Source of the DNA: an uncultured Desulfobacteraceae bacterium
GTDB lineage: Bacteria; Desulfobacterota; Desulfobacteria; Desulfobacterales; Desulfobacteraceae
Assembly: GCA_913041495.1 (NCBI GenBank)
Contig: CAJWHT010000017.1
Location: 1-49,565 of the forward strand
Direction of reading: 5' to 3'
Length of the DNA stretch: 49,565 nt
Below are positions 1 to 49,565 of the stretch, piece after piece. Within the stretch, counting starts at the first letter, position 1. Each line of letters starts with the position of its first letter. Both the position numbers and the translations under genes were made by a program. Under the pieces are notes generated by a model. It was not told the DNA's origin. It saw nothing but the letters and a program-made list of their open reading frames with translations, and did no database searches.

Positions 1-359
1 AGTATCGGAGGGAAAATTTTGCTCCCATATCCGTTGCCCGTTTTTTGACTACAAGTGAACAAGTATCCAGACAATATATCGAGAACCAGGCCAAGAAGAA
101 TGCACTCATTCAGATATTGGAACAAAATGGCCTCAAATCGGTGACCACGCTAAACAACGACACCATTGTCAGCTATGAAGGCATGGTGCTCACCCCGATA
201 TCCTTAAAAATAGCTCCGTATACCCCCCATCAACAAGGGTATCCTTACATTGCCGATGTCTATTTCGCGTCTATGGCATTCCCGGACCAATGGGAATCTC
301 TGCAGTATAAATTTAAAGTAAAAAAAATCTTCGAGGATTTTATTCTGCTTTTCAAATAA
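1..359 (+). CDS. Hypothetical protein, 5' end outside the window
   Basis: The reading frame is open to the left edge (first complete codon at base 3) and stops with TAA at 357-359. A TTG at 45 could be a start, but the absence of any stop upstream makes this more likely the C-terminal part of a longer protein. I do not recognise the family. The visible 119 or so residues are soluble-looking and end in an aromatic-rich stretch (KIFEDFILLFK). It lies 21 bases before a DacB-like gene on the same strand, so the two may be cotranscribed. Confidence 0.5.
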   Translation, partial: YRRENFAPISVARFLTTSEQVSRQYIENQAKKNALIQILEQNGLKSVTTLNNDTIVSYEGMVLTPISLKIAPYTPHQQGYPYIADVYFASMAFPDQWESLQYKFKVKKIFEDFILLFK

Positions 360-380
360 AATCCCACACCCCAAAGGCAT

Positions 381-1580
381 ATGACACACATGAGACCCCT
401 GCTTTTCGTCTTGTTTTTTATCCCGGCGGTTTGGCTCACCTGCCCGCCTCTTAATGCCGGTGCTGCCACTTGCGCCACCCTGCTTACCGACGATCAGGGA
501 ATCGTGCTTTCAGCAAAAAATATAACTGAAAAACTGATACCGGCCTCAACACTTAAAATATTCACAAGTCTCGCCGCGCTGAAAACCTTGGGTACGGATT
601 ACCAGCACCCAATATGGTATTTTTACAATCGGGATACCGGGGATCTATCCCTCAAAGGTTTTGGAAATCCACTTTTTATTTCGGAAGAAATCAGACGGTT
701 GTGTCAAATTATCATCCGAGAAGAATCTCCTTCCACCATCAGGGACATCATTTTGGATCATCGTTTTTTTACCCCGGACATCCACATTCCGGGAACGCAA
801 ACTTCCCTGAATCCGTATGATGCGACCACTGGCGCACTGTGCGCCAACTTCAACACAGTTTCATTTGGGTGGGACAATAAAAACAAGCGTTTCATCAGCG
901 CTGAACCCCAGACCCCCTTGATGGCAAACTTTGAAAGCCTGATTGAGGCAACCGGCCTTAAGAGAGGCAGGATTCTTTTACCCACGGAACTGCGCGACAT
1001 TTATGCAGGTCTACTGCTACAGGCATTTTTTCAAGAAAAAGGGATCACCACCACAGGTCTTGTAAAGACAGGAAATTTCAATGCGCCGGAGAGCAGCAAA
1101 AGGATTTTTCTCTCTAATTTCACCACCTCTGACATGGTCACAAAATTATTATATTACTCCAATAACTATATTGCCAACCAGCTGATGCTCATCATGGGGG
1201 CACACAGATACGGCCCGCCGGCAACCCTGGAAAAAGGCATGAGACACTTAAACCAATTTGCAGCGGAATCGCTAAAAAATGATGAATTTCAACTCGTGGA
1301 AGCCTCAGGACTTTCAAGGCAAAATCGTCTGTCCCCATCACAGATGATTGCGGTACTAAGGGCGTTCATCCCTTATTACAAACTCTTGCGGAAAAAAGGA
1401 AACGACTACTACAAAACAGGCACCCTGAATGACGTGAAAACGCGTGCAGGCTTCCTGTTGGGAGAGGATAAAAGATTATATCCTTATGTGATCATGTTGA
1501 ACAACACCCGGACCGGGTATGGAAAGATACTAAAGAAGTTAAAGCAAAAAGTCAGGGCTGCGGCAAGAAAGCAGCCCTGA
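381..1580 (+). CDS. dacB: D-alanyl-D-alanine carboxypeptidase/endopeptidase, PBP4 (peptidase S13) family
   Basis: Penicillin-binding-protein-type serine hydrolase that trims or cleaves peptidoglycan peptides in the periplasm. The three active-site motifs of the family are visible: SxxK as S56-T-L-K59, SxN as S260-N-N262 and KTG at K345-T-G347. The S13 hallmark GLSRQNRLSP follows at about 310-319. Residues 1-28 form a signal peptide (hydrophobic core LLFVLFFIPAVWL). At 399 residues it is shorter than the E. coli enzyme (about 477), which suggests a reduced insert domain between the first two motifs. ATG at 381 or at 390 could each be used; AAAGG lies just upstream. It converges on folE2 with only six bases between the stops. 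Confidence 0.88.
   Translation: MTHMRPLLFVLFFIPAVWLTCPPLNAGAATCATLLTDDQGIVLSAKNITEKLIPASTLKIFTSLAALKTLGTDYQHPIWYFYNRDTGDLSLKGFGNPLFISEEIRRLCQIIIREESPSTIRDIILDHRFFTPDIHIPGTQTSLNPYDATTGALCANFNTVSFGWDNKNKRFISAEPQTPLMANFESLIEATGLKRGRILLPTELRDIYAGLLLQAFFQEKGITTTGLVKTGNFNAPESSKRIFLSNFTTSDMVTKLLYYSNNYIANQLMLIMGAHRYGPPATLEKGMRHLNQFAAESLKNDEFQLVEASGLSRQNRLSPSQMIAVLRAFIPYYKLLRKKGNDYYKTGTLNDVKTRAGFLLGEDKRLYPYVIMLNNTRTGYGKILKKLKQKVRAAARKQP
1546..1578 (-). terminator. Rho-independent terminator of the folE2 transcript, inside the 3' end of dacB
   Basis: An 8-bp stem (AGGGCTGC at 1554-1561 with its complement at 1571-1578, loop of nine) lies in the last codons of dacB. Read leftward it is followed by GAC and a run of five T (bases 1546-1550), the usual layout of an intrinsic terminator for the leftward folE2 operon. 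In the rightward direction no T run follows. Confidence 0.5.
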
Positions 1581-1586
1581 AACAAG

Positions 1587-2363
1587 TTAGATACGGCTCT
1601 TTTCTATATAGGCGTAGGCACTGTGATTATGGATGGATTCAAAATTTTCAGCGCTCACGGAAAACCAGGTGATGTTTTCATCTTCAATCAACTCTTTGGC
1701 CACATCCCTGACAATATCCTCAACAAATTTCGGATTATTATATGCTTTCTCGGTAACGTATTTTTCATCCTTCCGTTTCAGTACAGAAAAAATATCGCAG
1801 GATGCGGACCGCTCCACCAACTCAACGATATCCTCAATCCAGATGAACTTATGGAACCGGGTGGACACCAGCACTTCCCCGCGCTGATTATGGGCACCAC
1901 ATTCAGATATTTCCTTTGAACAGGGACATACGGAGGTAACGGGTATGGCAACCTTCAGCACAATATCCGCATTCTTTCCCGAATTTGCAGAACCGATGAT
2001 GGTGCAGTCGTAATCCATCAACCCCAGCGCACCTGTTGTTGGGGACGCCTTTTCTATGAAGTAGGGAAAACTGATTTCGATATGAGAAGATTGTGCCCCC
2101 AGGGTGGTTTTCATATCCTCGAGAATCATTGTCATGGACTCAAGAGACACAACACTTCTGGATTGATGAAGCAACTCCACAAAGCGGCTCATATGCGTGC
2201 CCTTGCACTGGTGGGGCAAATCCACATACATGCTGATTTCAGCAACCGTAGATTGAGATTCCTTTCTTTTATCTCTGACAGTTACCGGGTATTTCAAACC
2301 TTTGATCCCCACCTTGTCGATGGGAATGTTCCTAAAATCGGGTTGATTCTGCATATCAATCAT
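1587..2363 (-). CDS. folE2: GTP cyclohydrolase I type IB (FolE2/MptA family)
   Basis: Converts GTP to 7,8-dihydroneopterin triphosphate, the first step of folate-type pterin synthesis, using a metal that need not be zinc. The 258-residue length fits the family. The catalytic cysteine is in TSVCPCSKEIS (C146; second Cys C148), followed by the conserved GAHNQRG (H158). The start codon at 2363 overlaps the stop of the TtcA-like gene by four bases, so the two are translationally coupled. A second in-frame ATG lies three codons further in (2354). No zinc-dependent FolE is present in the window. Confidence 0.93.
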   Translation of the reverse strand: MIDMQNQPDFRNIPIDKVGIKGLKYPVTVRDKRKESQSTVAEISMYVDLPHQCKGTHMSRFVELLHQSRSVVSLESMTMILEDMKTTLGAQSSHIEISFPYFIEKASPTTGALGLMDYDCTIIGSANSGKNADIVLKVAIPVTSVCPCSKEISECGAHNQRGEVLVSTRFHKFIWIEDIVELVERSASCDIFSVLKRKDEKYVTEKAYNNPKFVEDIVRDVAKELIEDENITWFSVSAENFESIHNHSAYAYIEKSRI

Positions 2364-3094
2364 GTCGGCGTCTCTAAAAGATAATCCGAAGCAACGTTGC
2401 CCATTGCTCTGAATATATTTCCCTTTATATGTTTGTTGTGCCTGTACATCTCTTCCAACATTTTTCTGACTTCGCCCCGTTTTGTCCGGTCAGCACTCGG
2501 ACAGGGATTGACAAATTCAGGAAAACCCAGGCTCCTTGCGAAACGGGTAATATCATCCTTTTCAACATATGACAATGGTCTGATGATATCAAGCGTGCCA
2601 TCGAAAAAAGATTGCCTGGGTTTCATGGTGCCGATCTTACCGGCATAGAAGATATTAATGAACAGGGTTTCAATTAAATCGTCCTTGTTATGTCCAAGGG
2701 CGATTTTCTTGCAGTTCAAGGATCTGGCCAGCTCAAACAAACGCTTGCGCCGCATCCAAGAGCATTGGAAACAGGGATTCTGTCGGCCCTCACCAGCGTG
2801 GGCCTTGATCCCATCCTCGGTGGATATGATTTCCATGGGCAGGTAGTTGTCATCCACAAAGGACTTCAGCTCATCTGCCCAGGCCCCCTCAAATCCGGGA
2901 TCAATGTGAACCGGAAAAAGCGTAAAGTGCACCGGTGCCCGCTTTTGAAGGAAGTAAAGTAAGTGTAAAAGGGTGAGGCTGTCTTTTCCGCCTGAAACAC
3001 CGACCAAAATACGGTCCTTGTCAGAAATCAGGCGCCACTCTTCGATGGCCTTCCCAAGACCGTGATTCAGTTTTTTTTTCAGACCTTTGTTCAA
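2360..3094 (-). CDS. ttcA: TtcA-type PP-loop tRNA thiolase (tRNA 2-thiocytidine family)
   Basis: Adenylates and thiolates a tRNA base; in TtcA the target is cytidine 32. The PP-loop motif SGGKDS is at residues 34-39. The three cysteines that hold the [4Fe-4S] cluster in TtcA appear to be conserved as C108 and C111 (NPCFQC) and C198 (NPCPS). GHNKDD at about 134-139 is also family-typical. Length 244 residues, slightly short for TtcA. The start is TTG at 3094, only six bases after the rpoZ stop; no ATG fits better. Family membership is firm, but the exact base modified is inferred. Confidence 0.82.
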   Translation of the reverse strand: MNKGLKKKLNHGLGKAIEEWRLISDKDRILVGVSGGKDSLTLLHLLYFLQKRAPVHFTLFPVHIDPGFEGAWADELKSFVDDNYLPMEIISTEDGIKAHAGEGRQNPCFQCSWMRRKRLFELARSLNCKKIALGHNKDDLIETLFINIFYAGKIGTMKPRQSFFDGTLDIIRPLSYVEKDDITRFARSLGFPEFVNPCPSADRTKRGEVRKMLEEMYRHNKHIKGNIFRAMGNVASDYLLETPT

Positions 3095-3100
3095 ACCGCT

Positions 3101-3310
3101 TTATTCGTCTTCAGGTTCCGCTTTTCTCTCTGCGACGATCCGGTTGGCTGCGATCTCTCTGAGCACAGTAACCACGTCTTCGTTCTTTGTGGATTTAACC
3201 AGTAGATCAGCCCCCTCACGGACCTGACGCACCCGCTTGGCAGCCAGGTGGACAAGGCCGAACCGGTTGTCTACATTTTTCAAACAATCTTCAATGGTAA
3301 CTCGCGCCAA
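3101..3310 (-). CDS. rpoZ: DNA-directed RNA polymerase omega subunit
   Basis: Small 69-residue protein that helps assemble the beta' subunit of RNA polymerase. It begins MARVTIEDCL and contains NRFGLVHLAAKRVRQ, both diagnostic for bacterial omega; the acidic C-terminal tail is also usual. GGAGG-like bases (TCGGAGGAAA) lie just upstream of the ATG. It sits between greA and ttcA, all leftward; the 57-base A+T-rich gap to greA may hold a promoter. Confidence 0.95.
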   Translation of the reverse strand: MARVTIEDCLKNVDNRFGLVHLAAKRVRQVREGADLLVKSTKNEDVVTVLREIAANRIVAERKAEPEDE

Positions 3311-3367
3311 AACGATTTCCTCCGAATTTTTAAATCTTGTTGCATTAATATATAAAAACTTAAATAA

Positions 3368-3835
3368 TTATAAAATATCAATGATTTCATAGACACGCTT
3401 ACCGCCGGGTGCCTGAACCACAGCTTCATCTCCGGGCTCCTTGCCGATCAAGGCACTGCCCAGGGGAGAAGATACGGATATTTTCCCCTTTTTGATATCC
3501 GCCTCATCTGCGCCGACGATCATATATTCGACTTCTTCCTCAGTATCAAGGTTTTCCACCAGGACCTTGCTTGCAAAACGGACCACATCTTTGGGCACCT
3601 CTCCGGGGTCAATAACTTTTGCATTCCCTATCTTATAGGATATCTCCCCGATCCGCCCTTCAATAAAGGACTGCCGCTCCTTGGCAGCGTGATACTCGGC
3701 ATTTTCCGACAGATCTCCATGAGCCCTGGCAACTTCAATGGCCTTGATATTTTCAGGCCGCTCAATGGTTTTTAATCTTTCAAGCTCTTTTTTCAAGGCT
3801 GCAAAGCCTTCTTTCGTAATAGGTATCTGCTCCAA
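3368..3835 (-). CDS. greA: Transcription elongation factor GreA
   Basis: Rescues backtracked RNA polymerase by stimulating transcript cleavage in the secondary channel. The 155-residue length and layout are those of GreA: an N-terminal coiled coil (about 10-75) with the acidic tip ARAHGDLSENAEYHAAKE, then the FKBP-like C-terminal domain (SPLGSALIGKEPGDE near 124-138). The start is TTG at 3835, because MEQIPITKEGF aligns with the usual GreA N-terminus and no in-frame ATG fits. The nearest GGAG is about 12 bases away, so initiation may be weak. Confidence 0.95.
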   Translation of the reverse strand: MEQIPITKEGFAALKKELERLKTIERPENIKAIEVARAHGDLSENAEYHAAKERQSFIEGRIGEISYKIGNAKVIDPGEVPKDVVRFASKVLVENLDTEEEVEYMIVGADEADIKKGKISVSSPLGSALIGKEPGDEAVVQAPGGKRVYEIIDIL

Positions 3836-3926
3836 AACTAAGAATTACTCCGTATAAAATAAAGTTGGTGCATAGAATCAGCCCTTTTCAAGACTGCATC
3901 ACATGCGTATGTCAGCAGGTTCGGCT

Positions 3927-4589
3927 CTAACGCATACGGCCGATGATTGTGGTGCCGGCCTGGGTCTTATCCCCGACACCCACCTCGATATCGAATGCCA
4001 AAGGCAGGTAAAGGTCAAGGCGGGATCCGAATTGAATCATACCGTAGCGCTCCCCCTTGTTGACCCGGTCCCCGATTGCCGTATGGTTGACGATCCGCCG
4101 AGCGATAAGTCCTGCAATCTGGACAAAGGCAAACCGTTTCCCGGCGTCAGTTCTTACCACAATGGCATTTCTTTCATTATGCACGGAAGCCTTGTCAAAA
4201 GAGGCATTAATAAATTTCCCAGGTGAATACTGCACGCGCTCAACCACCCCGTCAAACGGAATACGGTTCACATGAACGTTAAAAACGTTCATAAAAATGG
4301 AAACCTTCTGACAGGGCTCATCCATATACTCGCTTTCGGCAAGCCGCTGCACAATAATGACTTTCCCATCCGCCGGAGACACCAGTGCATTGGGCTCCTC
4401 GGGTACCGTCCGGTCCGGGTCTCTGAAAAACCAGGTCACAAAAAATGTCAGGGCAACCGCCACCAGGGCAATTATCGTCCACCCCAAATAAAAAAACATC
4501 CCGGTTACCAGGATGGCTGTAAGAACGAATTTTATGCCAGGCACTGCAATGGGCAGCACTGCCCTCCCCGGCCATTTTGTTTTATCCAT
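3927..4589 (-). CDS. psd: Phosphatidylserine decarboxylase, short (archaeal-type) form
   Basis: Makes phosphatidylethanolamine by decarboxylating phosphatidylserine, using a pyruvoyl group formed by self-cleavage. The cleavage site is the GS pair at G188-S189 in IQFGSRLDLYLP. Residues about 18-54 form two hydrophobic membrane segments before FFRDPDR, the usual start of the soluble part. Length 220 residues matches the short proenzyme family. Phosphatidylserine synthase (pssA), often adjacent in this group, is not in the window. Confidence 0.92.
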   Translation of the reverse strand: MDKTKWPGRAVLPIAVPGIKFVLTAILVTGMFFYLGWTIIALVAVALTFFVTWFFRDPDRTVPEEPNALVSPADGKVIIVQRLAESEYMDEPCQKVSIFMNVFNVHVNRIPFDGVVERVQYSPGKFINASFDKASVHNERNAIVVRTDAGKRFAFVQIAGLIARRIVNHTAIGDRVNKGERYGMIQFGSRLDLYLPLAFDIEVGVGDKTQAGTTIIGRMR

Positions 4590-4646
4590 AGCCCCTCTTC
4601 ATAATGACTATAACCTGATAATTATACCAAACAATTCGCTAATATG

Positions 4647-5348
4647 TCAACACCCGTCAGCATTGCCACCAAAATGCCGCTCTGCGTCTGACTTTCTCAG
4701 ATATACCGGAGCCAGGCGATGTTCCGCAGACCGAAAGCCGTCAGGAGATGCGATTGTCTTGCGAATCAGGGCCGAGGCACTAACACCGTCCATGGAAGCC
4801 GGGCTAAAAAGTGCCTGCCCCCGGGTAATTTCAGAAATGAGATCCTTATACGCCTTGGACCCTGAGCCTACAAAAAGCGTTTCACTGCCGGCAGCCCGTA
4901 TGGCGGTCTCCGGATCACAGACGCACTCTTCACCTTTGTCAATCAGCTCGCCCCGGTCAAACCGATACACCGCCGAATAGACTTCGTTTCGTTTGGCATC
5001 CATCATCACACACACAGGAACCTGCGACAGGATGAATCTGTAAGCGATACCGTCGAGACTGGAAACCCCCGCGGCAGGCCGACCCACCGCGTAGGCAAGC
5101 CCCTGTATCACGCTGATGCCGATCCGCAACCCAGTAAAACTTCCGGGGCCTCGGGCGGCAATGAAGCCGTCAATATCCGTCAGCGCCACACCGGCCTGAT
5201 GATCGAGCATCTGCTCCACCATCGCCATCAGCCGTTTAGAATGCGTCTGCCGGCTTGCCCAGAACGCTGTGCAAACCGGCAGGTCATCTTCAAAAAGCGC
5301 CATACTGGCACCATGTTCCGCCGTACTGAGAGCAAAAAGACGCGTCAC
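4647..5348 (-). CDS. tsaB: tRNA threonylcarbamoyladenosine biosynthesis protein TsaB
   Basis: Non-catalytic partner of TsaD in the synthesis of t6A37 on ANN-decoding tRNAs. The N-terminal half has the ASKHA-fold signatures of the family, including ARGPGSFTGLRIG (about residues 65-77) and the following SSLDGIAY. Length 233 residues is normal. Translation starts at GTG (5348), two bases after the lon stop, so expression is probably coupled to lon. Confidence 0.93.
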   Translation of the reverse strand: MTRLFALSTAEHGASMALFEDDLPVCTAFWASRQTHSKRLMAMVEQMLDHQAGVALTDIDGFIAARGPGSFTGLRIGISVIQGLAYAVGRPAAGVSSLDGIAYRFILSQVPVCVMMDAKRNEVYSAVYRFDRGELIDKGEECVCDPETAIRAAGSETLFVGSGSKAYKDLISEITRGQALFSPASMDGVSASALIRKTIASPDGFRSAEHRLAPVYLRKSDAERHFGGNADGC

Positions 5349-5350
5349 GA

Positions 5351-7726
5351 TTATTCCTCTATCAAGGCAATGTCCAACACCTCGTTCACATCTTTAACAC
5401 AGGTAAATTTGAGTTTGCTCTTCACAGCCTTAGGGATTTCATAAAGGTCTTTTTTGTTTTTCTCTGGAATAATAACGTGTTTGATACCGGCCCTCAAAGC
5501 ACCCAGCGCCTTCTCCTTCAACCCGCCGATGGGAAGCACGCGTCCCCGCAAAGAGATTTCACCGGTCATGCCAACCTTATGATCAACTTTTTTACCGGTA
5601 AAAGCGGAAACAAGTGCCGTAGCCATGGCGATCCCGGCAGAAGGACCGTCTTTAGGGATGGCGCCGGCAGGGACGTGAATGTGAATGTCATTATTGTCAA
5701 AGGCATCTTTGTCAATACCCAAAGCCTTTTGGTTGGCTTTGGTATAGGTCAATGCCGCCCGGGCAGACTCCTGCATCACATCACCGATCTGTCCGGTCAC
5801 CAGCAACTCGCCCTTTCCCTGAAACAATGAAATTTCAATATACAGGTGCTCACCGCCCACCTCTGTCCAGGCCAACCCTGTGGCAAGGCCCACCTGGCTT
5901 TCTTCCTGATCCAGCTCGGATATATATTGGGGCGGTCCGAGATACCGATTCAGGTTCTGCTTGGTAATATTGAAACGCCCTTTTTTGCCTTCTGCAATCT
6001 GGCGGGCTATCTTGCGGCACACCTTATCCAGCTTGCGCTCCAGCCCTCTTAGGCCGGCCTCAAGGGTATATTCGGAAACGATACTCTCCATGGCCTTGGG
6101 GCTGATATGAATCGATCTGCGGATTAACCCGTTATCTTTCAGTTTCCTGGGCAGAAGGTGCTTTTCTGCAATCACCAGCTTTTCCTGCCGCGTGTACCCG
6201 GAGATATAAATCAACTCCATACGATCCAGCAATGCCGAAGGAATCGTGTCCGCAATGTTGGCTGTTAGAATAAACAACACGTTGGACAAATCAAAAGGCA
6301 TATTCAGATAATGATCAGAGAACTCAGAGTTCTGCTCCGGATCCAACGCCTCCAGGAGGGCGGATGAAGGATCTCCCCTGAAATCACTGCCAAGCTTATC
6401 AATCTCGTCCAGCATGAATACCGGATTGTTCGTGTTGCACTGACGAAGCCCCTGAAGAATTCTGCCGGGCATGGCACCGATGTAGGTTCGCCGATGCCCG
6501 CGGATCTCGGCCTCATCACGAATGCCACCCAACGACACCCGGTGAAACTTACGCCGCATGGACTTTGCAATGGCCTGGCCCAGAGACGTTTTCCCAACAC
6601 CCGGAGGTCCTACAAAGCAAATAATCTGACCTTTTTTACCGGGATTCAGCTTCCTTACGCTGAGGTATTCAAGAATCCTCTCTTTGGCCTTATTAAGCCC
6701 GTAGTGATTCTGATCAAGTATATCTTTGGCTTTCTTGATATCCAGAAAATCTTTTGTGGACCGGCTCCAGGGCAGTTCGACAATACAGTCCAGATATGTC
6801 CTGACCACCGATGCCTCGGAAGAATCAAAGTGCATCTGCTCAAGGCGTTTCACCTGTTTGAATGCCTCTTTTTCGCATTCTTCTGGCAGTTTGCATTTTT
6901 TTATCTTGACTTTAAACTCTGCGATTTCAGCAAGTTTATCGTCGCTTTCCCCAAGTTCCCGGTGAATGGCCTTCACCTGTTCGCGAAGATAATAATCCCG
7001 CTGATTTTTAGATATTTCATCCTTAACATGGGTCTGGATCTTGGCCTGCACCGTTGACAGATCCAACTCCCTGGCCAACAGGTCATTCACCCGTTTTAAC
7101 CGTTCGACCGTATCTGTTATCTCCAGAAGAGATTGGGCATCTTCGACTTTCAGATTCAGGTTGGATGCTACAAGATCGGCCAGTTTCCCCGGCGACTCAA
7201 TATGAGACAACAGATCCCCTACGTCACCTGAAAATTCTCCCTTCAATGCCAAAAGCTTTTCACTGTTCTCCTTCACGTTTCGCATCAGGGCCTCAATTTC
7301 GATATCGAGTTCATCAGGTTCGATATCGGTGAGGACTTCAACCGCTACTTTGAAAAAAGAACGTTTCTGCACGTACTTGACAATTTGGGCTTTGGCAATC
7401 CCCTGGACAAGCGCCTTGATCCTGCCGTCGGGCATTTTAATCATTTTCTGGACCCGGCCGATAGTTCCCACTTCATAGACATCATCGGTGCCGGGTTTTT
7501 CAATCTCTGAATTTTTCTGGGCGCACAGAAATACATACCGGTCATACTCCACACACTCTTCTATCGCCTTGATAGACTTTTCCCTGCCCACAAACAGGGG
7601 AAGCAGCATATCCGTGAATACAACCACATCCCGCACCGGCATCATGGGAAGGGTTTTGGGTATCTCTTCTATATTGCCTTCTTTTTCTATGATCTCTATC
7701 AGATCATCAATATCTGCTTCAGCCAT
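5351..7726 (-). CDS. lon: ATP-dependent protease La (LonA)
   Basis: Cytosolic AAA+ protease that degrades misfolded and regulatory proteins. Order of domains: N-terminal LON substrate-binding domain (about 20-220), coiled-coil region, AAA+ module with Walker A GPPGVGKTS near residue 370, and a C-terminal protease domain with the Ser-Lys dyad S696 (DGPSAG) and K739 (GGLKEK). Length 791 residues is typical. AAGGAGAG precedes the ATG. The gene is transcribed away from the prepilin peptidase gene; tsaB follows with almost no gap. No clear sigma-32 element was recognised in the leader. Confidence 0.97.
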   Translation of the reverse strand: MAEADIDDLIEIIEKEGNIEEIPKTLPMMPVRDVVVFTDMLLPLFVGREKSIKAIEECVEYDRYVFLCAQKNSEIEKPGTDDVYEVGTIGRVQKMIKMPDGRIKALVQGIAKAQIVKYVQKRSFFKVAVEVLTDIEPDELDIEIEALMRNVKENSEKLLALKGEFSGDVGDLLSHIESPGKLADLVASNLNLKVEDAQSLLEITDTVERLKRVNDLLARELDLSTVQAKIQTHVKDEISKNQRDYYLREQVKAIHRELGESDDKLAEIAEFKVKIKKCKLPEECEKEAFKQVKRLEQMHFDSSEASVVRTYLDCIVELPWSRSTKDFLDIKKAKDILDQNHYGLNKAKERILEYLSVRKLNPGKKGQIICFVGPPGVGKTSLGQAIAKSMRRKFHRVSLGGIRDEAEIRGHRRTYIGAMPGRILQGLRQCNTNNPVFMLDEIDKLGSDFRGDPSSALLEALDPEQNSEFSDHYLNMPFDLSNVLFILTANIADTIPSALLDRMELIYISGYTRQEKLVIAEKHLLPRKLKDNGLIRRSIHISPKAMESIVSEYTLEAGLRGLERKLDKVCRKIARQIAEGKKGRFNITKQNLNRYLGPPQYISELDQEESQVGLATGLAWTEVGGEHLYIEISLFQGKGELLVTGQIGDVMQESARAALTYTKANQKALGIDKDAFDNNDIHIHVPAGAIPKDGPSAGIAMATALVSAFTGKKVDHKVGMTGEISLRGRVLPIGGLKEKALGALRAGIKHVIIPEKNKKDLYEIPKAVKSKLKFTCVKDVNEVLDIALIEE

Positions 7727-7769
7727 CTACTCTCCTTATAAATCAAACAAGACCAACACAGGGCAATGC

Positions 7770-7838
7770 ATGACTACCTACCGTCCTGGCTGGCCTCCCC
7801 GTCCCGGGGGCACGTATTGGTATTTAGATTGGTATTAG
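7770..7838 (+). CDS. Possible 22-residue aromatic- and Pro/Gly-rich microprotein
   Basis: ATG at 7770 with AGGG six bases upstream opens a frame of 22 codons ending in TAG at 7836-7838. Fourteen of the 22 residues are Tyr, Trp, Pro or Gly (four Tyr, three Trp, four Pro, three Gly), ending YWYLDWY. The last third covers a near-perfect 11-12-base direct repeat (ATTGGTATTTAG, then ATTGGTATTAG). It lies in the leader region between lon and the prepilin peptidase gene. I do not recognise it. It may equally be chance reading of a regulatory region, since composition is the only evidence. Confidence 0.25.
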   Translation: MTTYRPGWPPRPGGTYWYLDWY

Positions 7839-7991
7839 AATAAAACACTTTTCTTTTTTTACAATATGCTTGAAAAAATAATTTTAAACCCGGATAAACT
7901 TAGGGTGATATGTGACGGCCTGCACCCGGCACCTTGGGTTCCAGCAGCGCAAACTAAAAACCAAACAGCACATTTAACAAAGGCAATTACC

Positions 7992-8801
7992 ATGGCATTG
8001 CACCTGCTGCCCCCCCAAATTCTGATCTTTTCCTTTTTCTTTGGCATCTGCGTGGGCAGCTTTCTGAATGTGGTCATTGCCCGGGTTCCCGAGGGGAAAT
8101 CAATTGTACACCCCGGAAGCCACTGCCCGGCATGCAAAGCCAACATCCCTTTTTATCTGAACATACCGATTTTAAGCTACATCATTTTGAAGGGCAAATG
8201 CAGCAGCTGCCGCAAGACGATTGCCATCCGCTATCCGCTGGTTGAATTTATCACAGGGATACTGGCAGCAGGTGCCTGTCTCAAATACGGCCCCGGGCTG
8301 CCCGGGTTATTCATCTTTGCCTTCGGGGCAACCCTTATTGCCATATCCTTTATCGATATCGATCACCAAATCATTCCGGATGTGATCAGCTTGCCAGGTA
8401 TCCTCGTCTTTTTGAGCGCACCATTCTTTTTACCGGAGATGACACTTATCCGAAGTATATCAGGAGTCCTCATTGGCGGCGGCATTCTATACAGTGTGGC
8501 CCTGGTGTACTACCTGCTCAAAGGACAACACGGGATGGGCGGGGGTGATATAAAGCTTCTGGCAATGATCGGTGCGGCAATCGGTCCGAAAGGCGTTTTA
8601 TTTACACTTTTTGCAGGATCAGTTCTGGGTACCCTGATCGGCGGTGCGGTTATCTTGAACAAAAAATCGCCGGAAGGATCACCCAAGCGCCAGATTAAAC
8701 TACCGTTCGGCCCGTTTCTGTCCATGGGAGCCATAGTCTACATTTTCTGGGGAGAACAATTGATGCAGTGGTATGCCAGAATCCTGAACGGTGGTCTGTG
8801 A
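7992..8801 (+). CDS. pilD: Prepilin peptidase / N-methyltransferase (A24 family, PilD/GspO)
   Basis: Membrane aspartate protease that cleaves and N-methylates type IV prepilins and type II pseudopilins. The cytoplasmic loop has the two zinc-binding CxxC pairs (CPAC, CSSC). The catalytic aspartates are in FIDIDHQIIPD and in GGGDIKLLAMIG. Several hydrophobic segments make a polytopic membrane protein of 269 residues. The frame is open further up (ATG at 7866), but ATG 7992 is preferred: AAAGG sits eight bases before it and the family normally begins just ahead of the FGICVGSFLNV segment. It probably serves the two GspE-type ATPases encoded elsewhere in the window. Confidence 0.93.
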   Translation: MALHLLPPQILIFSFFFGICVGSFLNVVIARVPEGKSIVHPGSHCPACKANIPFYLNIPILSYIILKGKCSSCRKTIAIRYPLVEFITGILAAGACLKYGPGLPGLFIFAFGATLIAISFIDIDHQIIPDVISLPGILVFLSAPFFLPEMTLIRSISGVLIGGGILYSVALVYYLLKGQHGMGGGDIKLLAMIGAAIGPKGVLFTLFAGSVLGTLIGGAVILNKKSPEGSPKRQIKLPFGPFLSMGAIVYIFWGEQLMQWYARILNGGL

Positions 8802-8817
8802 TTTACCAATTCAACAC

Positions 8818-9282
8818 TCAATCGGCATAGCAGACTTCGATAATCACACGTCCTTTGGTTGTCCTGAACGGAATACTGACCACATGACTGCCGGCATCCA
8901 GGTGGGAAATACTTTCATCTCGTCCGATAACTACCTTTGTGAACTTTACTTTTATTTTTTTATCCAGCTCGGCGATCTTGGTGGTGACATGCCCGGCAAT
9001 CATGTTGCTGATTTCCCCTACGGCATCGGTGATTTCGTCGTTAATCTCTGTCATTTCCTCCCCAAACATGGCAGAAACAATACCTAGTATACTTTTTTCT
9101 GAGAAGGAAATTGCAGCGCTTCCTTCAAGATCACCGGAAATCTCCAATAGCCCTGATATATCGCCTTGTGAAAACTCATTGGTCTTCAAATAGGCGGGCT
9201 CTGGTTTTACTTTCACAAAAGCCGTGGTGTCGAGAATGTGCAAAGCGCCCTCTATAAAAGGGTTCACAAGTGATACGTCCAT
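8818..9282 (-). CDS. cheX: CheX-like CheY-phosphate phosphatase
   Basis: 154-residue protein of the CheC/CheX/FliY group, which removes phosphate from CheY-like regulators. The single ExxN active-site helix is visible as E90-I-S-N93 in AVGEISNMIAGH, as in CheX. There are no membrane segments. It converges with the prepilin peptidase gene (16 bases between). No CheA, CheY or other chemotaxis gene is nearby, so the partner is unknown; motA/motB lie 29 kb away in the window. Confidence 0.82.
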   Translation of the reverse strand: MDVSLVNPFIEGALHILDTTAFVKVKPEPAYLKTNEFSQGDISGLLEISGDLEGSAAISFSEKSILGIVSAMFGEEMTEINDEITDAVGEISNMIAGHVTTKIAELDKKIKVKFTKVVIGRDESISHLDAGSHVVSIPFRTTKGRVIIEVCYAD

Positions 9283-9361
9283 ATTTTTCTCCTATTTTGA
9301 CCAATTCTATGTTGTTTGAAAAAATCTGGCAACGAAATTTTCAAAAAATGTGAATAAATAC

Positions 9362-9390
9362 TTGACACGCACTTCTCAACGACGTAACGT
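9362..9390 (+). promoter_or_regulatory. Probable sigma-70 promoter of the HU gene
   Basis: TTGACA at 9362-9367 and TAACGT at 9385-9390, separated by 17 bases. The -35 is perfect and the -10 is weak (three of six). It would give a leader of about 90 bases before the HU start codon. Confidence 0.45.
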
Positions 9391-9486
9391 ACGCAAAAAG
9401 CTGATTTAAATTTATTTAACTTTTAGGAAGATATTTATCATAAAAAATAGACGAATTCCTAAAAACCAAAAAAAGGAGTGATCAAG

Positions 9487-9756
9487 ATGAACAAAGGCGA
9501 TTTAATCAACAAGGTTTCAGAAGTTCTGAACAGCAAGAAAGAAGCTCAGGCAGCAGTTGATTGCATGATCCAGGCAGTAACAGACGCTCTTTCTAACAAT
9601 GACTCTGTTACCCTCGTTGGCTTTGGTACATTTAAAACAGCCGAAAGAAAAGCCAGGAAAGGTAGAAATCCCCAGACTGGTAAAGAAATCAATATCCCTG
9701 CTAGAAATGTACCCAAATTTGTACCGGGAAAAGCCCTCAAAGACGCCGTAAAATAA
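9487..9756 (+). CDS. hup: DNA-binding protein HU
   Basis: Histone-like dimeric protein that bends and compacts DNA. The 89 residues have the whole HU/IHF fold, including VTLVGFGTF (about 45-53) and the DNA-gripping arm GRNPQTGKEINIPA with its intercalating proline. ATG at 9487 is chosen over the GTG at 9478 because AAGGAG at 9473-9478 is spaced eight bases before it and overlaps that GTG. The gene has its own promoter and a hairpin downstream. Confidence 0.95.
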   Translation: MNKGDLINKVSEVLNSKKEAQAAVDCMIQAVTDALSNNDSVTLVGFGTFKTAERKARKGRNPQTGKEINIPARNVPKFVPGKALKDAVK

Positions 9757-9782
9757 TCGAATCCTTTTTTAAGTAAAAAATT

Positions 9783-9820
9783 ATTCAGGCAGTATTTGAC
9801 ATGGTCAATACTGCCTGAAT
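9783..9820. terminator. Long hairpin between the HU and PilZ genes
   Basis: ATTCAGGCAGTATTTGAC (9783-9800) is the inverse of 9804-9820 except for one bulged T, giving a stem of 17 pairs and a three-base loop. There is no T run after it in the rightward direction, so it would be an imperfect terminator for HU. Leftward it is followed by an A+T tract with six T. It ends 12 bases before the PilZ start codon and could also protect the HU mRNA or affect PilZ translation. Confidence 0.5.
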
Positions 9821-9832
9821 GGGTTTGAGGCC

Positions 9833-10585
9833 ATGGGATTTGAGATTGATAAAATATTTCTCCCTTCGGTAGGGGTTGATCTGGTCTTTGATATGGATTC
9901 ACTAACCCCCGTATCCAGATCATCCATCATCTATGATACAAGTTATGGTGACAAAACCATCACCATTGCTCAGCCTATTGTTCCGGTAACCTCGGAAACC
10001 CGGTTTGACCAACTCCACCTGACAACCATCGTGCATTTTAAACAGCGCAGGGCCAGGGTGGGTCTGGCATGCAAACCGGTAAAATTTATTGATCAGTACC
10101 AACTGGCCAACAACTCGGTTACCAAGGCGCTTGTCATTCAGTACAAGGAACCGCCCATTGAAACCAACATCAGGGCGGCGTTCCGACTCCCCTTAAGCCA
10201 GCGGCACAATATCAAGGCAAAGCTGTTGTTCAATGGTGTGGAATATTTTACCGCCAGGGATTTTAAGATCAAAGACATATCCTTTGCCGGTATGGGGCTT
10301 GTGGTTCCCAAAAAATTTGGCAAAAAGACCAATCCCCTGACAGAGGTCAAGCTCACCACCCCCGTTCCCGTTGGAATGATCTTGGTGGATAAAAATGAGA
10401 AAGACCCCGTTGGCACATTTCCCGTGAAAACCAAGGTGGTCAGGTTGAATCCGAACTACTCAGAGTCCCATATGCTTGTGGGATTAAGGATTACAGCGAT
10501 CATGCCGGAAAGCGAAGATCTTTTGAACCGCTTTATTCACAAAGCCCAGATTGACGAGTTAAAGCGGATCAGCAAAAGAGGATAG
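9833..10585 (+). CDS. PilZ-domain protein with YcgR-like N-terminal domain
   Basis: Probable cyclic-di-GMP receptor. The two parts of the PilZ signature are seen: RxxxR at R114-A-A-F-R118 and DxSxxG at D148-I-S-F-A-G153. The preceding residues, about 1-105, resemble the beta-barrel YcgR-N (flagellar brake) domain. Length 250 residues, no signal peptide. The last 27 bases overlap, tail to tail, the end of the exonuclease I gene. The target (flagellum, pilus or other) is not shown by the context, though motA/motB, CheX and pilus-type genes are in the same window. Confidence 0.8.
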   Translation: MGFEIDKIFLPSVGVDLVFDMDSLTPVSRSSIIYDTSYGDKTITIAQPIVPVTSETRFDQLHLTTIVHFKQRRARVGLACKPVKFIDQYQLANNSVTKALVIQYKEPPIETNIRAAFRLPLSQRHNIKAKLLFNGVEYFTARDFKIKDISFAGMGLVVPKKFGKKTNPLTEVKLTTPVPVGMILVDKNEKDPVGTFPVKTKVVRLNPNYSESHMLVGLRITAIMPESEDLLNRFIHKAQIDELKRISKRG

Positions 10586-12010
10586 TAGCCCCGGGATATA
10601 CCCCTCTAACCAGTCCAATATCTCTATTTGCACAGGCTCAAAATCAGTTTCACCCTGACTGCGGATTTCCGCCAGCTCTTCGAGTGCCTCTTCGCAGGTA
10701 TACTTTGTATCATTTTTATATCCACGAACAGCCTCACCCGGCAGGTTTCCGGCAAGGCGTTCCATATGCGTTAAAAAACCTTGCGACAGCGCATGGCTTG
10801 CCCCCCCGTAATTGCGATCCATAATCCGTCGCGCCATTTCCCTTATGCGTCGGCTCTCAAACCCGTCGCAAGCTTGCGCCTTTTCTCCAATGGATAAGGA
10901 ATGAAACAGGGACATATCCGCTTTTTCCCCGGATGAAAAGAATCCGGCCTGATAAAGGGATGCATCCCAATCAAGATCCGGAATCAACGGATAGGAAAAT
11001 TCCCTGTGATAATTCGCCGTTTTCAAGAAAAGGGCGGGATCTTTGTCCATGATCGACAAATTTTCTTCATGGGCCTGGATCGCCTCTGGCGTAAGCCGCT
11101 GCCAGAACCGATCCAGGCAAGGCAGTATAAAGTATTGATCCGCAGGACGTTTTCGAATCACAAAAATATCGTAAATCCCGTTGATTTCGTCCAGCGCGTC
11201 AAACATCCCGTCCCGATCCGTTCTAAGCCATAGGCCTTGGTTTTTATATGGAAAAGAATTGCCTAGATAGATGACAGGTGCAAGGTAATTCACCCTTGCC
11301 CCAAAGGACACGGACACCATAATCCCCATGCTAAAGCGCTGGGTTCCCACCGAGACAAGCCGCCCCAACCGCTCAGACCGATTCAGATCTTCATTTTTAT
11401 CATAAAACCCGAGGACATACTCCCACACCTGGTGTTGCACGGATAAGCGACGCGCCAGACACAGCAAAGCCTCCACATCAGCCATTGCTTCATGCGCCCT
11501 TCCTGAGACCTCAAAGCCATTTTCTTGGCAGATATGCTCCAGCTTCATGCTCGGGTTGCCATCCTCACGCACCGGCCAATCGAGAACGGCGGGATGAAAC
11601 AACCTGAAAACAGTCGCCACCGGGAGCATGTCAATTCGCGAACATCCGTTGGCATATTGATGGGAATACGGATCAAGCAGATTACGATAGAATAGAAATC
11701 TTAAGAACTCGTCATCAAAACCAAGGGAATTGTATCCGCAGGAAATCGTATCAGGCGTGTTAAGCAGCGCGTGTATTTTACATGCCGCCTCATACTCGCA
11801 AATCCCCTGTTCAAGTTCCGCAGGGGTCAGGCAATGGGTCAAAAAAGCGTACGGGGAAGGCACAACATCTGGCCTGAGGCGGATGGTTATGGTTTCTCTG
11901 GCCAACTCATTAAGACATTCATCCGTACGGATACAGGCAAAGGTCAACACCTGATCAAACGCAGGATTCAGTCCGGATGTTTCAATATCGTAAAAGAGAT
12001 AGGTTTTCAT
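10559..12010 (-). CDS. sbcB: Exodeoxyribonuclease I (SbcB)
   Basis: 3'-to-5' single-strand DNA exonuclease of the DnaQ (DEDDh) superfamily, used in recombination and mismatch repair. The N-terminal FYDIETSG gives the first Asp and Glu, and the HEAMADVEALL motif (near residue 180) supplies the catalytic His and the last Asp. The C-terminal half corresponds to the SH3-like and helical domains of E. coli ExoI; 483 residues from ATG 12010 is close to the E. coli length. The frame extends to a TTG at 12028, but neither start has a clear ribosome site, and the family start agrees with ATG. ExoI is best known from Gammaproteobacteria. Confidence 0.88.
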   Translation of the reverse strand: MKTYLFYDIETSGLNPAFDQVLTFACIRTDECLNELARETITIRLRPDVVPSPYAFLTHCLTPAELEQGICEYEAACKIHALLNTPDTISCGYNSLGFDDEFLRFLFYRNLLDPYSHQYANGCSRIDMLPVATVFRLFHPAVLDWPVREDGNPSMKLEHICQENGFEVSGRAHEAMADVEALLCLARRLSVQHQVWEYVLGFYDKNEDLNRSERLGRLVSVGTQRFSMGIMVSVSFGARVNYLAPVIYLGNSFPYKNQGLWLRTDRDGMFDALDEINGIYDIFVIRKRPADQYFILPCLDRFWQRLTPEAIQAHEENLSIMDKDPALFLKTANYHREFSYPLIPDLDWDASLYQAGFFSSGEKADMSLFHSLSIGEKAQACDGFESRRIREMARRIMDRNYGGASHALSQGFLTHMERLAGNLPGEAVRGYKNDTKYTCEEALEELAEIRSQGETDFEPVQIEILDWLEGYIPGLLSSFADPL

Positions 12011-12033
12011 GGTTACAGGAGATCGCAAACCCG

Positions 12034-12064
12034 AAAAGGGGGAACAAAATAAATTTGCTCCCCC
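12034..12064 (-). terminator. Rho-independent terminator of the rplM-rpsI operon
   Basis: Read leftward: an 11-bp stem with one mismatch (GGGGGAGCAAA, loop of five, TTTGTTCCCCC) followed by TTTT at 12037-12034. It begins about 30 bases after the rpsI stop and ends 24 bases before the sbcB start, so sbcB is probably transcribed separately. Confidence 0.7.
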
Positions 12065-12095
12065 CTCCAGGAGAATCGATACTGTATAAAAAAGA

Positions 12096-12491
12096 CTATC
12101 TTTTTGAGAACTGGAAACTGGCTCTTGCGCCTTTTTTACCGTATTTCTTACGTTCTTTCTGTCTGGAGTCCCGGGTCAGGAATCCGGCGGATTTGAGCAC
12201 ACCGCGAAGCTCCGGATCAGCCAGAACAAGGGCCTTGGAAACCCCAAGCCGAACAGCCCCGGCCTGACCGGTCTGTCCGCCACCCATTACGGTAACTTTG
12301 ATATCAAAGGCATCGGCCTTATCCGCCAAAACAAGAGGAGAGGTCAGCACATCCTGGTTTACTGAGATGTCGAAGTAATCTTCCATCTCTCTGTTGTTCA
12401 CAACAATCTTGCCGGTACCAGGTATAAGCCACACTTTGGCCACAGAATCTTTCCGCTTACCTGTTGCGTAAAAAACGTTTCCACTTTCCAT
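12096..12491 (-). CDS. rpsI: 30S ribosomal protein S9 (uS9)
   Basis: Small-subunit protein whose C-terminal tail reaches the P-site tRNA. The frame has the uS9 hallmarks [16 protein letters not shown] near the start, [14 protein letters not shown] in the middle and the C-terminal [17 protein letters not shown] tail ending in Lys-Arg. Length 131 residues. It is 23 bases downstream of rplM, the universal gene order. Confidence 0.97.
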
Positions 12492-12514
12492 TGATAGTAT
12501 CGCGTCCTTATTCT

Positions 12515-12949
12515 TTAAATTTCAACAACTTCAGGTTTCTGAGCAGCATGGGGATGCTGATCACCTGTGTATACAAACAGTTTTTTGCCAAGTTTTCTGC
12601 CAAGCCTGTTTTTGGGAAGCATTCCCCGGACCGCTCTTTTGAGGATCTCTTCAGGCTTTTTCTCAAGCAGCTCTTTGGCTGTTTCAGACTTGAGCCCGCC
12701 CATGTAACCGGAATGACGGTAGTAAGTTTTCTTGTCCATCTTATTTCCGGTCAGACGAATTTTGTCGGCATTGATCACAACCACCCAGTCTCCCATATCC
12801 ACATGGGGGGTATAAAGCGGGTTGTGCTTACCGCGGATACGATAGGCCACCTGAGACGCAAGCCGTCCCAGCACCATATCTTTTGCATCAATCACACACC
12901 AGTTTTCTTTGTTGTCAGCTCGTTTAGCGCTATATGTATATTTTTTCAA
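12515..12949 (-). CDS. rplM: 50S ribosomal protein L13 (uL13)
   Basis: Early-assembly large-subunit protein. Conserved segments include [16 protein letters not shown] near the N-terminus, the [11 protein letters not shown] stretch and [13 protein letters not shown]. Length 144 residues. AGGAG lies seven bases upstream of the ATG. A good promoter lies immediately before it, so the rplM-rpsI pair need not depend on the leftward run of genes upstream. Confidence 0.97.
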
Positions 12950-12984
12950 TGTTCCATGCTCCTCTTCATAAAGACAATCAGCGA

Positions 12985-13013
12985 TAAATACATATTTTAC
13001 GGAACAATGTCAA
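12985..13013 (-). promoter_or_regulatory. Sigma-70 promoter of rplM-rpsI
   Basis: Read leftward: TTGACA (13013-13008), 17 bases, then TATTTA (12990-12985). Perfect -35 and near-consensus -10, placed in the gap between the bactofilin stop (13021) and the rplM start (12949). Confidence 0.72.
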
Positions 13014-13020
13014 GCAAATA

Positions 13021-13449
13021 TTATAATTCTATTTGTTTTTCATCACTCAGCTTGGGGGCAAACATACCGGACTCCGATTTGGGACCTGTCATTTTAGGAC
13101 CCTTCATTTTCCCTGTGGTTTTACAGGCCACGTCCGCATTAAGAACACCTCCGTTTTCAACGATCAGGTCCTGGCACTCCACCTTGCCTGCACAGGTGCC
13201 TGTGGACAAAATAATCAACTCTTTGGAGGCCGTCACCTCGCCTTGAAAATTTCCACCGATGGTCAGGCTTGATACCCGCGTGGAACTTGAATCGACACGC
13301 CCGTCCTCTGCGATGATAACGACATCACCATCAATCGTTCCGGTTACTTGCCCCTTGATAATCAGCTTGCCCGTGCTGGAAATAGAGCCTTCTATCTTTA
13401 GCTCTTTATCAATGATGCTTAGATTCTGTTTGTCTTTTTTGCCCACCAT
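13021..13449 (-). CDS. Bactofilin (polymer-forming cytoskeletal protein)
   Basis: Forms nucleotide-independent filaments on the inner face of the membrane that position cell-wall enzymes; the Helicobacter homologue is CcmA. The centre (about 15-110) has the short hydrophobic beta-helix repeats of the bactofilin fold, for example GSISSTGKLIIKGQVTGTI and GNFQGEVTASKELII. The C-terminal tail is short, charged and Met/Lys-rich. Length 142 residues, no membrane segment. It is the last gene of a run csd6, membrane linker, csd4, bactofilin with gaps under ten bases, which points to a role in cell shape. Confidence 0.9.
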   Translation of the reverse strand: MVGKKDKQNLSIIDKELKIEGSISSTGKLIIKGQVTGTIDGDVVIIAEDGRVDSSSTRVSSLTIGGNFQGEVTASKELIILSTGTCAGKVECQDLIVENGGVLNADVACKTTGKMKGPKMTGPKSESGMFAPKLSDEKQIEL

Positions 13450-13458
13450 AAGGTCTCC

Positions 13459-14967
13459 TCAACTGTTTTTAAGAATATCGATGTAAATTTTTCCGACCTC
13501 TTCTCCCCCAAGAGTCGTTACCACGTGATACTTTAGGCCCTTTCTCTCCAGAGAATACCTGGGCATGAGCACCCCCGCCCCTGTATCAATAACGTATCCC
13601 CTATCCTCTCCGTCGTTTCGGCTGTTATTGCCTACAAACCCCTTAAAATTAACAACGTACTCGGACGGATCAATATCACCGGTAATGATATCGACAATCA
13701 CCAACCTGTCCCCGTAGTTCAGGCGGACATGGTCATAGTTATCGACCATAACGGTCTCACCGTTGACTTTTAGTTTGTACCGGATACCGTCTGCCTTTTT
13801 TGAATCGCTGACTGCCAACCGGCCTATGGGCACAGCCCCGGGCGTATCCCGTATATCCAGAAACACCGAACCGCAGGTGTAAAAGTCCTTCTTTGCTTCA
13901 ATCCGGGTGGATTCCAGTATTTTTAACTTTTTTTTCATATCGTTGAATTCATTGCCCAGTCCAATGACATCCACACTCAAGCCGCGTTCGTAATTGGTGA
14001 TGATATCGTGCACCTGGATAACATCCCCGCGCTTAATGGTAAGCCGCTGCATTTTCCCCACCACCACAGGAATGGAATCGTTAACCGAAATTATCATGTA
14101 CTGCATTTCCGGTTTTTTCAAATCAATTCCCGGCGTTTTGGGAATGATATCCATCAACGCCATGAATCCGTCCACCGCCCAGATATGCTGCTTAACCTTC
14201 TGTTCAAGAGGAAGAGACTTTGCCGATTCAATACCGAAGGCCGGGATTTTGCAAATATTCATTGCATAATAGGTGGCTGATCTGCGTTGCTCCTTATGCA
14301 GGCTATCCGGCTGATTCGTTCGATGATTGTTAAAATGAAAGTGCTGGGATGGCACAGGTATTGACGCATTCATCCGCTCGATCACCGTCAGTGCCATCTT
14401 TTCCAGATCAATATCCTTTGCACCGGCATTCTTTGCACGTCTCAGCACAGCCGCATCCGAAATGATTGACTGTCCGTATCGCCCGGGATTTCTCTGTTCG
14501 CTTTCCCATGTGGCGGAATAAAAACCTGAGCCTTCGTGGAGATTGAGGAAACAATCGCTTTGACAAATCAGCTCTTTTAGGACCTCAACGACCTTTGCCT
14601 CATAGTTACGCGTATGATCATCCATGAACTTGCGATTCATATCCTGGTTGATCTGGCGCTCCTTTTTGGTGATGGAGGGGAAATTTGCCCTGGGCACGAC
14701 AATCAGGTTCCCCTTTTCAAGGGATAGATCCGCAAAATAATCGGCTGCCAGAAATCCACCGGGTTCATCTCCCTGGATTCCCCCGACAATTAAAAGGGTC
14801 TTTCCTTCAACCCTCCCGAAACTGCGGAACACGTGAAGTTCATTTTCTTCCCCCTCAAAAAACACCGTATGGGTCTTCTGGCCGGCATGGCACAATCCTG
14901 CGGCCGTCATCAGGACAATGCCAATCAGTGCGTATACAGCCTTTTTTATTCGCAGGGCCATGGCCAC
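13459..14967 (-). CDS. csd4: Csd4-like peptidoglycan tripeptide carboxypeptidase (peptidase M99 family)
   Basis: Periplasmic zinc carboxypeptidase; Helicobacter Csd4 trims the tripeptide of uncrosslinked peptidoglycan to a dipeptide and is needed for helical shape. Residues 1-28 are a signal peptide. The metal site reads Q65-G-D-E68 (GGIQGDEPGG) with H144 (NLHEGSG); a Gln in place of the usual His of M14 enzymes is a mark of Csd4. E247 in FGIESAKSL is the likely catalytic Glu. After about residue 280 there are two beta-rich domains. Length 502, a little longer than Csd4. It starts at GTG 14967 (ATG 14961 is also possible), overlapping the previous stop by one base. Confidence 0.82.
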   Translation of the reverse strand: MAMALRIKKAVYALIGIVLMTAAGLCHAGQKTHTVFFEGEENELHVFRSFGRVEGKTLLIVGGIQGDEPGGFLAADYFADLSLEKGNLIVVPRANFPSITKKERQINQDMNRKFMDDHTRNYEAKVVEVLKELICQSDCFLNLHEGSGFYSATWESEQRNPGRYGQSIISDAAVLRRAKNAGAKDIDLEKMALTVIERMNASIPVPSQHFHFNNHRTNQPDSLHKEQRRSATYYAMNICKIPAFGIESAKSLPLEQKVKQHIWAVDGFMALMDIIPKTPGIDLKKPEMQYMIISVNDSIPVVVGKMQRLTIKRGDVIQVHDIITNYERGLSVDVIGLGNEFNDMKKKLKILESTRIEAKKDFYTCGSVFLDIRDTPGAVPIGRLAVSDSKKADGIRYKLKVNGETVMVDNYDHVRLNYGDRLVIVDIITGDIDPSEYVVNFKGFVGNNSRNDGEDRGYVIDTGAGVLMPRYSLERKGLKYHVVTTLGGEEVGKIYIDILKNS

Positions 14968-15941
14968 TATTCAACAACCAACTCGTTGATTTTCATAGTG
15001 GTTTCAAACTTCAATTTACCGTCATCATTAAAAATATAAACCGCTGCAGTATTGAAAGACTCCGGGGCAGATTGGTTTCTAATGGTGAACTTCACCGGTT
15101 TGAAACGAGAAATGGAAAAATACTGCCCTCTTTTGTAAACGGAAGGCACCCCTTTTTCCATGGGAGAACTGGGTACCACCACCCATTGCGATGGTTGGGA
15201 ATCTTTTGGTTTCAGCACCGTGAAGATGCGCCCGGATATCCCCCCCGGTTTTGTTGATACGTTCCTGATGTCAAAACGGACGATCAATTCCCCGTCTGAA
15301 TTTCCCCGGGATACGGTAAACTCCTCCACTGCCACAAATGGTTCATTTGCAGTCTCAGAGGAACCACTTTTTTCCTCAGCGTCAAAAGAAGAAGATCCGG
15401 ACTCTGCCGCCTCGTCGCGTCCATTCTCCGGCGTACCGGACAGGGGGACTTGGGATGCGTCCTCTGCCGTATCCGGCTCAGGTTCGGGTTTCGGTCTGAC
15501 GTCCGGCTTTGGCGGAACACCGGCCTTTTTCACCTTAGGCGATGCATTGTCAACACTTGCAGCGCTCTTTTTCGCAACAGGTGTTTTTGCTTCGGCAATC
15601 TCCGGCAGCTCGGGCTTTTCACCGGACATAACCAAACGGGCCATCAATAACTCTTTATCCCGGGTGAGCCTGCCCACCTTTTCTTCCAGGGTTGCAAGAT
15701 CAGATGCCAACGCTTTATTTTCCTTGTTGGCCATGTCAAATAAGGCATACAGGCCTGCGGCACAGACAAGTCCGACAACGCTTGTGATAAACAGCAGGTA
15801 AAGCATTACCTTCAGGTGTCCGCCGGGACGCATCTCGCCAAAATCGTCCACCACAAGAATCTTTTTTTTGCGGCTGGTTTTATGTGGTTTGGGTTTTGCC
15901 CGGGCTATTTCCCTTTCCAATTCTCGCGATATATCTTCCAT
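14967..15941 (-). CDS. Unrecognised bitopic membrane protein with coiled coil and C-terminal beta domain, in cell-shape cassette
   Basis: I do not recognise this 324-residue protein. Visible parts: a basic cytoplasmic tail (1-43, with KPKPHKTSRKKKILVVDD), one transmembrane segment (about 45-68), a short coiled coil (about 70-105, ANKENKALASDLATLEEKVG), a long Pro/Glu/Ser-rich linker (about 110-205) and a C-terminal globular part (about 208-324) that looks like a beta sandwich. It starts 37 bases inside the csd6-like gene, in another frame, with AGGTGG before the ATG, and its stop overlaps csd4. The position and topology suggest a scaffold between cytoplasmic bactofilin and periplasmic enzymes, similar in role to Helicobacter Csd5, but sequence kinship is not shown. 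Confidence 0.75.
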   Translation of the reverse strand: MEDISRELEREIARAKPKPHKTSRKKKILVVDDFGEMRPGGHLKVMLYLLFITSVVGLVCAAGLYALFDMANKENKALASDLATLEEKVGRLTRDKELLMARLVMSGEKPELPEIAEAKTPVAKKSAASVDNASPKVKKAGVPPKPDVRPKPEPEPDTAEDASQVPLSGTPENGRDEAAESGSSSFDAEEKSGSSETANEPFVAVEEFTVSRGNSDGELIVRFDIRNVSTKPGGISGRIFTVLKPKDSQPSQWVVVPSSPMEKGVPSVYKRGQYFSISRFKPVKFTIRNQSAPESFNTAAVYIFNDDGKLKFETTMKINELVVE

Positions 15942-17203
15942 ACCCCACCTTTTCTAACCAGTTTCAACCGTTTTCTTCCCTGGGTGGAAAACCCTGAGGA
16001 TTTATAATTTTGAAGAAAGCTGACTTCATATCCGTCTTTCCTCTGAATGACCTTATAGTCCTTTCCCGTAACAGATATATAATCATATCGTTTTGCCAGA
16101 TTTTTTTTCCGTTTGACCCAGGCGGCCTTGCCCATGCCGTCGGCGTAAAAATCATTGGCATAAAAGGCCGCATATTCAGCCATATCCTTGGCAGACCACG
16201 CCGCAAGCCATTGCTGAACGGTTTCAACCACGGCGATACTGTCTGATTCGTCAGATACAAGCTCTCTTGCAGCAGCCACCAAGGGAATATCGGAGGCCCC
16301 GTAAGGTTTTGCCCGTTTTTGAAAAAGATCACCCACGATCAGCGGGGTTGATCCGTTCCTGATAAAAAGCTGGCGTTTCCCCAGATACCTTTGATCTTCT
16401 TCCGTCCCCACATAAAGATCCATCAAAGCCACCAATGTGTCGCCATGGGCGTAGATCCCCTTGTTTTTTATCTGGATCCGGAAGGCCTGTTTCTTGGCCA
16501 CAGCATTCTTTCTTATGCCAAGCCAGGTTTCCCACCAGGAAATATCCGGCAGGTATTCTCCGGCATAAAATGCCAAATACTCATGATAACTGCCGGCAGA
16601 CATGGCATCGGCCCATTTATCGATAAAGGCGGATACGGCCCGCCCCTGCGCGTCAAGCGTTGACTTGGATAATTTTTCTATGGTTTCCACGATAATCAGA
16701 GGTGTGGCGTCCAGATGGATATACTCTGCCAGGGACATGATATTCTCATTTTCCAGGGCAATACACCCATTGGAATCCATAGGTTTAAGCGCCCTGTCCG
16801 TCCCGTGAATCCAAATGGCACTGCCCTGCTTTCCCTGACGCAAATCCAGAAAATTGGGATAATCCGAAGGAAAGGCCTTTTTACCGTAGACCGGCGTAAG
16901 ATATCGGTCTTCATATTCATCCTTCAGAAAATAAACCCCCTCGGGTGTTTTTTTGTCCCCCGCCTTAGACTTGGGGCCTGCCACCTCCCCTGTGGAACAG
17001 GGCACATAAAAGGAACGGGTGATTTTACCGGAGAGGGAAGAATACACATGAAGGGTCTGGGTCTTTTTTTCAACGATGATGGCGTGCTCTTTTTCCGGCA
17101 TCATCACCAGGGCTTCAGGTAAGCGGATTTCATCTGCATGTACCGGGAAACCGGCAACAGTTGCAACAACTGCCAAAATAAACGTACGGACAATGCGTTT
17201 CAC
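15905..17203 (-). CDS. csd6: Csd6-like L,D-transpeptidase/carboxypeptidase (YkuD) with two NTF2-like domains
   Basis: Secreted peptidoglycan enzyme. Residues 1-23 are a signal peptide; about 38-175 form the YkuD domain with the HGTDRALKPMDSNGCIAL signature (H133, C147 nucleophile). Two C-terminal NTF2-like domains follow, one at about 190-300 and one at about 320-432, each opening with a similar helix (WADAMSAGSYHEYLAFYAGEY and WLAAWSAKDMAEYAAFYANDF in part). Helicobacter Csd6 has a single such domain. In Helicobacter and Campylobacter (Pgp2) the enzyme removes the terminal D-Ala of tetrapeptides, making the substrate for Csd4. It lies 14 bases after ruvB and heads the cassette csd6-linker-csd4-bactofilin. 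Confidence 0.85.
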   Translation of the reverse strand: MKRIVRTFILAVVATVAGFPVHADEIRLPEALVMMPEKEHAIIVEKKTQTLHVYSSLSGKITRSFYVPCSTGEVAGPKSKAGDKKTPEGVYFLKDEYEDRYLTPVYGKKAFPSDYPNFLDLRQGKQGSAIWIHGTDRALKPMDSNGCIALENENIMSLAEYIHLDATPLIIVETIEKLSKSTLDAQGRAVSAFIDKWADAMSAGSYHEYLAFYAGEYLPDISWWETWLGIRKNAVAKKQAFRIQIKNKGIYAHGDTLVALMDLYVGTEEDQRYLGKRQLFIRNGSTPLIVGDLFQKRAKPYGASDIPLVAAARELVSDESDSIAVVETVQQWLAAWSAKDMAEYAAFYANDFYADGMGKAAWVKRKKNLAKRYDYISVTGKDYKVIQRKDGYEVSFLQNYKSSGFSTQGRKRLKLVRKGGVWKIYRENWKGK

Positions 17204-17217
17204 TCTAACATACCTGT

Positions 17218-18261
17218 CTATTTGGATTTCAAATCCAGTTTCAAATGCCGGCAGGCGGCTTCAGACGCCCGCCTCCCGCTGGAAGTCCTTAACACCAACC
17301 CGATCTTCAGCAGATAGGGCTCCACCACATCCACCAATGTATCGGTTTCTTCCTGAAGGGTGGCGGCGATGGCTTCAATCCCTACCGGGCCGCCGTTGTA
17401 AAAGGATATAATCGTTTTCAGATAACTCCGGTCAAGCCGTGTGAGTCCCAAGTTGTCAATGCCCTCTAAAACCAGTGCCTCTTCCACGCAGGAAATGGAA
17501 ACCTGCCCGTCATATTTCACCTGGGCATAATCGCGCACCCTTTTCAACAGGCGGTTTGCCACCCTCGGGGTACCTCGGGAGCGTCTGGCAAGCGCCATGG
17601 CCCCTTCATCGGAAATACGGGTGCTCAGTATGGCGGCAGATCGCTTGATGATCACCATGAGTTGTTCATCCGAGTAAAAATCAAGGGTCCGAAAAATGCC
17701 GAAACGGTCACGAAGCGGCGCCGAAAGCAACCCGACCCGCGTGGTTGCCCCGATAAGCACGAACTGCTTCAGGCGGAATCTGTGGCTTCTGGCATGAATC
17801 CCCTTGTCGAAAACGAAATCAACTGCAAAATCCTCCATGGCGGGATAAAGAAACTCTTCCACCACTTTCGGAATACGGTGAATTTCATCCACAAACAGGA
17901 TATCTCCCTCACCGAGATGGGTAAGGATTCCCACCAGGTCGCCGCCCTTTTCCAGGGTCGGTCCGGATGTTACCGTCAACTCCCGCCCCATTTCATTGGC
18001 GATGATATGTGAAACCGTTGTTTTGCCAAGCCCCGGCGGACCGTGGAGCAGGATATGATCCAGGGGTTCGTTGCGTAATTTGGCTGCCTGGATGGCGATT
18101 TTGAGGGTATCCACCGCATCTTTCTGGCCGATGTAATCGTCAAAACGGGTAGGTCTTAGCGAGACAATATCAGGGGATCTGTCCTCCTGGGCCAGGTGTT
18201 CGGAAACCACCCCTTTTTTATCTGAATTGTCCGAGGAAAAGGTGATGATATCCGAGTCCAT
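17218..18261 (-). CDS. ruvB: Holliday junction branch-migration ATPase RuvB
   Basis: AAA+ hexameric motor that moves Holliday junctions with RuvA. Walker A is GPPGLGKTT at 74-82, Walker B LFVDEIHR with D125/E126, and sensor 1 GATTRVG at 171-177. The C-terminal winged-helix domain includes [12 protein letters not shown]. Length 347 residues. The start ATG is two bases after the ruvA stop, consistent with a ruvC-ruvA-ruvB operon. Confidence 0.97.
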
Positions 18262-18263
18262 GC

Positions 18264-18896
18264 TTAACGGCTCTCCTTGTAAATTTCATCAAATAGATCT
18301 TCAGGCGTTGAAATACCCGGATTCCTTTCAAACGCCTCTTTGATCATCCGCCGGGCAGACGCCGGGGAATGGCCGAGCTGTTCAACAAGAACATCTCCCA
18401 CCTGTTGGGAGATATCTTCTTTTTCCATTGCGATTTCCGGTTCCGGAGCGTCCGGTGCATCCGCAACAACACTTCCTGCGAACATCGACACTTTCCCATG
18501 GAGGGTGGCAATGATTTTCTCAGCCGTGCGTTTTCCGATCCCGGATAGTTGGGATAAAAACGCCGTATCTTTATCCTCAATAGCCCTTGCGACCTGGGCC
18601 ACCGGTTTGGTCAGGGCCTTGATCGCCTTCATGGGGCCAATGGCCGCCACTGTGATAAAAAGCTGAAAAAACGCCTTATCATCCGGTGATAAAAATCCGA
18701 TCAGGACGGGTTTCGGCTGGCGCTCCGTTACGTGGTAATAGATAAACAAGGAGACGCTGCCGGAAACTGCTGATTCGGCCATGGTTCTTTCAAGGGTGAT
18801 CGGGTCTAAAAGCACCTCATACCCAATCCCGCCGGCCTTTATAAGAATACCGTCCGGCTCCCTGCAAAGGATTTCCCCTTCAATATATCCGATCAT
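18264..18896 (-). CDS. ruvA: Holliday junction branch-migration protein RuvA
   Basis: Tetrameric junction-binding protein that loads RuvB. It begins MIGYIEGEI, has the OB-fold, then helix-hairpin-helix segments including [13 protein letters not shown] (about 117-129), and a C-terminal domain III (about 160-210) that contacts RuvB. Length 210 residues. Its ATG overlaps the ruvC stop by four bases. Confidence 0.96.
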
Positions 18897-19378
18897 CCCT
18901 CTTTTCCGTACCTGTACAAACCGGTAATTGCCAATCCAAGTGCATCAGACGAATGAAAGGGCCGGATCGGGCTGCCATGATTTAACAGGTTCCGGACCGA
19001 TCTTTCCACCTGGTGTTTATCCGCGCCACCGTTACCGGTAACGATCTTTTTGACCTCCCGCACAGATACTTCCCGTATCTGCGCGCCTGCCTTGAACGCC
19101 GCCAGCAGCAGCACTCCTGAAACTTTTCCCAACATAATACCCGATCCCGGGTATTTTTCAAGGGAGTAAATATCCTCGATCACCACAAGGTCGGGCTGTT
19201 GCTGTTCCAGAAAAGCTTTGGTTTTTGAATAGATGTGACTGAGACGGACCTGGGGGGCATCTTTGGCATCCGTGGAGATGCTGCCGAATGAATATTCGTG
19301 AATATTCAGGTTCTCACCCAGAACAACACCAATCCCCGTACCGGCCAGTCCAGGATCAATCCCGACGATCTTTTTCAT
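18893..19378 (-). CDS. ruvC: Crossover junction endodeoxyribonuclease RuvC
   Basis: Dimeric resolvase that cuts Holliday junctions. The acidic active-site residues are visible: D8 in GIDPGLAGTG, E68 in VVIEDIY, and the C-terminal HSSDALGLAI segment. Length 161 residues. It lies 12 bases after cpoB, so the ruv genes may be read from the tol-pal side as well. Confidence 0.95.
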   Translation of the reverse strand: MKKIVGIDPGLAGTGIGVVLGENLNIHEYSFGSISTDAKDAPQVRLSHIYSKTKAFLEQQQPDLVVIEDIYSLEKYPGSGIMLGKVSGVLLLAAFKAGAQIREVSVREVKKIVTGNGGADKHQVERSVRNLLNHGSPIRPFHSSDALGLAITGLYRYGKEG

Positions 19379-19390
19379 GGAGTGGGGAAT

Positions 19391-20239
19391 CTAATTCAAG
19401 CCTTTGAGCTTCTCCCGGGCATATTGTGCTTCCTTGGAGTCCGGGTGACGCTTGATCAGTTCCTTGAGTATCAGACGGGCGTTGGCCTTTTCCCCGAGGG
19501 CGGCAAAGGCGTATCCTTGCTTCAGACGTGCGGCGGCAGTTTTATTGGACTTGGGATAATTTTCCAAGACCTTCTGGTATTCAAGGATCGCTTTTTCATA
19601 CCACTTTTCCGCGTAATAACTGTCCGCGATCCAGAATCTTGCGTTGTCCGCCTTGGATGAATTGGGAAACTTATTTATAAAGTTCTCAAATTGTATCCTG
19701 GCGTTTTCCTTGTCCCCCTGGTCAAACATTTTTTTTGCCAGGTCGTAGAGAGCCTGTTCGGAATCCGGGCTGACAGGGGTCTCGGAGGGGGTACCCACAT
19801 CTGGCTCAAGGGCCTCGGTAGGTTCAAACCCCATATATTTTTCAAGGGCAATCACCTTTTCAAAATTTCTTGAAATCGCATTATCCAGACGCGTCAGTTC
19901 CTTTTCAAGGCTCTCCTGCCGGGCCTGCCCGCGGGTGCCCAGATTGTGCCGCAGCTCCTCGATAAGCCCCTCAATCTGATAGAACTTTTCCCTGAGTTGC
20001 TCAATTTCGTATTTGACTTCCGCGTAATTCTCCCTGGTGGTTTTCGAAGAGTCCTCAAGATCCCCTTTGATCCGTTCAAGATCTTTTCCGGCAGAGGCGC
20101 TCGCCCGCTGTGCAGATGCCAGCCGATTATTTTCCATTTCAATGGCGGCAACCCTGCGTTCCAACACTTTGTACTGGTCCGGAGCCACGCAGCCGGCCAC
20201 GAGAAGACCAAAACACACCATACAAAGAAAACGTTTCAT
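19391..20239 (-). CDS. cpoB: Tol-Pal accessory protein CpoB/YbgF (lipoprotein form)
   Basis: Periplasmic partner of the Tol-Pal system that couples outer-membrane constriction to septal wall synthesis. Residues 1-17 are a lipoprotein signal ending in the lipobox LVAGC. A coiled-coil region (about 22-130) corresponds to the YbgF trimerisation part, although longer than in E. coli. Tetratricopeptide repeats cover about 160-282 (ALYDLAKKMFDQGDKENA, then two more). A lipobox rather than a plain signal peptide differs from E. coli CpoB. A hairpin separates it from pal. Confidence 0.88.
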   Translation of the reverse strand: MKRFLCMVCFGLLVAGCVAPDQYKVLERRVAAIEMENNRLASAQRASASAGKDLERIKGDLEDSSKTTRENYAEVKYEIEQLREKFYQIEGLIEELRHNLGTRGQARQESLEKELTRLDNAISRNFEKVIALEKYMGFEPTEALEPDVGTPSETPVSPDSEQALYDLAKKMFDQGDKENARIQFENFINKFPNSSKADNARFWIADSYYAEKWYEKAILEYQKVLENYPKSNKTAAARLKQGYAFAALGEKANARLILKELIKRHPDSKEAQYAREKLKGLN

Positions 20240-20269
20240 AACATACTCCAGGGAAGAATAATTAAAACA

Positions 20270-20303
20270 CCGGGCACACCCGGATTAAACCGGCTGTGCC
20301 CGG
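20270..20303 (-). terminator. Hairpin between pal and cpoB, possible partial terminator
   Basis: CCGGGCACA (20270-20278) pairs with TGTGCCCGG (20295-20303); inside it a CCGG/CCGG stem closes on a six-base loop after a C/C mismatch. Read leftward, TGTTTTAATTATT follows, a weak T tract. It could reduce read-through from pal into cpoB and the ruv genes. Confidence 0.5.
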
Positions 20304-20328
20304 AAAAAAACAAAACCTGCAAATAAAA

Positions 20329-20898
20329 TTATTTGATGACGAATTGCGCCCGTCTGTTTTTACGGTAGGCTTCTTCAGTCATTCCCGGATCAAGGGGCTT
20401 TTCTTCACCAAAGCTGATCATGGTCAGACGCGCTGCAGAAACCCCCAGGTCCACCAGATAATTCTTTGCTGCCCGGGCACGCCGTTCACCCAATGCAAGG
20501 TTATAATCCGTGGTACCCCGCTCATCACAATGCCCTTCGATGGTCACTTTAGCCATGGGATTGGCATTCAGCCATTCGGCCTTTTCCTTGAGCAGCATCT
20601 TTGCCATGGCGTTGAGTTCAGCACTGTCAAATTCAAAATGGATGTTCTGATTCTCAAAACGGTTCTTGGCAGCTGCGATTTTAGCCGCTTTTTCCCTGGC
20701 CATTTTTTCTTCAATTTCCTGCTGTTTGATACGTTCCGCTTCTGCTGCCGCTTTTTCTGCCGCTGCAGCTTCGGCTGCCGCCTGGTCCTCAATGGTAGTG
20801 GATTCAGACACTACTTTTTTCTGGGCACAGGAAACCGTCATAAAAAGTCCTGCCACCAGCACGGCCATCAACAGATTCATCCACAAATTTCTTTTCAT
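20329..20898 (-). CDS. pal: Peptidoglycan-associated lipoprotein Pal
   Basis: Outer-membrane lipoprotein whose OmpA-like domain binds peptidoglycan and TolB. Signal peptide to about residue 23 ends MTVSC, with Cys as lipidation site. An Ala/Glu/Lys-rich helical linker (about 35-80) precedes the OmpA domain (about 82-189) containing IHFEFDSAEL, IEGHCDERGT and the ERRARAAKNYL helix. Length 189; the helical linker is longer than in E. coli Pal. Confidence 0.96.
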   Translation of the reverse strand: MKRNLWMNLLMAVLVAGLFMTVSCAQKKVVSESTTIEDQAAAEAAAAEKAAAEAERIKQQEIEEKMAREKAAKIAAAKNRFENQNIHFEFDSAELNAMAKMLLKEKAEWLNANPMAKVTIEGHCDERGTTDYNLALGERRARAAKNYLVDLGVSAARLTMISFGEEKPLDPGMTEEAYRKNRRAQFVIK

Positions 20899-20955
20899 TA
20901 CGCCTCCTTAATGGTTACTCAATTATTATGTAAAAACGTATAAACCCTTAAATTA

Positions 20956-22299
20956 TCAATCGTCCCAGGTCTTGAATGCCGCGGACCAGCTTGGCTGGCT
21001 TTGCTGCCCTTTCATGTGCAGCAGCCGCCGCTGATCCTTGCCTGCGGCAGTCATGACAAACAGCCGGGAAACACCGCCCTGCCGGTTGGATTTAAAGGCA
21101 ATCAGGCTGCCGTCCGGTGACCAGGTCGGGTCTTCATTGTCTCCCTGATCCATTGTCAGCTGCACCGGGGCTCCGGCCCCGGGGTCAACGCTCATGACAA
21201 ATATATTAATTCTATTTTTCTCAATGCCTACGTAGGCAATTTTTTTTCCGTCCGGGGACCAGGCTGGCGAGGTATTATAGCGGCCTTCAAACGTTACCCT
21301 GCCGACCTCTCCGGTTTCAAGGTTCTGTATGTATATTTGAGGTGTGCCCCCCCTGCTGGAGGTAAAGGCGATTTGCTTACCGTCCGGTGAGAACCTGGGT
21401 GAGACATTTACCCCCCAACTCTTGGTAACCCTTTTAATAATTTCTCCCTTTTTGGTCAACAAATATATTTCCTGACTCCCTGAAAAACTAAGGGTCGCCG
21501 CTAGTTTTAACTGATCCGGCATCCAGTCCGGTGCAATATTCATCCCGTCATAGTTGACGATGGCTCCCCTGTTTTCCTTAAGATGCTTAATGAAGATATC
21601 CGGCTTTCCCTGGGCGTAAGAAACATACGCCAGCCACTGGCCGTCGTGTGACCAGGCAGGAGACAAGGAGATGCTGTTATGCCGGGTGATCCGCCGGGGA
21701 TTATGCCCGTCAAAATCAGCAATATAAATTTCCTTATTTCCGTTCACCGTTGAGACAAATGAAATTTGACTGCCGAACACACCGTAGTTGCCCGTCAGCT
21801 CAAAGGACAGTTCTGAGCAGAACCGATGAATCGTGGACCGAATTTTTTCTTTACCGACACTGTGATACCTTCGCCCAAGAAGTAATTTGGTGTTCAGGGT
21901 GTCAAACAGCCTAAGTTCAAGCATGTAAAGCCCCTGCTCTGCTTTAATCCCCCCTGTGATCAACAGGTCCGCACCGATGCCGGTCCAATCCCTAAAATTG
22001 ATCTGCCCCAGGGCGATCCCTGTTTCGGCGGGATCAGACAAAAACGCGTTGGCATTCATCACTTCCAGATATCCGGTAAAATCCAGTGCATCCCTAAGTA
22101 TCTGTTCGGCCCGTGCCCCTTCCCGGATTTCATCTTCAGCCGTGTTAAAGGCTTTAAACCGCGTCACGGCAATGGGAGTTTTCTTTAAAAAAGGATCGCT
22201 TATATTAATGTAGTCATATTCTTTGGCTACGGCAGATGTGACGGATAATAAAAGCAGAATTCCCACAAGTGTGGCAGTTGCCATTGAATAATGTTTCAT
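20956..22299 (-). CDS. tolB: Tol-Pal system beta-propeller protein TolB
   Basis: Periplasmic protein that shuttles between Pal and TolA. Signal peptide of about 25 residues (TLVGILLLLSVTSAVA), N-terminal domain (about 30-165), then a six-bladed propeller whose repeats show the usual SPAWSHDG, SPRFSPDGKQIAF, SPAWSPDGKKIAY and PTWSPDGSLIAF blocks. Length 447. It lies between tolA and pal as in most Proteobacteria. Confidence 0.96.
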   Translation of the reverse strand: MKHYSMATATLVGILLLLSVTSAVAKEYDYINISDPFLKKTPIAVTRFKAFNTAEDEIREGARAEQILRDALDFTGYLEVMNANAFLSDPAETGIALGQINFRDWTGIGADLLITGGIKAEQGLYMLELRLFDTLNTKLLLGRRYHSVGKEKIRSTIHRFCSELSFELTGNYGVFGSQISFVSTVNGNKEIYIADFDGHNPRRITRHNSISLSPAWSHDGQWLAYVSYAQGKPDIFIKHLKENRGAIVNYDGMNIAPDWMPDQLKLAATLSFSGSQEIYLLTKKGEIIKRVTKSWGVNVSPRFSPDGKQIAFTSSRGGTPQIYIQNLETGEVGRVTFEGRYNTSPAWSPDGKKIAYVGIEKNRINIFVMSVDPGAGAPVQLTMDQGDNEDPTWSPDGSLIAFKSNRQGGVSRLFVMTAAGKDQRRLLHMKGQQSQPSWSAAFKTWDD

Positions 22300-22337
22300 T
22301 GTCTTACTTCGGCTCCTTTTTTACGCACCAAAAAATT

Positions 22338-23267
22338 TTATTTCAACCCCTTGGGGGTAAACCCTAGAACAACGTCGTAGGAGGTCATCCCCGGCGGTAA
22401 TTCCGGTAATGGGTTGGATCTTCTCACCGCCTTTTTTGCCGACTCGTCCAAATATTGATTTCCGGACCTGGTTTCATAAGAGATATCCCTTATCTCACCA
22501 CTTTTTAAAATTTTGATGAACACCCTGACCTCAAGATCCTGGTTCATTCCCGCCAGCACATCGTTGAATACCCAATTCTGGCTGATGACAGATGCAAGCA
22601 CCATCTTATAAAGTTCAAGCGGTCCCGAGCCTCTTTCACCGTAACCGCCCCCCTGGCCATTCCCCTGCCCAGCCCCCTGAGTCGCTTCGTTTTCACGGGC
22701 GGCAATGGCAGACTGCATCCGCTCAAGGGCCTGATTGATCTTTTCCTGATTTTGGGCTTCTATGCGTTTGGCCAGCTCTTGCCTGGCTTTTTCCAGTTCC
22801 TCTTCAGGATCCTTTTTGGGTTTGGGCTTGAGTTTCTGATCCTTTTTCTTTTTAACGGATTTTTTATCCCGTTCGGCGATCAGCTCCTTGATATTTTTCG
22901 GTTTCTTTTTCAGACTGATGTCCGGTTTGAGCACAGGTACAGGTGCCGGTGTTTCAGGCGGCACTTCAACCGGTTTCGCATTCAGATTCACGGACGCATC
23001 CGGCTGCGGCTGAGGCGGTTGCACAGGTGCGGGTTCAACCGCGGCGGTGCTCCCTGAAGGACCGGGGGCAAAAGAAACCAGATCCACGCGTACCACCCGG
23101 GGTTTGGGCCTTGAGAACTCGAAATCATGCCAAAAGAAAAGGCCTGTAAAAAACAATGCATGCACAACCAATGACATCAGGCAAAACAAGGTAAACTTAC
23201 GGACACCATGCCCTTGCTGCTCAGATACAAACCGATTCCGGTTTTGGATTCGCGACCGTATACCCAT
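22338..23267 (-). CDS. tolA: TolA-like energy-transducing protein (TonB-type C-terminal domain)
   Basis: Inner-membrane-anchored rod that transmits proton-motive force from TolQR to TolB/Pal. One transmembrane segment (about 24-46, FTLFCLMSLVVHALFFTGLF), a Pro-rich stretch, a Lys/Glu-rich helical rod (about 120-190) and a C-terminal TonB/TolA domain (about 215-309) with SGNQYLDESAKKAVRRS. The Gly-rich hinge GAGQGNGQGGGYG sits before the C-terminal domain. The assignment as TolA rather than TonB rests on its place between tolR and tolB. Confidence 0.88.
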   Translation of the reverse strand: MGIRSRIQNRNRFVSEQQGHGVRKFTLFCLMSLVVHALFFTGLFFWHDFEFSRPKPRVVRVDLVSFAPGPSGSTAAVEPAPVQPPQPQPDASVNLNAKPVEVPPETPAPVPVLKPDISLKKKPKNIKELIAERDKKSVKKKKDQKLKPKPKKDPEEELEKARQELAKRIEAQNQEKINQALERMQSAIAARENEATQGAGQGNGQGGGYGERGSGPLELYKMVLASVISQNWVFNDVLAGMNQDLEVRVFIKILKSGEIRDISYETRSGNQYLDESAKKAVRRSNPLPELPPGMTSYDVVLGFTPKGLK

Positions 23268-23277
23268 ATGCGTCAGA

Positions 23278-23709
23278 TCAATTTTTTTCCCGGGTGGTTT
23301 CCTGGTCTTCAGGAAGGGTGATCATCCCCAGGCTGTCCACCCCGGCTTTTTTTATCTGGGACATCACGTTGACCACCACCCCGTAGGGGACCTTTTTATC
23401 CGCCTTCAGATAGACCTGTTTTTTATCCAGGTTTTCCATGACCGCCCCCAATTTTTCGGAGAGGAAAGCGACACTGACTTCCAGGTCGTTAATATAGACT
23501 TTCAAATCGTTGTCAACAGAAACGATGAGATTATCCTCGTCAGTGGGCAGCGCCTCGGAAGACGCCGTGGGCAACTCCACATCCACCCCCTGCACCATCA
23601 TGGGCGCAGTCACCATGAAGATAATCAGCAGTACCAGCATGACATCCACAAAGGGGGTGACATTGATCTCGGACATGAGTTGGTCGTTACCGGATCCCAG
23701 CTGCATCAT
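23278..23709 (-). CDS. tolR: Tol-Pal protein TolR (ExbD family)
   Basis: Inner-membrane protein of the Tol motor. One transmembrane helix (about 18-40) follows the conserved [21 protein letters not shown], whose Asp in PFVDV is the proton-binding residue. The periplasmic part is about 100 residues. Length 143. Its start overlaps the tolQ stop by four bases. Confidence 0.93.
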
Positions 23710-24410
23710 GCCTCCATTTTTTTCTGGATATCTCGTTCGATGATATTGAGCAGATCCGCAGAGAAACTCTGGAGTTCGGAATCGAGTACCCGGATCCGGT
23801 CAGTAAAATAGTTATAGGCAATAACCGAAGGGATGGCCACGGCCAGCCCCGCCGCGGTTGCCACAAGTGCCTCCGAGATACCCGGGGCGACGACGGCCAG
23901 ACTTGCGGAGCCGCTCAACCCGATACCCTGGAAGGTATTCATAATCCCCCATACCGTTCCGAAAAGCCCGATAAAAGGCGCGGTGTTTCCCGCTGTGGCA
24001 AGAAAGGGAACCAGCTGGGTCAAACGGCGGACTTCCACATTGATGGAACGCCGCAACGTTCTTTTAACGCTGCCCATGGCCTGGAAATATGACACTTCGG
24101 ATTTCATGGAAACCGTCCCGTCTTTTCCGTCGGATCTGGCCACCTCCATATAGGCGGTGATAAAAATCCGGGCCACCGGACTGGACCGAAGCGCCTTGGC
24201 CTTGGTAAAGGCATCCGCCAAGGTCCTGCACTGCCAGAAAACCTCGGTGAAATCCGAGGATTCCCTGTAAGCCTTCCTGATATACCTGAATTTTATGAAC
24301 ATGATCGCCCAGGAGATGATCGAAAAGAACAACAGCAAAAGCATGATAAATTTGACAACAGGTCCTGCATCATTGAGCATGTAGAGCAGGCCGACGGATT
24401 CCGCGGTCAT
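23706..24410 (-). CDS. tolQ: Tol-Pal protein TolQ (MotA/ExbB family)
   Basis: Three-helix inner-membrane proton channel subunit. Transmembrane segments at about 15-37, 135-157 and 170-195; the conserved [20 protein letters not shown] is at about 138-157. Length 234. AAGGAGAGG lies before the ATG. It is the first gene of the tolQRAB-pal-cpoB run; the acyl thioesterase YbgC, often found next to tolQ, is absent. Confidence 0.95.
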
Positions 24411-24474
24411 AAACCCCTCTCCTTATCGTTATTTTTTCCTTGGGAAACATACCAAAAACCCAACAATAAATCTA

Positions 24475-24502
24475 CGTATATGAGCAATACCAATAAAGTC
24501 AA
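24475..24502 (-). promoter_or_regulatory. Probable sigma-70 promoter of the tol-pal operon
   Basis: Read leftward: TTGACT (24502-24497), 16 bases, TATACG (24480-24475). It sits directly between the groEL terminator and the tolQ start, with a leader of about 60 bases. Confidence 0.5.
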
Positions 24503-24504
24503 CA

Positions 24505-24540
24505 CGAAAAAGCCCCTTTGCGTAAAGCAAAGGGGCTTTT
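24505..24540 (-). terminator. Rho-independent terminator of groES-groEL
   Basis: A perfect 14-bp stem (24508-24521 with 24527-24540, G+C core GCCCC/GGGGC, five-base loop). Read leftward, the 3' arm runs into five T. It is 50 bases after the groEL stop and 100 bases before tolQ. Confidence 0.88.
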
Positions 24541-24589
24541 AGTGCTTACTTAACGGCAAATGACGTTAGGCAGATATGAATACCCTATC

Positions 24590-26266
<1,677 letters not shown>

Positions 26267-26336
26267 TTATTTCGCTTCAATTCAACGTGCCAGACTCAAT
26301 AAAACCGGCAGATCAACGCATCAAGCGTAAGTCGTC

Positions 26337-26624
26337 TTACTCGACAACGCCGAGAACATCGTCCTGGCGCATGATCAGATAATCAATGCCGTCGATTTTA
26401 ACTTCAGTGCCACCGTACTTGCTGAACAATACGCGATCCCCAACCTTTACATCCATGGGAAGCAGCTTGCCGTCTTCACCCATGCGGCCGTTACCTGTGG
26501 CAACAACCTTGCCTTCCGCGGGTTTTTCTTTAGCAGTATCGGGGATAATGATGCCGCCTTTGGTTTTTTCATCTTCTTCAACACGTTCAACCAGAATTCT
26601 GTCGCTAAGTGGTCTCAGACTCAT
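26337..26624 (-). CDS. groS: Co-chaperonin GroES (10 kDa)
   Basis: Heptameric lid for GroEL. The 95 residues include the mobile loop ([19 protein letters not shown] in part, about 17-35) and the roof and core segments ([15 protein letters not shown]). AAAGGAG lies before the ATG. No CIRCE inverted repeat (HrcA operator) is seen in the 88 bases upstream; a TTGAAT and a TATAAA are present but badly spaced for sigma-70, so heat control may be by another route. Confidence 0.97.
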
Positions 26625-26712
26625 GATACAATTCTCCTTTAATATTAACGTTTGTTCATAAATTTTATAGGTCTAGGTAAATTCAACTCCATTCAGCGGA
26701 TGTATCTTTTTT

Positions 26713-26976
26713 CTACCCGTCTGACTTGGAAGCTGTTTTTTCTGAACTGCTTGTGGATGTTTCTTTGGTGTCACCACCGGACTTGGTCCCTGATTTTGCA
26801 CCGCCGTAATCAGTGACATACCAACCGGAACCTTTGAGGTGAAAGGAACTTTGTGAAATCAATTTCCTGAGATGACCCTTGCAGGCATTGCAGGTCTCAA
26901 GGGGGGGCTCTGAAATCTTCTGGAAGGCTTCTTCGATTTGTCCGCACGCCTCACATTGATATTCATAAACTGGCAT
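26713..26976 (-). CDS. FmdB-family zinc-ribbon protein
   Basis: Small protein with an N-terminal zinc ribbon: MPVYEYQCEACG gives the first CxxC (C8, C11) and ETCNACKG the second (C29, C32). The middle (SSFHLKGSGWYVTDY) is typical for the family, and the tail from about residue 58 is Ser/Thr/Lys-rich and disordered. Length 87. Named after a putative formamidase regulator, but its function in most bacteria is unknown. It is leftward and just upstream of groES with an 88-base gap. Confidence 0.88.
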   Translation of the reverse strand: MPVYEYQCEACGQIEEAFQKISEPPLETCNACKGHLRKLISQSSFHLKGSGWYVTDYGGAKSGTKSGGDTKETSTSSSEKTASKSDG

Positions 26977-27078
26977 TGGTTACTATCCTTCTACACGTTA
27001 TCTGACTTTAATGTTGCCGTATTACTGCTTGAAAAATCAAAACTAAAATAATAAGTCTTTTTTCCTTGTCAAGGCGGT

Positions 27079-27633
27079 TTATTCAAAAATTTCCCCACCT
27101 GGCCACCCGTTGGCGGATCGATGCCAATCCTTAAAAAATTCGAGCACTTCACCCACCCCATCCATGGGTATGGGAAGGATAATTTTTCGGGTTAATTCAT
27201 GAACTTTTCTTTCTTCTTCATAGGTCACATCAGATTCGGATGTACTCTCATACCTGTGCTCAAATCTTAAGAAACGAACCACGTGCACCAACTCATGGAC
27301 AAGGATGTATAATAAAAAGGGAGACAAAGAGATACGCACAGACCTGGAAACAAAATTTAGTATCGCGGGATCCTGCAGGCAAACCTTATATAAACTATAG
27401 GTGGAAGACCCCAGAAAGTCCCCCCGTCTGCGGCCGGCATACTTCAATACCTGGGCAAAGGGTCCGTCCACCCTCTCGTGGGAAAGAAGCGCCTCACCCG
27501 TCTTGATGTCGTACCGGTTCTTAAGCCACTGGGCAGGGGAAAGCTTAAAGTAATTGTTCACCAGATCTTCGGCCAGTAAAACCGACTGATCAACAATTTC
27601 AAGCTCCGACGGATCAAAGAAGCGGTTTTTCAT
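27079..27633 (-). CDS. Unknown protein with a HELVH putative zinc-protease motif
   Basis: I do not recognise the family. From ATG 27633 it has 184 residues, with H113-E-L-V-H117 inside a hydrophobic helix (LLYILVHELVHVVRF), the pattern of a zinc-metallopeptidase active site. A Glu-rich turn about 23-24 residues on (YEEERKVHE) could supply the third ligand. There is no signal peptide or membrane segment. The frame continues to a GTG at 27651; ATG 27633 is chosen because GGGGGTG precedes it. Neighbours are an FmdB zinc ribbon and, divergently, a tiny ribosomal-type gene. Protease activity is inferred only from the motif. Confidence 0.65.
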   Translation of the reverse strand: MKNRFFDPSELEIVDQSVLLAEDLVNNYFKLSPAQWLKNRYDIKTGEALLSHERVDGPFAQVLKYAGRRRGDFLGSSTYSLYKVCLQDPAILNFVSRSVRISLSPFLLYILVHELVHVVRFLRFEHRYESTSESDVTYEEERKVHELTRKIILPIPMDGVGEVLEFFKDWHRSANGWPGGEIFE

Positions 27634-27663
27634 TGCACCCCCAACCTGCACCTAACAAAAGAA

Positions 27664-27693
27664 TGGACTTTCATTTAAAACATATGCTATAGT
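27664..27693 (+). promoter_or_regulatory. Possible extended -10 promoter of the 31-residue ribosomal-type gene
   Basis: TGCTATAGT (27685-27693) is an extended -10 with TATAGT; TGGACT (27664-27669) lies 18 bases upstream as a weak -35. Confidence 0.4.
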
Positions 27694-27752
27694 AACAATT
27701 TAGTAAATTAACAAACACCAAGCGAGCAATAAACCTAAAGGGGGTGATTTTT

Positions 27753-27848
27753 TTGGGCAGCGTTATCAAGAAGAGAAGAAAAAAGATGCGTAAGCATAAA
27801 CACAGAAAACTCCTTGCTAAAACCAGACATCAGAGAAAGAAAAAATAA
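27753..27848 (+). CDS. 31-residue basic protein, AURKAIP1/COX24-type (bS22-like)
   Basis: A TTG start at 27753 follows AAAGGGGGTG at 27737-27746 with about six bases between, a very strong ribosome site. The product begins MGSVIKKRRKKMRKHKHRK and is almost all Lys, Arg and His. This is the pattern of the AURKAIP1/COX24 domain, shared by mitochondrial mS38 and by the tiny mycobacterial small-subunit protein bS22. It therefore probably binds 16S rRNA in the 30S subunit. It is too short for ordinary gene callers and reads against both neighbours (HELVH gene diverging, hflC converging). Confidence 0.8.
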   Translation: MGSVIKKRRKKMRKHKHRKLLAKTRHQRKKK

Positions 27849-27911
27849 GATTTAAGAGGTTACGCCGGCCCTGCCGGCACCACTCACCAAACGAGTGGCT
27901 TAAGTCATGGG

Positions 27912-27951
27912 GAGTATTGAGTTGCCCTGCTAACAGACCAACTCAATACTC
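27912..27951. repeat. Perfect 13-bp inverted repeat between convergent genes
   Basis: GAGTATTGAGTTG (27912-27924) and its exact complement (27939-27951) flank a 14-base loop, between the ends of the bS22-like gene and hflC. No T run follows on either strand, so it is not a standard intrinsic terminator. Two smaller hairpins lie just before it (GCCGG/CCGGC near 27865 and CCACTC/GAGTGG near 27885). Confidence 0.55.
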
Positions 27952-27969
27952 ATATCCCATCCTAAATAT

Positions 27970-28941
27970 CTACTCGCCGCTTCCTTTCAGATACTTCATC
28001 AGATCAGAATCCGTAGACAGCACCATGGTCGAATCCTTTTCCAGCGTTTCACGGTAAAGTTCCATGGTTTTCACAAATGCATAAAATTCCGGATCCTGGC
28101 CATAGGCTTCTGCATAAATACGCGTGGCCTGTGCATCCGCTTCACCTTTAAGGGTCTGAGCTTCGCGATATGCCTCAGACTTGATCACTTGAAGCTCACG
28201 CTCTTTTTCACCCCTGATATTACTGGCTTCCCCCCGGCCTTCGGCACGGAATTTTTCGGCAATCTGGTTTCGTTCCGCTATCATTCGGTCGTAAACCGAG
28301 CGACGAACACTATCGATATAATTGATACGCTTGATCTTCATATCAACCACCTCAATGCCGAACTCAGCCAATTTCTCCCGGGCCTGCCTTTCGATTTGCC
28401 TGACGATTTCACGGCGACCCAGATCCACCTTATATCGAACCAAACGCCGGTTCTCATCCCCCTCATGGCCGCCGCCCGCAATAGCCTCAAAAGTATCCAT
28501 GGGGCGATCCGTATTCCTTACACTTTCCACCAGAGGGTATGAAGATATCAAATCACGCACCGCCGGATCGATAATGTCATCCAAACGCTTGAGTGCGGAA
28601 AATTCATCTTTTACGGTCTGAAAATATACGACGGGATCACTGATCCGCCACCGTGCAAAGGTATCCACCCAGATATAGGTTTTATCCTTTGTGGGCACCT
28701 GTCCCGGATCCCCGTCCCACTCCAGCAGGTTTTTGGGAAAGTAGTTCGCCTTCTGTATAAAGGGGATCTTGAACTTCAGACCGGGTTCTTTTTGCGCCTC
28801 TCCGACAATCCTGCCAAACTGGGTAATAACCACCTGCTGCGTCTCATCCACCACATAGGCAGATCCATAGATCAGCACGATCAAAAGGCCGACCATCGCA
28901 AGGACACCAAACTTGAAATTATTCACTTTTTCATTTGTCAT
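27970..28941 (-). CDS. hflC: FtsH-protease modulator HflC (SPFH family)
   Basis: Inner-membrane protein that forms the HflKC cage around FtsH. One N-terminal transmembrane segment (about 9-29, FGVLAMVGLLIVLIYGSAYVV) is followed by the SPFH/band-7 domain and a long helical arm rich in Glu/Arg/Ala (about 210-270) up to DPEFYAFVKTMELYRETL. Length 323. Two bases separate it from hflK upstream. Confidence 0.95.
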   Translation of the reverse strand: MTNEKVNNFKFGVLAMVGLLIVLIYGSAYVVDETQQVVITQFGRIVGEAQKEPGLKFKIPFIQKANYFPKNLLEWDGDPGQVPTKDKTYIWVDTFARWRISDPVVYFQTVKDEFSALKRLDDIIDPAVRDLISSYPLVESVRNTDRPMDTFEAIAGGGHEGDENRRLVRYKVDLGRREIVRQIERQAREKLAEFGIEVVDMKIKRINYIDSVRRSVYDRMIAERNQIAEKFRAEGRGEASNIRGEKERELQVIKSEAYREAQTLKGEADAQATRIYAEAYGQDPEFYAFVKTMELYRETLEKDSTMVLSTDSDLMKYLKGSGE

Positions 28942-28943
28942 CG

Positions 28944-30017
28944 TTACTCACCCTTCTGTAGAAATCTATCCGGCATCTTGTCGCCCATATTCAAAAACGG
29001 CAGCAAATTTTTCTGATCCGCATCAATGATATACTTGTTACCGACCTTTGGCAGCACCTCCAACATCGCCTCCAGATACATCCGTTTCTTTGTCACATCT
29101 TTTGCCTGGGCATAGGCTTTATAAACTGCCTTAAACTTAGTGGCATCACCCTGGGCACGGTTCACACGGTCAATAGCATACCCTTCTGCATCCTTAATCA
29201 GACGTTTGGCCTCACCGCGAGCCAGGGGCACAGCCTTATTGTATTCCTCCCTGGCCTTGTAAATGGTTTGCTCTTTTTCCTGAATGGCCTGGTTAACCTC
29301 ATTAAATGATGCCTGAACCGGTTCCGGCACGTTGGTTTTTTTCATCTCGATATTAACGATGCTGATACCGGCTTTTGCCGCATCCATCTCCTCTTGGAGT
29401 ATCTGCTTGGCAGCCATGGCAATCTCCGCACGACTTGAAATCACCTCATTGATACTCCTGTCACCGATAACCGTCCGCATGGTGGCTTCCGACATATGTC
29501 TGAGCAAGGATCTGACATCTTTTACGTTAAACAGATAGTCTTTTGGATTTGACCGCCGGTATTGAACGATCCAGGGAACAACGGCCACGTTCAAATCCCC
29601 CGTAAGCATCAGGGAGGACTCCTGCCTTGACGACTCAGCAGAGGTCCGGTACGTATTCGTGCTGTTGAAAGTCTTAAACCCGAATTCTTCAGTTTCAGGG
29701 GTCTTTACGTTTACCTTGGTAACCTTTTCAATCCCTGTGGGAAGCTTAAAATTCAATCCGGGCTGGGCAAGTCGGTTATACTCGCCAAACCGCTGGATCA
29801 CCCCCACCTCATTGCGGTCCACTGTAAAAAAGGTTGAGGATCCGATATACAATGCCAGCAGTGCCAGGCCCACCAAAAGCACCCCTGGAAATTTGAATCC
29901 TTTAAATTTGTTCATAAAATCATCCAACTGCGGGGGCTTTGGCATATTGGGCCCACCCCCCTTGTTCTGCTCATACCGTTGCTGGTTTTCTCTTAGCTTT
30001 TCCCAATCCCAAGTCAT
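28944..30017 (-). CDS. hflK: FtsH-protease modulator HflK (SPFH family)
   Basis: Partner of HflC. N-terminal cytoplasmic tail with Gly/Pro-rich stretch, a transmembrane helix (about 50-70, VLLVGLALLALYIGSSTFF), band-7 domain beginning TVDRNEVGVIQRFGEY, then a helical arm. The frame continues up to TTG 30083, but ATG 30017 (MTWDWEKLRENQQ) matches the usual start of this family and has AGGA upstream; it gives 357 residues. Confidence 0.93.
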   Translation of the reverse strand: MTWDWEKLRENQQRYEQNKGGGPNMPKPPQLDDFMNKFKGFKFPGVLLVGLALLALYIGSSTFFTVDRNEVGVIQRFGEYNRLAQPGLNFKLPTGIEKVTKVNVKTPETEEFGFKTFNSTNTYRTSAESSRQESSLMLTGDLNVAVVPWIVQYRRSNPKDYLFNVKDVRSLLRHMSEATMRTVIGDRSINEVISSRAEIAMAAKQILQEEMDAAKAGISIVNIEMKKTNVPEPVQASFNEVNQAIQEKEQTIYKAREEYNKAVPLARGEAKRLIKDAEGYAIDRVNRAQGDATKFKAVYKAYAQAKDVTKKRMYLEAMLEVLPKVGNKYIIDADQKNLLPFLNMGDKMPDRFLQKGE

Positions 30018-30166
30018 AAATTTTTTTCCTATGCTGTGAGTCCTCTTTTCGCTGGTGTTCAGTTTTGAAGTATTTGTTGGCAAAATATGACTTTATTTAG
30101 CTTTATCAAGTATAAAAGGCAATAATTATTTGACGAATCCCATGCAGGACAAGGCCTGAAGCGCTT

Positions 30167-30195
30167 TTGAACCCAAGCATCTTTTAGGGTATATT
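30167..30195 (+). promoter_or_regulatory. Sigma-70 promoter of the DciA-like gene and trmN6
   Basis: TTGAAC (30167-30172), 17 bases, TATATT (30190-30195), in the divergent gap after hflK. The start codon is 43 bases downstream. Confidence 0.6.
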
Positions 30196-30237
30196 CCCCA
30201 CAGGATCTATGGTATTAGTTAAGGAAGAGACTCACCC

Positions 30238-30576
30238 ATGCAAGGACAAAGAACATTGGTCAAAAACGACAATAACGACAAACTCGTTCATATCAGTGAT
30301 ATCCTGACCAAAGCGCTGGGCAAATACCGGCCGGCCGGGGATATGGAAATGACCCGTATCTGGGATGTCTGGGACGCTGCAGTGGGCAGCCCCATTGCCA
30401 TGAATGCCAAGCCGGATGCATTCAAGGACGGCATGCTCTTTGTCAATGTATCCAGCTCCGCCTGGATTCATCAGCTCAAGTTCCTGGAAAAAGAGATGAT
30501 CGCCAACCTGAACAAACAGTTGGATGCCCCCCTTGTCAAAGGGATCCGTTTCAAAATTGGACGAATTCACAGTTGA
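30238..30576 (+). CDS. DUF721 protein, DciA-like helicase loader
   Basis: DUF721 is the domain of DciA, the ancestral loader of the replicative helicase DnaB in bacteria lacking DnaC. The 112 residues carry the family pattern: helical start, WDAAVG, then the KH-like strand and helix segment LFVNVSSSAWIHQLKFLEKEM (in part) up to VKGIRFKIG. AAGGAAGAG precedes the ATG. Whether it is the true helicase loader here or a paralogue cannot be judged; dnaX and recR lie a little further on. Confidence 0.82.
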   Translation: MQGQRTLVKNDNNDKLVHISDILTKALGKYRPAGDMEMTRIWDVWDAAVGSPIAMNAKPDAFKDGMLFVNVSSSAWIHQLKFLEKEMIANLNKQLDAPLVKGIRFKIGRIHS

Positions 30577-31279
30577 ACCGCTCTTTGACGGCCGTCTTCA
30601 CATCCACCAGCCAAAGTCAGGCTACCGGTATGCCGTAGACCCTATTATTCTCAGTGCACAGGTATCGCCACAACCCGGCTCACATATCCTTGATATCGGC
30701 TGCGGCTGCGGCATCATGCCCCTGATCATCGGCCACAGGTTCCCCCGGACAACAATAACAGGTGTCGAACTTCAAAAAACTCTGGCCGACCTGGCGGCGC
30801 GCAACTGCAGGGAAAATAAACTGGCCGGACAAATCCGGATTATCAACAGGGATATTCTGGAATTATCCCCAGATGATTTCCCCACCCCCATAGACATGAT
30901 CATTTCCAATCCGCCGTTCAAGAAAACCCTGACGGGACGGCTCAACCCGAATCCCCAAAAAGCGCTTGCCAGGCACGAAATTGCATTAACCGTAGACCAA
31001 TTATTCAGCCAGGCCCACACCCTGCTATCCAATGCCGGAAGACTCATGATTATTTTTCCCTCAGACCGCTTGGCAGATCTGTTTTCAGCTGCAAAAAAAA
31101 CGGACATGACACCGGAATGGATACGTTTTGTCCATCCGGTGGCAGAAAAAGAAGCCAAACGCGTCGTATTGTCTGCCGCAAAGAATACCCAAGCATCCTG
31201 CAGGGTTCTGCCGCCATTGACCCTGTATTCAAAACAAAATTCCCCCACCCAAGCCTATAAAGATTTATTTACCCCTTGA
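30557..31279 (+). CDS. trmN6: tRNA1(Val) (adenine37-N6)-methyltransferase family protein
   Basis: SAM-dependent N6-adenine methyltransferase. Motif I is LDIGCGCGIMPL and the catalytic NPPF is in IISNPPFKK. The N-terminal FDGRLHIHQPKSGYRYAVDP is the mark of the TrmN6/YfiC group. TTG 30557 is preferred as start because it opens directly into that conserved block (240 residues); ATG 30524 would overlap DUF721 by 53 bases. Translation is probably coupled to the DciA-like gene. Its stop codon lies within the -35 of the tRNA-Ser promoter. Confidence 0.85.
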   Translation: MDEFTVEPLFDGRLHIHQPKSGYRYAVDPIILSAQVSPQPGSHILDIGCGCGIMPLIIGHRFPRTTITGVELQKTLADLAARNCRENKLAGQIRIINRDILELSPDDFPTPIDMIISNPPFKKTLTGRLNPNPQKALARHEIALTVDQLFSQAHTLLSNAGRLMIIFPSDRLADLFSAAKKTDMTPEWIRFVHPVAEKEAKRVVLSAAKNTQASCRVLPPLTLYSKQNSPTQAYKDLFTP

Positions 31280-31304
31280 CACGGCGCTCAAAAGATAATA
31301 TTTT
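31276..31304 (+). promoter_or_regulatory. Promoter of tRNA-Ser, overlapping the trmN6 stop codon
   Basis: TTGACA (31276-31281), 17 bases, TATTTT (31299-31304). The TGA of trmN6 (31277-31279) is inside the -35. The tRNA starts 20 bases after the -10. Confidence 0.68.
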
Positions 31305-31323
31305 GCCCGGGTCAATTCGTTAA

Positions 31324-31415
<92 letters not shown>

Positions 31416-31421
31416 GAATTC

Positions 31422-31459
31422 AAAGGCTTGGGGCAAGTTGCTCCAGGCTTTTTTATTTT
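31422..31459 (+). terminator. Rho-independent terminator after tRNA-Ser
   Basis: A 13-bp stem including three G-T pairs (31422-31434 with 31440-31452, five-base loop AAGTT), running into TTTT TATTTTT. It starts seven bases after the tRNA. The remaining 230 or so bases up to dnaX hold nothing I can name; I looked for the SRP RNA there and did not find its GGAAGGAAGCA loop. Confidence 0.72.
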
Positions 31460-31693
31460 TCAGCAATCGATTACTGCAAAAAGGGTAAAACACAAACAGA
31501 CCACGGCTTATACGCGTTGCCCCCGGGTTAAATCACAGCACCGGTTGACCCGTCCCATCCCCTTCTGGTATATAAGTTTGTCTGGCACCCGTCAGCACCG
31601 GAGATTATATATAATTAAGGATATTTACTGGCCCGGAAAAGGATGCGGAAAGATGCAGGCCTCCCATCTTGACCGGCCGAAGAACCGCCGTTC

Positions 31694-33532
31694 ATGTCAT
31701 ATCAAGTACTTGCCTTAAAATACCGGCCCCAAACCTTTGAAGACGTTGTGGGTCAAGACCACGTGACCACCACGCTGACCAATGCCATTGCTGCGGACCG
31801 CGTGGCACACGCCATCTTACTCACCGGCCCGAGGGGCACAGGAAAGACAACGATCGCCAGGATATTGGCCAAAGCCATGACCTGCGCCCAGGGGCCTACC
31901 GCAGTGCCGTGTAATGCCTGTAAAATCTGTACTGATATTATCAACGGCCATTGTGCGGATGTGTTTGAAATTGACGGCGCCTCAAACAACAGCGTGGAGC
32001 AGATCCGGGATCTGAGGGAAAATGTCACCTACATGCCCTCATCCGCCCGGTTCAAAATCTACATCATTGATGAAGTGCACATGCTGTCTGTTGCCGCCTT
32101 CAACGCATTGCTAAAAACCCTTGAAGAACCGCCGGCCCATGTATTGTTCATCTTTGCCACCACAGAAGTGCATAAGATCCCGGCCACCATCCTATCCAGA
32201 TGCCAGCGCCACGATCTTTCCAGGGTGCCCCTGAACCAGATTGCCGGCCATTTAAACAGCCTTTGTTCCAAAGAGGCCTTTTCCATCTCCCGGGAAAGTC
32301 TCGATCTGATTGCTTTGGAGGCAGACGGTTCTATCAGGGATTCTTTGAGCCTGCTGGACCGGGTGCTATCTTCAAGCCCGGACAAGACCATTTCCCATGA
32401 AGCGGTTGTGGACAGTCTCGGGGTCATGGACCGGAAAATCATGTCAGACATATCCAACGCCGTATTTAATAAGGATGGGGCCAGCCTCATCCGGCTGGTG
32501 GACAAGGTAAATGATTCCGGCATGGATTTGAAAAAATTTTACACGGATATCATTGCCCATTTCAGAAACCTGAATATCGTCAAACTTTGCGGCCGCGGGG
32601 CACCTGCCCTGAATCTGATAGATTCCGAAAAAGAGGCATTGTTTCAATCGGTGGCAAAAATCCCACAAGCCTATCTGAGTCTGCTGCTCCAGCGCCTGCT
32701 TGACGACGACGCCCTCGTGCGTCTGTCCTCCCACACCCAGACCGCAGTGGAAATGGTACTGCTGAAACTCATCCAGATCAACTCCGGCGCCCAGTTGGAT
32801 GACATCATCACCAAACTGGATACCCTGGCCCGCCAGATTGACACAAAGGTTACGGCAAATCCGGGAGTCCCAAATTCCCCGTCTATACCTTCGGATACCC
32901 GGTCTCAGCCACCCGCATCTCCTGAAATCAGGGAATCCGGGCCACCGCAGACACCCGGTCCGAAGGCACCGCAGAAAGCATCACAGTATTCAAACCCTGT
33001 GCCGCCTGCATCAGCACAGGCGTCACCGCCAGACATGCAGGTACCACCACAGGGCATTCAGGAGCCGCCGCCCGCAGCCCCATATGCCGATGCACCGGCA
33101 CCGCCCGCCGGACCACCACCCCGGGGGGCAAACGCACCGGCACCAGCCCCTCAGCCATCTGTTCCGGAATCGCCCTTAGGACCCGTATCCTGGACAGAGT
33201 TTTTAGGGATCCTTCAGGAAAAACAACCGTCCCTGTACACCCTGTTGTCAAAAGGCCGTGCAGACACTTCGGACAAGACCAAAGTTTCCATTGAGTTGAA
33301 CGGTTGCTCCGCATTTGAGTCCAAACGCCTGAAAACCAAAGACAAGGAACTTCAGGCCCTGAGCCGGACGCATCTGGGAAAACCCATCAACATTATTATG
33401 ACCACCCAAAAAGGGACAGCCCCCGCCCCCTCTCAAAAACGAAAAGCCGAGGAACAGGCGCGTCAGGCAGCCTCCATGCACCCCATGGTTCAAGAGGCCA
33501 GACGTCTCTTTGACGGAGAAATAATTCTCTAA
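31694..33532 (+). CDS. dnaX: DNA polymerase III subunits gamma/tau
   Basis: Clamp-loader ATPase. Walker A is GPRGTGKT at 45-52; the zinc module has C64, C73, C76 and C79; Walker B and the SRC motif follow ([17 protein letters not shown]). Domain III ends near residue 370. A Pro/Ala-rich linker (about 395-490) leads to a C-terminal tau part (about 492-612) that would contact DnaE and DnaB. Length 612. No obvious slippery site at the expected place for producing a short gamma form was seen. ybaB and recR follow, a very common gene order. Confidence 0.95.
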
Positions 33533-33555
33533 TCAACCCCAAAGGAGTCAATCAA

Positions 33556-33864
33556 ATGAAAAATATGAACAACATGATGAAACAGGCGCAGAAGCTGCAG
33601 AAAAAGATGTTAAAAACCCAGCAGGAGTTGGCGCTGAAGACGGTTGAAGCCTCTGCCGGCGGCGGTATGGTTAAAGTCGTTGCCAACGGCGGCCAAAAAA
33701 TCGAATCCATCGTTCTTGAAAAAGAAGTGGTGGATCCGGAAGACATCGAAATGCTCCAGGACCTGGTAATGGCCGCGGTGAACGATGCCCTGAACAAATC
33801 CCAGGAAATGATCTCCTCGGAAATGGGTAAACTGACCGGCGGTTTCAACATACCGGGGTTATAA
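33556..33864 (+). CDS. ybaB: YbaB/EbfC nucleoid-associated protein
   Basis: Small dimeric DNA-binding protein. The 102 residues begin [18 protein letters not shown] and include the family core [20 protein letters not shown] and [19 protein letters not shown] lies ten bases ahead of the ATG. It is between dnaX and recR, as in most bacteria. Confidence 0.93.
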
Positions 33865-33898
33865 CCCCATCCTGGAAAGGCATCGCGTGTAAGCGCCC

Positions 33899-34498
33899 GT
33901 GAACCATTACCCTGAAGCCATATTAAAACTGATTGATTCGCTGTCCACCCTCCCGGGAATCGGGAAAAAGACAGCGGAACGCCTGGCACTGCATATCCTT
34001 CACGCCCCGGATCATGAAGCGGCAACATTGGCCGGAGATATTATTGAACTCAAAAGCAGTGTACGGCTTTGTGATACCTGCTTTGCCCTGAGCGAAACCG
34101 AACGGTGCCGGATCTGTGCAGATCCGGCCAGGGACAAATCCGTCATCTGTGTTGTTGAAAATCCCACAGACATGGCTGCCGTGGAAAAGGCCAACGCGTT
34201 TACCGGGCTTTACCACATACTGGGGGGAGCCCTTTCCCCCATTGACGGCATCGGCCCCGAAGATATCCGGCTGTCGGAATTGTTTACCCGCGCAACCCCC
34301 AAAGAGGTCCAAGAAATCATTCTGGCCACCAAAACCAATGTGGAAGGCGAAGCAACCGCCGCCTATATCCAGAACAGACTGGCGACCACCGGCATCAGGC
34401 TGACCCGGATCGCCTCGGGCGTCCCCATGGGCGGAGACCTGCAGTACGTGGATCCGCTCACCATGCAAAAAGCGATGGAAAAAAGATATGGATGTTAA
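33899..34498 (+). CDS. recR: Recombination mediator RecR
   Basis: Acts with RecO (and RecF) to load RecA on gapped DNA. Helix-hairpin-helix STLPGIGKKTAERLA at about 16-30, a C4 zinc finger (C58, C61, C70, C73 in CDTCFALSETERCRIC) and a Toprim domain (VICVVENPTDM onward). Length 199. The start is GTG at 33899. The last 11 bases overlap the next gene. Confidence 0.95.
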   Translation: MNHYPEAILKLIDSLSTLPGIGKKTAERLALHILHAPDHEAATLAGDIIELKSSVRLCDTCFALSETERCRICADPARDKSVICVVENPTDMAAVEKANAFTGLYHILGGALSPIDGIGPEDIRLSELFTRATPKEVQEIILATKTNVEGEATAAYIQNRLATTGIRLTRIASGVPMGGDLQYVDPLTMQKAMEKRYGC

Positions 34499-34919
34499 AG
34501 AACTTACGGCCCGGGACATTTTTGAATGTAGGCTTTGCGGCCAATGCTGCAACGGATTCGGGGGCACGTACATAACCCGGTCGGACATTGAAAATATTGC
34601 CGCCTTCATCAAGGCGGATCCAGCTACCTTTGTGGAAACCTATTGCGACATGTCCGGTTCAAGACCTGTGCTGACCCTCAACCACGAAGGAACCTGCATC
34701 TTTTTTGATCCGGACAAACAATGCACCATTCACCCGGTTAAACCGTATATGTGCAGGGCATGGCCTTACATTAAAACCATTATTAAAAACCCTGAAAACT
34801 GGGATATCATGGCCAACTCCTGCCCGGGAATGAGAAAGGGCATTCCCGGCAAAGACCTGCAGCGCATCGTTGCCATGGAAAAAGAAAAACTTGACCGTTC
34901 ATACGACCGGGAAGAATAA
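34488..34919 (+). CDS. YkgJ-family cysteine-cluster protein
   Basis: Small protein of 143 residues with the CxxCxxCC signature (CRLCGQCC, about 14-21), a second group around TCIFFDPDKQCTIHPVKPYMCRAWP and a late Cys (SCPG). These Cys are thought to bind zinc or an iron-sulfur cluster. Function is unknown for the family. It overlaps recR by 11 bases in another frame, so it is translated from the same mRNA. Confidence 0.85.
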   Translation: MDVKELTARDIFECRLCGQCCNGFGGTYITRSDIENIAAFIKADPATFVETYCDMSGSRPVLTLNHEGTCIFFDPDKQCTIHPVKPYMCRAWPYIKTIIKNPENWDIMANSCPGMRKGIPGKDLQRIVAMEKEKLDRSYDREE

Positions 34920-35010
34920 AACAGCCAGAGTTGACGGATAGTCCCGCACTTGCTAATTAGACGTAAATCTTTTCACATGGATTGGTTGAACCCAAGAGGA
35001 ACGCTGTGCA

Positions 35011-36888
35011 TTGAACCCAAAGGGCCGTCAAAATCTTGAAGAACCCGGTGAGATTGTTTCCCTGTTGATCAAAGAGGGACTGCTAACCCGGGAAAAGGCA
35101 CTATACGCCATGCGGGTGAAGTCCAAGCTGTCACCCGGAAAAACCCTTCTTGATACCCTGAAAGATCTGAAGTACATCGAAGAGGAAAAGGTTAAGGATG
35201 TACTGCGCCGTAACCACCTGTCCTTGCGCATCGGCGACCTCATGGTGGAATTCGGCTATCTGCCCAAAGAAAAACTCAATGCCGCCCTGAGCATCCAAAA
35301 GAGCAACAAGACCAAACGGCTGGGACAGATCCTCATCGAAAACCAGTACATGAGCGAAAGCGCCTTTATTGAAGCCCTGTCCGTTCAACTGGGATTTCCT
35401 TTCATTGATCTTTCCATTCAGGATGTGGACAACAAACTCCTGGAAAATATCCCCATAAAATGGTGTATGGCCAACAATTTCCTGCCCGTAAAAAAAGTCA
35501 AGGATAAACCCCTGGTGGCCTTTGCCGACCCCTTCAACAAAGCAGATATCCAGGGCGCACAGAAGCTGTTCGGCAAAAATTTCATCATGGGCATTGCCTC
35601 GCCCAATATGATCGAAAAAAAACTGGAGCGCCTGGACAGCGGCACGGCCCGCACCAAAGGCGAGGTGGACGAAAATACGGCCATCGGCATTGTGGAATCC
35701 ATTATCTCCAACGCCATTGACCAGGGGGCCAGCGATATCCACATCGAACCCTTTGACGAGCGCCTTCAGGTCAGGTTCAGGGTGGACGGCATCCTGATCC
35801 CTTTTAAAATGTTCCCCATCAATGCCGCATCCATGGTTTCTGCCAGGATCAAGGTGTTGTGCAAGGCCAACATCGCAGAGAAACGCCGGCATCAGGACGG
35901 CCGCATGTCCTTCGAACACCAGGGAAACTCCTACGACCTTCGGACCTCTTTTTTTGTAACGGTCTTCGGAGAAAAGATCGTATTGAGAATCCTGAACCGC
36001 ATCGATCAGGTCATAAAAATCGACAACATCGGCATGCAGCCGAAGATGCTGGATAAATTCAGGAAGGATGTGCTCAAGGCACCTTCAGGGGTAATGATCA
36101 TAACCGGCCCCACGGGTTCAGGAAAAACCACCACCCTTTACTCTTGCGTGTCAGATATCAGCAGCCCCCAGACCAGCATCGTGACGGCTGAAGACCCTGT
36201 GGAATACGTTGTGGAAGGGATCTCTCAATGCTCCATCGATGCGGGGATCAACCGGACCTTTGAAGAAACCTTGCGCCACGTTGTCCGGCAGGACCCGGAT
36301 GTCATAGTCATCGGAGAGATCCGGGACAACTATTCTGCCGGGGTGGCCGTGCATGCCGCCCTGACCGGCCACAAGGTGCTGACCTCCTTTCATACCGAAG
36401 ACAGTATTAGTGGCATGATCCGGTTGATGAACATGGACATAGAACCTTTTTTGATATCTTCAACCGTCACCTGTGTGCTGGCCCAGCGGCTTCTTCGGCG
36501 GGTGTGTATTCATTGCGCAGAGGCGTATAAGCCCTCATCTGCCGATCTTAAAATGCTGGGGTACGGCCCGGACGACATGTCAAAATACGATCTGGTGAAA
36601 GGCAGAGGGTGCCCTGTATGCAACCACACGGGCTACAAAGGGCGCACAGCCGTATTTGAAATGCTCGTTCTCAACGATTTTATCAAAGAGGCGATCCTGA
36701 AATCCCAGTCCAGTTATGAACTTCGACAGTTGGCCATTGAATCCGCCGGGTTGATCACCTTGATGGAGGACTCACTGTCCAAAGTGTCCCGGGGCATCAC
36801 CTCCCTGGATGAAACATTCAGATGCATCCCGCGGCTGAACCCTCCGCGCCCCATTGCAGAAATTAACCGGTTATTAGGAGTGGTATAA
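35011..36888 (+). CDS. gspE: GspE/PilB-type secretion or pilus assembly ATPase
   Basis: Hexameric ATPase that powers type II secretion or type IV pilus extension. N-terminal MshEN domains (about 10-190, where c-di-GMP binds in related proteins), then the ATPase core with Walker A GPTGSGKTTT (about 366-375), Asp and Walker B box DPDVIVIGEIRD, and the zinc tetracysteine CIHC...CPVC (about 500-540). Length 625. The start is TTG 35011; AAGAGGA lies upstream and no better codon is in frame. A weak TTGACG element at 34931 may be its promoter. No pilin or secretin genes are nearby. Confidence 0.9.
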   Translation: MNPKGRQNLEEPGEIVSLLIKEGLLTREKALYAMRVKSKLSPGKTLLDTLKDLKYIEEEKVKDVLRRNHLSLRIGDLMVEFGYLPKEKLNAALSIQKSNKTKRLGQILIENQYMSESAFIEALSVQLGFPFIDLSIQDVDNKLLENIPIKWCMANNFLPVKKVKDKPLVAFADPFNKADIQGAQKLFGKNFIMGIASPNMIEKKLERLDSGTARTKGEVDENTAIGIVESIISNAIDQGASDIHIEPFDERLQVRFRVDGILIPFKMFPINAASMVSARIKVLCKANIAEKRRHQDGRMSFEHQGNSYDLRTSFFVTVFGEKIVLRILNRIDQVIKIDNIGMQPKMLDKFRKDVLKAPSGVMIITGPTGSGKTTTLYSCVSDISSPQTSIVTAEDPVEYVVEGISQCSIDAGINRTFEETLRHVVRQDPDVIVIGEIRDNYSAGVAVHAALTGHKVLTSFHTEDSISGMIRLMNMDIEPFLISSTVTCVLAQRLLRRVCIHCAEAYKPSSADLKMLGYGPDDMSKYDLVKGRGCPVCNHTGYKGRTAVFEMLVLNDFIKEAILKSQSSYELRQLAIESAGLITLMEDSLSKVSRGITSLDETFRCIPRLNPPRPIAEINRLLGVV

Positions 36889-36892
36889 TCTT

Positions 36893-37741
36893 ATGCCCGA
36901 AAAACCCGTCAGCATTATCGATCTTATAAAACAACAGATCAGAAAAGAAGAATCCCTGCCCGTACTGAATCCCAAGGCGACCAGGGTACAGGCGGAGGCC
37001 CTCAAGGCGGAACCGGACTTTGCGGTGCTGACCCGTTTGATCCGTATGGACCCCACCTTGACCACCCAAATTCTAAAAACAGCAAACTCCCCCTTTTACA
37101 AGGGGCTGGGGGATGTGGACACCCTCAAGGACGCAGTCATCCGCCTGGGACAGAACGAAATGGTCAATATCATCATGAAGGTGGTGCACCAGCAAAATTT
37201 CAAATCCAAAAACACACTGATCAGAAAGTACCAGAACAAACTCTGGACCCATTCCGTATCCTGCGCCATCGGCTCCCTTTGGACAGCGAAATACCTATCC
37301 ATGACAGAACTGGTCCCCAAAGCCTTTATTGCGGGCCTTCTTCATGACATGGGAAAACTATATCTTTTGACGGCCATTGAAAAAATACTGGAATCAGACA
37401 CAGCGCAGTTCAAGCCGCCGCCCCAGCTCATCGACAAAATCCTGGACAACCTCCATGCGGCACTGGGATATAACCTTCTGAACAAATGGCACCTGCCCGA
37501 CCCTTACCGGGTGATTGCCCGGGACCACCACTCAAAGGAACTGGACCCCTCCAACCTGCTTCTGATGATTGTACGCGTGTCCAATGCCGTGTGCAACAAG
37601 ATGCAAAGCAAAAATGAAAATATGGATATATCCGGGATCGTCTCTTCCAGGGAAGCAGACATTTTAGGGATGTCGGAAATCGGGGTGGCGGAACTGGAGA
37701 TTGCACTTGAGGACGCCCGGGTTAACAAACCCCTGAATTAG
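36893..37741 (+). CDS. HDOD-domain signalling protein
   Basis: 282-residue protein made almost entirely of one HDOD domain, a non-catalytic HD relative used in regulation of motility, pili and second-messenger output. Seen: VLTRLIRMDPTLTTQILKTANS at about 43-64 (family hallmark), the LKDAVIRLGQNEM helix, and AGLLHDMGKLYL, where the HD pair is retained. It starts four bases after the GspE stop, so it is probably in one operon with it and may regulate the pilus or secretion system. Confidence 0.87.
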   Translation: MPEKPVSIIDLIKQQIRKEESLPVLNPKATRVQAEALKAEPDFAVLTRLIRMDPTLTTQILKTANSPFYKGLGDVDTLKDAVIRLGQNEMVNIIMKVVHQQNFKSKNTLIRKYQNKLWTHSVSCAIGSLWTAKYLSMTELVPKAFIAGLLHDMGKLYLLTAIEKILESDTAQFKPPPQLIDKILDNLHAALGYNLLNKWHLPDPYRVIARDHHSKELDPSNLLLMIVRVSNAVCNKMQSKNENMDISGIVSSREADILGMSEIGVAELEIALEDARVNKPLN

Positions 37742-37755
37742 CCAAAATTTTCCTT

Positions 37756-38571
37756 TTAATTCCGGTTCATATCGGCAAACTGGCGGGCAATGCTGTCCCT
37801 TTCGTAAACAATTTCCACCCGGCGGTTTCTGGCCCTGCCTTGGGGGGTATCGTTGGTGGCCACCGGGTGGTATTGGGCATACCCTTCGGCTGAGATATAA
37901 AAGGGGTTTACCCCATTTTGGACCAAAAGACGCACCACGGTGGACGCCCTGGCGCTGGACAACTCCCAGTTGGACGGGAACAGGGCTGTGGATATGGGCT
38001 CTGAATCCGTGTGCCCCTTGATTTTTACATGATACGCCAACTTGGAAAGCACTGACGCCACCTTGATGAGAATATCAATGCCCTTTTCAGACAGGCGTGT
38101 TCCCCCTTCGGCAAAAAGCAGCAGGTCGGACATGGTGATCACCACCCCGTCCTCGTTTTTGGTGACGCTGACCTCCCCGCCCAATTTGTTGAAAAGAACC
38201 AGCTCCCTTACCTCCGAGACAATGTCCTCCAATTCCTTTTCAATCATGCCCCCCAGCTCGTCGATCTGTTGATTGGGCGAAGGCTCTTCTGAGGGGACGG
38301 CGTGCATGGTCAGGCCTTCACGGGTACCGGACTCAGGCACCGCCTGGGCACCCAGGGCGCTTCTCAGGGACTTTACCAGTTCTTTGTAGGTTTCCTGCTG
38401 GGTGGTACTCATGGCAAACAGGAGCACAAAAAAGCACATGAGAAGGGTAACCAGATCGGCGAAGGTCGCCATCCATCCGGGGGCACCGGTTCGACTACTC
38501 TTATTGCCCTCCTCCGGGGGAGGTGCAAAGGTTAGTTCATCATCTTTTTCTGCGCCGGTTTCATCTGCCAT
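37756..38571 (-). CDS. motB: Flagellar stator protein MotB (OmpA-like domain)
   Basis: Peptidoglycan-anchored half of the flagellar stator. The transmembrane helix (about 36-56, ATFADLVTLLMCFFVLLFAMS) carries the ion-binding Asp D39. The plug and linker follow, then the OmpA-like domain (about 140-265) with IKGHTDSEPI and NRRVEIVY. Length 271. It is 34 bases after motA. Confidence 0.93.
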   Translation of the reverse strand: MADETGAEKDDELTFAPPPEEGNKSSRTGAPGWMATFADLVTLLMCFFVLLFAMSTTQQETYKELVKSLRSALGAQAVPESGTREGLTMHAVPSEEPSPNQQIDELGGMIEKELEDIVSEVRELVLFNKLGGEVSVTKNEDGVVITMSDLLLFAEGGTRLSEKGIDILIKVASVLSKLAYHVKIKGHTDSEPISTALFPSNWELSSARASTVVRLLVQNGVNPFYISAEGYAQYHPVATNDTPQGRARNRRVEIVYERDSIARQFADMNRN

Positions 38572-38605
38572 GGCTTGGGACCTTATTCAGTGCTCAACTT
38601 TATAG

Positions 38606-39367
38606 TTAGCTCTTCTCTTCTTCTTTGCTTTCGGACAGGTACACCTTGAGCTTGTCTTCCATCAGCTTGGGGTGTTCCCCCTCCCGGATAGACAAGATGC
38701 CCTCAAATATGATGTTCATGTTGGTAATCTCTTCTTCGTTTCTCCCGGACAGCTTGTCGCTCATGGGAATGAAAAAGAGGTTGGCCATTACCGCCCCGTA
38801 GAAGGTGGTGATCATGGCCACCGCCATCTTGGGGCCGATGGAGGAAGGGTCATCCAGGTTCGCCAGCATCTGGACCAGCCCGATCAATGTACCGATCATC
38901 CCAAAGGCCGGTGCGTAGGCCCCCATATTGGCGAAAATCTGTGATCCCGTGTCCAGTCCTTTCTTGGTCAGCTGCATCTTCTTTTGCATGATCTGCGCGA
39001 TATCCCCGGTTTTCACCCCATCCACCGTCATCTGAAGCGCCTGGGCCAGATAGGGGTCCTGGGTGGTCTGGATATCCCCTTCAATGGAGAGCAGTCCGCC
39101 TTTTCTGGCCTTGTTTGAAATCTCAACCAGGTTGGCAATGATTTCCTCGGGTCTTTCGATTTTGAACATAAAGACTTTTATGGCCACCTTAAACATGCCG
39201 AGTACATCCGACAGGGGATAGGCAATCATAACGGCGGCTACGGTTCCGCCCACAACGATCAGAATGGAGGGGATGTTCACAAACATCATGATGCTGCCGC
39301 CCAAAAGGATGGTTCCCAGCACAAATCCCATTCCGGAAACAACTCCGATTACCGAAGAAATATCCAT
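38606..39367 (-). CDS. motA: Flagellar stator protein MotA/PomA
   Basis: Four-helix ion-channel half of the stator. Transmembrane stretches at about 7-28, 30-50, 150-172 and 185-206; the PAFGMIGTLIGLVQML segment and the cytoplasmic charged loop KARKGGLLSIEG are typical. The compact 253-residue form resembles PomA, but H+ or Na+ use cannot be read from sequence. It starts three bases before the end of the HD-GYP-like gene. Confidence 0.93.
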   Translation of the reverse strand: MDISSVIGVVSGMGFVLGTILLGGSIMMFVNIPSILIVVGGTVAAVMIAYPLSDVLGMFKVAIKVFMFKIERPEEIIANLVEISNKARKGGLLSIEGDIQTTQDPYLAQALQMTVDGVKTGDIAQIMQKKMQLTKKGLDTGSQIFANMGAYAPAFGMIGTLIGLVQMLANLDDPSSIGPKMAVAMITTFYGAVMANLFFIPMSDKLSGRNEEEITNMNIIFEGILSIREGEHPKLMEDKLKVYLSESKEEEKS

Positions 39368-39370
39368 ATG

Positions 39371-40810
39371 TTAAACCTTTATGTAAACAGTTTCATCCAC
39401 AGGGTACTCCCTGTTGTATTGTATTATCTTATCGATGGCATCTTTGGTGAGTACGGTGTTGGCGGTGAACAGCTTGGTACCGGTGGCCGTAAACAATGCC
39501 GCCCCCAATTCCATACCCGGCTCAAGCTGATCAATTCTCACGCCCCTCACCTTGAAATCGTCTGCCCCCATGTGACGGACCACATACTTCTCCAACTGGC
39601 CGACGATGACCGGATCAAGTCGGACACCTGCCAGATCTTCCATCGCTGCCAGAAGCGTCCGTGTATCCCTGATGTCGGCCCTGTCCCTTAAGTTTTCCAG
39701 TTCATCCGCACCGGCCAGGATCCTGGAGGTCATGGGGATAAACCTGCGCTTTAACCCGTCAGGATAACCTGTGCCGTCGGACCACTCGTTCAGGGATTTA
39801 ATGATCTTAGCGCAACCGTCAAACCCCGGACATGCGTCAAGAAGCTCAGCCCCCTTCACCGGATATTGCATCATAATTGTTTTATCATAGGCTGTGGGTT
39901 GATGGTTGTTGCTTGTTGCCTGCCCGGTTATTGTCTGGTCGCAGGCCGCGTCCTTTTCCCCTGCCGAACGTGATGCCGCAGACCGCGAATGCGCTGCGGC
40001 AGGCGGATCAGACAGGAAAAGGAGTCCAACTTCATGCAACATAGCAGCTTTTCGAAGATCCTCCAACTTATTTTCGTCGATCCCAAGCGCTTTGGCCAGA
40101 AAACATGCGGTTTCCGCCACACGTTCGCCGTGCCCCTGGTTGACCTCGATCCGCTTTTGAATCAGGGTATAAAGAATCCTGCCAAACCCTTGCATATTTT
40201 TGGCCAACTGCTGTTTTAAACCGGCAAGATCATCTTTGAGCCGCCCCCGCTCCGCCGTCATCTGCTGAATTTGCTTCAAGGCGGCATTCAGACTGGTTTT
40301 CTCCTCCATAAGATCGGCCTTGAGCTGCCGGACTTCATTTTTAAACCGGTCCAGATACCCGAAGGCCCGGGCCAGAGATTCAGAATCCGCATGATGCTTT
40401 TGGGCCATCTGTGTCTGCCGGATATACACCCGGGATCTGACCGCAAATTCCCTTGGCGTCAACGGCCAGCCCACAGCTTCATCAAACCCCTCTTCCATGA
40501 GGCTCACCCGGAATTCATCGGTGGCCCCTTCCGGAACGATGACAAAAATGGCCGGTGGAAAACGAAACCGTTTCTTTGGAAACCGGTTAAGCCATCCCCG
40601 TGCCCGGCCTATTAAATCTTCATCAGTGTCGGCACGCTCGGTAAAGGGGTCCATAAGGACGACCTCCGGCCTGCCCGCGGCTTCCGGAACCGCGCCTGCA
40701 TCCCGGCAGGTCTCCAGGATAATGTCACCGCCACCGGCAAATGCCTCTTCAACATCCCGGGGGCCGATATAAAGAACCGCCACCTTTGTGGGTGCCATGG
40801 GAGCTGTCAT
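39371..40810 (-). CDS. Degenerate HD-GYP-like protein with receiver-like N-terminus
   Basis: 479-residue protein in three parts: a receiver-like domain (about 8-130, PEVVLMDPF and FVIVPEGATDE), a coiled coil (about 150-215) and a HD-GYP-like domain (about 220-460). HD-GYP enzymes hydrolyse c-di-GMP, but here the HD pair reads HE (AAMLHEVG) and the HHExxxGxGYP box reads LNEWSDGTGYPDG, so both the metal-binding His cluster and the Asp are lost. A 35-40-residue low-complexity insert (about 269-308) separates them. It is probably a non-catalytic sensor. ATG 40810 starts one base after the preceding stop. The same operon holds motA and motB. Confidence 0.75.
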   Translation of the reverse strand: MTAPMAPTKVAVLYIGPRDVEEAFAGGGDIILETCRDAGAVPEAAGRPEVVLMDPFTERADTDEDLIGRARGWLNRFPKKRFRFPPAIFVIVPEGATDEFRVSLMEEGFDEAVGWPLTPREFAVRSRVYIRQTQMAQKHHADSESLARAFGYLDRFKNEVRQLKADLMEEKTSLNAALKQIQQMTAERGRLKDDLAGLKQQLAKNMQGFGRILYTLIQKRIEVNQGHGERVAETACFLAKALGIDENKLEDLRKAAMLHEVGLLFLSDPPAAAHSRSAASRSAGEKDAACDQTITGQATSNNHQPTAYDKTIMMQYPVKGAELLDACPGFDGCAKIIKSLNEWSDGTGYPDGLKRRFIPMTSRILAGADELENLRDRADIRDTRTLLAAMEDLAGVRLDPVIVGQLEKYVVRHMGADDFKVRGVRIDQLEPGMELGAALFTATGTKLFTANTVLTKDAIDKIIQYNREYPVDETVYIKV

Positions 40811-40811
40811 T

Positions 40812-41363
40812 CTACTCCGAATAATCCCTGGTCCACCAGGCATCCCAGCGGGTATTCATGATATCTTCCGCCATTCGTTTGCCTGTACGGGTTTTCAAAC
40901 GATCAAGCACAAAGGGCAACCATTCATCAGGCGAGGTGGCGCCCGTATCTTTGAGTTTTTTCAGCTCAAGGATAAACGAAAGCTGATCCGCATCATTTGC
41001 CAGTTTGGCTTCCCGGGTTTCACCCCGGTTAAATTCCTCGATGAGTTCCCCTATTTCCGGCCCAAACGGGATACCGGCTGTCAGATGGCCTACGGCAAGG
41101 CATTCATCCACTCTATTGTATTTTTTATTTACATAGTTATGATCCCCGGTCCGAGCTTCGGGAACATCATGAACCAGGGCCATGGCAAGCAGTTTTTCTC
41201 CGTCAATTCCCGTTTCAAGTCTTGCCATGGCAAAACAGATAAAGGCCGTTGTAAAACTGTGCTCGGCGATACTTTCTTTGCCAGAACCAAGGAATGCGTA
41301 ACCGGAACGCCTCAGATCCTTGAGCATCCTGACCTCGAACAGAAGGTCTGCAATCTGCGTCAT
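40812..41363 (-). CDS. HD-domain phosphohydrolase, YfbR/HDDC2-like 5'-nucleotidase
   Basis: Metal-dependent HD phosphohydrolase of the family that dephosphorylates deoxynucleoside monophosphates. The metal site is complete: AEHSFTTAF, then LVHDVPEARTGD with the HD pair, and later NDADQLSF. The start ATG 41363 gives 183 residues and matches the family start (MTQIADLLFEVRMLKDL); the longer frame to 41477 has no ribosome site. It is the first gene of a run with the HD-GYP-like gene, motA and motB. Confidence 0.82.
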   Translation of the reverse strand: MTQIADLLFEVRMLKDLRRSGYAFLGSGKESIAEHSFTTAFICFAMARLETGIDGEKLLAMALVHDVPEARTGDHNYVNKKYNRVDECLAVGHLTAGIPFGPEIGELIEEFNRGETREAKLANDADQLSFILELKKLKDTGATSPDEWLPFVLDRLKTRTGKRMAEDIMNTRWDAWWTRDYSE

Positions 41364-41398
41364 TTTCAATCCATTTGTAGTAATTGGTGTAACAATTC

Positions 41399-41427
41399 TT
41401 GACAATTTATAGAACAGGAGATTTAAT
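41399..41427 (+). promoter_or_regulatory. Promoter of the LysM gene (right-hand partner of an interleaved pair)
   Basis: TTGACA (41399-41404), 17 bases, TTTAAT (41422-41427). It shares its DNA with a leftward promoter, see the next entry. Confidence 0.55.
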
Positions 41428-41435
41428 AAAGTCAA
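41406..41435 (-). promoter_or_regulatory. Promoter of the YfbR-HDGYP-motA-motB operon
   Basis: Read leftward: TTGACT (41435-41430), 18 bases, TATAAA (41411-41406). It interleaves with the rightward promoter of the LysM gene, so both cannot be occupied at once. A 7-base inverted repeat TCTTGAC/GTCAAGA (41397-41403, 41431-41437) frames the region. Confidence 0.55.
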
Positions 41436-41495
41436 GATTTCAAAGGGATCAACCCAATAACTAGCAGGACCAGCCAATAAGACCGGGGGGAGTTC

Positions 41496-42530
41496 ATGAA
41501 AGACGCTACATCGCGATATATTTTTATCTGGGCCTTGCTGGGTCTATTACTTATTTCCCAGGCAGCTGCTGCAAAAGCGCCTGAAGAATTTGACACCACT
41601 GAGGACACCGGCTTTTATTACACCATTCAAAAGGGAGATACCCTGTGGGACCTGTCCCAAAAGTTTTATAACTCCCAGTGGGAATGGCCCGGCTTATGGG
41701 AGATGAATAAAGAGATAAAAAATCCCCATTGGATTTATCCGGGTAAAAAGATAAGGATTTACCTGAAATCCGACAAGACACAGCAACTTCGTTCCATTGA
41801 AACACCTGAAAAACCTGCCGCATCGGAGACGCCGTCACAACCTGCACCTATAATCACCCCCACATTTAACTATCCTGCCGTCAACCGGATCGGATTTATC
41901 CGGGACAAAAAGGTGGACACCCTGGGCAGCATTATCCGGGAAAAAGACGGCAACGTGATGATGTCCGCCAATGACATCATCTATATAAAACCCGCCGGAC
42001 CGGAACATTTCATTTTGGGTGAGCGGTACCAGGTATTTACCACCGAAGAGGTAAAGCAAAGAATCGGCAACAAAACCTATCGCGGCGTCAAGCACTTGAT
42101 CAAGGCCGATTTTACGGTGATGGAAGTAAACGACAAGTATGTGGTGGGCAAAATAGGCAACTCATACAGGGACGCGACCGTGGGAGACAGTATTATGGCC
42201 TATTACCACAGGGATCCAAAATTGGAAGTCCAGGATCATCCCCCGGCCATAGACGCCGTCCTTCTCGGCAGCGAAGACAACGCATTGATGGTCAACGATT
42301 ACAGCATTGCCTTCATTAACAAGGGGACAAAGGACAACATCGTGCCCGGCCAGATCTATTCGGTAATGCAAAGTCAGGATAAAAGGTCTGTATTCGACGG
42401 CGAGGATGCCGTTCTTTTGGCTCCGCTGAACTCCGGAAAACTCATTGTTCTTCACACCGAAGATATTTCATCCACGGTGATGATCCTGTCCTCCAAGCGC
42501 GACATTCATCCCGGAGATATGGTTAATTAA
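41496..42530 (+). CDS. Secreted LysM-domain protein
   Basis: Exported protein of 344 residues: signal peptide to about residue 26 (FIWALLGLLLISQAAAA), then one LysM peptidoglycan-binding domain at about 40-90 (YTIQKGDTLWDLSQKFYN, IYPGKKIRIY). A Pro/Thr-rich linker and a beta-rich C-terminal part (about 125-344) of unknown fold follow. GGGGGAG precedes the ATG. It is diverging from the motor operon and its end almost touches the second GspE gene (12 bases). Precise function unknown. Confidence 0.82.
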   Translation: MKDATSRYIFIWALLGLLLISQAAAAKAPEEFDTTEDTGFYYTIQKGDTLWDLSQKFYNSQWEWPGLWEMNKEIKNPHWIYPGKKIRIYLKSDKTQQLRSIETPEKPAASETPSQPAPIITPTFNYPAVNRIGFIRDKKVDTLGSIIREKDGNVMMSANDIIYIKPAGPEHFILGERYQVFTTEEVKQRIGNKTYRGVKHLIKADFTVMEVNDKYVVGKIGNSYRDATVGDSIMAYYHRDPKLEVQDHPPAIDAVLLGSEDNALMVNDYSIAFINKGTKDNIVPGQIYSVMQSQDKRSVFDGEDAVLLAPLNSGKLIVLHTEDISSTVMILSSKRDIHPGDMVN

Positions 42531-42542
42531 AAAAGGGGGGGC

Positions 42543-44360
42543 TTACATCTGATCCCAGGTCACCCGCAGCACCTCCTGATAGGTGGTCTGCCCCTGGAGC
42601 ATCTTTCGGATACCGCCCTCCCTGAGAACGGTTAAGCCTTCATCTTCTGCTTTCCTGCGAAGGCTTGCCAGATCGGCGTCACCTGAGGTCAGCTGTTTTA
42701 ACCCCTCCGAGTAGGGCATGATTTCATAAATTCCCGTCCGTCCTTTATACCCTGTGTTTCTGCACTTGATGCACCCCTTACCGTGTTTCAGCGTAAACGG
42801 CCCTTCCCCCCGGACAGACAGGCCTAAATCCGCCAATTCCCCGGCCGTCATTTGAAAGGATTCAATACAATTGGGGCAGATTTTTCTGACCAGCCGCTGG
42901 GCCACCACACCGGTGAGGGAGGAATGCACAAGATAGGGAGGCACCCCAAGGTCTAACAGGCGAAAGATGGTGGAAACCGCGTCGTTGGTGTGCAGGGTGG
43001 ATAATACCAGGTGCCCGGTTAACGCCGCCTGTACCGCTGCCTGGGCCGTTTCAAGATCTCTGATCTCCCCCACCATGATGATATCCGGATCCTGGCGGAG
43101 AATATTTTTGAGCACCGACCCGAAGGTCACATTGATGGCCGGTTGCACCCCGATCTGATTGAACTCCTCATGGATCATTTCAATGGGATCTTCAATGGTG
43201 GTGATATTCACCTCCGGTGAAGACAGCATCCGGAGGCTGGAATACAAGGTGGTTGATTTTCCCGATCCCGTGGGGCCTGTCACGAGAACGATACCAAAGG
43301 GCATGGTGATCAGTCCCTTGTATTTCTCAAAATCCGTCCGGGAAAACCCCAGCATCTCAAGGTCCTGGAAGAGAATATCCGGGTCCATCACCCGCATCAC
43401 CACCTTTTCCCCGAAGGCCACAGGGATGGTGGACACACGGATTTCCACTTCGGTATCCTCCTTGCCCATTTTTATCCGGCCGTCCTGGGGACGTCTTTTC
43501 TCAGCCATATCCAGGCCCGAAAGGCTCTTAATCCTGGACACAACTGCATTGTGAAGTTTTTTCGGCAGTTTGTATACCGTGTGCAATGCGCCGTCGATCC
43601 GCATACGGACCAGGCAGATCTCCCGCTTGGGTTCGATATGGATATCAGAGGCTTTTTGATCAAAAGAGTAGGAAAAAAGGTGGTTCACCGCGTTGACAAT
43701 ATGCTGATCCGTTGCTGGCGGGCCGTCTGTGGCACTTAAGTTTACATAGCGCTCCAAATTCCCCAGGTCCACCCCTTTTTTGGCAAACAGGTCTTCGGCA
43801 GCCGAAATGGAATGGTGAAAACCGAAGAACTCGTTTATCAGTTTCCGGATATCGCTTTTTGAACTGACGATCGGCTTTACCCTAAGCTTTGCCACCTGCT
43901 CAACATCGGCAATAGCCTCGTGATTAAAAGGATCCGGTGTGGCCACCACCAGTTTCCCCTCTTCCATCTTCAAGGGCAAAAGCAAATGTTTTAAAGCAAA
44001 GGACCTGGAAATGGTACCCGTCACTAGGTTCAGTTCCAGTTTCAGGGGATCTATCTTTTTGTAGGGGATCTTCCAGGCATCTGCCAGGGTTTTATAAATC
44101 TGGTCCTCATCCACCACCTTCTCCGGCTGATCCAGGCGCTTTAAGGCCAGTTTAATCAACACATCAATGAAGGAAATCCCCATGAGGGCTTTTTTTTTGT
44201 CCACACCGGTCTTGCCGGCATTCTTTCCAAGAAGGGCCTCCCGGATCTGGTGTTCCCTTCGAAGGGCGTCCCTGGCCTGGTCGGCAGAGATCAGGCGGGC
44301 GGAAATCAGGACCTGGCAGATGGATTTGGCATCAAATTGCTTTCGCGAAACAGATTGCAT
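42543..44360 (-). CDS. Second GspE/PilB-type assembly ATPase
   Basis: 605-residue secretion/pilus ATPase: N-terminal MshEN-type domain (about 10-170), Walker A GPTGSGKSTT near residue 360, DPDIIMVGEIRD with Walker B, and the zinc motif CPNC...CIKC near 485-525. Differs from the first GspE in its longer, Lys-rich insert (about 40-60). Which system it serves is not shown, because no pilin, secretin or platform genes are next to it. Related to but not a copy of the enzyme encoded at 35011-36888. Confidence 0.88.
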   Translation of the reverse strand: MQSVSRKQFDAKSICQVLISARLISADQARDALRREHQIREALLGKNAGKTGVDKKKALMGISFIDVLIKLALKRLDQPEKVVDEDQIYKTLADAWKIPYKKIDPLKLELNLVTGTISRSFALKHLLLPLKMEEGKLVVATPDPFNHEAIADVEQVAKLRVKPIVSSKSDIRKLINEFFGFHHSISAAEDLFAKKGVDLGNLERYVNLSATDGPPATDQHIVNAVNHLFSYSFDQKASDIHIEPKREICLVRMRIDGALHTVYKLPKKLHNAVVSRIKSLSGLDMAEKRRPQDGRIKMGKEDTEVEIRVSTIPVAFGEKVVMRVMDPDILFQDLEMLGFSRTDFEKYKGLITMPFGIVLVTGPTGSGKSTTLYSSLRMLSSPEVNITTIEDPIEMIHEEFNQIGVQPAINVTFGSVLKNILRQDPDIIMVGEIRDLETAQAAVQAALTGHLVLSTLHTNDAVSTIFRLLDLGVPPYLVHSSLTGVVAQRLVRKICPNCIESFQMTAGELADLGLSVRGEGPFTLKHGKGCIKCRNTGYKGRTGIYEIMPYSEGLKQLTSGDADLASLRRKAEDEGLTVLREGGIRKMLQGQTTYQEVLRVTWDQM

Positions 44361-44528
44361 GGCACCCCTTTGGTTATGGCGTTTTAAACAACGCGTTCGA
44401 TGTTCATTTTATACGTCCCAGCCCATGCCTTGTAAAGCCCCAACGCCGAAAATCAGCTTGACTTTTGGGGTGTTCGGATTTAGTTGTTTTTATCTTTTAT
44501 GGACACACATCAGAAAGGTTCCAGTCCA

Positions 44529-45473
44529 ATGACCTATATCAAACTGCTGCTGACCGCCTTTTTCTGGGGCGGCACCTTCATTGCCGGTAAAGGGATTGCC
44601 GACACCGTTGACCCATACTCCGCAGCATTTCTGCGTTTTGCCATAGCATCCTTCTTTCTGGTATGCCTGACCCTGAAAACACAAAAAAAACTGCCGGGAC
44701 TCAACCGTCAGCAGGCCGTGCTGGTCTTCTTTTCAGGACTCACCGGCATTTTTGCCTACAACCTGTTCTTTTTTACAGGCCTTGGAATAATAAATGCAAA
44801 CCGGGCATCCCTGATCATTGCCACCAACCCGATATTCATCAGTTTGGCAGCCGCCCTGCTGTTCAAGGACAAGTTAACCCCGGGCAAAGGGATCGGCCTT
44901 GTCCTTTCCGTTACCGGGGCTCTGCTGATCATATCCGAAGGAGATCTGAGATCCATTCTCACCTCGGGTATCGGCAGGGGAGAACTTGCCATTTTCGGCT
45001 GCGTATTCTCCTGGGTGTCCTATTCCATACTGGGAAAGCCGCTGATGACACACCTAAGCCCCCTTACCTGTGTGTGCTATTCTTCCCTGGCAGGAACGGC
45101 CATGCTCCTGGTACCGGCCCTGGGCAGCGGCATGCTGGGAAAACTTTCCGGATACGGCGTCCCGGAATGGGGCAGCCTTTTTTATCTTGGTTTTTTTGGT
45201 ACCGTGCTCGGATTCTACTGGTACTACCAGGGCATCCGCACCATCGGTCCCACCCGGTCCGGGGTGTTTATCAACTTTGTACCGGTGAGCGCCCTGATCC
45301 TGTCCTACTTCATATTGGGGGAAACCGTCACCCCGGATATTCTCATGGGTGCCTTACTGGTGGTGACCGGTGTATACCTGACCAACCATTCAAAAACAGC
45401 AACAGGCACAAAGGACAGACAATCCCATGGTACCTCTAAAATAAAGACTGTTGGAAAAGATGTATCCGGATAG
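44529..45473 (+). CDS. EamA-family DMT transporter
   Basis: Ten-helix metabolite or drug exporter of the drug/metabolite transporter superfamily, with the two EamA repeats (about 1-135 and 145-285). Typical segments include FFWGGTFIAGKG at the start and YYQGIRTIGPTRSGVFINFVP near the end. ATG 44529 is chosen over 44484 because the membrane repeat starts at that Met and AAAGG lies upstream. Length 314. Substrate unknown. Confidence 0.88.
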   Translation: MTYIKLLLTAFFWGGTFIAGKGIADTVDPYSAAFLRFAIASFFLVCLTLKTQKKLPGLNRQQAVLVFFSGLTGIFAYNLFFFTGLGIINANRASLIIATNPIFISLAAALLFKDKLTPGKGIGLVLSVTGALLIISEGDLRSILTSGIGRGELAIFGCVFSWVSYSILGKPLMTHLSPLTCVCYSSLAGTAMLLVPALGSGMLGKLSGYGVPEWGSLFYLGFFGTVLGFYWYYQGIRTIGPTRSGVFINFVPVSALILSYFILGETVTPDILMGALLVVTGVYLTNHSKTATGTKDRQSHGTSKIKTVGKDVSG

Positions 45474-45500
45474 GAGAAGAAAGGAAGATAACTTGTGCAT

Positions 45501-45539
45501 AAAAAAAGCCCGGGTTGCTTCACAACCCGGGCTTTTTTT
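45501..45539. terminator. Bidirectional Rho-independent terminator between eamA and ferredoxin genes
   Basis: A perfect 17-bp stem: A-tract plus GCCCGGGTTG (45501-45517), loop CTTCA, complement at 45523-45539 ending in a run of T. T runs follow on both strands, so it serves both convergent genes. Confidence 0.92.
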
Positions 45540-45563
45540 TATATCGCTTAAAAACGTGCCGGC

Positions 45564-45752
45564 TTAGTCTTCTTCAATGACGATGGCGCCTTCTTCACAG
45601 ACTTCAACGCAGCTTTCGCAGCCCATGCATTCTTCAGCATTAACAGCTACGGACTTGTCGTCTTCCATTTCGAATACTTCTACGGGACATACGTCAACAC
45701 ATTCTTCACAACCAACACATTTTGCTTCGTCAACAATCGGATTAAATGCCAT
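45564..45752 (-). CDS. 2[4Fe-4S] ferredoxin
   Basis: 62-residue electron carrier with two CxxCxxCxxxCP-type clusters: CVGCEECVDVCP (about 12-23) and CMGCESCVEVC (about 42-52). Very acidic, no signal peptide, so cytoplasmic. AAGGAGG precedes the ATG. It is a single gene with a terminator 25 bases downstream and an A+T-rich leader; typical for anaerobic sulfate reducers. Confidence 0.95.
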   Translation of the reverse strand: MAFNPIVDEAKCVGCEECVDVCPVEVFEMEDDKSVAVNAEECMGCESCVEVCEEGAIVIEED

Positions 45753-45867
45753 TTTAATAGCCTCCTTAAAAAATTTTAATGGTACAATTTTATAAACTCA
45801 TTTTGTTTAATTGATACCTGATTCAAAAAACGCTTTTACACTATATTTTTTGCTAAAATCAAGTCTT

Positions 45868-46839
45868 TTATGAGTTTAGTGTCACCAGGCAAGCCGCAAG
45901 CCGTTCGCCTGGAAATTTAACGGTTTGTTTCAACGTCTCCCCGGAAAGAATGTTGAGCTTTATCTGTCCTGACAAGGCGCAGCAATCAATGCTTTCCGCA
46001 GGTCTGCTTCCGGTGGGTGCGTTGCTTGAAAGGGGGGGGTCAAGGATCTCACTTAGGTCCTGTTGCCATCTCTCCTTGCAGGCACAACCACTTTCATGCA
46101 CTTTTATGGATTCAATGTCAAGCCCATTTATCACTTCATCCGCACAGGTTTCCAAATAATCCATCACGGCCGGACTCGTAGTCACCAACAAAGGACTCTC
46201 ATGGGTTTGCGCCGTTATCCCGGCCTGTTCCGCCACGGCAAACCAGGCTGAAATCCGCTCTCCGGTCATGGTCTCTCCCGGGTCCCTTCCGGCCCCTGCC
46301 GGGGAGGAGGCCTCATGGGGTGGTTCCGCTTCTGGCATCTCCCCTTTCAGTTCGGCGAACAGCGCTGCGTTACCGGCATCCAACGCGTTGAGTTCCTGCC
46401 GGATGGCATCGTTGTCCCGGTCCCAGATTTCAGCGAGCTTCAAAAACAATAGCGGGTCCTTTTGCTTTGGCTCATTCTTTTGAGCGCCTCCTGCCATGCC
46501 ACGGCGTATCTGGGACTGTATACTTGACGGGCCGGTGTCGTCCCTGAAATAAACAGACTCGCGCATCAGGGCCTTCAGGTTCCGTTCGTTGCCCCGGTGA
46601 ATCTTGGCCCACGCCAGGTACTCTTGAACCCGAAGTTCCGCGCCCTGCAACACATCCTCGGGAGGTGATAAAGGCAACAGCGCTTTTTGATCATCCCCCA
46701 CTTGGTCATTTAGGTGCTCACGGACCGCCGGAACATCCTGGCCCAGACTTAACACCCGAGTCTGTTGAAAAAAAGCGGTCACGGCCTTAGCCTGCGCCGT
46801 ATCCATATAGGTAAACGGGAAAAAACAAATGGTTCTCAT
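45868..46839 (-). CDS. Unknown Cys-containing protein coupled to the CysK-CysRS fusion
   Basis: I do not recognise this 323-residue protein. It starts MRTICFFPFTYMD, is soluble and helical in the first half, has a Pro/Gly/Ala/Glu-rich disordered stretch (about 165-195) and, in the C-terminal third, two Cys groups: ESGCACKERW (CxC) and SIDCCALSG (CC). Its ATG shares one base with the TAA of the gene before it (TAATG), so translation is coupled. The coupling suggests a link to cysteine or sulfur metabolism, but that is inference only. Confidence 0.7.
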   Translation of the reverse strand: MRTICFFPFTYMDTAQAKAVTAFFQQTRVLSLGQDVPAVREHLNDQVGDDQKALLPLSPPEDVLQGAELRVQEYLAWAKIHRGNERNLKALMRESVYFRDDTGPSSIQSQIRRGMAGGAQKNEPKQKDPLLFLKLAEIWDRDNDAIRQELNALDAGNAALFAELKGEMPEAEPPHEASSPAGAGRDPGETMTGERISAWFAVAEQAGITAQTHESPLLVTTSPAVMDYLETCADEVINGLDIESIKVHESGCACKERWQQDLSEILDPPLSSNAPTGSRPAESIDCCALSGQIKLNILSGETLKQTVKFPGERLAACLVTLNS

Positions 46840-49124
46840 TATAGTTCTACCTTCTTATCATGAACGGAAACCCCCATGGCTTCGAGCTTGTCTCTTATCT
46901 CGTCCGCCGTCCGGAAGTCCCGTTTCTGCCGGGCGGCTTCTCGTTCGTTTATGAGAGCCTGCACCGCATTGGAATATTCCATTTTTTTACTGAAATCAAA
47001 TATGTTCAACACCAGGTCCACATCCTGGAAACACGCCCGCAGCCGGGCGGCGCCATTGGGCCCGATCCGGTTCTGGCTGACCAGGCGATTGATCTTTTTG
47101 ACACTGGAGAGAAGCCCGGATACCAGATGGGGCACCTTAAGGTCATCACTCATGGCCGAGGCAACCGCCTGACGGATATCATAGGCGGTCTGTTCGATCT
47201 CCTCAGCATCAGAACTGCCGGTCACGGCATCCAGTGTATCGATGCACCTATTGATCTTTGCCAGGGTGAACCTTGCATCCTCAAGATTTTTCCTGGAGAG
47301 GATGAGGGGCTTGCGATAATGGGCCGACATCAGCCAGAAACGGATGGTTTTCTCTTCCCAGCCCAAGGCCGTCAGACGGTCAAGGGTCAGGTCTTCGATA
47401 CGCCCACCCCCAAGGGACCCGTCATAGCGGACCGGATGACAGTGCACCCAGACATTGGCCAGATCTTCACCCGTGGCCGCCTTTGCAATGGCAACCTCAT
47501 TCTCGTGGTGGGGAAACATGAGTTCCCGGCTTCCGGTGTGGATGTCAAAGCTGTTCCCCAGATACTTCATGGAGATCGCTGCACACTGGAGGTGGAGAGA
47601 CGGCCTGACGTTCCCCCACTCGGTTCGAATGCCCACCCCCTGTTTCAGCTCGGAGAGGCGCACCCGCTTGAGCAATGTAAAATCCCTGGGGTTCTGCTTC
47701 TCGTACTCGTCCAGATCAACGGTGGCCCCAAGCCGGATCTTTTCCAGGTCAACGTTGGACAGCAGGCCGTAATCGTTTAGGCTGGACAGGTCAAAGTAAA
47801 CGGAGTGCAGCTTTTCATAGGCATGTTCCTTGTTGACAAGGGTTCTTGCAAGATCCGTCATTTCTGAAAAATGGGCAGAGACTTTAGGCAGAGACTGGGC
47901 CTTTCGCATGCCCAAAGCGCCCAGATCGGCCTTAAACGCATCCAGGTAAGGCTGGGTGAATGCATCAAGGGACAATCCGGCTTCCCGTGCCCCGTCAATG
48001 GTTTTATCGTCATAATCCGTGATATTGATCACGTGGTTGACCTTGAACTGCTGGTATTCCAGGTACCGGATTAAAAGATCCGTAAAGGCGTAACGTCTGA
48101 ACTGGCCGATGTGCAGGCGCCTATGAATGGTGGGCCCGCAGGTATAGACACCGATACCGGCTTCTCCGGCAGGGGTGAACGCCTCTTTTTGCCGGGACAG
48201 CGAATTGTACAAATTCAAATGAAGGGTCTTTTTAACGGAAAAAAGCTCCGTGGACAGATACCGTTCACCGGAATCGGGCAGGATCACCACCACGGTTCCC
48301 TTCCCGATCCGTCTGGCCTCTTCTATGGCCACCGCCATGGCGGCACCGGAACTCATGCCTACAAAGAGACCTTCTTCCCGGGCCAGTTGGCGCGCCGTAT
48401 CAAAGGCGGTATCGTCATCAATGTGGATACAGTCATCCAGAATGGACCTGTCGAATATTTCAGGGGTATAGGACTCCTTCATGTTCTTGAGACCCTGAAT
48501 CTTATGGCCCAGGTAAGGTTCGGCGCAGATAATCCGGATCTGTTTGTTCTGCTCTTTTAGGAACCTGGACAAGCCCATCAGGGTGCCTGATGTGCCGACG
48601 GTGGCCACCACGGATGACACCGTCCCGTCTGTCTGTGACATGATTTCAGGGCCGGTGGTGTGGTAGTGGGCCATCCAGTTGGCCTCGTTGTTGTACTGAT
48701 CCGTCAAAAAATACCGGTCCGGGTATTCCCGGGCAAGCCGGTAGGCTTCTTCAATGGCCCCGTCCGATCCCAGGTGTCTGGGGGTCAGGATGATATCCGC
48801 CCCCCTGGCCCGCAGAATCCGCTTTCTTTCTTCGCTGGCGTTCTCCGCCATGGTCAACGCAATGCGGTAGCCCTTTACCGCGCAGATCATGGCCAGACCG
48901 ATACCCGTGTTTCCAGAGGTGGCTTCGATCACCGTCTTTTCCGGGGTCAGTTCCCCTGAGGCCTCTGCCCGGTTGATCATGAACAGGGCAGCCCTGTCCT
49001 TTATGGAACCGCCCGGATTCATATACTCAAGCTTGGCAAGAATCTTTACCCCGGGCACAGGGTTTAGTTTTCGGATCTCCACAAGGGGGGTGTTGCCGAT
49101 TGAGTCGATGATGGAGTGGGTCAT
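46839..49124 (-). CDS. Cysteine synthase fused to a degenerate cysteinyl-tRNA synthetase
   Basis: One 761-residue frame. Residues 1-300 are a PLP-dependent cysteine synthase: K42 (NPGGSIKDR) is the PLP lysine and TSGNTG (69-74) the substrate loop. Residues 318-761 align with class I CysRS: YTCGPTIHRRLHIGQ, NITDYDDK, PHHENE, and the C-terminal helical part. The four zinc ligands seem kept (C329, C514, H539, E543). But the HIGH box is HIGQ (338-341), and at the KMSKS place RYDGSLGGG (566-574) has lost both lysines. It may not charge tRNA. AAAGGA precedes the ATG. Function of the second half is open; a canonical cysS is not in the window. Confidence 0.85.
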   Translation of the reverse strand: MTHSIIDSIGNTPLVEIRKLNPVPGVKILAKLEYMNPGGSIKDRAALFMINRAEASGELTPEKTVIEATSGNTGIGLAMICAVKGYRIALTMAENASEERKRILRARGADIILTPRHLGSDGAIEEAYRLAREYPDRYFLTDQYNNEANWMAHYHTTGPEIMSQTDGTVSSVVATVGTSGTLMGLSRFLKEQNKQIRIICAEPYLGHKIQGLKNMKESYTPEIFDRSILDDCIHIDDDTAFDTARQLAREEGLFVGMSSGAAMAVAIEEARRIGKGTVVVILPDSGERYLSTELFSVKKTLHLNLYNSLSRQKEAFTPAGEAGIGVYTCGPTIHRRLHIGQFRRYAFTDLLIRYLEYQQFKVNHVINITDYDDKTIDGAREAGLSLDAFTQPYLDAFKADLGALGMRKAQSLPKVSAHFSEMTDLARTLVNKEHAYEKLHSVYFDLSSLNDYGLLSNVDLEKIRLGATVDLDEYEKQNPRDFTLLKRVRLSELKQGVGIRTEWGNVRPSLHLQCAAISMKYLGNSFDIHTGSRELMFPHHENEVAIAKAATGEDLANVWVHCHPVRYDGSLGGGRIEDLTLDRLTALGWEEKTIRFWLMSAHYRKPLILSRKNLEDARFTLAKINRCIDTLDAVTGSSDAEEIEQTAYDIRQAVASAMSDDLKVPHLVSGLLSSVKKINRLVSQNRIGPNGAARLRACFQDVDLVLNIFDFSKKMEYSNAVQALINEREAARQKRDFRTADEIRDKLEAMGVSVHDKKVEL

Positions 49125-49294
49125 CCTTTTCCTTTCGGCCAGACGTTATGTGTTGGGCGTTTTCATCCGGTTTTATCCGGCGGGGCAATATGGTGCGTAA
49201 AAGGCCCCGGACCGGAAAGAGTCCAATTTCCTCAAGCCGCCTAAACACCCTTGTAATTCAGCCATTGGCCTTGACTTTTAACTTATAAAATGGC

Positions 49295-49323
49295 TTTATA
49301 CAGTAAATTTTAACGTTGTGCAA
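49295..49323 (-). promoter_or_regulatory. Probable promoter of the CysK-CysRS operon
   Basis: Read leftward: TTGCAC (49323-49318), 17 bases, TATAAA (49300-49295). It gives a leader of about 165 bases before the ATG at 49124; no T-box or other structured leader was recognised. Confidence 0.45.
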
Positions 49324-49341
49324 TTTATTAGTGGGAAGCCC

Positions 49342-49565
49342 ATGAGTCCTTTGTTTTTAAGGAAAAACCTGCGGTTCGCAGTGATTTTCATCCTGGTCCT
49401 CTGTCTCGTTCCGGCAGCCGTTGTCCTGGCCGTGCCCCAAGTGGAAAATCCTAAAGAAGTTGAAGGTAAAGACTTTGAAGAATTCAATATAGGAGTCTGG
49501 TATGCTTTACAAGATAAGAATGGTAAAAATATTTTTATGAAAGATCTTTGGCCATCTAATAAAGA
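49342..49565 (+). CDS. Secreted protein of unknown function, 3' end outside the window
   Basis: ATG at 49342 opens a frame running off the right edge. Residues 1-30 form a clear signal peptide (AVIFILVLCLVPAAVVLA, then cleavage near AVP), so the product is exported. The mature part begins QVENPKEVEGKDFEEF and is charged. Only about 75 residues are visible; I do not recognise it. It is divergent from the CysK-CysRS operon, with the shared promoter region between. Confidence 0.7.
   Translation, partial: MSPLFLRKNLRFAVIFILVLCLVPAAVVLAVPQVENPKEVEGKDFEEFNIGVWYALQDKNGKNIFMKDLWPSNK

What the first reader, a model, noticed from the sequence alone, without database searches (positions are those of the whole stretch)
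46839..49124. Cysteine synthase fused to a CysRS that keeps zinc ligands but lost KMSKS
Seen: CysK domain then CysRS-like domain in one frame. C329, C514, H539 and E543 match the zinc site that recognises the cysteine thiol. HIGH is HIGQ and KMSKS is RYDGS, so both KMSKS lysines are gone. Known: KMSKS lysines stabilise the transition state of aminoacyl adenylation. Inferred: this half may bind the cysteine made by the first half as a sensor, carrier or regulator, or do other chemistry (for example on persulfide), instead of charging tRNA.
Basis: partly seen in the sequence, partly recalled or inferred. Interest (0 to 1): 0.85.

Follow-up and report, generated by a model that had tools for sequence, protein, structure and literature searches.

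The report
Cysteine-making enzyme fused to tRNA reader
A cysteine-making enzyme of a group of mostly sulfur-cycling bacteria carries, as its second half, a worn-down copy of the enzyme that loads cysteine onto its tRNA; the loading site has decayed while the part that reads the tRNA has not, so the pair may let the cell tie cysteine production to the state of its cysteine tRNA.

Summary
ORF 46839-49124 (minus strand, 761 aa) is CysK/CysM (1-296) fused to a CysRS-like domain (303-758). The genome has a separate cysS (583 bits, KMSKS intact). The fusion is conserved: 36 of 40 genomes of the relatives set, 115 of 297 of the phylum sample (own included); one clade in each half; under purifying selection. 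In 75 of 80 fusion genomes a separate cysS match of 513 bits or more coexists.

Zinc is only part of it. Among 96 fusions H-x-G-[HN] remains in 3, KMS[KR]S in 15, all four zinc ligands in 62. The C-terminal anticodon-binding part does not erode: D661, R728, R732, D741, R744, D756 are present in 95 of 95 rows; canonical-invariant positions survive at 7 of 8 there against 23 of 70 in the catalytic part.

Best reading (0.4): a non-charging, tRNA-Cys-reading regulatory domain on a cysteine synthase, like Gcn2 or HisZ. tRNA binding is untested. Five searches found no paper on it.

The parts
46839..49124 (-). Whole fusion gene, 761 aa (ATG at 49124, stop 46839-46841)
48237..49124 (-). Cysteine synthase (CysK/CysM) half, residues 1-296
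   Evidence: TIGR01136 over its cut-off, PF00291; K42, S70-G71-N72-T73, Q143, G177-T178, G180-T181 in 96 of 96 fusions
47265..48218 (-). CysRS-like catalytic and connective part, residues 303-620
   Evidence: PF01406 at 317-617; 23 of 70 canonical-invariant positions kept across the family
46842..47264 (-). CysRS-like C-terminal part, residues 621-761; holds D661, R728, R732, D741, R744, D756, the same in 95 of 95 rows
46851..46973 (-). CysS_C, Pfam's cysteinyl-tRNA ligase anticodon binding domain, residues 718-758
   Evidence: PF23493, 36.8 bits, cut-off 23
48102..48113 (-). Degenerate HIGH motif, HIGQ, residues 338-341
47400..47429 (-). Degenerate KMSKS region, residues 566-575
48138..48140 (-). 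Zinc ligand C329 (E. coli C28)
47583..47585 (-). Zinc ligand C514 (E. coli C209)
47508..47510 (-). Zinc ligand H539 (E. coli H234)
47496..47498 (-). Zinc ligand E543 (E. coli E238)
45868..46839 (-). Adjacent gene of unknown family (323 aa, FPFTY near its N terminus) sharing one base with the fusion gene; a frequent neighbour, not shown to be a partner

Best explanation
It is a protein made by one old fusion of a CysM-like cysteine synthase with a duplicated CysRS. The first half most likely still makes cysteine. The second half does not serve as the cell's main CysRS and in the window's lineage probably cannot make cysteinyl-adenylate. It is kept because its C-terminal anticodon-binding part still grips tRNA-Cys. 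Proposed mechanism: the domain docks tRNA-Cys; the eroded catalytic pocket (in this lineage with its zinc ligands) feels whether the acceptor end is free or carries cysteine; that state is passed through the short link to the cysteine synthase and raises or lowers its activity. Shown here: architecture, single origin, coexistence with a separate cysS, selection, the pattern of loss and retention. Inferred: tRNA binding, non-charging, coupling to cysteine synthesis and its direction.
For: Separate cysS in the own genome and in 75 of 80 fusion genomes at 513 bits or more. Fusion in 36 of 40 genomes of the relatives set and 115 of 297 of the phylum sample, own included. Each half is one clade among the rows used, SH-aLRT 100 (83 of 96 fusions) and 97 (42 fusions). 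At E 1e-84 no genome of 148 holds both the fusion and the related standalone gene. Median dN/dS 0.076 CysK half, 0.096 catalytic part, 0.193 C-terminal part, 171 pairs of 19 same-genus rows. H-x-G-[HN] in 3 of 96 fusions against 51 of 51 canonicals. The six C-terminal positions are unchanged in all four catalytic classes, including the 27 rows with neither the full zinc set nor KM[SA]; 7 of 8 against 23 of 70 canonical-invariant positions kept (Fisher p 0.004, positions not independent). Precedents: HisZ, a HisRS paralogue without adenylation that regulates HisG (PMC9437257 and PMC9734150, passages); Gcn2, whose HisRS-related domain binds uncharged tRNA (PMC4335047, start of abstract in a search listing).
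Against: That the six residues touch the anticodon is recalled from the E. coli CysRS-tRNA complex (1U0B); the two papers I looked for are not held. They could be kept for folding. An anticodon domain can persist in a regulator: Geobacteraceae HisZ proteins keep one (PMC2923632, passages). The C-terminal part is the fastest-evolving of the three in the genus (dN/dS 0.193), and the tail that carries W458 in E. coli is missing in the window's lineage. Fifteen fusions keep KMS[KR]S and 20 keep both the zinc set and a KM[SA] core, so some may still be active enzymes. Three of 40 genomes of the relatives set, all drafts, have no fusion.
Confidence: 0.4

Rival explanations
1. HisZ-like end-product sensor: the zinc pocket binds free cysteine and feedback-regulates the fused cysteine synthase; tRNA is not involved.
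For: All four zinc ligands kept in 33 of 36 fusions of the relatives set and 62 of 96 overall; HisZ does this for histidine (PMC9734150, passages).
Against: 34 of 96 fusions have lost at least one zinc ligand, among them all sampled members of families f59, f105 and f62, which lack both zinc cysteines, yet keep the domain; it does not explain the unbroken anticodon-domain residues.
Confidence: 0.2
2. Vestigial or structural domain: it holds the oligomer or fold of the cysteine synthase and senses nothing.
For: Catalytic residues erode along several lineages; three of 40 genomes of the relatives set do without the fusion.
Against: About 460 residues kept at dN/dS near 0.1-0.2; charged C-terminal residues the same in 95 of 95 rows.
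Confidence: 0.18
3. A second, weak or specialised CysRS that still charges tRNA-Cys, fed by the cysteine made next door.
For: Zinc ligands and anticodon domain kept in the window protein; 20 of 96 fusions keep both CCHE and a KM[SA] core; KMSKS-lysine mutants of E. coli CysRS kept protein-synthesis potential (PMC5660078, passages).
Against: Window protein lacks HIGH and both KMSKS lysines; the canonical residues W485, G506 and Q546 (window numbering) are in none of 95 fusions, R468 and W499 in 2%; a separate cysS is present.
Confidence: 0.12
4. An MshC-like ligase that activates cysteine and joins it to a small molecule or protein.
For: MshC is a CysRS paralogue (PMC9437257, passages); the zinc ligands are kept here.
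Against: TIGR03447 145 bits against a cut-off of 485; the solved MshC-type chains match only up to profile position 332 of 459, that is without the C-terminal part kept here; ATP motifs lost.
Confidence: 0.05
5. Cysteine persulfide synthase activity in the CysRS half.
For: Activity reported for E. coli CysRS and mammalian CARS2 (PMC5660078, passages).
Against: Of the four lysines named there only K73 has a lysine in the window protein; over 96 fusions K73 is K in 57 and K266 in 48, and lysine is not among the five commonest residues at K76 or K269.
Confidence: 0.05

Closest known systems
HisZ (HisRS paralogue, regulatory subunit of HisG)
   Same: aaRS paralogue without adenylation motifs, tied to a biosynthetic enzyme of the same amino acid, true synthetase elsewhere in the genome
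   Different: Separate subunit, usually without the anticodon domain (Geobacteraceae keep one); here fused, with anticodon-domain residues unchanged
Gcn2 HisRS-like domain
   Same: aaRS-derived domain fused to an effector and read by tRNA (if the model holds)
   Different: Eukaryotic kinase effector; here a metabolic enzyme; tRNA binding untested
Canonical bacterial CysRS (TIGR00435)
   Same: Full domain plan, zinc ligands in this lineage, anticodon domain
   Different: HIGH and KMSKS lost, many canonical-invariant catalytic residues changed, fused to CysK
MshC (mycothiol cysteine ligase)
   Same: CysRS paralogue with a cysteine pocket
   Different: Solved MshC-type chains do not match the C-terminal part; this protein keeps it and lacks the ATP motifs
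CysRS* of Desulfobacterales (for selC* tRNA-Cys)
   Same: Extra CysRS paralogue in a related bacterial group
   Different: CysRS* lacks the anticodon domain and charges (PMC9437257, PMC7609411, passages); this one shows the opposite pattern
Standalone CysM-like cysteine synthase of fusion-less genomes of the phylum
   Same: Nearest relatives of the first half
   Different: No CysRS half

Membership tests
Cysteine synthase (CysK/CysM) | TIGR01136 score over cut-off; PLP lysine and substrate loop | tested here: met
   367 bits against 344; K42 and SGNT in 96 of 96; the roles of these residues are recalled
Cysteine synthase (CysK/CysM) | Makes cysteine from O-acetylserine or phosphoserine | not testable with these tools
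   no assay
Canonical CysRS | TIGR00435 score over 340 bits | tested here: not met
   330 and 328 for the window; many sister fusions do pass
Canonical CysRS | HIGH motif | tested here: not met
   HIGQ in window; H-x-G-[HN] in 3 of 96 fusions, 51 of 51 canonicals
Canonical CysRS | KMSKS motif | tested here: not met
   no lysine in window; KMS[KR]S in 15 of 96
Canonical CysRS | Zinc ligands C, C, H, E | tested here: met
   all four in window; 62 of 96 in the family
Canonical CysRS | Anticodon-binding domain | tested here: met
   PF23493 36.8 bits, cut-off 23; six residues in 95 of 95
Canonical CysRS | Charges tRNA-Cys | not testable with these tools
   no assay
MshC | TIGR03447 over 485 bits | tested here: not met
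   145 bits
MshC | No anticodon domain | tested here: not met
   domain present
CysRS* (selC* system) | Lacks anticodon domain | tested here: not met
   domain present
CysRS* (selC* system) | Next to selC* and selB* | not tested
   neighbours were clustered but not scanned for selB or selC
HisZ-type regulator (works like) | aaRS paralogue, adenylation motifs lost, true synthetase elsewhere | tested here: met
   by sequence only
HisZ-type regulator (works like) | Amino acid feedback through the paralogue | not testable with these tools
   no assay
Gcn2-type tRNA sensor (works like) | Binds uncharged tRNA | not testable with these tools
   only residue conservation
CysRS-type persulfide synthase | KIIK and KMSK lysines | tested here: not met
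   only K73 of the four has a lysine in the window protein

The most novel reading that the evidence does not exclude
A cysteine synthase that reads tRNA-Cys directly: a bacterial, single-protein counterpart of Gcn2 in which the charging state of one tRNA sets the rate of making its own amino acid, without ribosome, riboswitch or transcription factor. A bolder form not excluded: the synthase half acts on an amino acid carried by the docked tRNA.
Probability: 0.3. Interest if true: 0.87.

Novelty: new variant of a known kind. Interest (0 to 1): 0.62.

Why it matters
aaRS paralogues are known to be reused as regulators, but the cases named here are a separate subunit (HisZ) or a eukaryotic kinase (Gcn2). 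This family is a natural series in which one can watch a synthetase lose HIGH, KMSKS and zinc ligands while its anticodon-domain residues stay fixed. If the tRNA model is right, it is direct control of a metabolic enzyme by a tRNA. It also warns annotators: many sister proteins pass the CysRS cut-off and could be called cysteine-tRNA ligases although the genome has another cysS.

Tried and rejected
SepRS-dependent route on tRNA-Cys (fused CysK as a Sep-to-Cys converter): rejected for this group, 0 of 40 genomes have a SepRS match over the cut-off; there were hits of 38 bits or less in 39 of 40, mostly at model positions 172-341, which I take for background from a related synthetase; none in the own genome.

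A dedicated second tRNA-Cys: one tRNA-Cys (GCA) was seen in the 26 loci scanned; the genome search gave 32 tRNA matches, 30 with loci, and two were not looked at, so this is not exhaustive.

The adjacent FPFTY-type gene as an obligate partner: relatives lie next to the fusion on the same strand in 22 of the 78 loci with flank and 34 of 40 genomes of the relatives set have a match, but so do G021 and, weakly (E 3.8e-4), G037, which lack the fusion. No Pfam or NCBIfam family over its cut-off for the proteins scanned; fast-evolving; no plasmid match. Left open.

Plasmids: 1 of 1135 records with a match covers 80% of the query, in two pieces that are separate frames in a Clostridia record. Absence outside the phylum is therefore not shown.

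Literature: five searches aimed at a CysK-CysRS fusion or CysRS paralogue in this group showed no such paper; of the 8 papers listed I opened passages of one (PMC2922099), and the single papers (PMC9437257, passages; listing only). Passages of PMC8762117, PMC7609411, PMC9976931 and PMC11580382 mention none. The library holds only open-licence papers, so this is no proof of novelty. Searches were on anticodon recognition, HisZ and CysRS*; one found nothing.

Rows dropped: 13 near-identical same-genus fusions left out of the CysRS tree (83 of 96 used), about half of the canonicals thinned there; every second fusion left out of the CysK tree (42 used); L232, whose C terminus is missing, has gaps in the C-terminal counts (95 of 96 rows).
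Full report
What is there. The frame at 46839-49124 is on the minus strand and encodes 761 aa. It is a cysteine synthase (TIGR01136, 367 bits) followed after about six residues by a CysRS-like domain (TIGR00435, 328-330 bits; PF01406; CysS_C). The CysK residues that I recall as catalytic are intact in 96 of 96 fusions.

Not the cell's only CysRS. The same genome has a cysS on another contig (583 bits, full length, KMSKS intact). Of 80 fusion-bearing genomes of the phylum sample, 75 have a separate match of 513 bits or more. The other five were followed up: G144 has a full-length 448-bit CysRS with KMAKS; G079 has two neighbouring pieces in different frames; G062 has a 100-position fragment; G174 has a 417-aa CysRS with KMSKS whose match stops at position 384 of 466; G044 (79% complete) shows none, while its family member G081 has one at 522 bits. 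The 80 were chosen from the 115.

Spread and origin. A fusion in one frame was found in 36 of 40 genomes of the relatives set (own included), split by contig ends in one (G028), absent in three drafts (G021, G022, G037). In the phylum sample it is in 115 of 297 (own included; counted from the table, with G053, whose frame is short at the C terminus, and without G105 and G152, whose matches stop early; G105 stops at a contig end). Named carriers are metagenome assemblies labelled Desulfobacula, Desulforapulum, Desulfocapsa and Desulfobulbus, among others. The CysRS halves of 83 fusions are one clade apart from the canonicals (SH-aLRT 100). The CysK halves of 42 fusions are one clade (97) next to standalone CysM-like enzymes of fusion-less genomes, with 85 for the join. 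In a sample of 148, 60 genomes (own included; G105 and G152 among them) had a fusion-type match and 31 a standalone one at E 1e-84 or better; none had both, and 57 had neither. At looser cut-offs fusion genomes hold other, more distant cysteine synthases, the own genome one at 41% identity. The simplest story is one fusion event, inherited. Both trees are short searches, good for these broad groups and not for fine order.

Selection. Over 171 pairs of 19 same-genus sequences the median dN/dS is 0.076 (CysK half), 0.096 (CysRS catalytic part) and 0.193 (C-terminal part). The second half is maintained, the C-terminal part least strictly as a whole. Synonymous change is high (medians 0.60-0.74; 22 of 171 pairs without a usable ratio in the C-terminal part), so the ratios are rough.

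What decays and what does not. Among 96 unique fusions, H-x-G-[HN] remains in 3 (51 of 51 canonicals), KMS[KR]S in 15, the four zinc ligands in 62; 20 keep the zinc set and a KM[SA] core, 27 have neither. On the tree of 83 the KM[SA] state needs at least 8 changes and the CCHE state at least 9. Of 70 positions invariant (98% or more of 51) in canonical CysRS within 303-620, 23 are kept at 95% or more; the canonical residues W485, G506 and Q546 (window numbering) are in none of 95 fusions, so also not in the KMSRS members. In the C-terminal part 7 of 8 are kept (Fisher p 0.004; positions are not independent and the C-terminal number is small). D661, R728, R732, D741, R744 and D756 are the same in 95 of 95 rows, whatever the state of the catalytic site. 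They align with E. coli D349, R423, R427, D436, position 439 and D451; W432 aligns with an aromatic in 95 of 95. Pfam calls the end of this region the anticodon-binding domain; that these residues contact the anticodon is my recall of the 1U0B complex, not checked here.

Reading. A domain that loses its chemistry but keeps the residues of its ancestor's anticodon domain is best explained as a tRNA-Cys reader. Fused to a cysteine synthase, the simplest use is to match cysteine supply to tRNA-Cys charging. HisZ and Gcn2 are the precedents. The opposite pattern is seen in MshC and in CysRS*, which keep chemistry without the anticodon domain. Against over-reading: Geobacteraceae HisZ proteins keep an anticodon domain (PMC2923632, passages), conservation may be structural, and the window's lineage lacks the tail that carries W458 in E. 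coli. KMSKS lysines may matter less than assumed (PMC5660078, passages).

Context. Among 78 loci with flank, the FPFTY-type gene is beside the fusion in 22; genes that look to me (by recall, no family search) like lptD, tmk and surE recur in 16, 16 and 11. Most neighbours were not scanned against families, so nothing is claimed about sulfur or selenium genes nearby.

Verdict. Observation confirmed; interpretation partly supported; a conserved, apparently undescribed CysRS-derived domain on a cysteine synthase, most likely a regulator that reads tRNA-Cys. The novelty claim rests on five searches of an open-licence library.

Noticed in passing
45868-46839 (minus): Unknown 323-aa gene sharing one base with the fusion gene; relatives beside the fusion in 22 of 78 loci, same strand in all 22; F7, P8, D140 and R195 invariant in 16 aligned rows.
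   Followed up: partly
L237:2005-4188 (plus), L238:1845-4013 (minus): A different extra CysRS (genomes G059, G097, family f43) followed by a glycosyltransferase family 2 domain in one frame, in genomes that also hold a standard cysS and the CysK fusion.
   Followed up: no
L240, L241, L242: Extra CysRS of 417, 415 and 463 aa whose match ends near window residue 709, on their own branch; L240 has no CysS_C hit. Perhaps the CysRS* of Desulfobacterales.
   Followed up: partly
L243:1687-2940 (plus): In genome G174 the only CysRS with KMSKS that was found stops at position 384 of the 466-position model, while that genome's fusion keeps the C-terminal part.
   Followed up: partly
24560-26239 (plus) and 24590-26233 (minus): Two long open frames (559 and 547 aa) on opposite strands over almost the same bases.
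   Followed up: no
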